This document shows positions 1 through 64,000 of a stretch of DNA of 64,000 nt, piece after piece. The position numbers and the translations under genes are program-made. Numbering within the stretch: position 1 is the first letter of the stretch; each line of letters opens with the position of its first letter. Location of the stretch: positions 3,013,057-3,077,056 of the forward strand of contig NZ_KB913029.1 of the NCBI RefSeq assembly GCF_000384115.1, read 5' to 3'. Origin of the DNA: Sporichthya polymorpha DSM 43042 (GTDB lineage: Bacteria > Actinomycetota > Actinomycetes > Sporichthyales > Sporichthyaceae). The notes under the pieces were generated by a model. The model saw only the letters and a list, made by a program, of their open reading frames with translations. It ran no database searches and was not told where the DNA came from.

Positions 1-530
1 GCGGGGATCTCCAGCGCGAGCTCAAGGACCGGCGGCGCGACGACGACCGGGGCGGGGGCCGCGGTGAAGATCGTGGGCTCGACCACCGGAGCCGGCGCGG
101 CCGTGGTCCGGCGGCGGCGGCCCGTGCCGGGCGCGACGGCGACCTCGGGGACCGGCAGCGCGGCGACGGCGGGAATCTCGGCAAGGCTCTCGACCGGGGC
201 CGCGGCCTTGCGGCGGCGGCCGGTGGGGGCCGGCAGCGGCTGGGCGGCCAGAGCCTCCGGGAGCGCCTCGGAGCGGGCCGCAGTGGCGGGCACGGTCTCC
301 GGCGCCGGGGGAACGCGCCGGCGACGGCCGGATCCGGCCGGGACGATGTCTTCAACTGCCCCGGAACGGGGTACCTCGGTAACGAGAGCGGCCGGCTCCG
401 CGATCTCCTTGCGGCGCCGCCCGGTCGGAACCGGCATTTCGGGCGCCGGCACCGAGAGCGGAGCCGAGGCGTCTAGGTCGAGCTGCGCGTCGAGGTGCTC
501 AGCACCACGCGCATGTCGGCCGTTGGCCAC
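1..530 (-). CDS. N-terminal part of a Pro/Ala/Arg-rich protein with GRRR[KR] repeats (cut by window edge)
   Basis: An open minus-strand frame starts at a GTG at 530 and runs off the left edge, so only about 176 N-terminal residues are present. It begins MANGRHARGAEHLDAQLDLD. A GGGAG Shine-Dalgarno lies 8 bases before the GTG. Four copies of a basic motif, TGRRRK, SGRRRR, TGRRRK and TGRRRR, are spaced along a Pro/Ala/Val-rich low-complexity chain. No enzymatic domain is in the visible part. Actinobacterial M23-type peptidases and other envelope proteins often have such disordered basic N-termini and can sit beside sucC, so an envelope hydrolase is one guess. The sequence alone does not prove it. 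The reverse-strand frame is also repetitive but lacks these start signals. Confidence 0.6.
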   Translation of the reverse strand, partial: MANGRHARGAEHLDAQLDLDASAPLSVPAPEMPVPTGRRRKEIAEPAALVTEVPRSGAVEDIVPAGSGRRRRVPPAPETVPATAARSEALPEALAAQPLPAPTGRRRKAAAPVESLAEIPAVAALPVPEVAVAPGTGRRRRTTAAPAPVVEPTIFTAAPAPVVVAPPVLELALEIP

Positions 531-1282
531 GGAGGCATCTCCCGGTCACTCGGTGTTGGTACTCGTGCCGCTGAAGCGCAGTGCTGCGACTCCAGCAGTC
601 CCGAACGGTAACGGTCACGCGGTCATGCACCCACGGCCACCCGGCAAAGAACGCTCAAAGTGACCAGGGGCCGGTGCTGAAGTTACCCGATGTGACTACC
701 GGGGCCCCAGTCATGACCGTGTGGTGTGGACATGACGTGCAGAAGAGCAAAATCCACCCGTTCCGACACGCCGAGCTACCGTGAAATCTACCCACGTTCC
801 GTAGCCGGCGACGGTCACTCTCTGCTTTCCGTGCCGATCCGAATCCGATCTGTGACCACCGTCCGCGGCCGGCGTCAACGCCGCTCCAACTCGCCCCGCG
901 CGTCCTCTTGACTTCGCGTCCGGGTACGTCCCGGAGCGCCGGTTTCCTGTGGAAAGACCGTGGAGATCGCTCAGAGCCTTGACCCCGCCCCCGCGCCGGA
1001 CGAACCTGCTGGCGCGGGGAGGCTCAGCCCGCCAGCGACCTTCGCTCGTGGCGCCGTTCACCGGCCGTCAAGGGCACAGGGACTCCTCCCCGCCCAAACA
1101 CCTTCTGCGCGGCCGCCGGCCGCGGAGCGCTCGCAGCCGCGCGGCTCGCGCTCACGTCGCGACACCGCCGTTGTGCGGCGGTGATTCGGGTCTCTCCGCG
1201 GAACCCTGTGCGCGTCGGGTTCGTTAGGGGCGGCTAGTCTCGCGGCGGATTTGCCCCGAATACGTGAAGGAAGGGCCCCGCC
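531..1282. other. Long divergent intergenic region between the repeat protein and sucC
   Basis: About 750 bases without a convincing gene; open frames here have no ribosome-binding site and no recognisable product. It must hold promoters for the leftward gene and for sucC. I see one clear hairpin, CACCGCCG / CGGCGGTG with a 5-base loop, at 1163-1183. A weak -10-like TAGTCT lies at 1235-1240, upstream of sucC. I looked for conserved parts of a cyclic-di-AMP (ydaO) riboswitch, which often precedes actinobacterial cell-wall hydrolase genes, and did not find them. Confidence 0.5.
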
Positions 1283-2455
1283 GTGGACCTGTTCGAGTAC
1301 CAGGCGCGCGACCTGTTCGCCAAGCACGGAGTACCGGTGCTGGGCGGCTTGGTCGCCGAGACCCCCGCGGAGGCCCGCGCCGCGGCCGAGAAGCTGGGCG
1401 GCCGCGTGGTCGTCAAGGCCCAGGTGAAGGTCGGTGGCCGCGGCAAGGCCGGCGGCGTCAAGCTCGCGGAGACCGCGGAGGAGGCCGAGCAGCTCGCCGA
1501 GCAGATCCTCGGCATGGACATCAAGGGCCACACCGTGCGCCGCGTGATGCTCGCCCAGACCGCGGACATCGAGACGGAGTTCTACTGCTCCTTCCTCCTC
1601 GACCGCACCAACCGCACCTTCCTGGCGATGGCCACGACGCAGGGCGGCATGGACGTCGAGCAGGTCGCCGCCGAGACCCCCCACCTGCTGGCCAAGATCC
1701 CGGTCGACGCGAACGTCGGCTGCGACGCGGCCAAGGCCGCCGAGATCGTCCAGGCCGCCGGCTTCCCGGCCGAGGTCGCGCCGGACGTCGAGGCCGTGCT
1801 GCAGAAGCTCTGGACCGTCTTCCGCTCCGAGGACGCGACGCTGGTCGAGGTCAACCCGCTCGTGAAGACCACCGAGGGCGTCATCATGGCGCTCGACGGC
1901 AAGGTCTCCCTCGACGAGAACGCCGGCTTCCGCCACGCCGACCACGAGGCGCTCGAGGACAAGAGCGCGGTCGACCCGCTGGAGCAGAAGGCCAAGGAGA
2001 AGGACCTCAACTACGTCAAGCTCGACGGCGAGATCGGGATCATCGGCAACGGTGCGGGCCTGGTCATGTCGACCCTCGACGTCGTCGCCTACGCGGGCGA
2101 GGCCCACGGCGGCGTGAAGCCGGCGAACTTCCTCGACATCGGCGGTGGCGCCTCGGCCGAGGTCATGGCGAACGGCCTCGACATCATCCTGGGCGACCCG
2201 GCCGTGAAGAGCGTCTTCGTCAACGTCTTCGGCGGCATCACCGCCTGCGACGCGGTCGCCAACGGCATCGTCCAGGCCATCGCGCTCCTCGAGGGCCAGG
2301 GCCAGACCGTGAACAAGCCGCTCGTCGTGCGCCTCGACGGCAACAACGCCGAAGAGGGTCGCCGCATCCTCAACGACGCGAACCTGTCCGTGGTCGAGAT
2401 GGTCGACACGATGGACGGCGCTGCCGCCCGCGTGGCCGAGCTCGCCGCCCGCTGA
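1283..2455 (+). CDS. sucC: Succinyl-CoA synthetase (ADP-forming) beta subunit
   Basis: This is the beta chain of succinyl-CoA synthetase, which makes succinate and ATP or GTP from succinyl-CoA in the TCA cycle. The 390-residue length is normal for the family. It starts [20 protein letters not shown], the typical N-terminus, followed by an ATP-grasp nucleotide-binding domain ([16 protein letters not shown] near residues 48-65). The C-terminal CoA-ligase domain has [17 protein letters not shown]. The GTG start is supported by a GAAGGAAGG Shine-Dalgarno at 1266-1274. sucD follows 27 bases downstream on the same strand, so the two form an operon that ends at the hairpin at 3407-3440. Confidence 0.97.
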
Positions 2456-2482
2456 CGATCCCTCAGATCTAAGGACCTAGCT

Positions 2483-3370
2483 GTGGCAATCTTCCTCAAC
2501 GAAAACAGCAAGATCGTCGTTCAGGGCATGACGGGTTCCGAGGGGCGCAAGCACACCCAGCGGATGCTCGACTCCGGCTCGAACATCGTCGGCGGCGTCA
2601 CCCCCGGCAAGGGCGGTCAGAAGGTCGAGTTCAACGGCGCGGCGCTGCCCGTCTACAACTCGGTCGCCGAGGCGGTCTCCGACGGCGGCGCGAACGTCTC
2701 CGTCGTCTTCGTCCCGCCGAAGTTCACCAAGGGCGCGGTCATCGAGGCGATCGACGCGGGCGTCCCGCTGATCGTCGTCATCACCGAGGGTGTGCCGGTC
2801 CACGACACCGCCAGCTTCCACGCCTACAACCAGAGCAAGGGCGCCGCGTCGCGGATCATCGGCCCGAACTGCCCGGGGATCATCTCGCCCGGGAAGTCGA
2901 ACGCCGGCATCATCCCGGCCGACATCACCAAGGCCGGTCGCATCGGTCTCGTGTCGAAGTCCGGCACGCTGACCTACCAGATGATGTACGAGCTCCGGGA
3001 CATCGGCTTCACCACCTGCGTCGGCATCGGTGGCGACCCGGTCATCGGCACCACGCACATCGACTGCCTCGCCGCCTTCCAGGCCGACCCCGACACCGAC
3101 GCCATCGTGATGATCGGCGAGATCGGTGGCGACGCCGAGGAGCGCGCCGCGGACTTCATCGCCGCCAACGTGACCAAGCCGGTCGTCGCCTACGTCGCGG
3201 GCTTCACCGCCCCCGAGGGCAAGACCATGGGCCACGCCGGCGCGATCGTCTCCGGTTCCTCCGGCACCGCCCAGGCGAAGAAGGAGGCCCTCGAGGCCAT
3301 CGGCGTCAAGGTCGGCAAGACCCCGTCCGAGACCGCCCGCCTCATGCGCGAGGCCGTCGCCACGCTGTGA
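2483..3370 (+). CDS. sucD: Succinyl-CoA synthetase alpha subunit
   Basis: This is the alpha chain that binds CoA and carries the phosphohistidine intermediate. The 295-residue protein has the N-terminal Rossmann CoA-binding fold ([17 protein letters not shown], residues 13-29; PGKGGQ at 41-46). The phosphorylated histidine is in [14 protein letters not shown], His251 by my count. The start is GTG with AAGGAC just upstream. It lies directly after sucC, so the two subunits are co-expressed. Confidence 0.97.
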
Positions 3371-3406
3371 CATCGGCGCGCTCCGCGCCCGTCAGCCGCA
3401 GAGCAC

Positions 3407-3440
3407 TGAGCCCCGGTTCCCTCGAGGGAACCGGGGCTCA
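3407..3440. terminator. Perfect 34-bp palindromic terminator after sucD
   Basis: A perfect inverted repeat with 17-bp arms and no intervening loop, starting TGAGCCCCGGTTCCC. It sits 37 bases after the sucD stop and 35 bases after the stop of the convergent minus-strand gene, so it can serve both transcripts. There is no U-tract, as is usual in actinobacteria. Confidence 0.85.
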
Positions 3441-3474
3441 CGCGCGTTCCAGGCCGCAGGGGGTGGCCGGGGCG

Positions 3475-4167
3475 TCAGTTCGCGGGGCGGACGACGTACC
3501 AGTTGCCCTTGAGGTGGTCGAACGAGGCGCCGGGGTTGGCAGCGCGGATCTCATCGGTGGGCCCGTCGACGAGGTAGGTGAACGCGGCGCCGGTGGTGCC
3601 GCCGAACGGGCCGGCCAGGTGGAACTGGGCGGCGCCGGCGCTGTCGCGGGTGACGCCGTCGACCCAGTAGGAGCCGATGCGGCCCGGGGTCAGACCGTCG
3701 GCGACGCCCTGGTCCCACTTCTTGGCCGTCGGGAGGGCACGCAGGGTCGACTCGAAGCCGCCCTCGGCCTGCATCCACCGCAGCTCCTGCGGGAGCTCCT
3801 CGTACTCGAGGCCGACCACGGCCGCGACCATCAGCGGCACACCGAGGAACGCGGTGGTCAAGGTGCGCCGCGAGACCGCGGCCACGAACCGGGCGAGGAA
3901 CGCCACCAGGCAGGCGAGGCCCACCCAGGCGAACGGGTCCCCGGTCAGGTCGAGGCCGGTCGGGGAGCTGGCGGCCCAGATCACGCTGAGCGTGCCGGCG
4001 CCGCAGATCGCGGAGAAGGTCCAGCCCGGGGCGCCCAGCAGGCGCTCGGCGAGCGTGGGCTCGCGGTCGACGTCCTCCTCGACGACGAAGCTGGCCACCG
4101 GCGGGCGGGCCGGGGCGCTCAGCGCGGAGGACAGCGCTGGGGAGGTGGCATCGATGACATGGTCCAC
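3475..4167 (-). CDS. Hypothetical membrane protein with three predicted helices
   Basis: 230 residues, no family recognised. A charged cytoplasmic N-terminus of about 48 residues is followed by three hydrophobic segments. These are around WTFSAICGAGTLSVIWAAS, PFAWVGLACLVAFLARFVAAV and LTTAFLGVPLMVAAVVGL. A soluble C-terminal half of about 100 residues follows and ends near GNWYVVRPAN. It runs towards sucD and shares the terminator at 3407-3440. Its upstream region, shared with the divergent gene at 4337, contains a long palindrome (4241-4286) that could control both genes. Function unknown. Confidence 0.7.
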   Translation of the reverse strand: MDHVIDATSPALSSALSAPARPPVASFVVEEDVDREPTLAERLLGAPGWTFSAICGAGTLSVIWAASSPTGLDLTGDPFAWVGLACLVAFLARFVAAVSRRTLTTAFLGVPLMVAAVVGLEYEELPQELRWMQAEGGFESTLRALPTAKKWDQGVADGLTPGRIGSYWVDGVTRDSAGAAQFHLAGPFGGTTGAAFTYLVDGPTDEIRAANPGASFDHLKGNWYVVRPAN

Positions 4168-4240
4168 GCTTCCATTGAAGGCACCGGTGACGGGCGGTGA
4201 GGGGCGATCGTCGGAACGTCCCCCAAGGTCACAGATGTCC

Positions 4241-4286
4241 GTTCCGCAGGACGCGTGCGGTGATCACCGAGCGCGTAGTACGGAAC
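4241..4286. promoter_or_regulatory. 46-bp three-block interrupted palindrome, candidate operator
   Basis: The site reads GTTCCG-N4-ACGCG-N3-GGTGA and its exact mirror TCACC-N3-CGCGT-N4-CGGAAC. All three blocks are perfectly complementary and the spacers have identical lengths on both sides; only the spacer bases differ. This pattern suggests a protein dimer or tetramer site read on several helical turns rather than an RNA stem. It lies between the divergent genes at 4167 (minus) and 4337 (plus). Confidence 0.6.
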
Positions 4287-4336
4287 ACGTGGTGTCGGTG
4301 CGTGATCTTCACATCCGCGACGGTCACAGTGGACGA

Positions 4337-5842
4337 ATGGTCAGTCTCGACGCCGGGCCGCGGCTTCGTTCCGCCCGTCCCGGATCCGGTCGGGAGACGC
4401 CCCGCCCGCGTTGGCTGCTCGCCGCGGGGGCCGGGGCCGCTGCCCTGGGGGCCGCGGTGGGGACCGCGCTGCTCTCGGCGATCACCGTCCTGCTCTGGGC
4501 GGCCGGGCCGATCGTCTCCGACGGCGTCAGTGCCGCGCCCTTCCGCGGGGCCGCCACGCTCTGGCTGATGGGTCAGCGCGCCCCCATCGAGAGCGGCACC
4601 TACGAGCTCGTGCTGCCGCCGCTGCTGATCACCGCGGTCGTGGTCGTGCTGACGGTCCGCCTGGCCGGCTGGGCCGCCCGCGCCACCGCGGCCCACGAGC
4701 TCGCCCCCGCGGCGATGGTCGGGGGCGGCGTCCTGCTCGGGCACGCCACCGCGGCCGGGGTCGCGGCCTGGGTGAGCGCCCGGGCCGGCGCCGGGGTCGA
4801 CCTGTCCGACGCACTGCGGGCCGCGCTGATCCTCGGCGTCCCGTGCGTGATCGCCGGCGTTGTGCCGCAGACCTGGCCCTGGGCCATCGCCGTTGCCCGC
4901 GTCGGGGACCGGGTGCGCACCGCCGCCCGGGCCGCGGGATTCGGCGCGCTGGCTCTCGCCGCGGGTGGCGCCGCGGCACTGGTGCTCTCGCTGATCGTCC
5001 ACGCCGGTGAGTTCTCGGACGTGCTGGGCCTCGTCGGCGGCGGCGTGAACGGCGGCGTCGGCGTCGTGCTGCTCTGCCTGGCGCTGCTGCCCAACGCCGT
5101 GCTGTGGGTGATCTCGCTGGCCGCCGGCCCCGGGTTCGCGCTCGGCGCCGACGGCGGGCTCAGTCTCACCGGGGAGATGCACGGCGACGCGCTGCCCGCC
5201 CTGCCGCTGCTCGCCGCCCTGCCGGGCGCGGGCCCGCTGCCGGGGTACGCGTGGCTGCTGGTGGCGGTCCCGGTCGGCGCCGGCGGCGTCGTCGGCTGGT
5301 TCGCCCGTCCGGCGGGTGGCCGGCGCCGGGGGTGGCGCGAGGAGCTCGCGACCGCCGCGGTGGCCGGGGTCGTCCTCGGCCTGGGCGCCGGCGTGCTGGC
5401 GGGCTTCTCCGCCGGTGGCGCCGGGGGCCGCCTCGACGAGTTCGGCCCGAACGGGCTGCTCGTCGGCGTCCTGCTCGCCGCGCAGCTCGCCGCCGCGGCC
5501 GTGGTCCTCGCCGCGGGCCGCATCGGCTGGGAGCACTACCGGCAGCCGATCGAGCGCGTCGCGGGCCGCACGATGATGCCGATGCCGCGGATCCCGACCC
5601 AGAAGCAGCCGGCCCAGAAGCAGCCGGCCCACAAGCAGCCGGCCCAGAAGAAGCCCGGGGCCGAGCCGAAGCCCGCGGCCGAGCCGAAGCCGACGGTGGA
5701 GCGCACCGCGGACGGCTCGGCCGGGACCCCGATCGAGGTCGTGGCGGCTGCTGACGTCGACGACCTGGCGGACGACGACGGCGCCGGACCGCAGTCCGAC
5801 GCCGTCGAGGCCAATCCCGAGGACCAGCCCCGCGGCGACTAG
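4337..5842 (+). CDS. DUF6350-type polytopic membrane protein
   Basis: About 501 residues, mostly Ala/Gly/Val/Leu-rich hydrophobic helices; I estimate around ten membrane segments. It resembles the actinobacterial membrane proteins (cell division membrane protein / DUF6350 family) that lie directly before purN in this part of the chromosome. The last 80 residues are a hydrophilic tail that begins with a Lys-Gln-Pro-Ala repeat and ends very acidic. The ATG at 4337 is chosen because the hydrophobic domain starts soon after. A longer open frame upstream overlaps the divergent gene and is not credible. Its stop overlaps that of the convergent gene at 5839 by four bases. Role unknown. Confidence 0.8.
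   Translation: MVSLDAGPRLRSARPGSGRETPRPRWLLAAGAGAAALGAAVGTALLSAITVLLWAAGPIVSDGVSAAPFRGAATLWLMGQRAPIESGTYELVLPPLLITAVVVVLTVRLAGWAARATAAHELAPAAMVGGGVLLGHATAAGVAAWVSARAGAGVDLSDALRAALILGVPCVIAGVVPQTWPWAIAVARVGDRVRTAARAAGFGALALAAGGAAALVLSLIVHAGEFSDVLGLVGGGVNGGVGVVLLCLALLPNAVLWVISLAAGPGFALGADGGLSLTGEMHGDALPALPLLAALPGAGPLPGYAWLLVAVPVGAGGVVGWFARPAGGRRRGWREELATAAVAGVVLGLGAGVLAGFSAGGAGGRLDEFGPNGLLVGVLLAAQLAAAAVVLAAGRIGWEHYRQPIERVAGRTMMPMPRIPTQKQPAQKQPAHKQPAQKKPGAEPKPAAEPKPTVERTADGSAGTPIEVVAAADVDDLADDDGAGPQSDAVEANPEDQPRGD
5600..5659 (+). repeat. 15-bp coding minisatellite, four units
   Basis: Four head-to-tail copies of CAGAAGCAGCCGGCC, the last two with substitutions, encode the repeated pentapeptide QKQPA / HKQPA in the cytoplasmic tail of the DUF6350-type protein. 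Being a multiple of three, copy-number changes would keep the frame. Confidence 0.85.
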
Positions 5843-6621
5843 CCCGCCGCCACCACGTCGGCCATGCAGTGCATGCCCTCGGCGACGGTGTGGGTGTCCT
5901 GGACGCAGTTCTGAAAGTCGGTCGCGGAGTACGCGGTGAACAGCCAGGCGGCGGCCGCGGTCCAGACCGTCGCGAGGATCAGGGCGATCACCCCGAGCGC
6001 GAAGCCGCCGCCGGCGCTGCCGGGGTTGCTGGCGAAGCCGTAGCGGGCGCGCAGGCGGCCCTTGCGACCGAGCACGATGGCGAGGACCGCGAACAGGAAC
6101 GCCAGCGGGAACAGCGGGAACAGGACGCTGGTGAACAGGATGCTCAGGACGCCGAAGACCATCGCCATCCGCCCGGCGACGTTGCGCATCGGGTAGAGCG
6201 CGCCGGTCTCGGTCAGGGGCAGGCCGGTGACCGGGTCGTAGGTGGTGACGTCGGCGATGCCGGGCGCCGGGGCGGCCGCGAACGTCTGGGTCGCCTCCGG
6301 GCTGTAGGCCGGGGCGTAGGCCGACTCGTACGTGGTCGCCTCGTAGGTGGCGGCGGCCGGGGGAGCCGGCGGGGCCGCGGTGTAGCTGTCGTAACCCGTG
6401 GGCGCCAGCGGGTACGCCGGCGTGGGGATCGGCGCGGTGTGCTGGGGCGCATACGCCGGGGCCGGGGGAGTCGCCTCACCCGACGGGGACCGGTACCAGA
6501 CGTGGTCCGAGCCGTTGGCCGAGCCGTTCAGCCGGGTGTCGCCCCCGGCGGTGGAGCCGCCGGAGTTCCACGCGCCGGATCCGTAGGAGTCGTTCCAGGA
6601 GTTCGATCCGCGCTCGTACAT
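5839..6621 (-). CDS. DUF4190-type membrane protein with a Tyr/Pro/Ala-rich N-terminus
   Basis: About 260 residues. The first 150 are low complexity (Ala, Pro, Tyr, Thr, with many APAY/TYE-like motifs). Two hydrophobic helices follow, around MAMVFGVLSILFTSVLFPLF and GVIALILATVWTAAAAWLF, separated by GRKGRLRARYG. That layout is typical of DUF4190 proteins. I chose the ATG at 6621 because GGAAGGA lies 7 bases upstream. An in-frame ATG at 6738 with a GGAGG further away is possible and would add a basic 39-residue extension. Function unknown. Confidence 0.75.
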   Translation of the reverse strand: MYERGSNSWNDSYGSGAWNSGGSTAGGDTRLNGSANGSDHVWYRSPSGEATPPAPAYAPQHTAPIPTPAYPLAPTGYDSYTAAPPAPPAAATYEATTYESAYAPAYSPEATQTFAAAPAPGIADVTTYDPVTGLPLTETGALYPMRNVAGRMAMVFGVLSILFTSVLFPLFPLAFLFAVLAIVLGRKGRLRARYGFASNPGSAGGGFALGVIALILATVWTAAAAWLFTAYSATDFQNCVQDTHTVAEGMHCMADVVAAG

Positions 6622-6807
6622 CGCCGAGTCCTTCCGCTGCCGCCGCTGCGTGTGTGTCGCGACCCGGAGGGAGGCCGCGATCATCCTGGCGGCGTCAGTG
6701 TGCGCCGATTCGGCCCGTTCCGTCCGGCGCTTTGCCATGGAGGTGAATTCCTCCTACCGGGGGCGGATATCGTGACCGGCGTCCGGAACGTGGAGTTCGC
6801 ACCCCCG

Positions 6808-7479
6808 ATGGCAGGAGCAGTCGCGCAGGTGGGAGTCTCGGCGTCCGGCTCTACCCCGGGGGCAGCCCGCCTCGTCGTGCTGGTCAGCGGGTCCGGCACC
6901 AATCTGCAGGCGCTGCTCGATGCCTGCGCCGACCCGGCGTACGGCGCCACCGTGGTGGCGGTGGGCGCGGACCGGACCGACATCGAGGGTCTGCGCCGGG
7001 CGGAGAAGGTCGGCGTGCCGACGTTCGTCTGCCGCGTCGGTGATCACCCCACGCGGTCGGACTGGGACGCTGCGTTGACCGCCGCGGTCGCGGCGCACGA
7101 GCCGGACCTCGTCGTGTCCGCCGGCTTCATGAAGATCCTGGGCGCGACGTTCCTGGACCGGTTCTCCGGTCGCTGCGTGAACACGCACCCCGCGCTGCTG
7201 CCGGCGTTCCCCGGCGCCCACGGGGTCCGGGACGCCCTCGCCTACGGTGTCCGGGTGACCGGGTGCACCGTGCACCTCGTCGACGCGGGCGTCGACACCG
7301 GCCCGATCGTGGCCCAGGCCGCGGTCGAGGTCCTCGACGACGACGACGAGGACTCGCTGCACGAACGCATCAAGACCGTCGAGCGCGGCCTGCTGGTCGA
7401 GATCGTCGGTCGCATGGCCCGCGAAGGATTCGTGCTGGACGGCCGCCGGGTGCGGTTCGGCACGGCAGCATCGAACTGA
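6808..7479 (+). CDS. purN: Phosphoribosylglycinamide formyltransferase
   Basis: Transfers a formyl group from 10-formyltetrahydrofolate to GAR in purine synthesis. The protein has the family signature LVVLVSGSGTNLQALLDA for phosphate binding, the folate/catalytic stretch HEPDLVVSAGFMKIL, and NTHPALLPAFPGAHGVRDAL with the catalytic Asn and His. The metal/substrate Asp is in HLVDAGVDTGPI. With the ATG at 6808 it is 223 residues. An in-frame GTG at 6772 is an alternative that adds 12 residues, so the start is not certain. purH follows 22 bases later, giving a purNH operon. Confidence 0.95.
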   Translation: MAGAVAQVGVSASGSTPGAARLVVLVSGSGTNLQALLDACADPAYGATVVAVGADRTDIEGLRRAEKVGVPTFVCRVGDHPTRSDWDAALTAAVAAHEPDLVVSAGFMKILGATFLDRFSGRCVNTHPALLPAFPGAHGVRDALAYGVRVTGCTVHLVDAGVDTGPIVAQAAVEVLDDDDEDSLHERIKTVERGLLVEIVGRMAREGFVLDGRRVRFGTAASN

Positions 7480-7501
7480 TTGAAAACTGATGGAGACTCA
7501 G

Positions 7502-9058
7502 ATGAGTGACGGACGGCGGCCGGTTCGACGGGCCTTGATCAGCGTCTACGACAAGACCGGTCTGACCGAGCTGGCCCAGGGGCTGCACGCGGCCGGGGTC
7601 TCCATCGTGTCGACCGGGTCGACCGGGTCGAGGATCGCCGAGGCCGGCGTCCCGGTGACGAAGGTCGAGGAGCTCACCGGGTTCCCGGAGTGCCTCGACG
7701 GCCGGGTGAAGACGCTGCACCCGCGCGTCCACGCGGGCATCCTCGCCGACCTCCGGCTCGAGGCCCACGCCGCGCAGCTCGGCGAGCTCGGCGTGGAGCC
7801 GTTCGAGCTCGTCGTCGTGAACCTGTACCCGTTCCAGGCCACGGTCGCCTCCGGCGCGAGCCCCGACGAGTGCGTCGAGCAGATCGACATCGGTGGCCCG
7901 TCGATGGTCCGCGCCGCGGCGAAGAACCACCCGAGCGTCGCGGTCGTCGTCGACCCGAAGCGCTACACCGACGTGCTGGCGGCCGTCGCCGAGGGCGGCT
8001 TCACGCTCGAGGCGCGCCGGCTGCTGGCCGTCGCCGCGTTCCAGCACACCGCCGAGTACGACGTCGCCGTCGCCTCGTGGCTGGGTTCGCAGTACAAGGA
8101 GGACCCGGAGTCCCCGTGGCCGAACTGGGCCGGCGCGACCTGGACCCGCTCCGCCGTCCTGCGCTACGGCGAGAACCCGCACCAGCAGGCCGCGCTGTAC
8201 GCCTCCGACGCCGGTGGCCTTGCCGTCGCCGAGCAGCTGCACGGCAAGGAGATGTCCTACAACAACTACGTCGACACCGACGCGGCCCGCCGCGCGGCGT
8301 ACGACTTCGCCGACCCCTGCGTCGCGATCATCAAGCACGCCAACCCGTGCGGCATCGCGATCGGCGCGGACGTCGCCGAGGCGCATCGCAAGGCGCACGA
8401 GTGCGACCCGGTCTCCGCGTTCGGCGGCGTGATCGCCACCAACGTCCCGGTCACCGCGGCGATGGCCGAGCAGGTCGCCGAGATCTTCACCGAGGTGATC
8501 TGCGCGCCCGACTTCGAACCGGCCGCTCTGGACATCCTGCGGTCGAAGAAGAACCTCCGCCTCCTCAAGGCCGCGCCGATCCAGCCGGGCCGCGCCGCGG
8601 AGTTCCGGCCGATCTCCGGCGGCGTGCTGCTGCAGACCATGGACAAGCTCGACGCCCCCGGCGACGCCCCGGCCAACTGGACGCTGGCGTGCGGCGAGCC
8701 CGCCTCGCCGGAGCAGCTGGTCGACCTCGCCTTCGCGTGGCGGGCGATCCGCTCGGTGAAGTCCAACGCGATCCTGCTCGCCAAGGGCGGCGCCACCGTC
8801 GGCGTCGGCATGGGCCAGGTCAACCGCGTCGACTCCGCCCGGCTGTCCGTCGCCCGCGCCGGGGAGCGCGCCGCCGGCTCCGTCGCCGCCTCCGACGCGT
8901 TCTTCCCGTTCCCCGACGGTCTCCAGGTGCTGATCGACGCCGGCGTCGCCGCCGTCGTCCAGCCCGGCGGCTCGGTCCGGGACGAGGAGGTCATCACCGC
9001 CGCCCGGGCCGCCGGGATCACGATGTACCTCACCGGGACGCGCCACTTCGCCCACTGA
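7502..9058 (+). CDS. purH: Bifunctional AICAR formyltransferase / IMP cyclohydrolase
   Basis: Catalyses the last two steps of IMP synthesis. The N-terminal MGS-like cyclohydrolase domain starts [12 protein letters not shown] and has [13 protein letters not shown] and [10 protein letters not shown]-like segments. The C-terminal AICAR transformylase domain has [11 protein letters not shown], the catalytic KHANPCG (Lys-His) and [17 protein letters not shown]. Length is 518 residues from the ATG at 7502. That ATG is preferred over one at 7490 because GGAG lies 6 bases before it. A hairpin at 9067-9109 ends the purNH transcript. Confidence 0.97.
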
Positions 9059-9066
9059 CCGCGCCT

Positions 9067-9109
9067 TCCCAACCCCCACTGAAGATGTCATCTCCAGTGG
9101 GGGTTGGGA
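9067..9109 (+). terminator. Hairpin terminator after purH
   Basis: 15-bp perfectly complementary arms (TCCCAACCCCCACTG and its reverse complement) with a 13-base loop, starting 8 bases after the purH stop codon. Confidence 0.85.
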
Positions 9110-9374
9110 GGTCGTCACGGACGGTGACCGGCGAGGTCCGGCCGGTGGGGCCGTCCGGGGAACCGCGCCGGGACGGGTTCCGGGCCGTTCGTCGCCGCGG
9201 AAGGGACGGGGTGGCCCGGAGGGGTCGTCCGTTTTGTCCCCCCGACTAGGACGAACCGCTCGTCTTGCATCCTCCGTTCGTTCCATTCCGGCATGGCTGT
9301 CTTGCCGTCCGGCTACCTGGGCGTTTGTATGCGAATAGGACGCCGGGTGGGGAACTGCGGCGGGGGAGGAACGC
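9110..9374. promoter_or_regulatory. Upstream region of the membrane-anchored protein at 9375
   Basis: 265 bases with no gene. A possible vegetative promoter is TTGCCG at 9302-9307, 17 bases before TTGTAT at 9325-9330. That would give a short leader ending in the GGGGGAGGA ribosome-binding site before the GTG at 9375. Weak evidence; nothing else is seen here. Confidence 0.3.
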
Positions 9375-10880
9375 GTGAGCAACGAGCGGTCGGAGCGCCG
9401 AGCCATCGTGACGGGGAGTACCGGAAACGGTGCGCTCGCGGGTGCGGTCGCGGGAGCGATCGACACCGCGGTCGACCCGGCGGCCGACGAGGCCGAGCGG
9501 CTCTTCGACTTCGGCCCGGACGTCGAGCTCCCGGAGACCGGCCCCCAGGCCACGCTCCCGCCCTGGATGGCCGACCCGGCCCAGGCCGGTCCGGAGGGCG
9601 CGCTGCCGTTCGCCGGCCAGACGATCTCGGCCCGGCTCGCGCCCGCCGCCCCGGACGTCCCGGCGGTCACCGCTGCGGCCGCCACGGCGGCTGAGACCGT
9701 CGAGGACCGGACCCCGGAGCCCGTCGCCGTCCCCACCTTCGCGCAGAGCGTGCCGGCCCCGCGCCGGCGCCGGAAGCCGCTGCCCGCCGACCGCGTCGTG
9801 ATCGCGGCCCCGGCCGTGGTCGACGGCTCGCCCGTCGCCGCGGCGCCGGTGTCGGTGGCCCCGGTCGGCCCGGCTCCGCTGGTCCCGGCGCAGCGCACCG
9901 ACGCGACGACGACCGCCCCTGCGGGCGGCGCCGACGCGCCGGCCGAGCCTCCGGCGAAGAGCACGGACGAGACCGAGGCGGAGCGCAAGCGTCGCCGCCG
10001 CCGGTGGATCGGGCTCGCGCAGGCGACCGCGATCATCGCCGTGGGCGCGACCGTCGGCACCTACGCCGCCGGTGGGCTCGGGTTCCTGGAGAACCGCGTC
10101 AAGGAGAACCCGCCGACCGCGGAGGCGAGCGCCTGGGTGCTCAACAACCTCGCCGGCGCCGGGTCGGTCGCGGTCCCGGCCTCGCTGGTCGACACGCTGA
10201 TCCAGAACGGCCAGGACTCCGACGCACTGACGACCTACCCGGACGAGAGCACCGCGCCGCTCGACCTGGGCAAGAACTGCTGCTCGTTCCTCGTGCTGGT
10301 CGGTGGCCCGGGCGAGGAGCCGGGGGCCGGCGTGCCGGACTCGGTGCGTGCGTTGTACGACCGCTCGCGCCCGGCCGCGGTGTTCACCACCGACGGCGGC
10401 TGGACGCAGGTCCGCCAGGTGCTGCCCGGCTCGGCGGCGAAGGTCGCGGCCGACCTCAAGGCCGACCACGACGCGCTCGTCGCCACCGGCAAGTCGCTGA
10501 TCGCGTCCGGGAAGGTCGGACTGTCCGACGCCGCCAAGACGCAACTGCAGAACGGCGAGGTCGACGCCCGCGTCCTGCTCGCGGTCGTCGCGGTCGCGCT
10601 GAAGCACAAGATCACGATCGCCTCGTTCCCGGCGTTGCCGGGTGAGACGGACGCCGGCATCCTGCACCGCTCGGTCGCGATCTCGAAGATCGACGGCGTC
10701 GCGGTCTCGGACGGGTCGAAGGGCGTGAAGTCCGTCAAGGACCTGCTCGCCGCGTCCACCGGGGTGTACCGCCCGGACGGGGCCGGGGTGCACGCAGTCG
10801 ACGGCGTTCCTGCGCTCGAGCTCCGCTTCGACGCGCCGAGCCCGTTCGGCCTGCTGACGCTCGACGCCAAGAAGAGCTGA
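9375..10880 (+). CDS. Hypothetical single-pass membrane protein with long Ala/Pro-rich cytoplasmic part
   Basis: 501 residues, no known family recognised. Residues 1-200 are low complexity and partly acidic, with a basic patch PRRRRKPLP. Just after ERKRRRRRW, one membrane helix (about 211-233, [19 protein letters not shown]) points the C-terminal half outside. That external domain of about 260 residues contains paired cysteines ([13 protein letters not shown]) and ends in a compact alpha/beta-looking stretch. Start GTG with GGGGGAGGA before it. folD follows 28 bases downstream but appears to have its own promoter. Role unknown; it looks like a conserved actinobacterial envelope protein. Confidence 0.7.
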
Positions 10881-10908
10881 CGCGGGCGGCGCCCCTAGGA
10901 TCGAGGCC

Positions 10909-11781
10909 GTGACGGCGAAGATCCTGGACGGTAAGGCAACCGCGGCGGCGATCCGGGCGGAGCTCACCCAGCGGGTGGCGAAGCTTGCGGAGAACGGCAT
11001 CACGCCCGGACTCGGCACGGTGCTGGTCGGCGACGACCCGGGCAGCCATTCGTACGTGGCGGGCAAGCACCGCGACTGCGCGGAGATCGGCATCGCCAGC
11101 ATCCGCCGCGACCTGCCCGCGACCGCGACGCAGGCCGAGGTGGAGCAGGCCGTCGCGGAGCTGAACGCCGACCCGGCGTGCACCGGCTTCATCGTCCAGC
11201 TGCCGCTGCCGAAGGGTCTGGACGCGAACCGGGTGCTCGGTCTGATCGACCCGGACAAGGACGCCGACGGCCTGCACCCGGTGAACCTCGGCAAGCTCGT
11301 GCTGGGCGAACCGGCGCCGCTGCCGTGCACGCCGCGCGGCATCGTCGAGCTGCTCACGCGCTACGTCATCCCGATCGCCGGTGCCGAGGTCGTCGTGGTC
11401 GGCCGTGGTGTCACGGTCGGCCGGCCGCTCGGGCTGCTGCTGACCCGCAAGTCCGAGAACGCGACCGTGACCCTGTGCCACACGGGCACCCGCGACCTGG
11501 CCGCCCACGTGCGCCGGGGCGACATCGTCGTGGCCGCCGCCGGCGTCCGGGGCCTGGTCACCGCCGACATGCTGAAGCCGGGCGCGGTCGTGCTCGACGT
11601 CGGCACCTCCCGCTCGGAGGACGGCAAGCTCGTCGGTGACGTCGACCCCGCCGCGACCGAGGTCGCCGGCTGGATCGCTCCGATGCCCGGCGGCGTCGGC
11701 CCGATGACGCGCGCGATGCTCGTGGACAACGTCGTGCTCGCCGCGGAGCAGTCGGTTTCGCAGCGCGCCGCCGGGATCTGA
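10909..11781 (+). CDS. folD: Bifunctional methylenetetrahydrofolate dehydrogenase / cyclohydrolase
   Basis: Interconverts methylene-, methenyl- and 10-formyl-tetrahydrofolate, the one-carbon donor used by PurN and PurH just upstream. The 290-residue protein has the catalytic [15 protein letters not shown] (Tyr49, Lys53), the folate-site [10 protein letters not shown], the NADP-site [17 protein letters not shown] and the C-terminal [14 protein letters not shown]. The GTG start has no Shine-Dalgarno. TAGGAT at 10896-10901, 7 bases before it, fits a -10 box and a leaderless mRNA. The DUF3017 gene follows 10 bases later. Confidence 0.97.
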
Positions 11782-11791
11782 GCCGACGGGC

Positions 11792-12109
11792 GTGAGCACC
11801 CCCGGCCGTCCGAGTCCGCGCCCGGTGCCGCGGTCCGTCGTGCGCCGGGTCGTGGCGGCGGAGTGGCCGCTGGTGTGCGTGCTCGCCGTCTGCACCGCGG
11901 GCGTGCTCGTCGTCCTCTCCGAGCACTTCCGGCGGGGGACGGTCCTGTTCGCCGGGGGACTGGTCCTCGCGGCCGGGCTGCGGGCTCTGCTCCCGTCCGA
12001 GTCGGCCGGGCTGCTCGTGGTCCGCGGCCGGCTCGTCGACGTCATCACCCTCGCGGCGTTGGGCCTCGGCGTCCTCCTCGCGGCGCTGGTGGTCCCGCCC
12101 CCCGCCTGA
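11792..12109 (+). CDS. DUF3017 membrane protein
   Basis: 105 residues with three hydrophobic helices (around PLVCVLAVCTAGVLVVL, GTVLFAGGLVLAAGLRALL and DVITLAALGLGVLLAALVV). Position right after folD, size and the motif LLPSESAGLLVVRGRLVDV match the actinobacterial DUF3017 family. GTG start, 10 bases after the folD stop, so probably co-transcribed. Function unknown. Confidence 0.8.
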   Translation: MSTPGRPSPRPVPRSVVRRVVAAEWPLVCVLAVCTAGVLVVLSEHFRRGTVLFAGGLVLAAGLRALLPSESAGLLVVRGRLVDVITLAALGLGVLLAALVVPPPA

Positions 12110-12151
12110 GGGGTCACCTGATCGCCGGGCTAGGGTTTTCCCGAGCAATCT

Positions 12152-12168
12152 CTTGACGCCAAGACAAT
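12152..12168 (+). promoter_or_regulatory. CTTGAC-N2-CAAG-N2-AAT element upstream of mdh (also upstream of icd)
   Basis: The element contains a TTGACG that could be a -35 box and the short palindrome TCTTG-N4-CAAGA. It lies 67 bases before the mdh ATG. An almost identical element lies at 15511-15527 in the same orientation relative to icd, so it may bind a shared regulator or be a promoter core. Confidence 0.45.
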
Positions 12169-12234
12169 AAGTGTGGGCGTCGTCGAGTGCTGTCCCCGAA
12201 GTTGTCGCCCCCGTTTGATGAAGGAGTGCTGGTC

Positions 12235-13191
12235 ATGGCGCGCAAGGGCAAGGTCACTGTCGTCGGAGCCGGCTTCTACGGATCGACCACCGCGCTCCGC
12301 CTCGCGGAGTACGACATCTTCGACGAGGTCGTGCTCACCGACATCGTCGAGGGCAAGCCCGAGGGCCTCGCGCTCGACATGAACCAGTCCCGGCCGATCG
12401 AGGGCTTCGAGACCAAGCTGACCGGTGCCACCACCACCGCGGACGGCGACGGCTACGAGAAGACCGCCGGCTCGGACATCGTCGTCATCACCGCGGGCCT
12501 GCCCCGCAAGCCCGGCATGAGCCGCATGGACCTCATCGAGGTCAACGCGAAGATCGTGCGCGGCGTCGCGGAGAACATCGTCAAGCACTCGCCCGACGCC
12601 GTCATCGTCGTCGTCTCGAACCCGCTCGACGAGATGACCGCGCTGACCCAGCTCGCCTCGGGTCTGCCGAAGAACAAGGTCATCGGCCAGGCCGGCATGC
12701 TCGACACCGCGCGCTTCACGAACTTCGTCGCCGAGAAGCTCGGCGTCGAGGTCGGCGCGGTCACCACGCTGACCCTCGGCTCGCACGGCGACACGATGGT
12801 CCCGGTCCCGAGCGCCTGCACCGTCAACGGCAAGCCGCTCTCGGAGCTGCTCTCCGCCGAGGAGATCGAGGACCTCGTCGTGCGCACCCGCAACGGCGGC
12901 GCCGAGGTCGTCGCGCTGCTCAAGACCGGCTCGGCGTACTACGCCCCGTCGGCCGCCGCGGCCCGCATGGTCAAGGCCATCGCCGAGGACTCCGGCGCGG
13001 TCATGCCGGTCTGCTGCTGGGTCGACGGGGAGTACGGCATCTCCGGCGTGTACCTCGGCGTCGAGGCCGAGCTCGGTGCCGGCGGCATCAAGAAGGTCGT
13101 CGAGCGCGACCTCACCGAGACCGAGCTCGCCGCGCTGAAGGAGGCCGCCGAGGCCGTCCGCGCCAAGCAGGGCGACGTCGCGAACCTCTAG
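12235..13191 (+). CDS. mdh: Malate dehydrogenase (LDH-like, NAD-dependent)
   Basis: Oxidises malate to oxaloacetate in the TCA cycle. 318 residues. The Rossmann motif is VVGAGFYGSTTA (residues 10-20) and Asp36 at the end of strand 2 favours NAD. Substrate-binding arginines are in LPRKPGMSRMDL (Arg91 and Arg97); Arg91 is the residue that distinguishes malate from lactate dehydrogenases. Catalytic Asp157 and His184 are in LDTARF and GSHGD. The ATG at 12235 has AAGGAG 8 bases upstream; an upstream in-frame ATG lacks one. It is convergent with the icd gene, and both share the terminator at 13202-13245. Confidence 0.95.
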   Translation: MARKGKVTVVGAGFYGSTTALRLAEYDIFDEVVLTDIVEGKPEGLALDMNQSRPIEGFETKLTGATTTADGDGYEKTAGSDIVVITAGLPRKPGMSRMDLIEVNAKIVRGVAENIVKHSPDAVIVVVSNPLDEMTALTQLASGLPKNKVIGQAGMLDTARFTNFVAEKLGVEVGAVTTLTLGSHGDTMVPVPSACTVNGKPLSELLSAEEIEDLVVRTRNGGAEVVALLKTGSAYYAPSAAAARMVKAIAEDSGAVMPVCCWVDGEYGISGVYLGVEAELGAGGIKKVVERDLTETELAALKEAAEAVRAKQGDVANL

Positions 13192-13201
13192 TCACCCCAC
13201 A

Positions 13202-13245
13202 ACGTCCGAAGAAGTGGCTGCAATTGCAGCCACTTCTTCGGACGT
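13202..13245. terminator. Perfect 44-bp loop-free palindrome between mdh and icd
   Basis: Two 22-bp arms, ACGTCCGAAGAAGTGGCTGC continuing AA, and an exact reverse complement with no loop. It sits 10 bases after the mdh stop and 6 bases after the end of the convergent icd gene, so it is a bidirectional terminator. Its outer arm shares ACGTCCGAAGA[AT]GTGG with the hairpin at 15579-15626. Confidence 0.88.
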
Positions 13246-13251
13246 AAGGCT

Positions 13252-15527
<2,276 letters not shown>

Positions 15528-15578
15528 ATACCTGGGCGAGCGCCGGATCTGCGCACGGCCCGGTCAGGGCGGCACTTC

Positions 15579-15626
15579 CGACGTCCGAAGATGTGGCCGC
15601 TATCGCGACCACATCTTCGGACGTCG
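15579..15626 (-). terminator. Hairpin terminator of the lipoprotein gene
   Basis: 18-bp perfectly complementary arms (CGACGTCCGAAGATGTGG and its reverse complement). Inside them are a mismatch, three further pairs and a 4-base loop. It starts 3 bases after the stop of the minus-strand lipoprotein gene and insulates icd from it. It is sequence-related to the terminator at 13202-13245. Confidence 0.8.
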
Positions 15627-15629
15627 CGA

Positions 15630-17699
<2,070 letters not shown>

Positions 17700-17710
17700 C
17701 GGCGGCCCGC

Positions 17711-18250
17711 ATGAGTGCGAACTCCTCGCCGGTCGTCCGCACCATCGGCGTCGCGATCGCGATCCCCGAGCCGCACGGCTCGGAGCTCCAGGACTGGCGC
17801 GAGCACTTCGGTGACCCGCTGGCGCGCTCGATCCCGACGCACGTGACGCTGCTGCCGCCGACGCCGATCACGGAGGAGGACCTGCCGGGGGTCGAGTCGC
17901 ACCTGCGGTCGATCGCGGCCGGCTTCTCCCCGTTCGGCATCCTGCTGCGCGGCACCGGGACCTTCCGGCCGGCGTCCCCGGTGGTCTTCGTGACCCTCGC
18001 CGAGGGCATCTCCGACTGCGAACTCCTCGAGCAGCAGGTCCGCAGCGGCCCGCTCGGGCACCGCGAGCTCGAGTTCGTCTACCACCCGCACGTGACGGTC
18101 GCCCACCACATCTCGGACGAGGCGCTGTCCCACGCGTTCGAGAAGCTCGCCCAGTACGAGGCCCGCTTCACCGTGTGGGGGTTCAGCCTTTTCGAACACG
18201 GCGCGGACGGGGTCTGGCGTCCGTTCCTCGACTTCGCGTTCGGAAGCTGA
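17711..18250 (+). CDS. 2'-5' RNA ligase / cyclic phosphodiesterase-fold protein
   Basis: 179 residues with the two HxT motifs of the 2H phosphoesterase superfamily, THVTLL (His44-Val-Thr46) and HPHVTV (His127-Val-Thr129), at the usual spacing. Family members act on 2'-5' linked or cyclic phosphates of RNA or nucleotides. The natural substrate here is not predictable. It follows trpS by 12 bases, a neighbour pair seen in actinobacteria. It ends 6 bases from the stop of the convergent carboxypeptidase gene. Confidence 0.85.
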   Translation: MSANSSPVVRTIGVAIAIPEPHGSELQDWREHFGDPLARSIPTHVTLLPPTPITEEDLPGVESHLRSIAAGFSPFGILLRGTGTFRPASPVVFVTLAEGISDCELLEQQVRSGPLGHRELEFVYHPHVTVAHHISDEALSHAFEKLAQYEARFTVWGFSLFEHGADGVWRPFLDFAFGS

Positions 18251-18256
18251 CGCCGG

Positions 18257-19570
18257 TCAGTACCGGTAGGCGCCGTAGCGGCGGTACCGGCGGCGGTTCG
18301 AGAAGAACCGGGCCGCGCCGAGCATCATCAGGACCGCGACGAGCGCGGAGCCGGCGACCGCGGACCACCGCAGCGAGTCCTCGCGGGAGACGGGGGAGCT
18401 GTCGATGCTCGTGCTGCCGCCGCTGCCCGCTCGGCCACCGCTGGCCTCGCCCCGGTCGCCGCTGCCGACGACCGCGGGGCCCGGGTTGGAACCGACGGAG
18501 GTGAAGCCCTCGTCCTCGGGGGAGACGACCGATGGCGAGATCGGGTCGACGAGCTGGCCGACCGGCTCGATCTTCCCGGCGACGTCGAAGCCGTAGTTCA
18601 GCAGCGCGCCGGCTTCCTTGGTGATCTGGCCGAACGGCGTGTACATCAGCGAGGCGACGATGGTCTTCCCGTCGCGCTGGGCCGCGGCGATGATCGTGTT
18701 CTGCGCCAGCGTCGTGTAACCGGTCTTGACGCCGATCGCGCCCTCGAAGCCCTGCAGGAGCAGGCGGTTCTCGGTGTAGACCCAGAAGTCCTTCTTGGTC
18801 TTCGGGGTCGCGCTCGCCGTGCGGTTGCCCGGGAAGACGTGGCGCACCGAGGAGACGTAGTTCCGGATGTCGCGGCGCTGCAGCGCCGCGCGACCCCAGA
18901 GCGCGAGGTCGTAGGCCGAGGAGAACTGCCCGTCGGCGTCGAGGCCGCTCGGGTTCACGACGGTGGTGTCCATGGCCTGCAGGCGCCGGGCCTCGGCCTG
19001 CATCATCGCGACGCCGCGCTCGACGGTGCCGCCGCCGGCGCGGGCCAGCGCGTTCGCGGCGTCGTTGCCGGAGCGCAGCAGCAGCCCGTACCAGAGGTCG
19101 TCGACCTTGTACTCCTGCGGCGCGACCAGGCCGACGCGGGTGCCCTCCTGGGCCTCATCGGTGTGGTCGGCCTTCACCGTGGAGTTCGGGTCCAGGCGCG
19201 GGGCCATCGTCAGTGCGAGCAGCGTCTTGAGCGTGCTGGCCGGGCGATAGCGGCCGTGGGGGTTCTTGGCGGCAAGTACCTGGCCGGTGTCGGCGTCGGC
19301 GACGACCCAGGCGGCGGCGGTGGTCGCGGGGACGGCCGGGGCGCCCGGAGCCGCGACGATGCCGCGCTCGGTCATCCGCGGGCCGCCGATCGAGTTGGTC
19401 GCCGGGGGCTGCGGGGTCGGGGTCGGGGCGCCCTCGGGGGCGCCGATGGTGCCGGCGGTGGGGAGCGGGTTCGGGTCGGCGGCGACCCCGGTCGACGCGA
19501 GCAGCGCGGGCAGGACCAGACCGACCACGGCCGCGCTCAGGCCGAGGCGGCGACGACGGGCGGCTCTCAC
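18257..19570 (-). CDS. D-alanyl-D-alanine carboxypeptidase (class C-type low-molecular-weight PBP)
   Basis: Trims D-Ala from peptidoglycan pentapeptides outside the membrane. 437 residues: signal peptide (RRRRLGLSAAVVGLVLPALL), a Pro/Thr-rich spacer, then a peptidase S11 domain. The catalytic motifs are STLK (Ser112-Lys115), SGN (167-169) and KTG (282-284). After the catalytic domain comes a Gly/Ser linker and a C-terminal membrane helix (SAVAGSALVAVLMMLGAARFF) with a basic Arg/Tyr tail, so it is membrane-tethered at its C-terminus. GTG start with GGGGGAAG 5 bases upstream. Confidence 0.93.
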   Translation of the reverse strand: MRAARRRRLGLSAAVVGLVLPALLASTGVAADPNPLPTAGTIGAPEGAPTPTPQPPATNSIGGPRMTERGIVAAPGAPAVPATTAAAWVVADADTGQVLAAKNPHGRYRPASTLKTLLALTMAPRLDPNSTVKADHTDEAQEGTRVGLVAPQEYKVDDLWYGLLLRSGNDAANALARAGGGTVERGVAMMQAEARRLQAMDTTVVNPSGLDADGQFSSAYDLALWGRAALQRRDIRNYVSSVRHVFPGNRTASATPKTKKDFWVYTENRLLLQGFEGAIGVKTGYTTLAQNTIIAAAQRDGKTIVASLMYTPFGQITKEAGALLNYGFDVAGKIEPVGQLVDPISPSVVSPEDEGFTSVGSNPGPAVVGSGDRGEASGGRAGSGGSTSIDSSPVSREDSLRWSAVAGSALVAVLMMLGAARFFSNRRRYRRYGAYRY

Positions 19571-19707
19571 TTCGACTTCCCCCGAGCGGTGGCATGGTGC
19601 GGCAGCAGGTGTTACTCCCGAGTCAGCGTAGAGTCTGGTCGCCGCTGGGGTCGGTTACTTGACGATCTACGCAGCCGTGTTCCGGATCGGAGGGCAGCAC
19701 ACTCCTC

Positions 19708-20898
19708 ATGTCGGTGCGGCTCGATCCCCGGATCACCCACGGGATGCGGAACGTGCGTCGCGACCTGCACGCCCATCCCGAGCTGTCGGGCGCGGAGTTC
19801 CGCACCACGGCCCTGGTCGCCGACCGGCTGGCCGCGGCAGGCCTGGCCCCGAAGGTGCTGCCCGGCGGAACGGGGCTGGTCTGCGACCTGGCGCCCGCGG
19901 GCGCCGCTGCCGGCGAGCGTGCGGTGACGGTGCTGCGCGCCGACCTCGACGCCCTGCCGCTGCCGGACGTGAAGGACGTGCCGTACCGCTCGACGGTCCC
20001 GGACACCTGCCACGCCTGCGGGCACGACCTGCACACCGCTGTCCTCCTCGGGGCCGGCCTCGTCCTCGCCGAGGAGCTGGCGGCCGGGGCGCTCCTGCGC
20101 CCCGTCCGGCTCGTGTTCCAGCCCGCGGAGGAGGCGATGTGGGGCGCCCGGGCAGCGATCGAGGCCGGGGCGCTCGACGGCGTCGGCCGCGCGGTCGCGC
20201 TGCACGCCGACCCGCGGCTCGACGTGGGGCGCGTGGGCCTGCGGGCGGGCGCGATCACCGGCGCCGCGGACTTCGTCCTCGTCCGCCTGACCGGGCCCGG
20301 CGGGCACACCGCGCGGCCGCACCTGACGGCCGACCTCGTCCACGCCCTCGGGGTCGTCGCGACGCAGACACCGGCGCTGCTCGCGCGGCGTTTCGACCCG
20401 CGGGCGGGGCTGCGGCTGGTCTGGGGCCGGGTCGCGGCGGGGTCGGCGGCGAACGCGATCCCGGCCGCGGGTGAGCTCGCCGGCACCGTCCGGTGCCTGG
20501 ACACCGCGACCTGGGACGCCGCGCCCGACCTGCTCACCGGGATCGTGACCGCGCTCGCCGAGCAGCACGGCGTGACGGCCGAGGTCGAGGTCACCCGCGG
20601 CGTGCCGCCGTGCGTCAACGACGCCGACGTGGTGGCGGACCTCGAGTCCGTGCTGGCCGCCGAGCTCGGCGCGGACGCGGTTCTGGCGACCGAGCAGAGC
20701 CTCGGCGGCGAGGACTTCGCCTGGTTCACCCGGGCGGTGCCCGGCGCGCTCGTCCGCCTCGGCACCCGCGGCCCGGGCGCCCCGGCGACCGACCTGCACA
20801 CCTCGACCTTCGACGTCGACGAGGGCGCTCTGGAGGTCGGGATCCGCACGCTGGTCGCGGTGGCGACCGCGCCTCCCGGATCGGGGGCGACCGCATGA
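19708..20898 (+). CDS. M20-family amidohydrolase
   Basis: 396 residues of the M20D amidohydrolase type (hippurate hydrolase / N-acyl amino acid deacylase-like), a zinc or manganese enzyme that cleaves N-acyl groups. Metal-binding and catalytic motifs are LHAHPELSGAE, RADLDALPLPD, HACGHDLHTA, FQPAEEA and SLGGEDFAWF. The dimerisation-domain GPGGHTARPH is also present. Its stop overlaps the cdd start by four bases (ATGA), so it leads the cdd-deoA operon. The equivalent site in mycobacteria carries amiA/amiB-type genes near deoD. Substrate unknown. Confidence 0.92.
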   Translation: MSVRLDPRITHGMRNVRRDLHAHPELSGAEFRTTALVADRLAAAGLAPKVLPGGTGLVCDLAPAGAAAGERAVTVLRADLDALPLPDVKDVPYRSTVPDTCHACGHDLHTAVLLGAGLVLAEELAAGALLRPVRLVFQPAEEAMWGARAAIEAGALDGVGRAVALHADPRLDVGRVGLRAGAITGAADFVLVRLTGPGGHTARPHLTADLVHALGVVATQTPALLARRFDPRAGLRLVWGRVAAGSAANAIPAAGELAGTVRCLDTATWDAAPDLLTGIVTALAEQHGVTAEVEVTRGVPPCVNDADVVADLESVLAAELGADAVLATEQSLGGEDFAWFTRAVPGALVRLGTRGPGAPATDLHTSTFDVDEGALEVGIRTLVAVATAPPGSGATA

Positions 20899-21284
20899 GC
20901 GTCGACTGGGGGGCGTTGCGTGCGGCGGCGCACGCCACGGCGTCGGCGGCGTACGCGCCGTACTCCGGTCTGCAGGTCGGGGCGGCCGGGCTGACCGAGG
21001 ACGGCCGGGTGGTCGTCGGCGTCAACGTCGAGAACGCCTCGTACGGGCTGACGCTGTGCGCGGAGTGCGGGATGGTCTCGGCGCTGGTCGCGGGCGGGCG
21101 CGCGCGGCTGCGGGCGGTTGCGGTCCGGAACGCCGCGGGGGACGTCCTCACACCCTGTGGGCGCTGCCGGCAGGTGCTGCTGGAGCACGGCGGGCCGGAG
21201 TGCCTGGTCGACACCGCCGGGGGCCCGCGACCCCTCGGTGATCTGCTGCCGGACTCCTTCGGCTCGGCGGACCTCCCGCGATGA
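20895..21284 (+). CDS. cdd: Cytidine deaminase
   Basis: Deaminates cytidine and deoxycytidine to uridine and deoxyuridine. 129 residues, the homotetrameric small type. Zinc-site motifs are CAEC (with the proton-shuttle Glu) and PCGRCRQVL. The N-terminal substrate part is YAPYSGLQVGAAGL and VENASYGLTLCAE. ATGA overlaps join it to the gene before and to deoA after. Confidence 0.95.
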   Translation: MSVDWGALRAAAHATASAAYAPYSGLQVGAAGLTEDGRVVVGVNVENASYGLTLCAECGMVSALVAGGRARLRAVAVRNAAGDVLTPCGRCRQVLLEHGGPECLVDTAGGPRPLGDLLPDSFGSADLPR

Positions 21285-22567
21285 CGGCACCGGACGCGGT
21301 CTCGGTCATCCGCGCGAAGCGGGACGGCGGTGCGCTGACCGACGCTCAGATCGACTGGGTGCTCGACGCCTACGTTCGCGGCGAGGTCGCCGAGGAGCAG
21401 ATGGCGGCGCTCGCGATGGCGATCTGCTGGCGAGGGATGGACCGGCGCGAGATCGCGCGCTGGACGGCGGCGATGATCGACTCCGGTCGTCGCGTCACGC
21501 TCCCGGGCCTGGACCGGCCGACGGTCGACAAGCACTCGACGGGCGGGGTGGGCGACAAGATCACGCTCGTGCTGACTCCGCTGGTGGCCGCGTGCGGGGC
21601 GGCGGTGCCGCAGCTGTCCGGCCGCGGCCTCGGGCACACCGGCGGGACGTTGGACAAGCTGGAGGCAATTCCCGGCTGGCGCTCTGATCTGACGAAGGAT
21701 CAGTTCGAGGCCCAGCTGCGGGAGGTCGGCGCCGTCGTCGCCGCCGCCGGGCCGGACCTCGCCCCGGCAGACGCCCGGCTGTACGCGTTGCGGGACGTCA
21801 CCGGCACGGTCGAGTCGATCCCGCTCATCGCCGCGTCGATTCTGAGCAAGAAGATCGCCGAGGGCACCGGTGCGCTCGTGCTCGACGTGAAGGTCGGGTC
21901 CGGAGCGTTCATGAAGACCGAGGATTCGGCCCGCGAACTGGCCGAGACGATGGTCGCGCTCGGCACGGACTCCGGCGTGCGCACCTCCGCGCTGCTCACC
22001 GACATGTCCGCGCCGCTCGGGCGAACCGCGGGCAACGCCCTCGAGGTCGCCGAGGCCGTCGAGGTCCTGGCCGGGGGCGGACCGGCGGACGTCGTCGAGC
22101 TCACGTTGGCGCTGGCGCGGGAGATGCTCGCGCTGGTCGGCCTCGACCGCGTGGATCCCGCCGACGTCCTCGCCGACGGGCGCGCGATGGATGTGTGGCG
22201 CCGGATGGTTGCCGCCCAGGGCGGGGATCCGGACGCCCCGCTGCCCGGCGCCGCCGAGCACCACGAGATCCGGGCCGGCCGGGCCGGTGTGCTGACCGGC
22301 GTCGACGCCTTCGACGTCGGGATCGCGGCCTGGCGCCTCGGGGCGGGGCGCGCCCGCAAGGAGGACCCGGTCTCGGCCGCGGCCGGAGTGACGCTGCGTC
22401 AGCGACGCGGCGACCAGGTGCGCGCCGGTGACGTGCTGGCCGTCCTCGCGACCGACGACGCCGCCCGGATCCCCGGCGCCGTCGACGCGCTCGCCGAGGC
22501 GTTCACGATCGACCCGGGCCCGGACCCGGGGCCGGCGCCGCCGCTGGTCCGCGGCCGGGTCGGGTAG
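21281..22567 (+). CDS. deoA: Thymidine / pyrimidine-nucleoside phosphorylase
   Basis: Phosphorolysis of thymidine and deoxyuridine to base and deoxyribose-1-phosphate. 428 residues. The family signature is SGRGLGHTGGTLDKLEAIPGW; phosphate/substrate residues are in DKHSTGGVGDK and ILSKKIAEG; the metal-binding stretch is VKVGSGAFMKT. Start ATG overlaps the cdd stop. The product sugar phosphate is the substrate for the mutase (29647) and deoC (24114) routes on the opposite strand. Confidence 0.96.
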   Translation: MTAPDAVSVIRAKRDGGALTDAQIDWVLDAYVRGEVAEEQMAALAMAICWRGMDRREIARWTAAMIDSGRRVTLPGLDRPTVDKHSTGGVGDKITLVLTPLVAACGAAVPQLSGRGLGHTGGTLDKLEAIPGWRSDLTKDQFEAQLREVGAVVAAAGPDLAPADARLYALRDVTGTVESIPLIAASILSKKIAEGTGALVLDVKVGSGAFMKTEDSARELAETMVALGTDSGVRTSALLTDMSAPLGRTAGNALEVAEAVEVLAGGGPADVVELTLALAREMLALVGLDRVDPADVLADGRAMDVWRRMVAAQGGDPDAPLPGAAEHHEIRAGRAGVLTGVDAFDVGIAAWRLGAGRARKEDPVSAAAGVTLRQRRGDQVRAGDVLAVLATDDAARIPGAVDALAEAFTIDPGPDPGPAPPLVRGRVG

Positions 22568-22572
22568 TCCAG

Positions 22573-22614
22573 CGCCGAATTCTCGCGAACGCCGGATTCT
22601 CCCGAACGCCGGAT
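22573..22614 (+). repeat. 17-bp tandem repeat, about 2.5 units, upstream of add
   Basis: Units CGCCGAATTCTCGCGAA and CGCCGGATTCTCCCGAA are followed by a partial third copy (CGCCGGAT). They lie between the deoA stop and the putative -10 box of add. They may be a regulatory site or simple sequence drift. Confidence 0.5.
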
Positions 22615-22644
22615 CGAACGGCCCCGCACGACGTAACGTGAGTC

Positions 22645-23793
22645 ATGGCAGCACGACACTCCGCGCAGTCGGGTGCGGCCTGGGACGACGACGTCGTCCG
22701 GCGCGCCCCGAAGGTCCTTCTGCACGACCACCTCGACGGCGGCCTGCGCCCCGCGACGATGCTCGAGCTGGCCGACGCCTGCGGGTATCCCGACCTCCCG
22801 CACTCCGAGCCCGAGGCCCTGGGGCGCTGGTTCGTCGACGCCGCGAACTCCGGGTCGCTGGAGCGGTACCTGGAGACGTTCGGGCACACCGTCGCGGTGA
22901 TGCAGACGGCCGCGTCGCTGCACCGCATCGCCGCCGAGTGCGCCGAGGACCTCGCGGCCGACGGCGTCGTGTACGCCGAGATCCGCTACGCGCCCGAGCA
23001 GCACCTCGCCGAGGGCCTGACGCTGGACGAGGTCGTCGAGGCGACGCTCGACGGCTTCCGGGCGGGGGAGCGCGCGGCGGCCGCGGCGGGTCGGCGCATC
23101 CGCGTCGGTGCGCTACTCACCGCGATGCGGCACCAGGCGCGTTCGCAGGAGATCGCCGAGCTCGCGATCCGGCACCGCGACCACGGCGTGGTCGGGTTCG
23201 ACATCGCCGGGGCCGAGGCCGGCTTCCCGCCCACCCGGCACCTCGACGCGTTCGAGTACCTGCAGCGCGAGAACTTTCACTTCACGATCCACGCCGGCGA
23301 GGCCTTCGGTCTGCCGTCGATCTGGCAGGCGATCCAGTGGTGCGGCGCCGACCGGCTCGGGCACGGTGTGCGGATCGTGGACGACATCGCCGGCGGCCGC
23401 GACGGTGAACCGATCAAGCTCGGGCGGCTCGCGGCGTACGTGCGGGACAAGCGAATCCCGCTGGAGATGTGCCCGTCGAGCAATGTCCAGACCGGCGCGG
23501 CCCCGTCGATCGCCGCGCACCCGATCGGGTTGCTGCGCGAGCTGAAGTTTCGCGTCACCGTGAACACCGACAACCGGTTGCTCGGCGGGACGACTCTGAG
23601 CCGCGAGTTCGGCCTGCTCGTCGAGGAGTTCGGCTACGGGCTGACGGACATCGAGTGGTTCACGATCAACGCGATGAAGTCTTCGTTCCTGCCGTTCGAC
23701 GACCGCCTGCTCCTGATCAACGAGGTCATCAAACCCGGCTTCGCGGCCCTGCGCGCGGAGGCGGCGATGACGCGGGTGACCGGGCTAGGCTGA
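22645..23793 (+). CDS. add: Adenosine deaminase
   Basis: Converts adenosine and deoxyadenosine to (deoxy)inosine. 382 residues. Zinc ligands and catalytic residues are in [12 protein letters not shown] (HxH), [10 protein letters not shown] (His and catalytic Glu), RLGHGVRI and [12 protein letters not shown] (Asp pair region; actinobacterial form with Asn in place of the second Asp). There is no ribosome-binding site before the ATG. TAACGT at 22634-22639, five bases before it, suggests a leaderless start. Its product would feed the purine nucleoside phosphorylase at 31172. Confidence 0.95.
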
Positions 23794-23850
23794 GCTCGCC
23801 GGACATCCGGTGACCCGCACGGCCGGGACCGAAGCGACGCAGGAGGCCCG

Positions 23851-24042
23851 ATGGGCGAGCCGCGGAAGATGCCCGGTGGTGACCTGATCCGCAAGGCCAC
23901 CCGCGTGACCACCGACACCGCCGTCGCCGCGACCGAGGTGCTCTCGATGTCGCTGCGGATGACCGGCCGCCTCGTCCGCAAGGTCGTCCCCCGCCGCGAC
24001 GGCGACAGCGGCGACAGCAATCCGAGCCGCCCCGGCTGCTGA
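23851..24042 (+). CDS. Small basic hypothetical protein
   Basis: 63 codons: MGEPRKMPGGDLIRKATRVT and onward, with two basic patches (RKATR, RLVRKVVPRR) around an Ala/Thr-rich helix and an Asp/Ser-rich end. GGAGG lies four bases before the ATG and a strong terminator follows directly, which supports a real gene. No homologue recognised; function unknown. Confidence 0.5.
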   Translation: MGEPRKMPGGDLIRKATRVTTDTAVAATEVLSMSLRMTGRLVRKVVPRRDGDSGDSNPSRPGC

Positions 24043-24052
24043 CCTCGTAAAA

Positions 24053-24096
24053 AAAGGGTGACACCCCTTACTGCGCAGTAAGGGGTGTCACCCTTT
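24053..24096. terminator. Perfect 44-bp loop-free palindrome, bidirectional terminator
   Basis: Arms of 22 bp (AAAGGGTGACACCCCTTACT continuing GC) with an exact complement and no loop. It is preceded by an A-run (24049-24055) and followed by TTTCTT, so it has U-tracts in both directions, unusual here. It lies between the small gene ending at 24042 and the convergent deoC ending at 24114. Confidence 0.92.
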
Positions 24097-24113
24097 CTTG
24101 ACAAGGTGCGGCG

Positions 24114-24887
24114 TCAGGGGCGCCGGGCGGTGACGAGGGCGGTGACGAGGGCGTCGACGAGGGCGGAGGCGCCGATCCGGAACGTCGCGGGGGTCGCGGC
24201 GGCGCCGAGGGCGGTCTCGGCCTGCTCGAGGTAGGTGAGGGCGTCCGCGGGGGTCCGAACGCCGCCGGAGACCTTCACGCCGACGCGGCGGCCGCGGCGG
24301 ACGGCGTACTCGCTCGCGGCGGTCCAGAGGATGCCGGCGGCCTCGGGAGAGGCGCCGGGGTGGCCCTTGCCGGTCGAGGTCTTCAGCAGGTCGGCGCCGG
24401 CGTCGAGGGCGAGGTCCGCGGCCCGGCGGATGCGCTCCGGGGCGCCGAGCGCACCGGTCTCCAGGATCACCTTGAGCCGGACGCCGGCGGACGCCGCGCG
24501 CACGGCCGCGACCTCCTCGAACAGCGCCTGCTCGGCGCCGCTCGCGAAGGCGACATGGTCGACGACGAGGTCGATCTCGGTCGCGCCGTCGGCGATCGCC
24601 TGCTCGGTCTCCGCGACCTTCTCGGCGATCGTGGCCACGCCGGTGGGGAAGTTGCCCGCGACGCTCGCGACCGCGACCGACGTCCCGGCGACCTCGGCGG
24701 CAGCGACCTTCACCAGCCACGGGTAGACGCACACCGCGGCCACCGGCGGGACGCCGGAGTCCGTGGGGTCCGGCCGCCGCGCGCGGGCGCACAGGGCGGC
24801 GATCGTCTCGGGGGTGTCGGTGAGCTCGAGGCTCGTGAGGTCGGTCAGGGTCAGCAGCTGGACGAGGCGCTCGCGGGGAAGGGACAC
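24114..24887 (-). CDS. deoC: Deoxyribose-phosphate aldolase
   Basis: Splits 2-deoxyribose-5-phosphate to glyceraldehyde-3-phosphate and acetaldehyde. 257 residues. The Schiff-base lysine is in LLKTSTGKGHPGAS, the second catalytic lysine in VGVKVSGGVRT, and SVAGNFPTG and EIDLVVDH are typical. The GTG start comes 10 bases after the stop of the upstream peptidase gene. TAGGAT (24895-24900, minus strand), which contains that stop codon, is 7 bases before the GTG. deoC could therefore be leaderless from its own promoter as well as part of the upstream operon. Confidence 0.95.
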   Translation of the reverse strand: MSLPRERLVQLLTLTDLTSLELTDTPETIAALCARARRPDPTDSGVPPVAAVCVYPWLVKVAAAEVAGTSVAVASVAGNFPTGVATIAEKVAETEQAIADGATEIDLVVDHVAFASGAEQALFEEVAAVRAASAGVRLKVILETGALGAPERIRRAADLALDAGADLLKTSTGKGHPGASPEAAGILWTAASEYAVRRGRRVGVKVSGGVRTPADALTYLEQAETALGAAATPATFRIGASALVDALVTALVTARRP

Positions 24888-24897
24888 CCGACGGATC

Positions 24898-26079
24898 CTA
24901 GGCCTGGCCGCTCGACTCGACCGTGTGCTGCGCGGGGGCCGGCTGCTCCTCGCTCGGGAAGTCCTCGAGCGTGCCGAGCCGGGTGGTGTCCCAGTCGGCG
25001 AACGTGAGGTCGGACTGCAGGTACAGCGCCGTCAGCTCCGCGACGCTGCGGATCGCGCTGAGCGTCGTCCGCTCGTGGCCGTGGGTGGCGTCGGTGCCGA
25101 ACCCGATCAGCGCCGCGCGCATCTCCGCCCCGGCCTCGATGGCCGCGGCGACGTCCGAGCGGTAGTGGTGGAAGACGTCGCGCCGGTGTTCGAGCCCGTG
25201 CTCGGCGCAGAGGGCGAGCAGCTTGCGGGTCAGGTGGAAGTCGAACGGACCGGTCATGTCCTGCATCGCGACGGTCACGCCCGTCTCGATCGACTCCTGG
25301 ACCGGGGCGACGACGGCCGAGTCGATCGACACCATCTCGGCGACGTCCGCGTGCAGGCCGTGGCTCGCGCCGTGGCCGACCTCCTCGGCGATCGTGATCA
25401 GCAGCCGCGCCGTGACGGGGATGTCGACCTTGGCGTCGCGGACGGCCTTGAACGCTGCCAGCGCGGCCGCGACCCCGGCCTTGTCGTCGAGGTGACGGGA
25501 TTTCACGTACCCGTTGGGCGTGATCTCCGGCAGTGCGTGGTGCGCGACGAAGTCGCCGACCTGGATGCCGAGTGCTGCGAGGTCCGCCTTCGAGTGGACG
25601 GGCTCGTCGACGCGGACCTCGACGTGGTCCCAGCCGACGCCCTGCGTGTCGACCTCGTCGTCGTAGGCGTGCCCGCTCGCCTTGAGCGGGAGCACCGTGC
25701 CCGAGTAGGACACCTGCGGGTCGTCGGTGAAGATCGTGACCCGCGCGCCCTCGGAGAACCGCGCGCTGTGCGTGCCGATCGGCACGACCTGCAGGCGCCC
25801 GTTCGGCTTGAGGTGGCGGACCGCCATCCCGATCGTGTCGGAGTGGACCACGACGGCGCGTGACGGCGCGTGTCGCTGGCCGCGCAAGGTCGCGAGCAGG
25901 GCGCCACGACGGGTGAGCTCGAACGGAATCTCGAGCTCGGTGAGCACCTCGCCCAGGCAGTGCATGATCTGGTCGGTGCGCCCGGTCGGGCTCGGGATCA
26001 ACAGGAGCTTGAGCATCAGCTCGCGCATCCACTCGTCGTCGATCGGGAGCACCTTGGGTGTCGGCGCGGACGCCGTCAT
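24898..26079 (-). CDS. NAGGN-system M42/M20-type peptidase
   Basis: 393 residues. Co-catalytic metallopeptidase motifs are VVVHSDTIGMAV, SRHLDDKAGVAAAL, TIAEEVGHGASHG and SIDSAVVAP, with a late DATHGHERT. The sequence matches the peptidase that accompanies N-acetylglutaminylglutamine amide synthesis genes in proteobacteria ('osmoprotectant NAGGN system M42 family peptidase'). There it is thought to help turn over the osmolyte; the exact reaction is inferred. Its ATG overlaps the ngg stop, so translation is coupled. Confidence 0.9.
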   Translation of the reverse strand: MTASAPTPKVLPIDDEWMRELMLKLLLIPSPTGRTDQIMHCLGEVLTELEIPFELTRRGALLATLRGQRHAPSRAVVVHSDTIGMAVRHLKPNGRLQVVPIGTHSARFSEGARVTIFTDDPQVSYSGTVLPLKASGHAYDDEVDTQGVGWDHVEVRVDEPVHSKADLAALGIQVGDFVAHHALPEITPNGYVKSRHLDDKAGVAAALAAFKAVRDAKVDIPVTARLLITIAEEVGHGASHGLHADVAEMVSIDSAVVAPVQESIETGVTVAMQDMTGPFDFHLTRKLLALCAEHGLEHRRDVFHHYRSDVAAAIEAGAEMRAALIGFGTDATHGHERTTLSAIRSVAELTALYLQSDLTFADWDTTRLGTLEDFPSEEQPAPAQHTVESSGQA

Positions 26080-27839
26080 ACGTCGCTCCGCGCGGGCGTC
26101 GGCACCCACGGGCCCGGGAGCGGGCGCGTTGCCGGGAACAGCAGGTCGATGAACCGCTGGGCGGTCGGCTGGGGCTCGTGGTTGGCGAGCCCGGGCCGTT
26201 CGTTGGCCTCGATCACGTGATAGTCCGGTCCGTCGACGGCAGGAACCATGAAGTCCATGCCTACCACGGGGATGTCGAGAGCCTGGCTCGCCAGCACCGC
26301 CGCCGCGGCGAGTTCCGGGTGCAACTGCGCGGTGACGTCGTGGATCGTGCCGCCGGTGTGCAGGTTCGCCGTGCGCCGCACCTGGAGCTCGACGTCGACC
26401 GGCAGGACGTCGTCGAGGTCGTAACCAGCTTCCCGCACGATCTCGACGGTCGTGTCGTCGATCGGGATGCGGGACTCGCCGCCGGTCGCGGCGGAGCGCC
26501 GCCGGCTCTGGGCCTCGATGAGCGTGCGGATCGTGTGCTCGCCGGTGCCGATGACGGCGGCGGGCTTGCGGATCGCAGCGGCGACGACCTCGTGGTCGAT
26601 GACGAGCACCCGTAGGTCCTGGCCGGTCACCTGCTCCTCGAGCAGGACCTCGTTGCTGATGCGTCGCGCGGCCGCGATGGCGCGCTCGAGCTCGTCCGGG
26701 TCGGTGACGCCGACGGTGATGCCCTGACCCTGCTCGCCGCGGGCGGGCTTCACGACCACGGACCCGACCTCGGCGAGGAACTCCGCGTCGGCTGCCGTCC
26801 CGTCCGCCGCGCGGCCGCGGGGCACCGAGAGACCGGCCTGCGCGAGCACCCGGCGGGTGACGCGCTTGTCGTCGCACCGGCTCATCGCGACCGCCGTGGT
26901 CAGCTCGGACAGCGACTCCCGCGTCACGACCTTGCGGCCGCCGTGCGTCAGGCGGAGCTCACCCCACGCGGGGTCGAGCACCTCGACGTGGATGCCGCGG
27001 CGGATCGCCTCGTCGGCGACGATGCGTGCGTACGGGTTGAGCTGCGCGAGGTCCTCGGCCGGGCTGGAGGCGAACAGCCGTTCGTTGATGGGGTTCTTGC
27101 GCTTGACGCAGAAGACGGGGTGCCGGACAAAGCCGAGCTTCTCGTACAGCCGGATCGCCGGTGAGTTGTCGTGCAGCACCGAGAGGTCGACGTAGGCCGC
27201 GCCGGCGTCGGAGAGCCGGCCGGCGAGCGAGAGCACGAGGGCCTCGCCCACGCCCGGCCGCCTGCACTGCGGGTCGACGGCCAGGCACCACAGGCTCGAA
27301 CCGTGCTCAGGGTCCCCGAACGCCATGCGGTGGTCGACGCCGGTGACGGTGCCGACTATCGCGCCCGCCTCGCCGCTCGCGGTGACCTCCTCGGCGAGGA
27401 GGTAGTGGAACGCCTCGTCCTCGGAGTTGGCCAGCAGCGTGGCCGGTGGGGCGGTGAGCATGCCGCACGACGCGTACAGCCGGTTGACGGCCTCCGCGTC
27501 CGCGCGACTCGACAGGGTGCGGACGCGCACGAACGCGTCCGTGGGCGGCTCCGGGTGAGAGCCCGACAGATAGAGCCGGTACGTCACCGACGGATCTATG
27601 AACAGCTCGAACGGCGCCATGCTGACGAGCACCTGAGGCTCCGTCACGTACATGCAGATGTCGCGGCGTCCGCTGGTTTCCTCCGCCAGCACGCTGAGCA
27701 GGTGTTCGTGGTCGGCGAAGGTCTGACCCAGAATCAGCCGGCCCCACCCCAGGTCCAGCGCCACGTCCGTCTTGGCGTCGGGCGAGCGCCAGGACTGCGC
27801 CTGCCACCACTCCCGGCGCTCACCGATGGAGGTCGTCAT
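26076..27839 (-). CDS. ngg: N-acetylglutaminylglutamine synthetase (GNAT plus ATP-grasp)
   Basis: Makes N-acetylglutaminylglutamine, the precursor of the dipeptide osmolyte NAGGN. 587 residues. The first half has a GNAT acetyltransferase core (LWCLAVDPQCRRPGVGEALV, then DLSVLHDNSPAIRLYEKLGF). The second half is an ATP-grasp ligase (VVVKPARGEQGQGITVGV, LLEEQVTGQDLRVLVI, VIEANERPGLANHEPQPT). This fusion is the hallmark of Ngg. It lies between asnO (18 bases upstream) and the NAGGN peptidase (4-base overlap). Confidence 0.93.
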   Translation of the reverse strand: MTTSIGERREWWQAQSWRSPDAKTDVALDLGWGRLILGQTFADHEHLLSVLAEETSGRRDICMYVTEPQVLVSMAPFELFIDPSVTYRLYLSGSHPEPPTDAFVRVRTLSSRADAEAVNRLYASCGMLTAPPATLLANSEDEAFHYLLAEEVTASGEAGAIVGTVTGVDHRMAFGDPEHGSSLWCLAVDPQCRRPGVGEALVLSLAGRLSDAGAAYVDLSVLHDNSPAIRLYEKLGFVRHPVFCVKRKNPINERLFASSPAEDLAQLNPYARIVADEAIRRGIHVEVLDPAWGELRLTHGGRKVVTRESLSELTTAVAMSRCDDKRVTRRVLAQAGLSVPRGRAADGTAADAEFLAEVGSVVVKPARGEQGQGITVGVTDPDELERAIAAARRISNEVLLEEQVTGQDLRVLVIDHEVVAAAIRKPAAVIGTGEHTIRTLIEAQSRRRSAATGGESRIPIDDTTVEIVREAGYDLDDVLPVDVELQVRRTANLHTGGTIHDVTAQLHPELAAAAVLASQALDIPVVGMDFMVPAVDGPDYHVIEANERPGLANHEPQPTAQRFIDLLFPATRPLPGPWVPTPARSDV

Positions 27840-27857
27840 GTCGTTGTTCCCCCAGAC

Positions 27858-29636
27858 TTACAGGCCATGGCCCTGGAGCCACAGCTCGAGGAGCCCCAGC
27901 TGCCACAGCGGGTTACCGCGCAGCGGCGTGAGATTGCCGTTCGGATCGGCGAGCAGTCGGGACACCTCCGATTCGGCGAAAAGCCCACGTTGCCGGGCGG
28001 CCGGCGCGTGGAGGGCGTCCCGCACGAGGTCCAGGTACGGCCCCTGCAGGTGCTTGAGCGCGGGCACCGGGAAGTAGCCCTTCGGACGGTCGATGACCGC
28101 GTCCGGGATGACTCGGCGACCGGCCTCCTTCAGTACGCCCTTGCCCTCCTGTGCGAGCTTGAGCTCGGGCGGGCAGGCGGCGGCGAGCTCCACGAGCTCG
28201 TGGTCGAGGAACGGGACCCGGGCCTCCAGGCCCCACGCCATCGTCATGTTGTCGACGCGCTTGACGGGGTCGTCGACGAGCATGATCTGGGAGTCGATGC
28301 GCAGCGCCTTGTCGACGGCGGTCTCGGCCCCGGGCGCGCCGAAGTGGGCGGCGACGAACTCGGTGCTGACGTCGCGGTCGAGTCGGTAGTCCGGGGACAG
28401 CGCGGCGTTGCGGGCGGCGAGGTCGCGGTCGAAGAACGCGCGCGCGTAAGTGCCGAGCTCGTCGTTCCCGGCCTCGCGCATCGGCGGGTACCAGTGGTAA
28501 CCCGCGAACACCTCGTCCGCGCCCTGACCGGACTGCACGACCTTGACGTGCTTGCTTACCTCCTCGGAGAGGAGGAAGAACGCCACCGCGTCGTGGCTGA
28601 CCATCGGCTCGCTCATCGCCGCGATGGCCCGCGGCAGCGCGGGCAGCATGCGCTCGGTGGCGACGCGGATCTGGTGGTGGTCCGTGCCGAACTCGCGGGC
28701 GATGACGTCGGAGTACTTGAACTCGTCGCCCTCCTCGCCGCCGGCCGCCTCGAACCCGATGCTGAACGTGGCGAGGCCGCGCTGGCCCTCCTCGGCGAGC
28801 AGGCCGACCACCAGGCTGGAGTCGAGACCACCGGAGAGCAGCACACCGACGGGGACGTCCGCGACCAGACGTCGACGCACCGAGACGCGCAGGGCCTCGA
28901 GGACCGCATCCTCCCAGTCGCGCTCGGACCAGTGCGCCTTGCTCGCGTCGCGCTCGAACGAGGGGCGCCAGTACTCGCGCTGGTTCCGGCGGCCGTCGGG
29001 TTCGATCGTCAGCATCGTCGCGGGCGGCAGCTTCGAGACGCCGGCGAGGATCGTCCGCGGCGGCGGCACGATCGAGTGGAACGTCAGGTAGTGGTGCAAC
29101 GCGACCGGGTCGATGTCGGTGTCCACCCCGCCGCCGGCGAGCAGCGCCGGCAGCGTCGAGGCGAAGCGCAGGCGGCCCGGGCGCTCGGTGAGGTAGAGCG
29201 GCTTGATGCCGAGGCGGTCGCGCGCGAACAGGACGCGGCCGCTGTCGCGCTCGACGATGCAGATCGCGAACATGCCCAACAGGTGGTCGACGAAGTCGTC
29301 GCCCCACTGCCGGTAGGCCTTCGCGATGACCTCGGTGTCCGAGGTCGAGAAGAAGCGGTAGCCGGCCTGCTGCAGTTCGGCCCGCAGTTCCGGGTAGTTG
29401 TAGATGCAGCCGTTGAACGCGACCGTCAGACCGAGTTCGGGGTCGACCATCGGCTGCGCACCGGCCTCGGAGAGGTCGATGATCTGCAATCGGCGGTGAC
29501 CGAGGGCGATGCGTCCGTTGGACCAGACGCCGCTGCCGTCGGGGCCACGGTCGGACATCGTCGCTGCCATCGTGGCCACGGCAGCTACGTCGGGGGAGTC
29601 GTCTTTCAGGCAGAGTTCACCGGCAAATCCACACAC
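27858..29636 (-). CDS. asnO: N-acetylglutaminylglutamine amidotransferase (AsnB-type)
   Basis: Converts N-acetylglutaminylglutamine to its C-terminal amide using glutamine and ATP. 592 residues. The N-terminal class II glutaminase has the nucleophile Cys2 (MCGFAGELCL) and MSDRGPDGSGVW. The C-terminal synthetase domain has the ATP-pyrophosphatase motif GVLLSGGLDSSLVVGLL and GQGADEVFAGYHWYP. By itself it could be an asparagine synthetase. The adjoining ngg and NAGGN peptidase make the amidotransferase of the osmolyte pathway much more likely. It begins 10 bases after the mutase gene, within one long minus-strand operon. Confidence 0.92.
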   Translation of the reverse strand: MCGFAGELCLKDDSPDVAAVATMAATMSDRGPDGSGVWSNGRIALGHRRLQIIDLSEAGAQPMVDPELGLTVAFNGCIYNYPELRAELQQAGYRFFSTSDTEVIAKAYRQWGDDFVDHLLGMFAICIVERDSGRVLFARDRLGIKPLYLTERPGRLRFASTLPALLAGGGVDTDIDPVALHHYLTFHSIVPPPRTILAGVSKLPPATMLTIEPDGRRNQREYWRPSFERDASKAHWSERDWEDAVLEALRVSVRRRLVADVPVGVLLSGGLDSSLVVGLLAEEGQRGLATFSIGFEAAGGEEGDEFKYSDVIAREFGTDHHQIRVATERMLPALPRAIAAMSEPMVSHDAVAFFLLSEEVSKHVKVVQSGQGADEVFAGYHWYPPMREAGNDELGTYARAFFDRDLAARNAALSPDYRLDRDVSTEFVAAHFGAPGAETAVDKALRIDSQIMLVDDPVKRVDNMTMAWGLEARVPFLDHELVELAAACPPELKLAQEGKGVLKEAGRRVIPDAVIDRPKGYFPVPALKHLQGPYLDLVRDALHAPAARQRGLFAESEVSRLLADPNGNLTPLRGNPLWQLGLLELWLQGHGL

Positions 29637-29646
29637 GCCAGGGAAC

Positions 29647-31161
29647 CTACCCGCGTTCTGACTCCCTCATCCCGACGAGAACGTTGCACAACTCACGGCC
29701 CGCGAGCTCGAGTTGTTCCGCAAGACCTGCGCGTTCTCGGTCCGGGTGGACGGGGGGCGATTCACCGGAAACGTACAGGTAGATCTTGAGTTTCGGCTCG
29801 GTTCCACTCGGTCGGACCACCGCGGTGATCGCCCCCGCGGTCACCCGGACCCCGGTGGTCGGAGGCAGTCCGGTGCCGGGCGCGCTGAGGTTCTGGACGT
29901 CGTCGACGGGGACCCCCGCCAGGTGCCGCGGCGGCGCGTCCCGCAGTCGCCGCAGGGCCGTGCCGGCCTGCTCGGGGTCGTCGGTGCGGATCGACCGGGG
30001 TGCGGACACATGCACGCCGTAACGCTGCGCCAGCGCGTCGAGACGCTCGCCCAGCGGGACCGCGGCTGCCATCTCCGCGATCAGCAGGGCGGCGCTGATG
30101 CCGTCCTTGTCCCGGACCCCGCCGGGGTCGACGCAGTAGCCGAGCGCCTCCTCGTAGGCGTACGCGACGCCCGGCACGCGGGCCAGCCACTTGAACCCGG
30201 TCAGCGTGCGAACGCAACGCCGGCCGTGCGCGGCGGCGATGCGGTCCAGCAGGGGTGAGGAGACGATCGTCGTCGCGAGGACGCCGTCGGGCGGGATCCG
30301 CCCGGAGCTCAGCAGGTGCTCCGCGAGCAGCGCACCGACCTCGTCGCCAGTGAGTGCCCGGTAGCCGTCGCCGTCGCGGATCATCACCGCGCAGCGGTCG
30401 CCGTCGGGGTCGTGCGCGAGGACGAGGTCCGCGTCCACCCGCGCGGCCGTCGCCGCGGCCAGGTCGAGCGCCCCGGGCTCCTCCGGATTGGGGAAGGCGA
30501 CGGTCGGGAAGTCCGGGTCCGGCGCGGCCTGCTCGGCGACCTCGGCGTAGGGGGCGAAGCCGGCCCGCTCCCAGGCCTGGCGGAACGTCGCGCCCGCGAC
30601 CCCGTGCAGCGGCGTGTACGCGACGCGGGGCGAGGTCCGCGGCGCGTCGGCCGGCACCAGCGACACGGTCCGGGCGAGGTAGGCCTCGACGAGGTCCTCG
30701 CGCACGAGCTCGCCCGGCGCGTCGGAGCGCGGGACGTCGGCCGGGGCCGCGGCGATCGCGGCCTCCATCGCGGCGTCGGCCGGCGGGGCGATCTGGGAAC
30801 CATCGGCGAGGTAGACCTTGTAACCGTTGTCGGACGCGGGGTTGTGCGAGGCCGTGATCATCACCCCGGCCGCGGCCGCGAGCTGCCGGACGGCGAACGC
30901 GAGCACCGGGGTCGGGAGCTCGCGGGGCATCAGCAGGGTCGGCCGGCCGGCGGCGCGGAGGACCGCGGCGGCCTCAGCGGCGAAGCGCGCCGACCCGTGC
31001 CGGGCGTCGAAGCCGACGACGACCGGGCCCAGAATCTGATTCTCCGTCAGGTAAGTGGCGAGGCCGTAGCTCGCCCGAGCGACGAGCGCGGTGTTGAACT
31101 GTCCCGGGCCGTCGCCCATCGGCGCGCGCAGACCAGCGGTGCCGAACCGGACGTCGGACAT
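29647..31161 (-). CDS. Phospho-sugar mutase (phosphomannomutase/phosphopentomutase-like)
   Basis: 504 residues of the alpha-D-phosphohexomutase superfamily. The phosphoserine loop is TASHNPASDNGYKVY, the metal-binding loop DPDGDRCAV, the sugar-binding loop YEEALGYCVDP and the phosphate-binding loop RPSGTEPKLKIYLY. It corresponds in position to mycobacterial pmmB beside deoD. In a nucleoside cluster it most likely isomerises (deoxy)ribose-1-phosphate or glucose-1-phosphate. Which sugar is used cannot be decided from sequence. Confidence 0.92.
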   Translation of the reverse strand: MSDVRFGTAGLRAPMGDGPGQFNTALVARASYGLATYLTENQILGPVVVGFDARHGSARFAAEAAAVLRAAGRPTLLMPRELPTPVLAFAVRQLAAAAGVMITASHNPASDNGYKVYLADGSQIAPPADAAMEAAIAAAPADVPRSDAPGELVREDLVEAYLARTVSLVPADAPRTSPRVAYTPLHGVAGATFRQAWERAGFAPYAEVAEQAAPDPDFPTVAFPNPEEPGALDLAAATAARVDADLVLAHDPDGDRCAVMIRDGDGYRALTGDEVGALLAEHLLSSGRIPPDGVLATTIVSSPLLDRIAAAHGRRCVRTLTGFKWLARVPGVAYAYEEALGYCVDPGGVRDKDGISAALLIAEMAAAVPLGERLDALAQRYGVHVSAPRSIRTDDPEQAGTALRRLRDAPPRHLAGVPVDDVQNLSAPGTGLPPTTGVRVTAGAITAVVRPSGTEPKLKIYLYVSGESPPVHPDRERAGLAEQLELAGRELCNVLVGMRESERG

Positions 31162-31171
31162 CGGGACTTCC

Positions 31172-31978
31172 CTACGCCGGCCAGTGCGTCAGGGTCTCGG
31201 CCAGCAGCGCGGCGAGCTCGTCCGCCGCTGCGCGACCCGCGTCGAGGACGTCGGCGTGGTCGAGGGCCGGCCCCGTCCCCGCCGCCGCGTTTGTCACCAG
31301 CGACAGGCCGAGCACGTCGAGCCCGGCCTCGCGGGCGGCGATCGTCTCCAGCGCCGTCGACATGCCGACGAGGTCGGCGCCGAGGATCCCCGCCATCCGA
31401 ACCTCGGCCGGGGTCTCGTACTGCGGCCCGGCGAACTGCGCGTAGACGCCCTCCGGCAGGGCGGGCCGGATCGCGCGGGCGTGTGCGCGCAGCGTGGGGG
31501 AGTACGCGTCGGTGAGGTCGACGAACCGTGCCCCGCGCAGCGGCGAGGCGCCGGTGAGGTTGAGGTGGTCGGCGATCAGCACCGGGGTCCCGGGCGGCCA
31601 CTCCGGGCGCAGGCCGCCGGCGGCGTTGGTGAGCACGACCGCTCGGGCGCCGGCCGCGGCCGCCGTCCGGACACTGTGCACCACCGCGACCGGGTCGCGG
31701 TGCTCGTAGTAATGAGTGCGGCCGGCGAGGACGAGAACCCGATGAGGCCCGGCGTCGAGGACGTGGACGCGGCCGAGATGCCCGGCCGCCGTGGGCGGGG
31801 CGAAGCCGGGGAGGTCGGCCACAGGGATGCCGTCGTCGGCTCCGCCGAGGGCGGCCACGACCCCGTTCCAGCCCGAGCCGAGAACGACGGCGAGGTCGAC
31901 CGGGCCGGTGCGCCCGCGCAGCTGCTCCGCGGCCGCCGCGGCGAGCGCGTAGGGGTCGGCGTCGGGAGCTGTGCTCAC
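31172..31978 (-). CDS. Purine nucleoside phosphorylase
   Basis: Phosphorolysis of (deoxy)inosine and guanosine to base and (deoxy)ribose-1-phosphate. 268 residues of the trimeric class (PNP/MTAP superfamily). Motifs are [23 protein letters not shown] (phosphate-site His), [34 protein letters not shown] and [12 protein letters not shown] start overlaps the stop of the gene before it (GTGA). In mycobacteria the equivalent gene is called deoD. It takes the inosine produced by Add and passes the sugar phosphate to the neighbouring mutase. Confidence 0.94.
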
Positions 31979-32424
31979 GGGTCGGAGCGGCAGGGCCGCT
32001 CGCGGAGCCACTTCACGTAGTCGTCGGGGGCGCCGGCGCGCTCGGCCGCGTCCGCGATGTGGCCGATCAGCCGGGCGGAGGGCAGGCCGCCCTCGTAGCC
32101 GTCCACGACGTAGATCCAGGCCAGCTCGTCGCCGTCCATGGTCGCGACCCGGACGCGGATCTTCCGGTAGAACCCGATCGCGGTGCCCTCCCAGCCGTCG
32201 AGCTCCTGCTCGTCCGCGGGGGTGACGTCGTACAGGGCGACGAAGACCTGGTGCCCGGGGTCCTCGACGACCGTCGTGCGTGCGCCGTCGCCAGGCAGCT
32301 CCTCGCCGCCGAACGTCAGGCGCCAGTTGACCAGCCAACCGGTACCCCGCTGCGGCGAGTGCGGCGCGATGAGCGCCATCAACGCCGGGTCGAGGTTCTT
32401 GCCGTAGGCGGCGTACAGGGCCAT
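31975..32424 (-). CDS. Gamma-glutamylcyclotransferase-fold protein
   Basis: 149 residues with the fold's start [22 protein letters not shown] (the YGxN/S nucleotide-like loop) and the later stretch [18 protein letters not shown], where the family has its catalytic acid. Family members release 5-oxoproline from gamma-glutamyl peptides or amines; the substrate here is unknown. It starts the minus-strand operon and overlaps the PNP start. No Shine-Dalgarno is seen. TAAGCT lies 8 bases before the ATG and may be a -10 box. A similar gene lies beside lpdA in other actinobacteria. Confidence 0.82.
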
Positions 32425-32541
32425 GGGTGGTCAGCTTAGGGCGGCGCGACGCCGCTTTCCGGCAGGTCGGGGCGCAAGTCACAACGGGTCGGCGAGGCGC
32501 GGGTTCGGGTCGGGGAGCGCCGCGGGGGAGAATGAAGCCCT

Positions 32542-33939
32542 ATGACACGCATCGTGGTGCTCGGCGGCGGTCCCGGCGGGTACGAGGCGGCCCTGGTGGC
32601 CGCGCAGCTGGGAGCCGAGATCACCGTTGTGGATTCCGACGGGATCGGCGGGTCGGCCGTGCTCACCGACTGCGTGCCGTCCAAGACCCTGATCGCGACG
32701 GCCGAGGCCGCCTGGAACGCCGCGGAGTCCCGCCGGCTGGGCGTCAAGCTCCGCGCGTCGGGTGAGGAGTTGGGCCCGTCGGCGTTCGGCGTCGACCTCT
32801 CGCGGGTGAACAACCGCGTGAAGGCGCTGGCCCAGGCGCAGTCGGTGGACATCCACAACCGCCTGGTCACGGCCGGGGTGCGCGTGCTGGCCGGCCGGGG
32901 CCGCCTGCTCTCGCCCGACGCCGTGCTCGCCGAGTGCCACGACGGCACCGAGGAGGAGCTGCCGGCCGACGGGATCCTCGTCGCCACCGGCGCGCGGCCA
33001 CGCGTCCTGCCCGACGCGATGCCCGACGGCGAGCGGATCCTCACCTGGACCCAGGTCTACGGCCTCTCCGAGCTCCCCGAGCACCTGATCGTCGTCGGGT
33101 CCGGCGTCACCGGTGCCGAGTTCGCGAGCGCCTACAACTTCGGCACGAACGTCACGCTCGTGTCCTCACGCGACCGCGTGCTGCCCGGTGAGGACGCGGA
33201 CGCCGCGAGCGTCCTCGAGAACGCCTTCCGCCGGCGCGGCATGAACATCCGCAGCCAATCGCGGGCCAAGCGCGTGACGCGCGAGGGCGACGTCGTGCAC
33301 GTCGAGCTGTCCGACGGCGAGGTGATCACCGGCTCGCACGTGCTGATGGCGGTCGGGTCCGTGCCCAACACCGAGTACATCGGGCTGGAGGAGGCCGGCG
33401 TCCGCCTCAACTCCGGCGGCTTCGTCGAGGTCGACCGCGTCTCGCGCACCTCGGTGCGCGGCATCTACGCCGCGGGGGATTGCACCGGTGTGCTCATGCT
33501 CGCCTCGGTCGCGGCGCACCAGGGCCGCATCGCGATGCAGCACGCGCTGGGCGACGCCGTCCGCCCGCTGAACCTCAATGCGGTTGCGGCGAACGTGTTC
33601 ACCGAGCCGGAGATCGCGACCGTCGGCGTCTCGCAGGACGACGTCGACCGCGGGGACGTGCCCGCGCGCACCGTCATGCTGCCGCTGGGGACGAACGCCC
33701 GGGCCAAGATGCAGGGTGTGCGCGACGGCTTCGTGAAGCTGTTCTGCCTGCCGGGGACGGGAATCATCATCGGCGGGGTCGTCGTCGCACCGCGCGCCAG
33801 CGAACTGATCTTCCCGGTCGCACTCGCCGTCGACGCCCAGCTCTCCGCGGACCAGCTCGCCCACGCGTTCACGGTCTACCCGTCGATGACCGGCTCGATC
33901 GCCGAGGCCGGGCGGCTGTTGCACCTGCCGCCGGCGTGA
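32542..33939 (+). CDS. lpdA: LpdA-type NAD(P)H quinone dehydrogenase (flavoprotein disulfide reductase family)
   Basis: 465 residues of the class I flavoprotein disulfide reductase fold: FAD motif VVLGGGPGGYEAAL, NAD motif VVGSGVTGAEFASA, second FAD motif IYAAGDCTG. The redox-active CxxxxC is broken: the site reads GGSAVLTDCVPSKT, where only Cys44 remains and the first Cys is Ala39. The usual C-terminal His-Pro is also replaced (TVYPSMTGS). Both losses match mycobacterial LpdA (Rv3303c), which reduces quinones instead of lipoamide. Its 3' end overlaps the convergent TetR gene by 71 bases. Confidence 0.92.
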   Translation: MTRIVVLGGGPGGYEAALVAAQLGAEITVVDSDGIGGSAVLTDCVPSKTLIATAEAAWNAAESRRLGVKLRASGEELGPSAFGVDLSRVNNRVKALAQAQSVDIHNRLVTAGVRVLAGRGRLLSPDAVLAECHDGTEEELPADGILVATGARPRVLPDAMPDGERILTWTQVYGLSELPEHLIVVGSGVTGAEFASAYNFGTNVTLVSSRDRVLPGEDADAASVLENAFRRRGMNIRSQSRAKRVTREGDVVHVELSDGEVITGSHVLMAVGSVPNTEYIGLEEAGVRLNSGGFVEVDRVSRTSVRGIYAAGDCTGVLMLASVAAHQGRIAMQHALGDAVRPLNLNAVAANVFTEPEIATVGVSQDDVDRGDVPARTVMLPLGTNARAKMQGVRDGFVKLFCLPGTGIIIGGVVVAPRASELIFPVALAVDAQLSADQLAHAFTVYPSMTGSIAEAGRLLHLPPA

Positions 33940-34549
33940 CGGCGGGTCCGGAGGGATCCGGTCGGTAACGGGCCGCCAATCGCTGCCGCCAGCGGCGGAT
34001 GGCCCCGGCGAAGTCGTAGTTCTCGGAGTCGATGGTCCAGCGGAAGCAGATTCCCAGTCCGTAACTGACGATCTGCTCAGCCTCCTGCACCGGGTCCAGA
34101 CCGGGATCGATCTCGCCGTCGCGCTGGCCCTCGGTGAGGTGCTGCACCAGAGCAGCCTCGTAGTCCACCATCCAGCCCGCGTACCACTCCCGAACCGACG
34201 GGATGCCGCCCACTCCTTCGAAGATGAGCACGCAGAACGCCTTGGCCAGGTCGCGGTCCAGCTCCAGGAGTGTGACGGCGTGGTCGAGATGCCCGAGGAC
34301 CCAGGCCAGGCCCGTCAACTGGTGGTCGGGAAGCAGCCGTTGCTTGATCTCGGAGTCGAACAGGGACTGCAGCAGGCCTTCCTTCGAGCCGTACCGGACG
34401 CTCACCATCGACCGGCTGTAACCCGCCCGTTCACCGATCTCCACGGCGGTGGTGCGTTCAAAACCTTGCTCGGCGATCAATTCCACACAGGCCGCGAGCA
34501 GGCGCTGGGCGGATTCGGCCCGTCGCTCGGCGTGCGAACGTCGACTCAC
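33869..34549 (-). CDS. TetR-family transcriptional regulator
   Basis: 226 residues. The N-terminal HTH is typical: RLLAACVELIAEQGFERTTAVEIGERAGYSRSMV followed by RYGSKEGLLQSLF. The C-terminal ligand domain has no recognised ligand; the last 40 residues are Arg/Ser/Pro-rich. It is divergent from the P450 operon across a 52-base gap, so it very likely controls that operon and itself. Its 3' end lies inside the end of lpdA on the other strand. Confidence 0.93.
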   Translation of the reverse strand: MSRRSHAERRAESAQRLLAACVELIAEQGFERTTAVEIGERAGYSRSMVSVRYGSKEGLLQSLFDSEIKQRLLPDHQLTGLAWVLGHLDHAVTLLELDRDLAKAFCVLIFEGVGGIPSVREWYAGWMVDYEAALVQHLTEGQRDGEIDPGLDPVQEAEQIVSYGLGICFRWTIDSENYDFAGAIRRWRQRLAARYRPDPSGPAVTPAAGATAARPRRSSRSSTGRP

Positions 34550-34601
34550 CGTACCTCAATCAGTTGCTAGTACGCTTACAAATAAACTACCGTCCACCGG
34601 C

Positions 34602-35786
34602 ATGACGCTGGAATCCCCGATCGTGCCGGACGGCGTGGCGGACTACGACCACACCGCGCCGGAGTTCCTCTCCCGCATGAGTGAGATAGGGGCTCGTCTG
34701 CGAGCGACGTGCCCGTTGGCGCGCGGATCGCGTTTCGGGGGGTTCTGGGTCGTGACGCGGTACGAGGACGTCGCCCGGGTGCTGCGCGACCAGCACACGT
34801 TCAGTTCTCGGGACGGTGTCGTTCTTCCCGGCCTGGACGGCGCAGCGCGTGCACTGCCCCAGGAATCTGAGGCCCCCGCGCACACGCGCTATCGCGCCGC
34901 CTTCCTACGCCATCTCGACAAGCGAGCCGTGGCCCGCCATGAAGCGGCGATCCGTGCGACCACCGCCGCCCTGTTCGATAGGATGGCCGACCAGGCCGAG
35001 CCGGATCTGGTCGCCGGCGTCGCTGTGCCTTTGCCGCTGATCGTCTCCGCCCGGGTCCTCGGCCTTCCGCCCGAGGACGAGATCCCGTTGCGCGCAGTCT
35101 TCGCGGACACCGTCGCCGCCATGAGCGCCGGTGATCCGGCAGCTCTGGCCGAGGTCCTGCCGCGGTTTGCCGGATTCCTCGGGGAGCGGCTGCAGGCGAA
35201 GGCGATCGCTGCGGACGTCGATCTGATGACCACGATCGCCGCCCCGACCAACGGCTTCACGCCTGACGAGCAGATCGCGCTCTGCATCGGATTCATCCTG
35301 GCCGGCCAGGACACCACGGCCATGGCCATCGCCAATCTCCTGTTGCTGGTGGGTACCGACGACCAGTTGCGCGCCGACCTGGTCGCGCGCCCGGACCTCC
35401 GTGCGGGCGCGATCGAGGAGAGCCTGCGGCTGTTCAGTCCGCTGCAGCATTTGGCGCGCACGGTCTCTACCGAGATCGAGCTCCACGATCGGATATTGGC
35501 GCCCGGTGATCGGATCGTGGTCAATCTCGGGGCTGCCAACGCCGACCCGGACCAGTTCCCGGCCGCCGACCTCCTCGACCCGGTGCGCGCACCGAACCGG
35601 CACCTCGCATTCGGAGTTGGAGCGCATCACTGTGCTGGGATCCACCTGGCCCGTCTGGAGCTGCGGGCCGTGCTCGACGCCTTCTGCGACCGCATGCCTC
35701 ATCACTCGGTGATCGGAACCCGGTCGTTGCAGATGGGCACGATCTACGGGCCCACCCAACTGCGAGCAGTGGCGGGTCCGGCATGA
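34602..35786 (+). CDS. Cytochrome P450
   Basis: 394-residue soluble bacterial P450. Oxygen-activation I-helix AGQDTT (234-239), ExxR at Glu273-Arg276, and heme-binding HLAFGVGAHHCAGIHLARLE with Cys344 as the thiolate ligand. Needs a ferredoxin and reductase, which are not nearby. First gene of a three-gene operon with an esterase and a substrate-binding lipoprotein, next to a divergent TetR gene. It probably oxidises an imported hydrophobic compound; the substrate is unknown. Confidence 0.95.
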   Translation: MTLESPIVPDGVADYDHTAPEFLSRMSEIGARLRATCPLARGSRFGGFWVVTRYEDVARVLRDQHTFSSRDGVVLPGLDGAARALPQESEAPAHTRYRAAFLRHLDKRAVARHEAAIRATTAALFDRMADQAEPDLVAGVAVPLPLIVSARVLGLPPEDEIPLRAVFADTVAAMSAGDPAALAEVLPRFAGFLGERLQAKAIAADVDLMTTIAAPTNGFTPDEQIALCIGFILAGQDTTAMAIANLLLLVGTDDQLRADLVARPDLRAGAIEESLRLFSPLQHLARTVSTEIELHDRILAPGDRIVVNLGAANADPDQFPAADLLDPVRAPNRHLAFGVGAHHCAGIHLARLELRAVLDAFCDRMPHHSVIGTRSLQMGTIYGPTQLRAVAGPA

Positions 35787-36685
35787 GCGCCGCGGAGCGG
35801 GCGAAGGTCCGGGAGCGGTGGCGGATCCTGGTGGAGGCGCTCGCACCGCCGGCGGGAATTCCGGAGTACCGGGCCGGCTACGACCAACTCCTCGGCTCCT
35901 TCCCGATTCCCGAGGGCACCACGATCGAGCAGGCCGACGCGGGCGGGGTGCCGGCAATCCTCGTCAGTGCGCCTCACGTCGGCGGCGACCGCATCGTGCT
36001 GTGGTTGCACTCCGGCGGATTCGTTTTCGGCTCGGCGCTGGGTTACCGGTTCTTCGCCGCCGCCCTGTCCGCGGCGGCGGACGGTGCCGTGCTGCTGGTC
36101 GACTACCGCCTTGCGCCGGAACATCCCTTTCCGGCGGCGCTCGACGACGCTCGGGCGGCCTACCGATGGCTGCTCGACCAGGGCTGGCCACCGGAGCGAC
36201 TGGTGGTCGCGGGGGACTCGGCCGGCGGCGGGCTCGCCCTGAGCGTCCTGCTCGCGTTGAAGGACACGGCATCGCCGTTGCCGGCCGGGGCCGTCGTGGT
36301 GTCGCCGATGGCCGATCTGACGCTGTCGGGTGAGTCGGTGCGGACGAAGGCGGATCTCGACCCCCTCGCGTCGGAACAGATGCTCGCCGCCCTCTGTGGG
36401 CTCTACGCGGGCGCCGAACGACGGGACTCGCGCTACCTGTCGCCGGCGCTGGCCGACCTGTCCGGCTTGCCGCCGCTCCTGGTTCTCGTCGGCTCCGACG
36501 AGGTGTTGTACGACGACGCGGTCCGGATCGTCCAGCACGCCCGCGCCAGCGGCGGGGCCGCTGACTTGATCGTGGGGGAGGGGCAGGCCCACGTGTGGCC
36601 GCTCTTTCACCAGGTCCTGTCGGAAGGTCAGGAGGCGCTCGACGAGATCGGGGCGTTCGTGCGAGCCCGAACGGTTGGGCGCTGA
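35783..36685 (+). CDS. Alpha/beta hydrolase of the hormone-sensitive lipase type
   Basis: 300 residues. Oxyanion-hole motif LHSGGF (76-80; HSGG instead of the usual HGGG), nucleophile elbow GDSAGG (Ser146), acid GSDEVLYDD (Asp239) and base His270 in GQAHVWP. DYRLAPEHPFPAALDD is diagnostic for the HSL esterase group. Its ATG overlaps the P450 stop by four bases, so the two are made together. It may hydrolyse an ester before or after the P450 step. Confidence 0.93.
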   Translation: MSAAERAKVRERWRILVEALAPPAGIPEYRAGYDQLLGSFPIPEGTTIEQADAGGVPAILVSAPHVGGDRIVLWLHSGGFVFGSALGYRFFAAALSAAADGAVLLVDYRLAPEHPFPAALDDARAAYRWLLDQGWPPERLVVAGDSAGGGLALSVLLALKDTASPLPAGAVVVSPMADLTLSGESVRTKADLDPLASEQMLAALCGLYAGAERRDSRYLSPALADLSGLPPLLVLVGSDEVLYDDAVRIVQHARASGGAADLIVGEGQAHVWPLFHQVLSEGQEALDEIGAFVRARTVGR

Positions 36686-38154
36686 TGGCTCGGCGTGCAG
36701 GCGGTCGTGGGTGGTGGCCGCTGCGCAAGCTCGCACCGGGCGTGGTGAGCCTGGCCCTCGCGGCCGGCTGCGGAAGCCATCTGACGGAGGAGGAATTGGC
36801 AGCCGCCCAGGGCGCGCTCACCAACCCCACCTCGGTGGCCGTTCCGAATGAGGTGCCCACCAGCCTTGCCGGGGTCGACACGGTCGGGACCGGCCCGGCG
36901 CGCCCGGGCCCCGCCCTCAACCCGGTCGGCGCCCCTCCGGACGGTCGACCGGCGGGGCCGCGCGCGACACCCGACCGTAACGGTGCCGGCCGGCCGGTCG
37001 CCCCCGGTGCCGGGACGGCAATCGTCGATCGGACATCGGTCGGCCCGCGCGACGAGATCGTGATGTGCTCGTTCGGGAACTCCACCGGCGTCCTCGGTGC
37101 GGTCTCCGGGCCGGCGCCGGCGGCCAATGCGGCCTGGGCGTCCTACACCAATGCCAGGGGCGGCCTGGCTGGGCACCGCGTCCGCATGATCATCGCTGAC
37201 ACCGGTGGCGCCGCGGCCAACGCGCAGGCGATCGCGCAGCGATGCGTGGAGCAGGAGCGCGCAGTCGCGATCTTCAACGAGTACACGTTCGGCGAGATCG
37301 ACGGCGCGCTGCCGTACCTGAAAGCGAAGAAGGTCCCGGTGATCGGGTCGATTGGGGCGGCGCTCGCCAGCGACCACAACATCATGGTGTTCAACCCTTT
37401 GAACGGCGCGGACGTCGGCAACGCGTGGGGGTTCCTGAACACGATCATCGCCCAGACCGACAAACGGAAGTTGGCTGTCCTGTACTGCCAGGAGGCCGCC
37501 ACGTGCGCGCAGCAGGTGGTCAGCTTCGGCAAGCTGTTGCCTTACAAGGGGCTGGAGATCGTCTACAAGGCGCAGGTCTCGCTGGTCCAGCCGGACTACA
37601 CGGCACAGCTCTTGCAGGCCCGCAACGCGGGAGCCGAGATCATGGTGCTGCTGCTGGACAGCGCGAGCGTGGGCCGCGTCGCCCGGAATGCTGCTCAGCA
37701 GAACTACGCCCCGGTTCTGGCCGGCAGTTACAACCTCGGCATCCAGGCCACCCTCGACCAGGGTCCCGTGCTCAACGGGCTGATCCTGGCCAGTCGGACC
37801 CCGGCCTACTCCACGTCGCCCCTGCTCAGGGACTACCGGGACGCGATGGCGCGCTACCAGCCGGGCAAGCCTCTCGGTGACGTCGGCGCCGGAGCGTTCG
37901 TCTCTGGTGCCCTGCTGGAGAGGTACGCCTCGGCCTTCCTGGCCAAGACGTCGGTCACGAGCCAGGATCTGCTTGACCTGCTGTATTCACTGAAGAACGA
38001 GAAACTCGGCGGGCTCCTGCCCGGCATCACCTTCGCCCCCAGCGACGACCGGACGCAGACGAACCGATGTATCGCGCCCGTCCGGCTGGACAACGGTGCG
38101 TTCGTCCAGCGCGGTGGGTTCGTCTGTGCGCCCGACTGGCGGCCGGGAACCTGA
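36685..38154 (+). CDS. LivJ-type ABC substrate-binding lipoprotein (orphan)
   Basis: 489 residues. Signal and lipobox SLALAAGCGS with lipidated Cys29, then a Pro/Ala/Gly-rich linker of about 90 residues, then a type I periplasmic-binding domain. That domain carries the branched-chain amino acid receptor pattern (FGNSTGVLGAVSGPAPAANA, YTNARGGLAGHRVRMIIADT, VAIFNEYTFGEIDGALPYL). The ATG shares one base with the esterase stop. No permease or ATPase gene is in the window, so it either works with transporters elsewhere or acts as a sensor. Ligand unknown. Confidence 0.9.
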   Translation: MARRAGGRGWWPLRKLAPGVVSLALAAGCGSHLTEEELAAAQGALTNPTSVAVPNEVPTSLAGVDTVGTGPARPGPALNPVGAPPDGRPAGPRATPDRNGAGRPVAPGAGTAIVDRTSVGPRDEIVMCSFGNSTGVLGAVSGPAPAANAAWASYTNARGGLAGHRVRMIIADTGGAAANAQAIAQRCVEQERAVAIFNEYTFGEIDGALPYLKAKKVPVIGSIGAALASDHNIMVFNPLNGADVGNAWGFLNTIIAQTDKRKLAVLYCQEAATCAQQVVSFGKLLPYKGLEIVYKAQVSLVQPDYTAQLLQARNAGAEIMVLLLDSASVGRVARNAAQQNYAPVLAGSYNLGIQATLDQGPVLNGLILASRTPAYSTSPLLRDYRDAMARYQPGKPLGDVGAGAFVSGALLERYASAFLAKTSVTSQDLLDLLYSLKNEKLGGLLPGITFAPSDDRTQTNRCIAPVRLDNGAFVQRGGFVCAPDWRPGT

Positions 38155-38217
38155 AACCGGATCAGTCGGGCGCACGCATTCTGCTCGAACGTCGTCAGCC
38201 GGGTGCTGCCGCGAAGT

Positions 38218-39738
38218 TCACCCCGCGGCGCGCATCGGGCGCCGCGGGCGACCACCCGTCGCCCGGCGAGGCGGACGACCGCCACCACGCGGCGAGCTCT
38301 TCGGCTTCTCCGACGGCACCAGGGTGACGACGGGGATCGGCGTGCCCGACGTCCCGACCGCGACCACCTCGGGGTGACCCGGCGTCACGTCGTGACGCGT
38401 CGCGGTGATGCCGGCCTTGCGGTGCAGGTTCTCGACCTCGCGACGCTGCGCACGCTCGACGAGCGAGAGCACGGTGCCGGTGGTCCCGGCGCGCGCGGTG
38501 CGACCCGAGCGGTGCAGGTAGGCCTTCTCGTCGACCGGCGGGTCGAAGTGCACGACCAGGTCGACGTCGTCGACGTGGATGCCGCGCGCGGCAACGTCGG
38601 TGGCGACGAGGACCCGACGCGAACCGTTGGCGAAGGCGTCGAGCGCGCGCTGCCGCTGGTTCTGGTTGAGGTTGCCGTGGATCGCGCCGGCGGCGACGCC
38701 CTCGGCCTCGAGCTGACGGGCGAGCCGGTCCGCGCCGTGCTTGGTGCGGACGAAGAACAGCGTCCGCGCCGGGCGGGCGGCGATCTCCGCGGCGATCTTG
38801 ACCTTGTCCTCGGAGTTCAGGTGGAACGCGAGGTGGTCCATCGTCTCGACCGGCGAGCTCGCCGACGCGACCGCGTGCACGGCCGGGTCCGGCAGGTACT
38901 CGCGGACGAGTCGGCCGACAGCCTTGTCCAGCGTCGCCGAGAAGAGCAGGCGCTGCCCGCCCTCCGGCGTCAGGCCGAGGATGCGGCGGACGTCGGGCAG
39001 GAAGCCCATGTCGGCCATGTGGTCGGCCTCGTCGAGGACGGTGATCTCGATGTCGCCGAGGGAGACCGCGCGGCGCTCGACGAGGTCGAGCAGCCGGCCC
39101 GGCGTCGCGACGACGACGTCGACACCGCCGCGCAGCGTTGCGATCTGACGGCTGATCGGGGCACCGCCGTAGACCATCGCGACGCTGAGGTCGACGGTGT
39201 GGCCGAAGGCGACGAGGTTGTCCGCGACCTGGCGCGCAAGCTCGCGCGTCGGGACGAGGACGAGGCCCCGCGGCGTGCGGCCCTTGCGGGAACGGTTCGG
39301 GGACGCCGTCGCGGCGAGGCGCGCCAACATCGGCAGGCCGAACGCCAGCGTCTTGCCCGAGCCGGTCGCGGCCCGGCCGAGGACGTCACGACCGGCGAGC
39401 GCGTCCGGGAGGGCGCGGGACTGGATCGCGAACGGCGCGTCGATACCGCGGCGGCTCAGGGCGAGCACCATCGGCTTCGGGAGCCCGAGCTCGGCGAACG
39501 TGCGGGTGGGGGGCTCGGGCGCCGCGAGCGCCTCGTCGAGCTTGAGATCGAGGTCCGACTTGACCGGCGCAGGCGCCGGCCGCGGGGTCCGCGGCGAGCT
39601 GCTGCGGGGCTTCGAGCCGCGCGGGTCGCTGCTGCGGGAGTCGCTGCGGGGGTTGCCGTACGAGCTCTTGCTGTGACCGGCGGTGCGGGCGTGCGGGGCG
39701 CGCCGGGGCGCGCGGGAATTCGAGGCGTGCTGTGACAA
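38218..39738 (-). CDS. DEAD-box ATP-dependent RNA helicase
   Basis: Unwinds RNA duplexes. All helicase motifs are visible: Q-motif region, ATGSGKT (I), PTRELA (Ia), TPGR (Ib), DEAD (II), SAT (III), and HRSGRTARAG (VI). Both ends are disordered and basic (Ser/Arg/Pro-rich N-terminus, RGGGRPPRRATGGRPRR at the C-terminus), as in cold-shock type helicases. The start is uncertain: I chose a TTG at 39738 with GGAGAG 9 bases upstream, giving 506 residues. The frame stays open to an ATG at 39924, which has weaker signals. Confidence 0.88.
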   Translation of the reverse strand: MSQHASNSRAPRRAPHARTAGHSKSSYGNPRSDSRSSDPRGSKPRSSSPRTPRPAPAPVKSDLDLKLDEALAAPEPPTRTFAELGLPKPMVLALSRRGIDAPFAIQSRALPDALAGRDVLGRAATGSGKTLAFGLPMLARLAATASPNRSRKGRTPRGLVLVPTRELARQVADNLVAFGHTVDLSVAMVYGGAPISRQIATLRGGVDVVVATPGRLLDLVERRAVSLGDIEITVLDEADHMADMGFLPDVRRILGLTPEGGQRLLFSATLDKAVGRLVREYLPDPAVHAVASASSPVETMDHLAFHLNSEDKVKIAAEIAARPARTLFFVRTKHGADRLARQLEAEGVAAGAIHGNLNQNQRQRALDAFANGSRRVLVATDVAARGIHVDDVDLVVHFDPPVDEKAYLHRSGRTARAGTTGTVLSLVERAQRREVENLHRKAGITATRHDVTPGHPEVVAVGTSGTPIPVVTLVPSEKPKSSPRGGGRPPRRATGGRPRRPMRAAG

Positions 39739-40131
39739 GGGTGAGAACTCTCCGTTCGGGTCCAAGCGGACCCGTTTCGGCCACGAGGCACGCTCGAGGC
39801 ACTCCGGAGAACGGGGAACCACACGTGCCGAGCTTTCGCTGCTCGCGGCGGCGGGCGGCTCGCCCGCGTAAGACGTCGGCGACGAAATGCAGCCGACCTG
39901 AGCTGAGCTTATCAGCGCAACCACCCCGTCCCCGACCAGATCGGGGTGCCGCTGGTCACGGGGAGACCGGGAATGCGCATTTGTTCGCCCCGAGAGTGGG
40001 GGTGGGAGGGCGTCAACGAGGCATGCCGAACGTTACGGATGAGGCACCCGCAGCGCACCAGCCGCCCCACGAGTTGCAATTGGGATGCCTGGTTCACCCA
40101 CCGGCGCGCTCGAAGATGTCGGCTCGCCGCG
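39739..40131. other. Leader/intergenic region between the helicase and the enoyl-CoA hydratase
   Basis: About 390 bases without a clear gene. On either strand a long stem is possible at 39925-39962: CCCGT and GACCAG pair with CTGGTC and ACGGG, with a 4-base bulge. It could end the enoyl-CoA hydratase transcript or be part of a structured helicase leader. Part of the region may encode the helicase N-terminus if the upstream ATG is used. Confidence 0.4.
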
Positions 40132-40878
40132 TCAGACGCCGCGGAAGGCGGGGGCGCGCTTCTCGGTGCGGGCGGTGCGGGCCTCGACGAGGTCCTCGCT
40201 GGACCAGCACCGGTCGAAGGCGGCGACGAGGTCGGGCTCGGGGACCGGGGCGGCGAGGGCGTTCAGGACCTGCTTGTTGTACGAGATCGTCAGGGGGGCG
40301 AGGGCGGCGAGCTCCTGCGCCCAGGCGACAGCGGCGTCGAGGTCGCCCTCCCGGTCGGCGAGGCCGTGGTCCAGAGCCTCGGTCGCCGTGAGCTGCTCGC
40401 ACGCGAGGAGGAGGCGCCGGGCCGGGCCGCCGCCGGCGAGGTCGGCGATGCGGCGGATCGTCCACGGGTCGACGGCGAGGGCGAGCTTCGCGGTCGGGAT
40501 CGCGAACACCGCAGCGGGGGCGACGACGCGGAGGTCGGCCGCGATCGCGAGCTGCGTGCCGCCGCCGATCGCCGGACCGTTGACCGCCGCGACGACGGGC
40601 ACCGGCGCGTTCGTGACGGCCTGCAGCATCCCGTAGAGCGAGGCGCGGAAGTCGCCGGTGTAGACCTCGCCGAAGTCGGCGCCGGAGCAGAAGCTCGAGC
40701 CCGTGCCGGTGAGCACCAGCGCGCGGGCACCGGCGGCGACGGCGTCGGTCACCGCGGCCGTCAACCGGTCGCACACCTCGATGTTGAGGGCGTTCCGCTT
40801 GTCGGGGCGGTGAATGGTCACGACGGTGACCCGGTCGTGGGTCGTGCTCTCGATCAAGCGGGGCTCCTCGAAACTCAC
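40132..40878 (-). CDS. Enoyl-CoA hydratase/isomerase family protein
   Basis: 248 residues of the crotonase fold. VVTIHRPDKRNALN is the CoA-binding start, GTGSSFCSGADFGEV and VNGPAIGGGTQLAIAADLRV form the oxyanion hole, and the C-terminal segment has VEARTARTEKRAPAFRG. The second catalytic Glu position reads Ala-Val-Asp-Pro (ALAVDPWTIRR), so it may not be a standard hydratase. GTG start; a TTG six codons in, preceded by GAGGAG, is an alternative. Near acyl-CoA carboxylase and dehydrogenase genes, suggesting acyl-CoA catabolism. Confidence 0.88.
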   Translation of the reverse strand: MSFEEPRLIESTTHDRVTVVTIHRPDKRNALNIEVCDRLTAAVTDAVAAGARALVLTGTGSSFCSGADFGEVYTGDFRASLYGMLQAVTNAPVPVVAAVNGPAIGGGTQLAIAADLRVVAPAAVFAIPTAKLALAVDPWTIRRIADLAGGGPARRLLLACEQLTATEALDHGLADREGDLDAAVAWAQELAALAPLTISYNKQVLNALAAPVPEPDLVAAFDRCWSSEDLVEARTARTEKRAPAFRGV

Positions 40879-40890
40879 AGCCGGGGGCGT

Positions 40891-41403
40891 TCAGGTGTAC
40901 GCGACCCGCACGGTCTTCACCGAGTCGCCGGTCCCGCTCGCGGAGCGGGTCCCGGAGTGCAGTCGGCCGGAGACCTTCATCGTCGCCCGTTGGTCTCCGA
41001 GACAGGACCACGGGACGTGGATGTCGACGCGGTCCCGGGTGTCGTCCCAGGTCGAGACGAACTCCGCGCACGTCCGCGCCGGCTTCTTGCCCGAGCGGTC
41101 CCGGGTCACCAGGTAGACCTGCTTGCCGCCCTTGGTGCGGGTGGTCGAGACGCGGAAGACCTGCTCCGACCGCGGGAAGGTCAGGGTGAACCCGACGGTG
41201 GCCGTGCGCAGCTTGAGGTCGCGCACGGACAGCCGCGCGGAGAACCCGTCGGCGTCGCTGACGTACCGCGCCCCCGTCAGGTCCACGAAGGCCGGGAGAT
41301 GACTCTCCGAGCCCTCGGAGACCAGGACCGTGTCGGCGCCGGCGGACGAGGTGACGAGCAGCCCGACCGCCAGGCTGCCGGCGACGACCGGCAGCCCGAG
41401 CAC
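40891..41403 (-). CDS. Hypothetical secreted protein
   Basis: 170 residues. A hydrophobic N-terminus (LPVVAGSLAVGLLVTSSAGA) looks like a signal peptide cut after AGA. The mature part is beta-rich with two cysteines (ARTCAEFVSTWDD, HVPWSCLGDQ) that could form a disulfide, and no known domain. The GTG start lacks a good ribosome-binding site. The frame is open further upstream into the end of the carboxylase gene and would add Arg residues before the hydrophobic stretch, so the true start may lie upstream. Function unknown. Confidence 0.65.
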   Translation of the reverse strand: MLGLPVVAGSLAVGLLVTSSAGADTVLVSEGSESHLPAFVDLTGARYVSDADGFSARLSVRDLKLRTATVGFTLTFPRSEQVFRVSTTRTKGGKQVYLVTRDRSGKKPARTCAEFVSTWDDTRDRVDIHVPWSCLGDQRATMKVSGRLHSGTRSASGTGDSVKTVRVAYT

Positions 41404-41449
41404 GGCCGGCAGCGACCTGCTGGGCCGGGGGAGCGGCCGGGCGATGACC

Positions 41450-43210
41450 TCAGTCCTTGATCTCGCAGAGCACCGATCCGCTGGTCACGGTGGCGCCGAC
41501 CTCGGCGGAGAGCCCGGTGACCGTGCCGGCCTTGTGCGCGTTGAGCGGCTGCTCCATCTTCATCGCCTCGAGGACGACGATGAGGTCGCCCTCGGCGACC
41601 GTCTGGCCCTCCTCGACGGCGACCTTGACGATCGTGCCCTGCATCGGCGAGGTGAGCGAGTCGCCCGACGCCGCGGCGCCGGCCTTCTTGCCCCCGGCCT
41701 TGCGGGCCTTCTTGGCCGGGCCTGCACCGGCGGCCGGGCCGGCCGCGGCGAGACCCGCGGGCAGCACGACCTCGAGGCGACGGCCGCCGACCTCGACGGT
41801 GACGCTCTGGCGCTCCTCGGCCTCGGGGGCCTCGGCGCCGGCGCCCGCGTACGGGGTCAGCTGGTTGTCGTACTCGGTCTCGATCCAGCGGGTGTGGACC
41901 GTGAACGCGTTGCCGTCGGTCGGCGCGAACGCCGGGTCGGAGACGACCGAGAGGTGGAACGGGATCACCGTCGGCATGCCGTCGACGACGAACTCGGACA
42001 GCGCCCGGCGCGAACGCTCCAGCGCCTGCTGCCGGGTCGCGCCGGTGACGATGAGCTTCGCGACCAGCGAGTCGAACATCCCGGGGATGGTCTCGCCGAC
42101 CTCGTAGCCGGAGTCCAGGCGGATGCCCGGGCCGGACGGCGGCTTCCACGCGGTCAGGGTGCCGGGGGCCGGGAGGAAGTTGCGCCCGCCGTCCTCGGCG
42201 TTGATGCGGAACTCGATCGAGTGGCCGCGGATCTCGGGGTCGTCGTAGCCGAGCGCCTCGCCGTCCGCGATGCGGAACATCTCGCGGACGAGGTCGATGC
42301 CGGTGACCTCCTCGGACACGCAGTGCTCGACCTGCAGGCGGGTGTTGACCTCGAGGAAGGAGATCGTGCCGTCCTGGCCGACGAGGAACTCGCAGGTGCC
42401 GGCTCCGACGTAGCCCGCCTCCTTGAGGATGGCCTTCGAGGAGCGGTAGAGCTCATCGACCTGAGCCTGCGTCAGGTAGGGCGCGGGCGCCTCCTCCACC
42501 AGCTTCTGGTGGCGACGCTGCAGCGAGCAGTCACGGGTCGAGACGACGACGACGTTGCCGTGCGAGTCGGCGAGGCACTGGGTCTCGACGTGACGCGGAC
42601 GGTCCAGGTAGCGCTCGACGAAGCACTCGCCGCGGCCGAAGGCGGCGACCGCCTCGCGGACCGCCGACTCGTAGAGCTCGGGGACCTCTTCGAGGGTGCG
42701 GGCGACCTTGAGGCCGCGACCGCCACCACCGAAGGCGGCCTTGATCGCGATCGGGAGGCCGTGCTCCTTCGCGAAGGCGACGACCTCGTCGGCGCCCGAG
42801 ACCGGGTCCGGGGTGCCGGCGACCAGCGGGGCGCCCGCCTTCTGCGCGATGTGGCGCGCCTTGACCTTGTCGCCGAGGCCGACGATCGCGGACGGCGGCG
42901 GACCGATCCAGGTCAGCCCGGCGTCGATCACCGCCTGGGCGAAGTCGGCGTTCTCGGCGAGGAAGCCGTAGCCGGGGTGGACCGCGTCGGCGCCGGACTT
43001 GCGTGCGGCGTCGAGGATCTTGTCGATCACCAGGTAGCTGTCACCCGGGGTCGACCCCCCGAGGGCGAAGGCCTCGTCGGCCACCCGGACGTGCAACGCG
43101 TCCCGGTCGGGCTCGGCGTAGACCGCCACGCTCCCGATCCCGGCGTCCTTGCACGCACGTGCCACGCGCACAGCGATCTCGCCGCGGTTGGCGATCAGAA
43201 CCTTCTGCAC
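41450..43210 (-). CDS. Acyl-CoA carboxylase alpha chain (biotin carboxylase plus biotin carrier)
   Basis: Carboxylates its own biotin with ATP and bicarbonate for transfer by beta subunits to acyl-CoA. 586 residues. The biotin carboxylase domain has [42 protein letters not shown] and [14 protein letters not shown]. An Ala/Lys-rich linker leads to a C-terminal biotin carrier domain with EAMKMEQ (biotinyl Lys551). Length and position near maf, accD5 and birA resemble actinobacterial AccA3, the chain shared by several complexes. GTG start with GAGGAGGA. Two beta/epsilon pairs are in the window (45095-46794 and 60312-62191). Confidence 0.95.
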
Positions 43211-43238
43211 CGTCGTTCCTCCTCAGACCGGACGGAGT

Positions 43239-43790
43239 CTATTGAGCGCCCCGGGGACGTCCGCGCGACGGTCGGCGCTGACCGTCCGAACGACCGTGCG
43301 ATTGAGCGTGTGAGCGGGCCTGCGAGTGCTTCTGCGCCGGAGTCCGAGGTCGACCTTCCCCGGAATCGTCGCTGTGACCCGTGCGGCCGGAGAGGCGGGC
43401 GAGGTCCGCCCGGACCTTGGCCTCGACGCGGTCGAGTTCCTCCAGGCTCTCCTCGATGTCGCGGCGGCGTGCCTCGAGGTCGACGCGCCGGGCGTCGAGT
43501 TGTTCGAGCAGGTAATGGAGCTGGCCGACCTCGCCGGGCTCGGCGTCGTACATGTCGATGATCGTGCGGATCTCGTCGAGCGACATGCCGAGCCGGCGGC
43601 CGCGGAGGATCAGCTTCAGGCGCACCCGGTCGCGGCTGCGGAAGACCCGCGAGGTGCCGCGGCGCTCGGGGGAGATCAGGCCGAGGTCCTCGTAGAAGCG
43701 GATCGTGCGCAACGTCACGTCGAACTCGGCCGCGAGTTCCGTGATCGTCCACTCCCGCCCGGGGGAGAGCTCTTGCGCCGCCTCACTCAC
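43239..43790 (-). CDS. MerR-family regulator, LiuR-like
   Basis: 183 residues. N-terminal MerR helix-turn-helix (WTITELAAEFDVTLRTIRFYEDLGLISPERRGTSRVF; shown in two parts this is the standard pattern up to RFYEDLG and then the wing). It is followed by a coiled-coil dimerisation helix (LLEQLDARRVDLEARRRDIE) and a basic Ser/Arg/His-rich tail. MerR proteins of this type (LiuR) repress branched-chain amino acid / acyl-CoA degradation genes. The 20-bp palindrome at 43793-43812 is two bases from its GTG. TAACGT inside it is 7 bases from the start, so the gene is probably leaderless and self-repressed. Confidence 0.9.
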   Translation of the reverse strand: MSEAAQELSPGREWTITELAAEFDVTLRTIRFYEDLGLISPERRGTSRVFRSRDRVRLKLILRGRRLGMSLDEIRTIIDMYDAEPGEVGQLHYLLEQLDARRVDLEARRRDIEESLEELDRVEAKVRADLARLSGRTGHSDDSGEGRPRTPAQKHSQARSHAQSHGRSDGQRRPSRGRPRGAQ

Positions 43791-43792
43791 GC

Positions 43793-43812
43793 CGCTTACG
43801 TTAACGTAAGCG
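43793..43812. promoter_or_regulatory. 20-bp perfect palindrome, LiuR-type operator
   Basis: CGCTTACGTTAACGTAAGCG, perfectly symmetrical, with the core TTACGTTAACGTAA that I recall for LiuR-type MerR regulators. It lies between merR (minus) and the acyl-CoA dehydrogenase operon (plus). A TAACGT -10-like hexamer is present on both strands within it, so binding would cover both promoters. Confidence 0.8.
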
Positions 43813-43873
43813 TCAGCTGCTCCGCCAGCCCGAACTCCGTCCGCCTTTCCGGTGACCCGAGGTGATCCGCCCC

Positions 43874-45043
43874 ATGTCCTTCGCCCTTTCCGAGGACCAC
43901 GAGTCGTTCCGCAAGGTCGTCCGCGACTTCGCCGAGAAGGCGCTCGCGCCGAACATCGAGCGCTGGGAGGCCGAGGGCAAGGGCCTGCCCACCGAGGCCG
44001 TTCAGGGGATGGCCGAGCTCGGTCTGTTCGGGCTGACGGCCGAGGAGGAGTACGGGGGTGCCGGCGCCGATCTGACGACGCTCTGCGTCGCGATCGAGGA
44101 GATCGGCCGCGTCGACCAGTCGCTGGGGATCACGCTCGAGGCCGCGGTCGGGCTCGGCATCAACCCGATCGCGACGTACGGCACCGCCGAGCAGAAGGCG
44201 CAGTGGCTGCCCGACCTCGTCGCGGGTCGCGCGCTCGCGGGCTTCGGCCTGACCGAGCCGGAGGCCGGCTCCGACGCCGGCGGCACCCGGACGAAGGCCG
44301 TGCTCACCGACGGCGAGTGGGTCATCGACGGCTCCAAGGCCTTCATCACGAACTCCGGCCACGAGATGACCTCCGTCGTCACCGTGACCGCACGCACCGG
44401 CACGACGGCCGACGGCAACGCCGAGATCTCGGCGATCATGGTGCCGACGAACACGCCCGGCTTCACGGCCGAGCCGGCGTACCGGAAGCTCGGCTGGCAC
44501 CTGTCGGACACGCATCCGCTGACCTACGACAACGTCCGCGTTCCCGAGGCCAACCTGCTCGGGGAGCGGGGCCGTGGCTTCGCCCAGTTCCTCAACATCC
44601 TCGACGACGGCCGCATCGCGATCTCCGCGCTCGCCGTCGGTCTCGCGCAGGCTTGTCTCGACCACTCGGTGGCCTACGCCCTGGAGCGCAAGGCGTTCGG
44701 CCAGCCGATCGGCAAGAAGCAGGGCGTCGCGTTCCAGCTCGCGGACCTGCAGGTCGCCGTCGAGGCCTCCCGGCTGCTCACCTACAAGGCCGCGTGGCTC
44801 AAGGACTCCGGCCGGCCGGTTCAGGAGGTCAAGCAGGCCGCCTCGATCGCGAAGCTCTACTCCAGCGAGGCCGCGGTCAGCGCCACCCGCACCGCCGCTC
44901 AGATCTTCGGGGGCTACGGCTTCATGGAGGAGTACCCGATCGCGCGCTTCTACCGGGACGCGAAGATCCTGGAGATCGGCGAGGGCACCTCCGAGGTCCA
45001 GCGCATCCTGATCAGCCGCGGCCTCGGCCTCCCGGTCGAGTAA
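43874..45043 (+). CDS. Acyl-CoA dehydrogenase
   Basis: FAD-dependent alpha,beta-dehydrogenation of an acyl-CoA. 389 residues. Family signatures are GFGLTEPEAGSDAGG (FAD/substrate binding), ITNSGHEMTSVVTV, RKAFGQPIGKKQGVAFQLAD and the C-terminal QIFGGYGFMEEYPIARFYRDAKILEIGEGT region. The catalytic base is the Glu in IGEGTSEVQ or nearby. ATG at 43874 is chosen because GAGGTGATCC, a 10-base match to the ideal ribosome-binding site, lies just before it; the GTG inside that site is not a start. First gene after the LiuR-type operator, with carboxylase genes following, so leucine/isovalerate-type catabolism is likely. Confidence 0.94.
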   Translation: MSFALSEDHESFRKVVRDFAEKALAPNIERWEAEGKGLPTEAVQGMAELGLFGLTAEEEYGGAGADLTTLCVAIEEIGRVDQSLGITLEAAVGLGINPIATYGTAEQKAQWLPDLVAGRALAGFGLTEPEAGSDAGGTRTKAVLTDGEWVIDGSKAFITNSGHEMTSVVTVTARTGTTADGNAEISAIMVPTNTPGFTAEPAYRKLGWHLSDTHPLTYDNVRVPEANLLGERGRGFAQFLNILDDGRIAISALAVGLAQACLDHSVAYALERKAFGQPIGKKQGVAFQLADLQVAVEASRLLTYKAAWLKDSGRPVQEVKQAASIAKLYSSEAAVSATRTAAQIFGGYGFMEEYPIARFYRDAKILEIGEGTSEVQRILISRGLGLPVE

Positions 45044-45094
45044 CCCGGCGCACCCGCCCGACCCGTTCGCTGCCGGCGAGATCGAAGGACCCGC

Positions 45095-46624
45095 ATGACC
45101 GAGGACATGGCCAAGGCGGTCGCCGCCGCGCGTGAGGCGACGCTCGTCCCCGGCGCCTCCGCGCTGAAGAAGCTCGAGGCGCAGAACAAGCTGCACGTCC
45201 GCGCGCGGCTCGACCTGCTCTTCGACTCCGGGACGTTCGTCGAGGACGGCCAGCTCGCCAACGCCCTCGCGGTCGGCCTGCCCGCCGACGGCGTCGTCAC
45301 CGGCCGCGGTCTGGTCGAGGGCCGGCCCGCGCTGGTCGTCGCCAACGACCCGGCGGTCAAGGCCGGTTCCTGGGGGGCCCGCACGGTCGAGAAGATCGTG
45401 CGGCTCACCGAGACCGCGCTGCGCGAGGAGCTGCCGGTCTTCTGGCTGATCGACTCCGCCGGTGCCCGCATCACCGACCAGGTCGAGATGTTCCCCGGTC
45501 GTCGCGGTGCCGGGCGGATCTTCCACAACCAGGTCGCGCTGTCCGGCCGCGTCCCGCAGATCTGTTGCCTGTTCGGCCCGTCGGCCGCGGGTGGTGCCTA
45601 CATCCCGGCGTTCTGCGACCTCGTGATCATGGTCGACGGCAACGCCTCGATGTACCTCGGGTCGCCGCGCATGGCCGAGATGGTCGTCGGGGAGAAGGTC
45701 TCCCTGGAGGAGATGGGCGGCGCGCGGATGCACGTCTCCGTCTCCGGGTGCGGTGACCAGCTCGCGGTCGACGACGAAGATGCGATCGACCAGGCGAAGG
45801 CCTACTTCTCCTACCTGCCGACCTGCTGGCGTGAGCAGCCGCCGGAGTTCGCGCCGGAGGAGTCCTCCCGGCCGCTGACCGCCGAGCTCGTCCCGGCCAA
45901 GGAGAGCCAGCCGTTCGACGTCCACGACCTGCTGGACGCCCTCCTCGACGCCGACTCCTTCTTCGAGGTCAAGCCGATGTTCGCGGCTGAGCTCGTCGTC
46001 GGCTTCGGCCGGCTCGACGGCAAGGTCGTCGGCGTTCTCGCGAACAACTCGGCGGTCAAGGGCGGGGTGCTGTTCACCGACTCCGCCGACAAGGCCGCCC
46101 GGTTCATCTGGTGCTGCGACGCCTTCAACATCCCGCTGCTGTACCTGGCCGACGTCCCCGGCTTCATGATCGGCTCCGAGGTCGAGCGGCAGGGCATCAT
46201 CCGCCACGGCGCGAAGATGATCACCGCCGTCTCCGAGGCGACGGTCCCTCAGATCTCTGTGATCGTGCGGAAGGCGTACGGCGCCGGCCTCTACGCGATG
46301 TGCGGCCCGGGATTCGGGCCCGACGCCTGCATCGCACTCCCGACCGGCCGGATCGCGGTCATGGGTCCCGAGGCCGCCGTCAACGCGGTGTACTTCAACA
46401 AGATCGCCGAGATCACCGACGAGACCGAGCGGGCCGAGTTCGTCGCCGCTCGCCGCGCTGAGTACGAGGCGGACGTCGACCTGCTCCGCCTGGCCGCCGA
46501 CCTCGTCATCGACGCGATCATCTCGCCGGAGGAACTGCGCGCCGAGCTGATCGCGCGCTTCCGGCAGGCGGTCGGCAAGTCCCGGCACTTCACCGAGCGT
46601 CGGCACGGGGTCCCGCCGGTATGA
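45095..46624 (+). CDS. Acyl-CoA carboxylase beta subunit (carboxyltransferase)
   Basis: Moves CO2 from biotin to an acyl-CoA. 509 residues with the two crotonase-like halves. The N-half has ARLDLLFDSGTFVEDG, IDSAGARITDQ and GPSAAGGAYIPAFCDLVIMV; the C-half has VEVKPMFA-like FFEVKPMFAAELVVGF, LADVPGFMIGSEVE and RKAYGAGLYAM. Residue choices differ from AccD5 at 60548 (GAGLYAM instead of GGAYDVM at the specificity position), so it probably acts on a different acyl-CoA, perhaps methylcrotonyl-CoA. In an operon with the dehydrogenase 51 bases upstream and an epsilon subunit overlapping its stop. Confidence 0.93.
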   Translation: MTEDMAKAVAAAREATLVPGASALKKLEAQNKLHVRARLDLLFDSGTFVEDGQLANALAVGLPADGVVTGRGLVEGRPALVVANDPAVKAGSWGARTVEKIVRLTETALREELPVFWLIDSAGARITDQVEMFPGRRGAGRIFHNQVALSGRVPQICCLFGPSAAGGAYIPAFCDLVIMVDGNASMYLGSPRMAEMVVGEKVSLEEMGGARMHVSVSGCGDQLAVDDEDAIDQAKAYFSYLPTCWREQPPEFAPEESSRPLTAELVPAKESQPFDVHDLLDALLDADSFFEVKPMFAAELVVGFGRLDGKVVGVLANNSAVKGGVLFTDSADKAARFIWCCDAFNIPLLYLADVPGFMIGSEVERQGIIRHGAKMITAVSEATVPQISVIVRKAYGAGLYAMCGPGFGPDACIALPTGRIAVMGPEAAVNAVYFNKIAEITDETERAEFVAARRAEYEADVDLLRLAADLVIDAIISPEELRAELIARFRQAVGKSRHFTERRHGVPPV

Positions 46625-46794
46625 CGGACCTTCAGGCCGGGATACGGATCACGCGCGGCGAGCCGACGGCCGAGGAGGTCGCGGCGCTCGTCGCGGTGCT
46701 CTGTGCCCGCCCGGCCGGCCCCGCCCCGCTGACCGGCTACGAGGCCTGGCGTGCGCAACGGCTGGCGGCGTTGCGGATGCGGCGCGCCCGCTGA
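46621..46794 (+). CDS. Acyl-CoA carboxylase epsilon subunit (short)
   Basis: 57 residues starting MTDLQAGIRITRGEPTAEEV, with ATG overlapping the beta-subunit stop (ATGA). The pattern RITRGEPTAEEVAALVAVL, then a Pro/Ala hinge, then a Trp-containing basic helix (YEAWRAQRLAALRMRRAR) is the epsilon-subunit signature of actinobacterial carboxylases. A second epsilon gene lies at 60312. Epsilon subunits stabilise the alpha-beta assembly. It is short for the family. Confidence 0.85.
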   Translation: MTDLQAGIRITRGEPTAEEVAALVAVLCARPAGPAPLTGYEAWRAQRLAALRMRRAR

Positions 46795-46811
46795 GAGCGC
46801 ACACTGGGAGC

Positions 46812-46997
46812 ATGCGTGCGGCCCTGCTGAAGGTCCTGGCTCCGATGGCCGGCTTGGCGATGGTGACGATGCCGGGCGTCGTCACTCCCGTCGTCACCCC
46901 GAACCAGACGCAGTGCGTCGGCGGGGCCTGTGACCTCTGCCCGGCCGTCGCCACCGTCGCGGCGGCGGCCGGGGCCGAGCTCTACTGCATCGCCTAG
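46812..46997 (+). CDS. Putative small secreted cysteine-containing peptide
   Basis: 61 codons beginning MRAALLKVLAPMAGLAMVTM. The first 28 residues look like a signal peptide; the rest has four cysteines, three of them in QCVGGACDLCP and one near the C-terminus (LYCIA). GGGAG lies directly before the ATG, and the gene follows the carboxylase operon by 17 bases. Its stop overlaps that of the convergent MoaD-like gene. No homologue recognised; it may be a real small secreted peptide or a chance frame. Confidence 0.45.
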   Translation: MRAALLKVLAPMAGLAMVTMPGVVTPVVTPNQTQCVGGACDLCPAVATVAAAAGAELYCIA

Positions 46998-47281
46998 CCC
47001 CCGGACACCGCCGGGATCACGAGCACCTCGACTCCGGGCGGGATCTCGGTGGCGAGCCCACCGGCGTCGCGGACGTTCGTCTCGTGCACGAACACGTTCA
47101 CGTGCTGGCGCAGGACGCCGCGTTCGTCGCGGATCCGCCGTTCCAACGCGGGCCGCTCGGCCGCGAGCCGGTCGAGGAGTGCCCCGACGGTCACGGCGCC
47201 GTCGAGCGGCACGTGCAGGACGGCCTGCCCGCCCGCGAACTCACGCAGGATCGCGGGCAGGCGGACCGGGACCTCGATCAC
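46994..47281 (-). CDS. MoaD/ThiS-family ubiquitin-like protein
   Basis: 95 residues: beta-grasp start EVPVRLPAILREFAGGQAVL, the middle LLDRLAAERPALERRI, VNVFVHETNVRDAGGLATEI and the C-terminal VLVIPAVSGG, ending in the diglycine used as sulfur carrier. Such proteins donate sulfur for molybdopterin, thiazole or other cofactors after activation by an E1-like enzyme. The GTG start overlaps the stop of the BNR-repeat gene (GTGA). No moa or thi gene is nearby, so its acceptor is unclear. Confidence 0.85.
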   Translation of the reverse strand: MIEVPVRLPAILREFAGGQAVLHVPLDGAVTVGALLDRLAAERPALERRIRDERGVLRQHVNVFVHETNVRDAGGLATEIPPGVEVLVIPAVSGG

Positions 47282-48378
47282 GCCGGCTCCGGCAGGACGG
47301 CAGCCTTGACGCACAGCACCGGCGGCAGGTGCGCGGCGATCTGCTGCCAACTCTCGCCGCGGTCGGCGGTGGCGTAGACCTCGCCGTTGCGGTTGCCGAA
47401 GTACACGCCGACCGGGTCGGCGTCGTCGGCGCACATCCCGTCGCGCAGTACCGCGCCGTAGTGCGGGTCCGACGGGAGGCCGTTCGTCAGCGCCGACCAG
47501 GTCGCCCCGGCGTCGTCGGTGCGGTAGACGCGGCACTTCCGCTCGGGCGGGAACCGCTCCTCGCCCGAGACGATCGGGAACACGAAGACCGAGCCGGGCG
47601 CGTTCGGGTCGGCGACCATCGGGAACCCGAAGTCGGCGGGCAGCCCGTCGACGATCGAGACCCAGCGGTCGCCGCCGTCGTCGCTGCGGTAGACCCCGCC
47701 GTGATTCTGGGCGAAAAGCTGCTCCGGTCGCTGCGGGTTGCGCGCCACCTTGTGCACGCACTGGCCGTACTCCGGCTCCTCGCCGGGCAGGAAGTCGGCG
47801 AGGATTCCGCGGTTCGCCGGTGACCACGACTCACCACCGTCGCCGGTCCGGTAGACCCCGCCGGTCGACATCGCGACCAGGACCCGGGCCGGGTCCGTCG
47901 GGTGCGGCAGGACGGTGTGCAACGCCTGGCCGCCACCGCCGGGTTGCCACTCCTTGCGGTGCGGGTGATTCCACAGACCCTCGACCAGCGAGAACGTCTC
48001 GCCGCCGTCGGTCGAGCGGAACAGCGCGGAGGGCTCCACGCCGGCGTAGACGACGCCGGGCTGGTCCGCCGGCGCCGGGGCGAGCTGCCAGACGCGCGCC
48101 ACCGCCGCGTCCGTGCCCTCCGGGAACCGGACCGCGCCGCGCTCGGTGTCGACCCAGGTCGCGCCGAGGTCGTCCGAGCGGACGACCATCGGGCCCCAGT
48201 GCCAGCTCATCGCCCCGGCGAGGATGCGCGTGCGCCCGCCGCGCGTGTCGATCGCGGCCGAGTACACCTCGCTCATCCCGAAGTGGGGGCCGGTCAGGGA
48301 CCAGCTCCTCCGGTCGTCGTCGCTGCGGGCCAGGAACAGCCCTTTCGCCGTGCCGATCGCTGCCAGCGTGGTGGCCAT
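47278..48378 (-). CDS. BNR/sialidase-like beta-propeller protein
   Basis: 366 residues. Repeated Asp-box motifs (SxDxGxxW type) are SDDLGATW, STDGGETF, TGDGGESW, SDDGGDRW, TDDAGATW and TADRGESW, spaced about 50 residues apart as in a six-bladed propeller. No signal peptide is seen, so it looks cytoplasmic. Proteins of this type are annotated as exo-alpha-sialidase or WD40/YVTN-like, but none of the sialidase catalytic residues is assured. Its translation is coupled to the MoaD-like gene, a pairing that suggests a shared role. Confidence 0.85.
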   Translation of the reverse strand: MATTLAAIGTAKGLFLARSDDDRRSWSLTGPHFGMSEVYSAAIDTRGGRTRILAGAMSWHWGPMVVRSDDLGATWVDTERGAVRFPEGTDAAVARVWQLAPAPADQPGVVYAGVEPSALFRSTDGGETFSLVEGLWNHPHRKEWQPGGGGQALHTVLPHPTDPARVLVAMSTGGVYRTGDGGESWSPANRGILADFLPGEEPEYGQCVHKVARNPQRPEQLFAQNHGGVYRSDDGGDRWVSIVDGLPADFGFPMVADPNAPGSVFVFPIVSGEERFPPERKCRVYRTDDAGATWSALTNGLPSDPHYGAVLRDGMCADDADPVGVYFGNRNGEVYATADRGESWQQIAAHLPPVLCVKAAVLPEPA

Positions 48379-48451
48379 GCGTCACCGTCCTCGTCCGGGG
48401 TTCTCTCACCCTGACAGACCCCACCGACGACCGGAACTCATCGGTCGGACG

Positions 48452-49057
48452 TCAGGCGGGGAGCTCCCAGAGGGCGGTCCAGGCGATCCCGAGGGCGGCG
48501 CAGAGGCGGCGGAGCAGGGGGAGGGAGACCCCGACGACGTTGTGGTGGTCGCCGTCGATGCCCTCGACGAACGCGCCGCCGCGGCCGTCGATCGTGAACG
48601 CCCCCGCGACCCGGAGGGGTTCGCCGGTGGCGACGTAGGCCTCGATCTCGGCGTCGGTGACGTCGGCGAACCGCACCGTGGTCGACGCGGTCGCGACCGC
48701 GCGGCGGCCCGACGCCGGCTCCATCAGGCAGTGCCCCGTGTGGAGCACCCCGGTGCGCCCGCGCATCGCGCGCCACCGCTCGGTCGCGGCTTCCGCGGTC
48801 TCGGGCTTGCCGAGCGCCTGGCCGTCGAGCTCGAGCAGGGAGTCGCAGCCGAGGACGACGGTGCCCGGCGTCGGCTCGATCCGGCCCACGACCGTCTCGG
48901 CCTTTCGCGTGGCGAGCAGCTCCGCGGTCGCCGCGGGGGTCGGGCCGGACACCGCGGTCTCGTCGACGTCGCTGACGATCACTTCCGGGTTCAGTCCGGC
49001 CCGCCGGAGCGTGGTGAGGCGGGCGGGGGACGCGGAGGCGAGAATCAGGTGCGGCAC
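48452..49057 (-). CDS. maf: Maf-type nucleoside triphosphate pyrophosphatase
   Basis: 201 residues. The family start is LILASASPARLTTLRRAGL (Ser-x-Arg phosphate loop). DVDETAVSG follows, then LATRKAETV, LGCDSLLELDGQALGKP (catalytic Asp) and GDHHNVVGVSLPLLRRL. Maf proteins hydrolyse non-canonical or modified (d)NTPs. GTG start; no Shine-Dalgarno, with CACAAT 8 bases upstream as a possible -10. In many actinobacteria maf sits between accD5/accE and accA3; here it is in the same neighbourhood but separated by inserted genes. Confidence 0.93.
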   Translation of the reverse strand: MPHLILASASPARLTTLRRAGLNPEVIVSDVDETAVSGPTPAATAELLATRKAETVVGRIEPTPGTVVLGCDSLLELDGQALGKPETAEAATERWRAMRGRTGVLHTGHCLMEPASGRRAVATASTTVRFADVTDAEIEAYVATGEPLRVAGAFTIDGRGGAFVEGIDGDHHNVVGVSLPLLRRLCAALGIAWTALWELPA

Positions 49058-49108
49058 GGGGAGCAATTGTGCCGCCGCGATCCCGGCCGCTCGGGGCAGG
49101 ATGAGCTC

Positions 49109-50338
49109 ATGCCCTACTACCGGGTGGCGGGAACGATCCCGCCCAAGCGCCACACGCAGTTCCGCCGGCCCGACGGCGGGCTGTACTCCGAGGAGCTGAT
49201 GGGGGCCGAGGGGTTCTCCTCGGACTCCGCGCTGCTCTACCACGCGCACGTGCCGTCGGCGATCGTCGACAGCCGGCCCTGGGAGCTCCCGGATCTGACG
49301 ACGACTCCGAACCACCCGCTGCGGCCGCGGCACCTGCGGCTGCACGCCCTCGGCGACCAGGGGGACTGGCGGAGCGTCGACGCCGTGACGGGCCGTCGGT
49401 TGGTGCTCGGCAATGCCGACGTGCGCCTGAACTACGCCGTTGTCGGCGCCACCTCACCGCTGTACCGCAACGCGATCGGCGACGAGTGCGTGTACGTCGA
49501 GGGCGGGACGGCGACCGTCGAGACCCTGTTCGGTGCGATCGACGCGGGCCCCGGCGACTACGTCGTGATCCCGCGCGGGACGACGCACCGCTGGGTCCCG
49601 ACCGGCGACTCCGCGAGCGGAACGACGCCCCTGCGCCTCTACACGATCGAGGCGAACTCCCACATCACGCCGCCGAAGCGATACCTCTCCGCCCGCGGGC
49701 AGTTCCTCGAGCACGCCCCCTACTGCGAGCGGGATCTCCGCCCGCCGGGAGCGCCGCCGGTGGTCGAGGCGACCGACGTCGAGGTGTACCTGAAGCACCG
49801 CGGGGCCGGGGGCGTCGTCGGCTCGGTGGTCACCCACGCCACGCACCCGTTCGACGTCGTCGGCTGGGACGGGTGCCTGTACCCGTACGCGTTCAACCTC
49901 GCCGACTTCGAGCCGATCACCGGCCGGGTGCACCAGCCGCCGCCGGTCCACCAGATGTTCGAGGGCGCCAATTTCGTCGTCTGCAACTTCGTGCCGCGCA
50001 AGGTGGACTACCACCCGCTCGCGGTGCCGGTGCCGTACTACCACTCGAACGTCGACTCGGACGAGGTCATGTTCTACGTCGGCGGGAACTACGAGGCACG
50101 CAAGGGCTCGGGGATCGGTCTCGGCTCGATCTCGCTGCACCCGGGCGGGCACGCCCACGGCCCGCAGCCGGGCGCGGCCGAGGCGAGCCTCGGGGCGGAG
50201 CGTTTCGACGAGACCGCCGTCATGGTCGACACCTTCCGGCCGCTGGAGCTCGGCGAGGGCGCGCGGGCCTGCGAGGACCCGGACTACGCCTGGACGTGGG
50301 CCGGCCGCCGCACCGGCGCGACCGGGGCGGACGCGTGA
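49109..50338 (+). CDS. hmgA: Homogentisate 1,2-dioxygenase-like cupin
   Basis: 409 residues of the bicupin homogentisate dioxygenase family, which opens the ring of homogentisate in tyrosine/phenylalanine breakdown. Typical start is MPYYRVAGTIPPKRHTQFR; VYVEGGTATVETLFGAIDAGPGDYVVIPRGTTH is the first cupin. In the second cupin the iron ligands should be in YYHSNVDSDEVMFY and GGHAHGPQPG. The spacing between His and Glu is one residue longer than in the human enzyme by my count. No maleylacetoacetate isomerase or fumarylacetoacetase gene is next to it. It overlaps the methyltransferase start by four bases. Confidence 0.82.
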   Translation: MPYYRVAGTIPPKRHTQFRRPDGGLYSEELMGAEGFSSDSALLYHAHVPSAIVDSRPWELPDLTTTPNHPLRPRHLRLHALGDQGDWRSVDAVTGRRLVLGNADVRLNYAVVGATSPLYRNAIGDECVYVEGGTATVETLFGAIDAGPGDYVVIPRGTTHRWVPTGDSASGTTPLRLYTIEANSHITPPKRYLSARGQFLEHAPYCERDLRPPGAPPVVEATDVEVYLKHRGAGGVVGSVVTHATHPFDVVGWDGCLYPYAFNLADFEPITGRVHQPPPVHQMFEGANFVVCNFVPRKVDYHPLAVPVPYYHSNVDSDEVMFYVGGNYEARKGSGIGLGSISLHPGGHAHGPQPGAAEASLGAERFDETAVMVDTFRPLELGEGARACEDPDYAWTWAGRRTGATGADA

Positions 50339-51189
50339 ACGCCCCGCGGGTCGACCCGGCGAACGCCGAGTCGCTGCGCAGCTGGGACGGGACCGACGGC
50401 GACTACTGGGCCACCAACGCCGACGCGTTCGACGCCACGCTCGCGGCGTACATGGAGCCGTTCTTCGACGCCGCCGACCTGCGGCCCGCCGAGCGGGTGC
50501 TCGACATCGGCTGCGGGTGCGGCCGGGCGACGATCGACGCCGCGCGCCGCACCTCGCCCGGGCGGGCGATGGGGGTGGACCTCTCGGCGGCGATGCTCGA
50601 CGTCGCGCGGCACCGCGCGCAGGCCGAACAGGTCGCGAACATCGAGTTCGTCCAGGCCGACGCGCAGGTCTACCACTTCGAACCGGGCGGGTTCGACGTC
50701 GTCCTGAGCCGGTTCGGGGTGATGTTCTTCGCCGATCCGCCCGCGGCCTTCGCCAACATCGCCCGGGCGCTGCGCCCGGGCGGCCGGGTGCTGTTCGCGG
50801 TCTGGCAGGCCCCGGCGCAGAACACCTGGATGCAGGTTCTCCGGGAGTCCCTGGCGATGGGACGAGACCTCCCGGCGCCTCCGCCGGACGCGCCGGGCCC
50901 GACCTCGCTGGCCGACCCCGACCGGGTCCGGCACCTGCTCACCGGGGCGGGTCTGCACAAGGTGAAGCTCACCGGCGTGCGGCAGCCGGCGTGCTTCGGC
51001 ACCGATCTGGACTCGGCGTACGAGTTCGTCTCCGGGCAGCCGTGCGTCCGGTTCCTCCTGAAGGACCTGGACGACGCCGCCCGGACGGAAGGCCTCGCCG
51101 CGCTGCGCGCCACGATCGCCGAGCACCTCACCCCGGACGGGCTGCTGCTGGACTCCGCGGCCTGGTTCGTCACGGCGGTGCGGCACTGA
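50335..51189 (+). CDS. Class I SAM-dependent methyltransferase
   Basis: 284 residues of the Methyltransf_11/25 type. SAM motif I RVLDIGCGCGRATIDAA, motif II acid in AMGVDLSAAMLDVA, FVQADAQVYHF, and motif post-II DVVLSRFGVMFF. The C-terminal part has a lid region with no known substrate signature. The GTG start lies in the stop of the homogentisate dioxygenase-like gene, so the two are translated together and may act on the same aromatic substrate. Confidence 0.9.
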   Translation: MNAPRVDPANAESLRSWDGTDGDYWATNADAFDATLAAYMEPFFDAADLRPAERVLDIGCGCGRATIDAARRTSPGRAMGVDLSAAMLDVARHRAQAEQVANIEFVQADAQVYHFEPGGFDVVLSRFGVMFFADPPAAFANIARALRPGGRVLFAVWQAPAQNTWMQVLRESLAMGRDLPAPPPDAPGPTSLADPDRVRHLLTGAGLHKVKLTGVRQPACFGTDLDSAYEFVSGQPCVRFLLKDLDDAARTEGLAALRATIAEHLTPDGLLLDSAAWFVTAVRH

Positions 51190-51226
51190 GGCCCGATCGG
51201 GGCGTTCGCGCAGTAGGTTCTGCTCC

Positions 51227-51844
51227 ATGGGATACCCGCAGCGGCTTCTGCTGGACGGCGAGGAGATCGTCCTCGACCTGCGTCCGCACTGGTGGTTCTT
51301 GTCCAAGCACATCGCGGTCGGCGTGCCCGTGGTCGCGTTCGGGGTCTTCGCCCTGACGCTGGACGGCGACACCGGCACGGTCGTCGGGTGGCTCGCCGCG
51401 GCGCTGTTCGTGGTCTGGCTGCTGTGGTTCGCCGCGCGCCTGCTGCAGTGGCTGAGCACCCACTTCGTCCTCACCTCCGAGCGGCTGATCTACCGCAAGG
51501 GTCTGGTCGCCAAGCACGGCCGGGACGTCCCGCTGAACCGGGTGAACAACATCGACATGAGCCAGACGGTGTTCGAGCGGATCCTGCGCTCGGGCGATCT
51601 GCTCATCGAGTCCGCGGGTGAGAGCGGGCAGCAGCGGTTCACCGACATCAAGCGCCCCGAGTACGTGCAGCGGGAGATCAACCGCGCCGTCGAGGCCAAC
51701 GATGTCCGCGAGCGCAGCGGCGGCATACCGGCCGCGCCCTCGGTGCCCACTCAGATCGCCGAGCTCGCCGCCCTGCGCGACCGGGGTTTGATCTCCGACG
51801 CCGAGTTCCAGGCGAAGAAGGCCGAGCTGCTCAACCGGATGTGA
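51227..51844 (+). CDS. PH-domain membrane protein with C-terminal SHOCT
   Basis: 205 residues. Two membrane helices (HIAVGVPVVAFGVFAL, VVGWLAAALFVVWLLWF) are followed by a bacterial PH (bPH2, YdbS/YdbT-like) domain with FVLTSERLIYRKGLVAKHGRDVPL, and a C-terminal SHOCT helix pair (IAELAALRDRGLISDAEFQAKKAELL). TAGGTT at 51214-51219 lies 7 bases before the ATG with no Shine-Dalgarno, so probably leaderless. It is paralogous to the protein at 63047. Confidence 0.88.
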   Translation: MGYPQRLLLDGEEIVLDLRPHWWFLSKHIAVGVPVVAFGVFALTLDGDTGTVVGWLAAALFVVWLLWFAARLLQWLSTHFVLTSERLIYRKGLVAKHGRDVPLNRVNNIDMSQTVFERILRSGDLLIESAGESGQQRFTDIKRPEYVQREINRAVEANDVRERSGGIPAAPSVPTQIAELAALRDRGLISDAEFQAKKAELLNRM

Positions 51845-51859
51845 CGCTCACTCAGCCGG

Positions 51860-53938
51860 TCACTGAGCGGGCGTCGGCGTCGCGACCCGGACGGCGGGGA
51901 GCGGAACCCCGGCCGACTTGAGCGCGGCCCCGAGGACCGGGGCGAGCTCCTTGACGAACGTCGCCGTCAGGTGGGAGCCCTGCCGGTAGACGAGCACGTC
52001 GCCGATGACCGGCGGGCAGATCGGCGCCGGGCAGATGTCGGCGACGAGGTCGAGAAACGCCGGGTTCGCCCGCGGCTGGGCCACGGCCTCGCGCAGCAGG
52101 GGAGCGGCGCTGTCGGCCACGGCGGGGTCGCGCTCGAACTCGCACTTCGACCAGTCCGAACGGTTCTCGGCGACGCACTGCCAGACCGTGAACGGCGGGG
52201 AGGGCGTGTCCGCGAGGACGAGAACGCGGATGCCGGCGGCCTCCAGCCGGGCCCAGGTCGCGTCGAGCCCGTCGCGCATCGCCGTGCGGCGCGCCTCGGG
52301 CGTCGGGCCGGCCGCGGTGGGGATCCGCTGTGAGGTCAGGACGAAGTCGGGCTTCGCCGGGCCGGTGAGCTCGGTGAGGACGTTGCCGACCCACTCGCGG
52401 CAGCTCGTGTAGAGCCCGTCGTTGCCGTTGGTGTCGACGTCGGCGGGGGCGCAGGCGGACTTCGTGTAGGTCACCACGCGCAGGTCGTTGCGGGGCAGCA
52501 GCGCCTGCAGTGCCGGCACCCACTGGGCGATCTTCGAGTCGCCGAACACCGCGATCGTCGTCGCCGCGTCCGGCGGCCCGTACTCGCAGGTGACGACCTC
52601 GGCCGAGACCTGGTTCTGCTGGCAACCCTTGGCGTACAGGTCCGGGACGTCCCGTTCCGCGCGTACCGGGTTCGGGCGGATGTTGCCGCCGGTGCCCCCG
52701 ACGACCGCCGCGAGCGCGAGCCCCCCGACCGCCGCCGCGACGGTGACGTTCAGGCCGACGCCGAGCGCGAGCTTCGGGCGGGCCGACAGGACGCGGCTGT
52801 GCCGGACCGGGTTCTCCACCAGCTTGTGGGTGATCCACGCCGGCACGGCGCTGATCGCGACGACCACCAGGCCCTGCTTGGTGGAGATGCCGTCGTAGTG
52901 GTCGTCGGCGAGGACCAGCAGCGGCCAGTGCCACAGGTACAGCGAGTAGGAGAGGCCGCCGATCCAGCACATCGGCTTGGTGCCGAGCACGACGGCGGGT
53001 CCGAACCGGCCCGCGGCGGGGCCGGCGGCGATGACCGCCGCGGTGCCGAGGACCGGCAGCGCCGCGCGCCAGCCCGGCCACGGCATGGTCTCCTCGACGA
53101 CGAAACCGGCCGCCACGATCGCGGCGAGGCCGCCCCAGCCGAGTACGAGCGCCACCAGGCGCGGGATGCGCGGCAGCACTCCGACCGCGACGGCGACCAG
53201 GCCGCCGACCGCGAGCTCCCACATCCGGGTCGGGGTCACGAAGAAGGCGCGGGCGGGGTTCGCGTCGGTCTCCGAGAGCGAGTACCAGAACGAGAGGACC
53301 GCGATGCCGATCAGGCCGAACGTCAGCAGCCGGCGGCCGTGGCCGAAGCGGCGCGCGAGCAGCGCGACGACGACCAGCAGCACCGGCCAGACGATGTAGA
53401 ACTGCTCCTCGACCGCGAGCGACCAGAAGTGCTGGACGGGGGAGGGCGCGACGTCCTCGGCGAGGTAGTCGACGGACCGGTCCGCCAGCCGCCAGTTCAC
53501 GAAGTAGAACGCGGCGGCCAGGATGTCGCCGCCGGTCGAGTCCCAGCGGTACTCGGGCAGGACCAGCCGCGCCCCGATCGCGGTGACGACCAGCACGATG
53601 CACGCCGCCGGCAACAGGCGCTTGGCGCGGCGCGCGTAGAACTCGACGAGCGAGACCGTGCCGCGCCGGTCGAACTCCGCGAGCAGCAGGCTCGTGATGA
53701 GGAAGCCGGAGATGACGAAGAAGACGTCGACGCCGACGAAGCCGCCGGACAGCTCGGACAGTCCCGCGTGGTAGATCAGGACCAGGCCGACCGCGATCGC
53801 GCGCAACCCCTCGACGTCCGCCCGGAAGCGGGAGCCACCGTGCGGCCGGTCCGCCGTCGCCGGCAGTTCGTTCTCGGGTGTCTTCCTCCGCCCCGCCTTC
53901 TGTGCTCGGTGCCGCGGACCCGCGACCTCGTCCGTCAC
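51860..53938 (-). CDS. Acyltransferase 3 / SGNH fusion (OafA/YrhL-like)
   Basis: 692 residues. The N-terminal membrane acyltransferase-3 domain begins FRADVEGLRAIAVGLVLIYH and has GGFVGVDVFFVISGFLIT, the conserved HFWSLAVEEQFYIVWP and about ten helices. A C-terminal extracytoplasmic SGNH domain follows (nucleophile motif VFGDSKIAQW, with Lys where His is usual; block V region YRQGSHLTATF, with no Asp three residues before the His). Such fusions O-acetylate cell-wall or surface polysaccharides. The next gene (53935) overlaps its start. It lies beside two glycosyltransferase genes, suggesting modification of a surface glycan. Confidence 0.93.
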   Translation of the reverse strand: MTDEVAGPRHRAQKAGRRKTPENELPATADRPHGGSRFRADVEGLRAIAVGLVLIYHAGLSELSGGFVGVDVFFVISGFLITSLLLAEFDRRGTVSLVEFYARRAKRLLPAACIVLVVTAIGARLVLPEYRWDSTGGDILAAAFYFVNWRLADRSVDYLAEDVAPSPVQHFWSLAVEEQFYIVWPVLLVVVALLARRFGHGRRLLTFGLIGIAVLSFWYSLSETDANPARAFFVTPTRMWELAVGGLVAVAVGVLPRIPRLVALVLGWGGLAAIVAAGFVVEETMPWPGWRAALPVLGTAAVIAAGPAAGRFGPAVVLGTKPMCWIGGLSYSLYLWHWPLLVLADDHYDGISTKQGLVVVAISAVPAWITHKLVENPVRHSRVLSARPKLALGVGLNVTVAAAVGGLALAAVVGGTGGNIRPNPVRAERDVPDLYAKGCQQNQVSAEVVTCEYGPPDAATTIAVFGDSKIAQWVPALQALLPRNDLRVVTYTKSACAPADVDTNGNDGLYTSCREWVGNVLTELTGPAKPDFVLTSQRIPTAAGPTPEARRTAMRDGLDATWARLEAAGIRVLVLADTPSPPFTVWQCVAENRSDWSKCEFERDPAVADSAAPLLREAVAQPRANPAFLDLVADICPAPICPPVIGDVLVYRQGSHLTATFVKELAPVLGAALKSAGVPLPAVRVATPTPAQ

Positions 53939-54333
53939 GCGCGGGCCGCTTCTTCCGACTCCTCGGTCCGCGCCGCGGCGCCCGGGCGGCCGGCGACCAG
54001 CTCGGCGTAGCGGTCGAGCGACTCCAGTCGTGAGGTCTCGACGGCGGCGAGGACCCGGCGCAGGGTGTGCTCCATCCGCACGGCGGGGTCGGGCTCGGCG
54101 TCCTTGAGGCGCTGCACCCGCTCCAGCTGGGCGAGACGGAAGCGGGCGTCGACGACCAGCAGGACGGCGAGCCAGGCCAGCACCGTCAGCCCGAGGACCG
54201 ACCAGCGGAGGCTCTCGGCCACGGCGGCGGCCCCGGTCAGGCCGGCCACCACCGTGGCCACGGCCATCACGGGCACCTGAGCCCGCGGACCGCCCACGGC
54301 CCGGCCCAGGTCCATCACCTTGGCGCGCATCAA
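53935..54333 (-). CDS. Small membrane protein upstream of the acyltransferase
   Basis: 132 residues: two hydrophobic helices (VPVMAVATVVAGLTGAAAVA and SVLGLTVLAWLAVLLVV) followed by a cytoplasmic helical, probably coiled-coil tail rich in Arg, Glu and Ala. The stop overlaps the acyltransferase start by four bases. First gene of the minus-strand pair. Unknown family; perhaps a scaffold or length regulator of the surface polymer. Confidence 0.7.
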   Translation of the reverse strand: MMRAKVMDLGRAVGGPRAQVPVMAVATVVAGLTGAAAVAESLRWSVLGLTVLAWLAVLLVVDARFRLAQLERVQRLKDAEPDPAVRMEHTLRRVLAAVETSRLESLDRYAELVAGRPGAAARTEESEEAARA

Positions 54334-54407
54334 GAACCCCTCACCCCTGCTGCGAAGATACTGTCGGAATCATTGCCCAAGAACGATCATTGTCGACCGT
54401 TCCACTG

Positions 54408-54427
54408 CGGTACCGCACCCGGTACCG
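54408..54427. repeat. Twin CGGTACCG palindromes in a divergent promoter region
   Basis: Two copies of the 8-bp palindrome CGGTACCG (54408-54415 and 54420-54427), centres 12 bases apart, lie in the 165-base gap between the acyltransferase-operon start and the glycosyltransferase. They could be a regulator site. Confidence 0.4.
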
Positions 54428-54498
54428 GACCGTTGCCGGAGTCGCCCGCTTTGTCCTCCCCGCCACTGGTCGATCGAGGGCAGCCGCCGCCTGCACAG

Positions 54499-57057
54499 AT
54501 GCGCGTCCAGCCCCGGCGATTCGTCCCGGATTGGGGACCGGAGGGCGAGCAGCTGGCCGGCGACTACGTCGACCTCGGCAACCGGGTCAGCAATGTCGCG
54601 ATGGAGCGCGGGGCGCTGTACGCGAAGAGCTTCGCCGCCCGCCACCTGCTGCTGCGCAACGCCGCCGGTCCCGGGCTGACCTACACCGAGCTGATCGAGC
54701 ACCTGCGCGCGCACGACGTCGACGACCGCCGGCTGGGGACGGGCCTGCCGAAGCTGGCCGAGCGCCCGACGATCCAGCTGGCGCGGGTGATCGGGCTGCA
54801 GGGCCTCGAGGAGGAGGACGAGGCGCTCGCCGCGCGTCTGCTCACCGTCGTCAGCCGCCAGCACCGGGTGGAGAACTGGCACGAGGACCACCGCAAGACG
54901 TACGCGCACTTCCTCTACGCCGCCGGCTTCCACGCCGAACTCGCGCACCTGCTGCCACGCCTGAACCTGCCGCCCCGCGTGCTGTTCCCGATCCAGGCCG
55001 ACCTCGCGAACCCGTACGCCTCCACGGTGGCGAAGGGCGAGGCGGAGTGGCTCGCGGCGATCGCGAGAATCTTCGACGGCACCGGGCTGGAGACCATCAC
55101 GTTCGCCCCGGAGGGCGACACGGTGTTCGACCGGATGCGGTGCGCGGGCGTCACCGACGAGGTCGACGGCCCGCTGATCAGCGTCATGATGAGCAGCTGG
55201 CGGCCCGACTCGGCGCTGATCACCTCGGCGCGGTCGGTGCTGGAGCAGACCTGGCGCAACGTGGAGCTGCTCGTCATCGACGACGCCTCGCCGCCGGAGT
55301 TCGACGCGGTCCTCGAGCAGGTCGCGGCGCTGGACCCGGAGCGGGTGCGCGTCGTGAAGCAGCCCGTCAACGGCGGGACGTACCTGGCCCGGAACACGGC
55401 GCTCGACCTCGCCCGCGGGGAGTTCATCTCCGGTCAGGACGCCGACGACTGGTCGCACCCCCGCCGGCTGGAGATCCAGGTCCGGCCGCTGCTGAAGAAC
55501 CGGTCGGTCCGGGCGACCCGGGGCCGGTCCCTGCGGGTCAGTGACGACTTCGTCTTCAACCAGCCCGGCTACGACCCGATCCTGTTCATCGCGCCGTTTC
55601 TGATGACCCGTCGGGAGGACGTGCGCCAGTTCTGCGGGTACTACGACCATGCGCGCAAGGCCGCGGACAACGAGTTCCTCAAGCGGCTCGTGCTCGGCGC
55701 CCCGGACGGCCTCGTCGACGTCGACTACCCGCTGGCCTGCCAGCGCGTGGGTCACGGCTCGCTGTCGCGCTCGGAGTTCTCCGCCGGCTGGCAGCACGCG
55801 GCGCGCACGACGTACCAGGCGTCCTACAACCACTGGCACGCCGAGCTCCTGCGCACCGGCGCGGACCGTCGGCTGCCGAAGGAGCAGACGAAGCGGCCGT
55901 TCCCCGCCCCGCTGCGGTTCGTCACCGGCATCCCGGGCGCGACGCTGCCGCCGAACCGCTACGACGTCGTGGTCGCGGGGGACTGGGTGACGCCGGACTC
56001 CACGCCGCGGATCCTGCTCGACCAGCTGCGCAGCCTGCGCGGGCGCGGACTGCGGCTCGGGGTGCTGCCGCTCGACACGATGTTCCCGCCGAGCCCGAAG
56101 CGCCTGCCGTTCGCCACCGACCTGCTCGACCTGATCGACCGCGGCGAAGCGGACTTCGTGCTCGCCGACCAGGGCGCGCAGGTCGGGCTGCTGCTCGTGC
56201 ACGGCGCGCCCGTCCTGCAGTTCCCGTCGACGGCGCCGACCGACATCGGCGTCGCCCGCGTCGCGGTGCTCGCCGATCGGCCACCGGTCAGTGAGGGCCG
56301 GCGGGTCTACACGGTGCCGATCACCGAGCGGTCGGTCAGCGACCTGTTCGGGGTGGACCCGGTCTGGGTGCCGCAGGGTCCGGCGGTCCGCGCCGAACTC
56401 GCCGCTCTGGTGGATCCCGCCCGGCTCTGGGACGTCGACGTCCCCCCGGTCGTCGACGTCGACTCCTGGGTTGTCGCCCGCAGCCCGCTGCGCGACCGCC
56501 GGCCGGTGATCGGCGCGATGATCCGCGACACCGTCGGGACCTGGCGCACCCGAGCGGCCGACCTGCGGGCGACCTATCCGGCGCCCGCGTCGGGCGTCGA
56601 GGTCGACGTCCGGCTCCGGCGGGTGATCGTCACCTCGACCGGTCTGCTCACCCACGACGGCCTGCCGCAGGAGTGGATGTCCTTCTCCGAGGACGACATC
56701 GCGGTCCGGCCGTTCCTCGCCGCGCTCGACTTCTACGTCCCGCCGGCGAACGAGGACGTGACGCTCGAGACCGAGCGGGGGATCCGCGAGGCGATGGCCA
56801 CCGGTGCGGTCGCCGTCCTGCCCGAGCAGTTCCGGCCCGCGTTCGGCGACGCCGCCTGCTACGCCGCCGCGGGGGCGGCCGGCGACGTCGTGGCCGAGTT
56901 GTGGGCGAATCCGGGGCGGTACGACGCGCAGTCCACCCGCGGCGTCGCCTTCGTCCGGGAGCAGTTCGGAGCGCCGGCGTTCGCCGACGTGGTCGACGGC
57001 TTGCGCGGGGCTCAGGCTCTGGCGGGCGCCAGGAGCGCCCGGACCGCCGCGACGTAG
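54499..57057 (+). CDS. Large two-domain glycosyltransferase (GT2 plus GT-B-like), paralogue A
   Basis: 852 residues. Residues 1-220 are an all-helical region of unknown function. A GT2 (GT-A fold) domain at about 225-470 starts LISVMMSSWRPDSALITSAR and has LLVIDDASPPEFD, a DADD metal motif (314-317) in ISGQDADDWSHP, and DHARKAADNEFLKRL. The last 380 residues look like a GT-B type domain with glycine-rich turns and end FVREQFGAPAFADVV. It is colinear with the gene at 57012 (same order, many identical motifs). The ATG at 54499 fits the family start; no strong ribosome-binding site. Probably builds a surface polysaccharide. Confidence 0.88.
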   Translation: MRVQPRRFVPDWGPEGEQLAGDYVDLGNRVSNVAMERGALYAKSFAARHLLLRNAAGPGLTYTELIEHLRAHDVDDRRLGTGLPKLAERPTIQLARVIGLQGLEEEDEALAARLLTVVSRQHRVENWHEDHRKTYAHFLYAAGFHAELAHLLPRLNLPPRVLFPIQADLANPYASTVAKGEAEWLAAIARIFDGTGLETITFAPEGDTVFDRMRCAGVTDEVDGPLISVMMSSWRPDSALITSARSVLEQTWRNVELLVIDDASPPEFDAVLEQVAALDPERVRVVKQPVNGGTYLARNTALDLARGEFISGQDADDWSHPRRLEIQVRPLLKNRSVRATRGRSLRVSDDFVFNQPGYDPILFIAPFLMTRREDVRQFCGYYDHARKAADNEFLKRLVLGAPDGLVDVDYPLACQRVGHGSLSRSEFSAGWQHAARTTYQASYNHWHAELLRTGADRRLPKEQTKRPFPAPLRFVTGIPGATLPPNRYDVVVAGDWVTPDSTPRILLDQLRSLRGRGLRLGVLPLDTMFPPSPKRLPFATDLLDLIDRGEADFVLADQGAQVGLLLVHGAPVLQFPSTAPTDIGVARVAVLADRPPVSEGRRVYTVPITERSVSDLFGVDPVWVPQGPAVRAELAALVDPARLWDVDVPPVVDVDSWVVARSPLRDRRPVIGAMIRDTVGTWRTRAADLRATYPAPASGVEVDVRLRRVIVTSTGLLTHDGLPQEWMSFSEDDIAVRPFLAALDFYVPPANEDVTLETERGIREAMATGAVAVLPEQFRPAFGDAACYAAAGAAGDVVAELWANPGRYDAQSTRGVAFVREQFGAPAFADVVDGLRGAQALAGARSARTAAT

Positions 57058-59531
57058 GCGGGCGGGCCGAACCGGTCCAGCAGGGCGACCTTCGCCTCGC
57101 CGACGCGGGCGGCCAACGCCATGGGGTCGGCGGCCCACCGTCGGACGGTCGCCCGCACCTGGTCCGGCGTCGCGTACTCGGCGACCGGACCGAACGTCGG
57201 TTCGAGCTCGGGCGGGAGCACGGCCAGGCACCCGAGCGCGACGGCGTCCAGGACGCTGCGCGCCGTCTGCGCGGTCAGCGTCGGCACCGCGTGGACGTAG
57301 AAGTCGAGACCGCGCAGGAACGGCGCCGCCGCGATCTCGTCGCGGGTGAACACCACCCACCGCGGCGGGACCCGGCCGACGACCTTCGCGACGGCGTCGG
57401 TGTTCCCGCGGATGCGGACGTCGAACTCGTCGTCGGCCGGGTACGCGGCCAGCAGATCGGCGCGCTGCTCGGGCCAGGCGCCGGTCGGGTCCGGGTTCCA
57501 GCCCAGCACGGGGCGGAGGTTGCGCCGGGCCGGACGGGGCAGCACGGCCCGCGACGGGTCCACCGCCCAGCCGAGGTCGGAGGGTTCGAGCCGGTCGCCG
57601 TCGACGTGCGGAGCCAGGGCCGCCCGGACGCGCAGGTCGACCGGCGCCCAGGTCGGCGTCACGCCGAAGCGGTCCCGGATGGCCTGGACACACACCGGGA
57701 CGAGGTAGCGCAACCCGGCGGCCGGGTCGTGGGGCGGCTCGTCGGCGACGATCACCGCCCGGCCGACGTCGAGATCGGTCGGCACCGTGGGCAGGAACGG
57801 CAGCGCCGCGGTGCACCGGACCAGCAGCAGCTCCGCCGACAGGCCGGAGTCGAGCTGCACGAGGTCGAGGGCGCCGGCGGCGGCGAGGTCGAGGAGATCG
57901 GGCAGCGAGTCGCGCGGTGCCTCGGGCGCCGGTGCGACCGGCTCGGCGTGCGCGACGCCGACGCGCAGGCCGCCGGCGACCAGCGCGCGGGCCTCGTCGA
58001 GCAGCGCCGGCGACGGCCCGCCCCGGCTCTGCCACTCGCCGAGGATGACGACGTCGTACCGGTCCGGGGGTTCGGGCGCGTCCGGGACGCCCCGGCAGAA
58101 CGCGGCCGGGGCCGGGAACGGCCGGGTGGCCGGCTTCCGGGGCAGCCGCGGCGGCTCACCGGCGGCGAGGTGACGGTGCCAGTGTCCGTAGTGCAGGCGG
58201 TAGTCCCGGCGTGCCTCGGCCAGCCAGCCGACGGTGAACTCCCCGGCCGAGAGCGTGCTGGCCCCGACGCGGACGAACGAGAGCGGGGCGTCGAGGTCGA
58301 GCACCGAGTCGGGCCGGCCGTGGGTCAGCCGCATCAGGTACTCGGTGTCCGCGGCCTTGCGCACGCGGTCGAAGTAGCCGGCGGTGGCGAGTGCCTCCGT
58401 TCGCCCGAACATCAGCGAGGACCCCGCCGCCGACCGCGGCTCCTGACCGGGCCGGGTGAACCCGACGTGCGGCGAGACGCGGAAGCACTGGGTGCGGGTG
58501 CCGCGCAGGCTCGCGTCGCCGAGCAGCGGCGCGATCTGCCACTCGATGCGCCGCGGGTGCGACCAGTCGTCGTCGTCCTGGCCGGTGACGTAGTCGCCCC
58601 GGGCCTCGTCGAGCCCGGCGTTGCGGGCGACGTAGGTGCCGCCGTTGGCCGGCAGCCGGATCACGCGCACCCGCGGGTCGAGCCCGGCGCACTCCTCCAG
58701 CACCGGATCGAACTCCGCCGGGGACGCGTCGTCGACGACGAGCAGCTCGAGGTCGGCCCAGGTCTGCTGCAGGATCGACCGCGCCGAGGAGAGCAGCGCC
58801 GGGCCGGGGCGGTAGCAGGTCAGGAGAACGCTCACCAGGGGGCCGGAGACGGTGCCGGCGGGAACGTCGGAGGTCAGCCGGTCGAAGCGGGTCGTCGCGT
58901 CGCCCACCAGGCGTACCGGCTCCAGGCGGGCCGCCGCGAAGATCTCCCGCACGGTCGCGTGCCAGGCGGCGTCGTCCCCGGTGCGGGAGATCGCGGGGTT
59001 GCGCAGGTCGGCGGTCAGCGCGAGCCGCTGCGCCGGCGTGAGCGCCCGGAAGTCCTTGAGCGCCCGGCGCAGGGTGTCGTGGGCTCCGGCCGCGAAGAGC
59101 TGCTGGGCGGCGAAGTTCTGGTGCTCGGGCGCGATCGCGTCCGCGCCCGACTGCTCCCACAGCGCGCCGAGGAGCCGCGCCGACATCAGCGCGTCGTCCG
59201 GTTCGAGGTGCTGCAGCCCGATCACGCGGGCGAGGGCGTAGGTCCACTTCGGGACCAGGCGGGGGAGCCCGTCGGCCAGGTCGCGGGACCCCAGCGCTGC
59301 GCGGCGCAGGTGCCCGACGAGAACGTCGTAGCTCAGCTTCCCCCGCGTCGCCCGCCCGGCGAACAGGTGCCGCATCTCGTAGCTGCGGATGCGCAGCGCC
59401 TGGCGCTCCAGCGTCGTCGGCCCGAGTGCGTCGAGGCGCCGGACGACGTCGGCGAGGAAGCGCTCACCGTCCGGCCCCCACTCGGCCGGGCTGCGGCGCG
59501 CCGGCCGCCGCGCGCGCCCGACGTCCCCCAT
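57012..59531 (-). CDS. Large two-domain glycosyltransferase (GT2 plus GT-B-like), paralogue B
   Basis: 839 residues with the same plan as the gene at 54499. N-terminal helical region to about 228, GT2 domain (VSVLLTCYRPGPALLSSARS, LLVVDDASPAEFDPVLE, metal motif DDDD at 319-322, DRVRKAADTEYLMRLT), and a C-terminal GT-B-like half ending VALLDRFGPPAYVAAVRALL. Shared strings with paralogue A include ARVIGLQ, NGGTY-ARN, DDWSHPRR and RPFPAP. No Shine-Dalgarno: TAGGCT (59539-59544 on the minus strand) lies 7 bases before the ATG, so likely leaderless. Its last 46 bases overlap the 3' end of paralogue A on the other strand. Confidence 0.9.
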   Translation of the reverse strand: MGDVGRARRPARRSPAEWGPDGERFLADVVRRLDALGPTTLERQALRIRSYEMRHLFAGRATRGKLSYDVLVGHLRRAALGSRDLADGLPRLVPKWTYALARVIGLQHLEPDDALMSARLLGALWEQSGADAIAPEHQNFAAQQLFAAGAHDTLRRALKDFRALTPAQRLALTADLRNPAISRTGDDAAWHATVREIFAAARLEPVRLVGDATTRFDRLTSDVPAGTVSGPLVSVLLTCYRPGPALLSSARSILQQTWADLELLVVDDASPAEFDPVLEECAGLDPRVRVIRLPANGGTYVARNAGLDEARGDYVTGQDDDDWSHPRRIEWQIAPLLGDASLRGTRTQCFRVSPHVGFTRPGQEPRSAAGSSLMFGRTEALATAGYFDRVRKAADTEYLMRLTHGRPDSVLDLDAPLSFVRVGASTLSAGEFTVGWLAEARRDYRLHYGHWHRHLAAGEPPRLPRKPATRPFPAPAAFCRGVPDAPEPPDRYDVVILGEWQSRGGPSPALLDEARALVAGGLRVGVAHAEPVAPAPEAPRDSLPDLLDLAAAGALDLVQLDSGLSAELLLVRCTAALPFLPTVPTDLDVGRAVIVADEPPHDPAAGLRYLVPVCVQAIRDRFGVTPTWAPVDLRVRAALAPHVDGDRLEPSDLGWAVDPSRAVLPRPARRNLRPVLGWNPDPTGAWPEQRADLLAAYPADDEFDVRIRGNTDAVAKVVGRVPPRWVVFTRDEIAAAPFLRGLDFYVHAVPTLTAQTARSVLDAVALGCLAVLPPELEPTFGPVAEYATPDQVRATVRRWAADPMALAARVGEAKVALLDRFGPPAYVAAVRALLAPARA

Positions 59532-59568
59532 GACGCGCAGCCTAAAGCGTCCGGATGACGACTGCGCG

Positions 59569-60246
59569 TCAGTCCGATGACGGCAGATCCGCGAGAGCGC
59601 GGGCGACGGCGACGAGGTCGTCGCCCAGGACGTCGGCGGGCGCGAAGATCTCGTCGTACCCACCCTCGGCCCGCGCGACCCAGCCCGCCATCAGCCCGGC
59701 GCGCTTGGCGCCGTGACAGTCCCAGGCGTGGCAGGCGACCAGGCACACCCGGTCGGGCGGCAGGCCGAGTTCCGTCGCGGCGTGGAGGTACACCTTCGCC
59801 GGCGGCTTCCAGGCCTGCAGCTCCGAGGTCGTCAGAACCTTCTCGACGAGGGACTCCAGGCCGTTGCGGGCCAGGAACGCCTCGACCACCTCGGGTGCGC
59901 CGTTGGTCAGGCACGTCACTCGGATGCCGGCGTCGTTGAGCACCCGCATGGCCGGCTCGACGTCCGCGTGCGCCGGGAGCTCACGCATCCCCGAGACGAC
60001 GTAGTCCACCTGATCCGGCGTCAGCGAGTGCCGCGCGATCGTGCGCACCGCCGCGGCGGCGGCGACGGGGAAGGGGATGTAGTCGCCGGTCACGTTCACC
60101 CCGACGCCGTAGAGGAGGGTCCGCGGGAAGAACTCACGCACACTGTGGGCCGGCAGGCCCACCGTCTCGAACCGTTTCCCGAGCGGTTCGAGCGCGATCA
60201 GGGTCTCGACGACGTCGAACGCGACGGCGGCAGGGCGGTGGGCCAC
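59569..60246 (-). CDS. HAD-superfamily hydrolase (haloacid dehalogenase type II-like)
   Basis: 225 residues. Motif I is AFDVVETLI with nucleophile Asp11, motif II VTCLTNGAPE, motif III lysine in AWKPPAKVYLHAA, motif IV CLVACHAWDCHGAKRAG. The FDVVETL start and the ACHAWD pattern are typical of the type II haloacid dehalogenase group; the real substrate could be a phosphate ester or a 2-haloacid. GTG start at 60246, preceded by 13-bp tandem repeats. It lies 37 bases upstream of the glycosyltransferase paralogue B, same strand but running away from it. Confidence 0.85.
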   Translation of the reverse strand: MAHRPAAVAFDVVETLIALEPLGKRFETVGLPAHSVREFFPRTLLYGVGVNVTGDYIPFPVAAAAAVRTIARHSLTPDQVDYVVSGMRELPAHADVEPAMRVLNDAGIRVTCLTNGAPEVVEAFLARNGLESLVEKVLTTSELQAWKPPAKVYLHAATELGLPPDRVCLVACHAWDCHGAKRAGLMAGWVARAEGGYDEIFAPADVLGDDLVAVARALADLPSSD

Positions 60247-60263
60247 GGCTCCTCCGGTCTGCT

Positions 60264-60302
60264 CCTGTCGGCCGGTCCTGTCGGCCGGTCCTGTCGGCCA
60301 GT
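60264..60302 (-). repeat. 13-bp tandem repeat, three units
   Basis: Two exact copies of CCTGTCGGCCGGT and a third with one change (CCTGTCGGCCAGT) lie between the HAD gene start (60246) and the stop of the carboxylase epsilon gene (60312). Confidence 0.7.
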
Positions 60303-60311
60303 CCGGGTGGA

Positions 60312-60551
60312 TCAGCTGCGCCAGGCCGAGGCGCGCCAGGCGCCGGGGCCGTGGGGGAGCGGGTGGCGGACCAGGCGGGTCCGGTCCGTCCAGGCGTTCG
60401 GGACCGGTGCCGGCTCCTCCGCCGGGCCCCCGGCCCGGGCGGAGACGACCGCGATCAGCGCGGCGAGCTCGGCGTCGTCCGGCTCGCCGCGGACCACCCG
60501 CAGCAACGGCCGCTGCGGGGTCTCGTCCTTCTGCTCCTGACCGTCCGTCAC
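60312..60551 (-). CDS. Acyl-CoA carboxylase epsilon subunit
   Basis: 79 residues. The helix [24 protein letters not shown] is the epsilon-subunit signature, followed by a Pro-rich hinge and a Trp/Arg-rich C-terminal part ([23 protein letters not shown]). The GTG start overlaps the accD5 stop (GTGA). Equivalent to AccE of mycobacteria; larger than the epsilon at 46621. Confidence 0.9.
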
Positions 60552-62191
60552 AGCGGGATGTTCCCGTGCTTCTTGGGCGGCAGGGTCTCGCGCTTGTCCT
60601 TCAGGGCCCGCAGGGCCTTGACGACCTGCACGCGGGTCTCCGACGGGCGGATCACCGAGTCGACGTAGCCGCGGCTGGCCGCGATGTACGGGTTCGCGAG
60701 GGTGTCCTCGTACTCGGTGATGAGTTCCTGACGGCGGGCGTCGGGATCCTCGGCCGCGGCGAGCTCCTTGCGGTACAGGATGTTGACCGCACCCTGCGCG
60801 CCCATGACCGCGATCTGGGCGGTCGGCCACGCGAAGTTCAGGTCGGCACCGAGGTGCTTCGAGCCCATGACGTCGTACGCGCCGCCGTAGGCCTTGCGCG
60901 TGATGACCGTGACCTTGGGGACCGTCGCCTCGACGTAGGCGTAGATGAGCTTCGCGCCGCGGCGGATGATGCCGTCCCACTCCTGACCGGTGCCGGGGAG
61001 GAAGCCCGGGACGTCGACGAAGGTGAGGATCGGGACGTTGAACGCGTCGCAGGTCCGCACGAAGCGCGCGGCCTTCTCGGAGGCGTCGATGTCGAGGCAG
61101 CCGGCGAACTGCATCGGCTGGTTCGCGACGATGCCGACGCTGCGGCCGTCGACGCGGCCGAAGCCGACGATGATGTTCGGCGCGAACATCGGCTGCACCT
61201 CGAGGAACTCGCCGTCGTCGAGGACCTTCTCGATGACGGTGTGCATGTCGTAGGGCGTGTTCGCCGAGTCCGGGATGACCGTGTCGAGCGTCAGGTCGTC
61301 GTCGTTGATCTGCAGGTCCGCGTCCGCGGCGTATGCCGGCGGGTCCGAGAGGTTGTTGCTCGGCAGGTAGCTCAGGATCGCCTTGACGTACTCGAGCGCG
61401 TCCTCCTCGTCGGCGCCCATGTAGTGGGCGTTGCCGCTCTTGGTGTTGTGGGCGCGCGCGCCACCGAGGTCCTCGAAGGAGACCTCCTCGCCGGTGACGG
61501 TCTTGATGACCTCCGGACCGGTGATGAACATGTGCGAGGTCTGGTCGACCATCACGACGAAGTCGGTCAGCGCGGGGGAGTAGACGTGCCCGCCGGCGCA
61601 GGTGCCCATGATCAGCGAGATCTGAGGGACGACGCCGGAGGCGTGCGCGTTGCGCTTGAAGATCTCGCCGTAGAGGCCGAGCGAGACCACACCCTCCTGG
61701 ATGCGGGCGCCCGCGCCCTCGTTGATGCCGATGATCGGGCACCCGGTCTTGATCGCCAGGTCCATGACCTTGCAGATCTTCTCGCCGTAGACCTCACCGA
61801 GCGACCCGCCGAAGATGGCGAAGTCCTGGCTGAACACGCAGACCTGGCGGCCGTCGATCGTGCCGTAGCCGGTGACGACGCCGTCGCCGTACGGGCGGGT
61901 CTTCTCCAGCCCGAACGCGGTGGACCGGTGTCGCGCGAACTCGTCCATCTCGACGAACGAGCCCTCGTCGAGGAGGGCGGCGATCCGCTCGCGGGCGGTC
62001 ATCTTGCCCTTGGCGTGCTGCTTCTCCACCGCGCGGGCGGAGGCCGCGTGAATCGCCTCCTCCTCGCGCATCGCGAGGTCGGCGAGTTTGCCCGCCGTGG
62101 TGTGGATGTCGAGCGCGTTCGTGTGGTCGTCAGGGGGAGACGAGGGGAGCTCTTCCGGATTTCCGGTCTCCAGTGCGGGTTCAGCAGCCAT
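60548..62191 (-). CDS. accD5: Propionyl-CoA/acyl-CoA carboxylase beta subunit (AccD5/PccB-like)
   Basis: Carboxyltransferase giving methylmalonyl-CoA (and possibly malonyl-CoA). 547 residues. [22 protein letters not shown], the N-half oxyanion hole [53 protein letters not shown] and the C-half [19 protein letters not shown] are all present. The Asp in GAYDVM is the residue associated with propionyl-CoA preference. I chose the ATG at 62191: TAGAGT (62199-62204, minus strand) is 7 bases upstream, a leaderless arrangement; an in-frame GTG at 62200 lies inside that box. Divergent from birA. Confidence 0.96.
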
Positions 62192-62237
62192 GCGCGGCAC
62201 TCTATTTGGCGGCCTCTCCAGCCCTAATGTGGAGGTC

Positions 62238-63047
62238 GTGACCGAGCCCCTGGGACAACCACTCGACGCTGACCTGCTGCGCGCCGCCCTGCCCGCGGGG
62301 CCCTGGGAGGTCGTGGTCGTGCCCGAGACCGGCTCGACGAACGCGGACGTGCGCGTCGCGGCCGTCGAGGGGCGGGCCCGGCCCGGCTACGTCTGTGTCG
62401 CAGAACACCAGACGACCGGGCGCGGCCGGTTGGACCGCACCTGGACCGCGGCCCCGGGGGAGGCGCTGACCTTCTCCGTGCTCGTGCACCCCGAGGGGGT
62501 GCCGGCCGAGCGCTGGGCCTGGCTGCCGCTGCTGGCCGGCGTGGCCGTGACCGACGCCATCCACGGCCTGCGGCTGAAGTGGCCGAACGACGTCCTCGAC
62601 GCGGCCGGCGGGAAGCTCGCCGGCATCCTCGTCGAGCGCGTCGAGACCCCGGACGGGGCGATGGCCGTGATCGGCATCGGGCTCAACGTCACCGGGGCCC
62701 CGGACATCCCGAACGCCTCCTCGCTCGCCCGCGCCGGCGGCGACGACCTGGACCGGACCACGCTGCTCGCGGTCGTGCTCCGGGCGCTCGGCGCTCGCTT
62801 CGAGGCCTGGCACGCGGCCGCCGGCGACGCGACCGCCGGCGGCCTCGCCGCCGACTACCGCGCGGTGTGCGCGACCCTTGGCGCGGAGGTCCGGGCGGAG
62901 CTGCCGGGCGGGGACGTCCTGATCGGCCGTGGCGAGGACGTCGACCCCGACGGCTCGCTGGTGATCACCACCGAGAACGGACCGGTCCGGGTCGCGGCCG
63001 GCGACGTCACCCATGTCCGGGCGGCGGGCGCCCGGGACCCCGGCTGA
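62238..63047 (+). CDS. birA: Biotin--[acetyl-CoA-carboxylase] ligase
   Basis: Attaches biotin to the carrier lysine of carboxylase alpha chains such as the one at 41450. 269 residues, catalytic and C-terminal domains only, without the N-terminal helix-turn-helix of E. coli BirA. Motifs are [24 protein letters not shown] (biotinyl-AMP loop), [19 protein letters not shown] and [15 protein letters not shown] at 62225-62230 is 7 bases before the GTG, so it may be leaderless. A GGAGGT directly beside the GTG is too close to serve as a good ribosome-binding site. Stop overlaps the next start by one base. Confidence 0.95.
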
Positions 63048-63646
63048 TGCTGCGCCGCCGGGAGCGGATCCCGCTGCTCGAGGGCGAGGACCTGGTCTTC
63101 GAGCTCCGCGAGCACTGCTTCACCCTGATCTGGCCCGCGATCATCCTGGTCGTCACGACGGGGATCTCCGCGTTCCTCGCCGGCACCGTCCCGGACACCG
63201 GCGCCCAGACCACCCTGCGGCTGATCATCGGCGCCACGGCCGGCGCGATCGTCCTGCGCTGGTCGGTCTGGCCGTTCCTGAGCTGGTACGCCCACAGCTG
63301 GGTGCTGACCTCCCGGCGCCTGCTCGTCCGGCACGGCGTGTTCTCGCGCCGGGGCCTGGACGTCCCGCTGGACCGGGTGATCGGGTCCTCGGCCAGCCGG
63401 ACCCTCCTGCAGCGGATGTTCCGCAGCGGCCGGCTCACGATCTCGACCGCGAGCCCGGCCGGTGACCTCGTCATCGAGAACACCCCGATGCTGGCCGAGG
63501 TCCAGAAGGTCGTCGCGGCCGCCGTGGCCAACTCCGGGCCGACCGCGATTCGCCCGTCCGGGTTGACCTCGCCCGCGTTTCCGCCCGCACCCCCGGCTTC
63601 GCCACACCAGCCATTCCCGCCCCAGCAGTTCCCCGCGAGCTCCTGA
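63047..63646 (+). CDS. PH-domain membrane protein
   Basis: 199 residues. Two membrane helices (LIWPAIILVVTTGISAFL and IIGATAGAIVLRWSVWPFL) followed by a bPH2 domain (WVLTSRRLLVRHGVFSRRGLDVPLDRVIG, RSGRLTISTASPAGDLVIENTP) and a Pro/Phe-rich C-terminal tail. It is paralogous to the protein at 51227, but has a proline-rich tail instead of SHOCT. Its ATG overlaps the birA stop (TGATG), so translation is coupled. The same pairing with birA is common in actinobacteria. Function unknown. Confidence 0.88.
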   Translation: MLRRRERIPLLEGEDLVFELREHCFTLIWPAIILVVTTGISAFLAGTVPDTGAQTTLRLIIGATAGAIVLRWSVWPFLSWYAHSWVLTSRRLLVRHGVFSRRGLDVPLDRVIGSSASRTLLQRMFRSGRLTISTASPAGDLVIENTPMLAEVQKVVAAAVANSGPTAIRPSGLTSPAFPPAPPASPHQPFPPQQFPASS

Positions 63647-63757
63647 GGGCTCCGCGGGTCGGGGGCGAACCGGGCACTCCGACCAAGATCGCCCCCTTGA
63701 CCGACGCCCGACCGCTCGTTGAGCCGGCGGGCGGCGTCCTCCGGACCACCCAAGGAC

Positions 63758-63816
63758 AAAGCGCCACGAAAACCCCTGGTCGTGGTGTTGCCGGTTTCCG
63801 AGGGCCTTTGCGCTTT
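63758..63816. promoter_or_regulatory. Nested inverted repeats before the response regulator gene
   Basis: An inner stem CCACGA / TCGTGG (63764-63769 with 63780-63785, 10-base loop) is enclosed by AAAGCG (63758-63763) pairing with CGCTTT (63811-63816). The outer right arm touches the putative -10 box TACCAT (63816-63821), six bases before the ATG at 63828. It could end the birA-PH transcript or be a regulator site. Confidence 0.4.
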
Positions 63817-63827
63817 ACCATTCGGTC

Positions 63828-64000
63828 ATGACTCGTCTGTTGCTCGCCGAGGATGACGTCGCGATCTCCGAGCCGCTGGCCCGGGCGTTGCGGCGCGAGG
63901 GCTATGCGGTCGAGGTCCGCGCCGACGGGGTGCAGGCCCTCGAACGTGCCCGCCAGGGCGGGATCGACCTCGTCGTCCTGGACATCGGGCTGCCCGGTCT
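63828..64000 (+). CDS. Two-component response regulator (cut by window edge)
   Basis: Only the first 57 residues are present: MTRLLLAEDDVAISEPLARA and onward, with the acidic pair EDD and the phospho-acceptor Asp in LVVLDIGLPG, the receiver-domain pattern of OmpR-type regulators. The output domain lies outside the window. No Shine-Dalgarno; TACCAT six bases before the ATG suggests a leaderless mRNA. Confidence 0.9.
   Translation, partial: MTRLLLAEDDVAISEPLARALRREGYAVEVRADGVQALERARQGGIDLVVLDIGLPG

Follow-up and report, generated by a model that had tools for sequence, protein, structure and literature searches.

The genus represented in the window (the whole stretch of 64,000 nucleotides that was analysed) carries a complete gene set for the osmoprotectant N-acetylglutaminylglutamine amide (NAGGN) within a nucleoside-salvage operon. 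We consider it probable that this set was relocated there in an ancestor of the genus and kept its own leaderless promoter. The trio of asnO, ngg and an M42 peptidase gene occupies positions 24898-29636 of the minus strand, between pmm and deoC. The interpretation is carried by the gene set itself, its restricted placement, an empty site in one relative, and the conservation and phasing of a sequence element before asnO.

Gene content and layout of the operon

The genes and their outer boundaries are as follows.

32433-32438, minus strand: TAAGCT, resembling a promoter -10, 8 nt upstream of the operon's first gene
31975-32424, minus strand: gamma-glutamyl cyclotransferase-like gene, operon head (Pfam GGACT 43 bits, cut-off 22.8; AIG2_2 above cut-off)
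31172-31978, minus strand: PNP, purine-nucleoside phosphorylase (TIGR01698 316 bits, cut-off 302.6, scored on a longer frame)
29647-31161, minus strand: pmm-type phosphohexomutase or phosphopentomutase-like gene (PGM_PMM domains I-III above cut-off; no NCBIfam family above its own cut-off)
27858-29636, minus strand: asnO, N-acetylglutaminylglutamine amidotransferase (TIGR03104 996 bits, cut-off 570)
26076-27839, minus strand: ngg, N-acetylglutaminylglutamine synthetase, GNAT plus ATP-grasp (TIGR03103 838 bits, cut-off 569)
24898-26079, minus strand: NAGGN-system M42 family peptidase (TIGR03106 505 bits, cut-off 398)
24114-24887, minus strand: deoC, deoxyribose-phosphate aldolase (TIGR00126 177 bits, cut-off 117)
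24042-24107, no strand assigned: long hairpin with a T-run between the convergent deoC and ada (33-nt arms, 91% complementary; -54.1 kcal/mol, z -9.3)

The initial annotation named a complete NAGGN trio, and each of its three genes indeed lies above the NCBIfam equivalog cut-off. In a domain search the ngg product matched GNAT and RimK-like ATP-grasp domains, and ngg is present above cut-off as a single copy in the genome. The start of asnO was placed by the Cys required as residue 2 of a class II amidotransferase. A longer open reading frame (24898-26877) was rejected as the M42 gene and judged an over-extension, because the M42 profile match begins only at residue 280. By these assignments, ngg would make acetylglutaminylglutamine, asnO would add the amide, and the M42 peptidase would probably recycle the NAGGN product.

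The trio separates pmm from deoC with the tight spacing that had been described, i.e., 10 bases from pmm to asnO, 18 from asnO to ngg, a 4-base overlap of ngg and the M42 gene (-4), and 10 bases from the M42 gene to deoC. The GTG start codon of PNP overlaps the stop codon of the cyclotransferase-like gene, which gave no NCBIfam match and which also precedes PNP in G002, a genome of the sister genus (80%). asnO (29636) and deoC (24887) likewise begin with GTG. The convergent neighbours ada, deoA and the cytidine deaminase gene lie on the plus strand, and the hairpin is a probable two-way terminator for deoC and ada. A scan for terminators between the operon genes returned a single terminator-like match, inside asnO, where 1.6 are expected by chance in the region.

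Placement and origin of the trio

The order pmm, asnO, ngg, M42, deoC was observed in all three genomes of the genus examined, the window's own, G003 and G004. The search for ngg between pmm and deoC proposed in the initial annotation recovered no such placement beyond the genus, neither in the 49 other ngg loci of a class-wide sample, 48 of which had sufficient flank to either side, nor in 80 named actinobacterial loci, of which 70 had sufficient flank and 7 were also in the class-wide sample. The pmm-asnO spacer is 10 nt in the window and G003 and 51 nt in G004, which keeps the arrangement although its pmm shares only 65% identity. In G002, the cyclotransferase-like gene, PNP and pmm are followed by deoC 11 nt past the pmm stop, and the trio is found on a separate contig among other neighbours. 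Neither pmm nor deoC was matched in G001, the second genome of the sister genus, so the empty site is known from G002. A scan of ten proteins flanking the trio showed different neighbours in G001 and G002. None of the 27 pmm loci of other families has pmm directly adjacent to deoC; deoC lies approximately 200-1260 bases downstream in 12 and outside the stretch examined in 15. These spacers are not put forward as an insertion hot spot. Because of this result, and because the empty site comes from one genome, the bare junction need not be ancestral. On the sequence comparison, the pmm-trio-deoC arrangement of the genus is derived.

The initial annotation also considered a neat transfer into the operon, and the trio could have come directly from proteobacteria or from another actinobacterial order. 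The pathway, described there as best known from Pseudomonas and rhizobia, is not foreign to Actinobacteria: it occurs in 52 of the 393 class-wide genomes and in 13 of 137 genera. This patchy distribution would suit a transfer, and one paper suggests an ancient transfer for Micromonospora (PMC11537254). However, the closest trio seen is that of the sister genus (71-84% identity), at a different site. In three quick trees, the five family genomes form one clade for ngg, asnO and M42 (support values 100, 100 and 99, respectively), and the alphaproteobacteria occupy one separate branch (8 ngg rows, 7 asnO rows and 4 M42 rows). The nesting of ngg and asnO within proteobacteria that had been envisaged was thus not seen for any of the three genes, in trees whose proteobacterial rows are plasmid-borne alphaproteobacteria only, with no gammaproteobacteria. 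Foreign composition was considered and dismissed, since the third-position GC of the trio (0.92-0.96) is like that of its neighbours (0.91-0.97). At the insertion borders, a scan for repeats or mobile-element scars gave only short chance-like repeats and the hairpin after deoC. We regard direct transfer into the operon as very improbable. With a single family clade in all three trees, the trio looks like resident genes that were relocated rather than an alphaproteobacterial acquisition; it was most likely already present in the family when it entered the salvage operon, and transfer between members of the family could also have occurred.

Promoter-like elements before asnO and deoC

Four elements on the minus strand bear on the control of the trio and of deoC.

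29667-29672, minus strand: GGATGA, a weak -35-like hexamer of GNNT type, 14 nt before GGGTAG
29646-29652, minus strand: GGGTAGG, the conserved element before asnO, including the pmm stop codon (29647-29649), in 5/5 family genomes
29644-29649, minus strand: TAGGTT, a putative -10 element of the form TANNNT, 7 nt upstream of the start codon of asnO
24895-24900, minus strand: TAGGAT, a TANNNT element 7 nt before deoC, in which TAG is the M42 stop codon

GGGTAGG stands 8-9 nt before the asnO start in all five family genomes, across three genomic contexts. The strict TANNNT form is found in two of them (the window and G003); the other three keep GGGTAGG and not the final T. At the -35-like site, G003 and G001 have GGATG, and G002 has GGGTGT. 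A check for a SigB/SigF-type promoter in the window yielded only GGATGA-N14-GGGTAG, in which the -35 match is weak. A sigma-70 consensus scan of the region returned no match, which counts against a promoter; the scan requires a TTGACA-like -35 and was judged uninformative.

Among 132 actinobacterial ngg loci, 12 lacked a usable asnO start, and the remaining 120 were reduced to 69 distinct upstreams by removing those at least 75% alike; the family contributes four of the 69, G003 duplicating the window. In 39 of the 69, TANNNT ends 7-8 nt upstream of the asnO start (mean 0.9 and maximum 5 in 1000 letter shuffles). At the remaining distances between 0 and 45 it occurs twice, and the strict form is absent from 30 upstreams. 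No phased TANNNT preceded any of 31 distinct ngg starts. Since the promoter would end so near the start codon, the asnO transcript is probably leaderless.

deoC looks to have its own promoter-like element and is, from its sequence, probably leaderless too. Of 237 starts internal to operons in the window's genome, a first survey showed 19 with TANNNT ending 6-8 nt upstream (the asnO start not being among the 19); a fresh survey showed 14 of 217. In either survey, at most one TANNNT lay at any other distance shown. A genome-wide enrichment of TAG or TAA stops at junctions of 9-11 bases, surveyed with a simple purpose-made gene caller, was strong in the first 864 kb (16/29 versus 25/216 at other gaps from -10 to 30; 14/25 with a slightly different gene set) and weaker in a fresh 800 kb (4/12 versus 14/205, p 0.011; 4/12 versus 14/75, p 0.26, against non-overlapping junctions only). 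The T at the sixth base of these TA-stop junctions held up, at 10/16 and 3/4 in the two segments, versus 5/24 and 2/19 for TA-stop junctions of 12-60 bases and 0/13 and 1/8 for TGA junctions of 9-11 bases. In other loci, TA-stops at 9-11 bases versus other gaps numbered 6/10 versus 17/81 in Mycobacteriaceae (sixth-base T in 5/6), 2/3 versus 5/64 in Jiangellaceae (0/2), 0/2 versus 1/26 in nine others (0/0) and 6/22 versus 19/222 in 78 named loci (4/6).

GGGTAGG and TAGGTT might instead serve in ribosome binding, or merely follow from the presence of the pmm stop codon, in which case the genes would form an ordinary polycistron. AGG or AGGA does lie at a plausible distance, the AGG of TAGG and the AGGA of TAGGAT could be weak ribosome sites, the window's element overlaps the pmm stop, and a ribosome-site-like 4-mer is present in 17 of the 69 upstreams. 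In G004, however, the element begins approximately 35 bases beyond the pmm stop; some mycobacterial upstreams keep T-A-N-N-N-T with other middle letters, and GTTT, 15-16 bases and GGGTA, a SigB/SigF-type arrangement, occur in 9 of the 120 upstreams, all mycobacterial. The seven alphaproteobacterial asnO upstreams tested, by comparison, all carry a ribosome-site-like word and none a phased TANNNT. We hold the ribosome-site or stop-codon explanation to be rather unlikely. The coupling advanced in the initial annotation, i.e., a single transcript begun at the first gene or at PNP, with osmolyte synthesis following nucleoside breakdown, agrees with the tight spacing, with the lack of an above-chance terminator between the genes, with the sole strong hairpin coming after deoC, and with the arrangement being kept in the genus despite the divergent pmm of G004; read-through from pmm into the trio may occur. 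It is weakened by the promoter-like elements before asnO and deoC, by the presence of the same asnO element where the trio stands elsewhere, and by the absence of the linkage from the other class-wide and named loci (ten of the named with short flanks). A separate promoter before asnO had been put forward as the observation that would count against coupling, and comparative sequence provides a conserved, phased, promoter-like candidate; we find coupling unlikely.

Proposed course of events and comparison with known systems

In the relocation that we favour, the trio would have moved as a unit from elsewhere on the chromosome to the pmm/deoC junction in the genus ancestor, retaining a promoter that ends close to the asnO start codon. 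deoC, severed from pmm, would have come to be preceded by a leaderless-type element as well, and in the window's species the spacers would have been trimmed until the pmm and M42 stop codons formed part of both elements. With such elements before each, asnO-ngg-M42 and deoC could be expressed separately. From read-through transcripts, asnO would be translated poorly, given a leaderless start and no good ribosome site, and the osmolyte genes would be partly insulated in this way. Since the trio apparently kept its own promoter, the nucleoside and osmolyte functions would have location in common more than regulation. Tentatively, a preceding stop codon doubling as the start of a -10 element may be a general way of embedding a separately controlled stress gene in an operon: the inserted osmolyte module would keep its stress promoter and, being leaderless, would hardly be translated from read-through. 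On this view the asnO promoter would have controlled NAGGN synthesis in Actinobacteria since ancient times, and SigB/SigF-type stress sigma factors may be what recognises it.

The bare junction, the loose insertion and the trimmed insertion suggest a possible series for the entry of an accessory trio into a core operon. The prediction for many Actinobacteria is that NAGGN synthesis is driven by a leaderless promoter whose position is tied to the start codon of asnO. Moreover, tight spacing in actinobacterial operons need not imply one transcript. No paper on the pmm-trio-deoC placement or on the asnO promoter was found in the open-licence literature.

The asnO-ngg-M42 order is also found on three Azospirillum plasmids, and the pathway is also known from Sinorhizobium meliloti. 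According to PMC8070244, PA3459-PA3461 of Pseudomonas aeruginosa comprise the same three gene kinds in the same order, in keeping with the initial annotation; there, a MarR repressor gene (PA3458) lies divergently opposite the operon, whereas asnO of the window follows pmm on the same strand. The pathway is known in Actinobacteria from Micromonospora (PMC11537254), and Frankia also appears in papers. The Micromonospora clusters are conserved and chromosomal like the trio described here; the named Micromonosporaceae loci examined are flanked by neither pmm nor deoC, and the sequence conserved ahead of asnO is a different one. TANNNT approximately 7 nt before the start codon marks leaderless (TA-led) genes of Actinobacteria in PMC3160421 and PMC3898074, whose main text does not contain the phrase "stop codon"; the window shows the same distance, and differs in that its -10 element shares bases with the preceding gene's stop codon. 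SigB promoters of Streptomyces coelicolor, as given in PMC8346170, have a GGGTAG or GGGTAT -10 and a GNNT or GTTT -35, and most are salt-induced in vivo; by sequence, the window's GGGTAG may correspond to such a -10, and its GNNT-type -35 match is weak.

Gene content and boundaries of the operon

The operon is transcribed from the minus strand in the order gamma-glutamyl cyclotransferase-like gene, PNP, pmm, asnO, ngg, M42 peptidase gene, and deoC.

Features of the operon and its downstream boundary
31975-32424, minus strand: gamma-glutamyl cyclotransferase-like gene, first in the order
Minus strand: asnO, NCBIfam equivalog score of 996 bits (cut-off 570)
Minus strand: ngg, NCBIfam equivalog score of 838 bits (cut-off 569)
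Minus strand: NAGGN-type M42 peptidase gene, NCBIfam equivalog score of 505 bits (cut-off 398)
24042-24107: long hairpin after deoC, facing the convergent ada

The initial annotation, which placed the trio of asnO, ngg, and the peptidase gene between pmm and deoC with tight spacing, was borne out; all three genes pass their equivalog cut-offs, and the intergenic distances are 10 (pmm-asnO), 18 (asnO-ngg), -4 (ngg-M42), and 10 (M42-deoC) bases. The hairpin between deoC and ada has 33-base arms that are 91% complementary together with a T-run (-54.1 kcal/mol, z = -9.3), and it is probably a two-way terminator for these convergent genes.

Distribution, placement, and origin of the trio

The occurrence of ngg was surveyed with the TIGR03103 profile, and a match was counted above the cut-off. 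Each of the five family genomes, which together made up the whole sample of the order, has such a match, as do 52 of 393 class-wide genomes (13 of 137 genera, 8 family codes). asnO is close to ngg in 49 of these 52 loci, and the M42 gene lies inside the fetched flank in 29. The peptidase is absent from the fetched flank in 19 of the 20 Mycobacteriaceae loci checked (L062-L072, L074-L079, L081, L101, and L105), the exception being L105. Plasmid pSM-3 of Skermanella mucosa (L222) carries ngg, but the annotation shows neither asnO nor an M42 gene in the surrounding ~5 kb.

The flanks of all 52 class loci, 51 of them long enough on both sides, were compared with the window's proteins. The search for ngg between pmm and deoC elsewhere confined this placement to the genus: pmm is upstream and deoC downstream of the trio in the three genus genomes examined (the window's genome, G003, and G004) and in 0 of the 49 remaining class loci. 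Among the best 80 ngg loci listed from named organisms (70 with sufficient flank, 7 already in the class set), none has pmm, PNP, deoC, ada, or deoA near ngg.

Quick trees without bootstraps were built for ngg (57 rows), asnO (51), and M42 (33), in which alphaproteobacteria were the proteobacteria sampled. In each tree, the five family rows group together as a clade, and a single branch apart from them holds all alphaproteobacterial sequences (8, 7, and 4, respectively); nesting of ngg and asnO within these alphaproteobacteria, which the initial annotation had proposed to check for proteobacteria, did not appear. The two sister-genus rows (G001 and G002) are not a clade of their own in the ngg tree, where G001 is closer to the window's genus.

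In G002, the cyclotransferase-like gene, PNP, and pmm are followed by deoC after 11 bases, and the trio is on a separate contig next to genes for a molybdopterin oxidoreductase and an acyl-CoA dehydrogenase. The trio of G001 adjoins a RecQ-like helicase gene; neither a pmm match (E 1e-30) nor a deoC match (E 1e-15) was found in this genome, which is rated 100% complete, and the nucleoside-salvage route has perhaps been lost from it. The pmm-asnO spacer is 51 bases in G004 and 10 in the window and G003. Because of the 11-base junction and this difference in spacers, the likely path leads from a bare pmm-deoC junction through insertion of the trio to trimming of the spacer. It is probable that the trio was relocated into the nucleoside operon and retained its own promoter. 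Our confidence in this reading, and in the role proposed below for the stop codon, is slightly reduced because the bare junction is known from G002 only and direct pmm-deoC adjacency was never seen in 27 pmm loci from other families.

The element upstream of asnO

The start codon of asnO is directly followed by a Cys codon, which we take to be obligatory and which fixes the start, so start-codon errors are unlikely. GGGTAGG is located 8-9 bases upstream of asnO in all five family genomes, inside and outside the operon. A usable asnO start was available in 120 of 132 actinobacterial loci, giving 69 distinct upstreams. Thirty-nine of them carry the promoter -10-type element TANNNT with its end 7 or 8 bases upstream of the start, and the element occurs twice at the remaining distances from 0 to 45; in 1000 letter shuffles, phased elements averaged 0.9 and never exceeded 5. 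As counter-evidence, the strict element is missing in 30 upstreams, including those of G001, G002, and G004. No TANNNT precedes ngg in 31 distinct upstreams; three were found in 22 M42 upstreams, one of these at 7. Phased TANNNT is present in 0 of 7 alphaproteobacterial asnO upstreams, and a ribosome-site-like word occurs in 7 of 7 of these versus 17 of the 69 actinobacterial ones. The -35 match in the window, GGATGA, is weak. In Micromonosporaceae (e.g., L106, L107, L151-L154, and L157-L160), asnO is instead preceded by another conserved sequence, whose core is TCTGGCAGCAT.

TANNNT was also surveyed across 1.66 Mb of the window's genome (the window and L233-L312), consisting of 864 kb and a fresh 800 kb. 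In the 864 kb, 19 of 237 operon-internal and 54 of 527 other starts have the element ending 6-8 bases upstream, with maxima at other distances of 1 and 7, respectively. In the fresh sequence, the count for operon-internal starts is 14 of 217, and each other distance shown has at most 1. Because of this sharp phasing, the matches before asnO (TAGGTT) and deoC (TAGGAT) are unlikely to have arisen by chance. Both include the stop codon that ends the gene in front, and elsewhere in the genome such a stop codon sometimes supplies the TA; the enrichment that would point to a wider recruitment of stop codons was strong in the 864 kb but weaker in the fresh 800 kb.

Transcription model and relation to known systems

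The initial annotation had raised the possibility that a common transcript carries the nucleoside and osmolyte genes and ties osmolyte synthesis to nucleoside breakdown. Such coupling could occur via read-through, but it is not the best reading. Active promoters at asnO and at deoC would each yield a leaderless mRNA, and the osmolyte genes would be partly insulated from the nucleoside operon, with possible control by a stress sigma factor. PMC3160421 and PMC3898074 link TANNNT-type signals to leaderless transcription, and according to a suggestion in the former, a leaderless start keeps a gene from being translated off transcripts that leak in from upstream. We propose, only tentatively and with rather more doubt than for the relocation, that the preceding stop codon also serves as the first part of a leaderless promoter's -10 element and so keeps the inserted module separately controlled, possibly by SigB/SigF-type sigma factors.

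The NAGGN gene set and pathway are already known, the founding paper reportedly being that of Sagot et al. in 2010. What is new is the position between pmm and deoC and the promoter predicted for asnO; no description of either, or of the overlap of promoter and stop codon, was found in the open-licence literature. Published reports describe NAGGN genes in Micromonospora (PMC11537254, PMC8146288) and Frankia (PMC5563000, PMC5768760). In the Frankia arrangement described in PMC5563000, the peptidase gene lies between asnO and ngg, whereas it follows ngg in the window. Nine of the 120 asnO upstreams, all mycobacterial, have GTTT, 15-16 bases, and then GGGTA, the same layout as the SigB-type promoters in PMC8346170.
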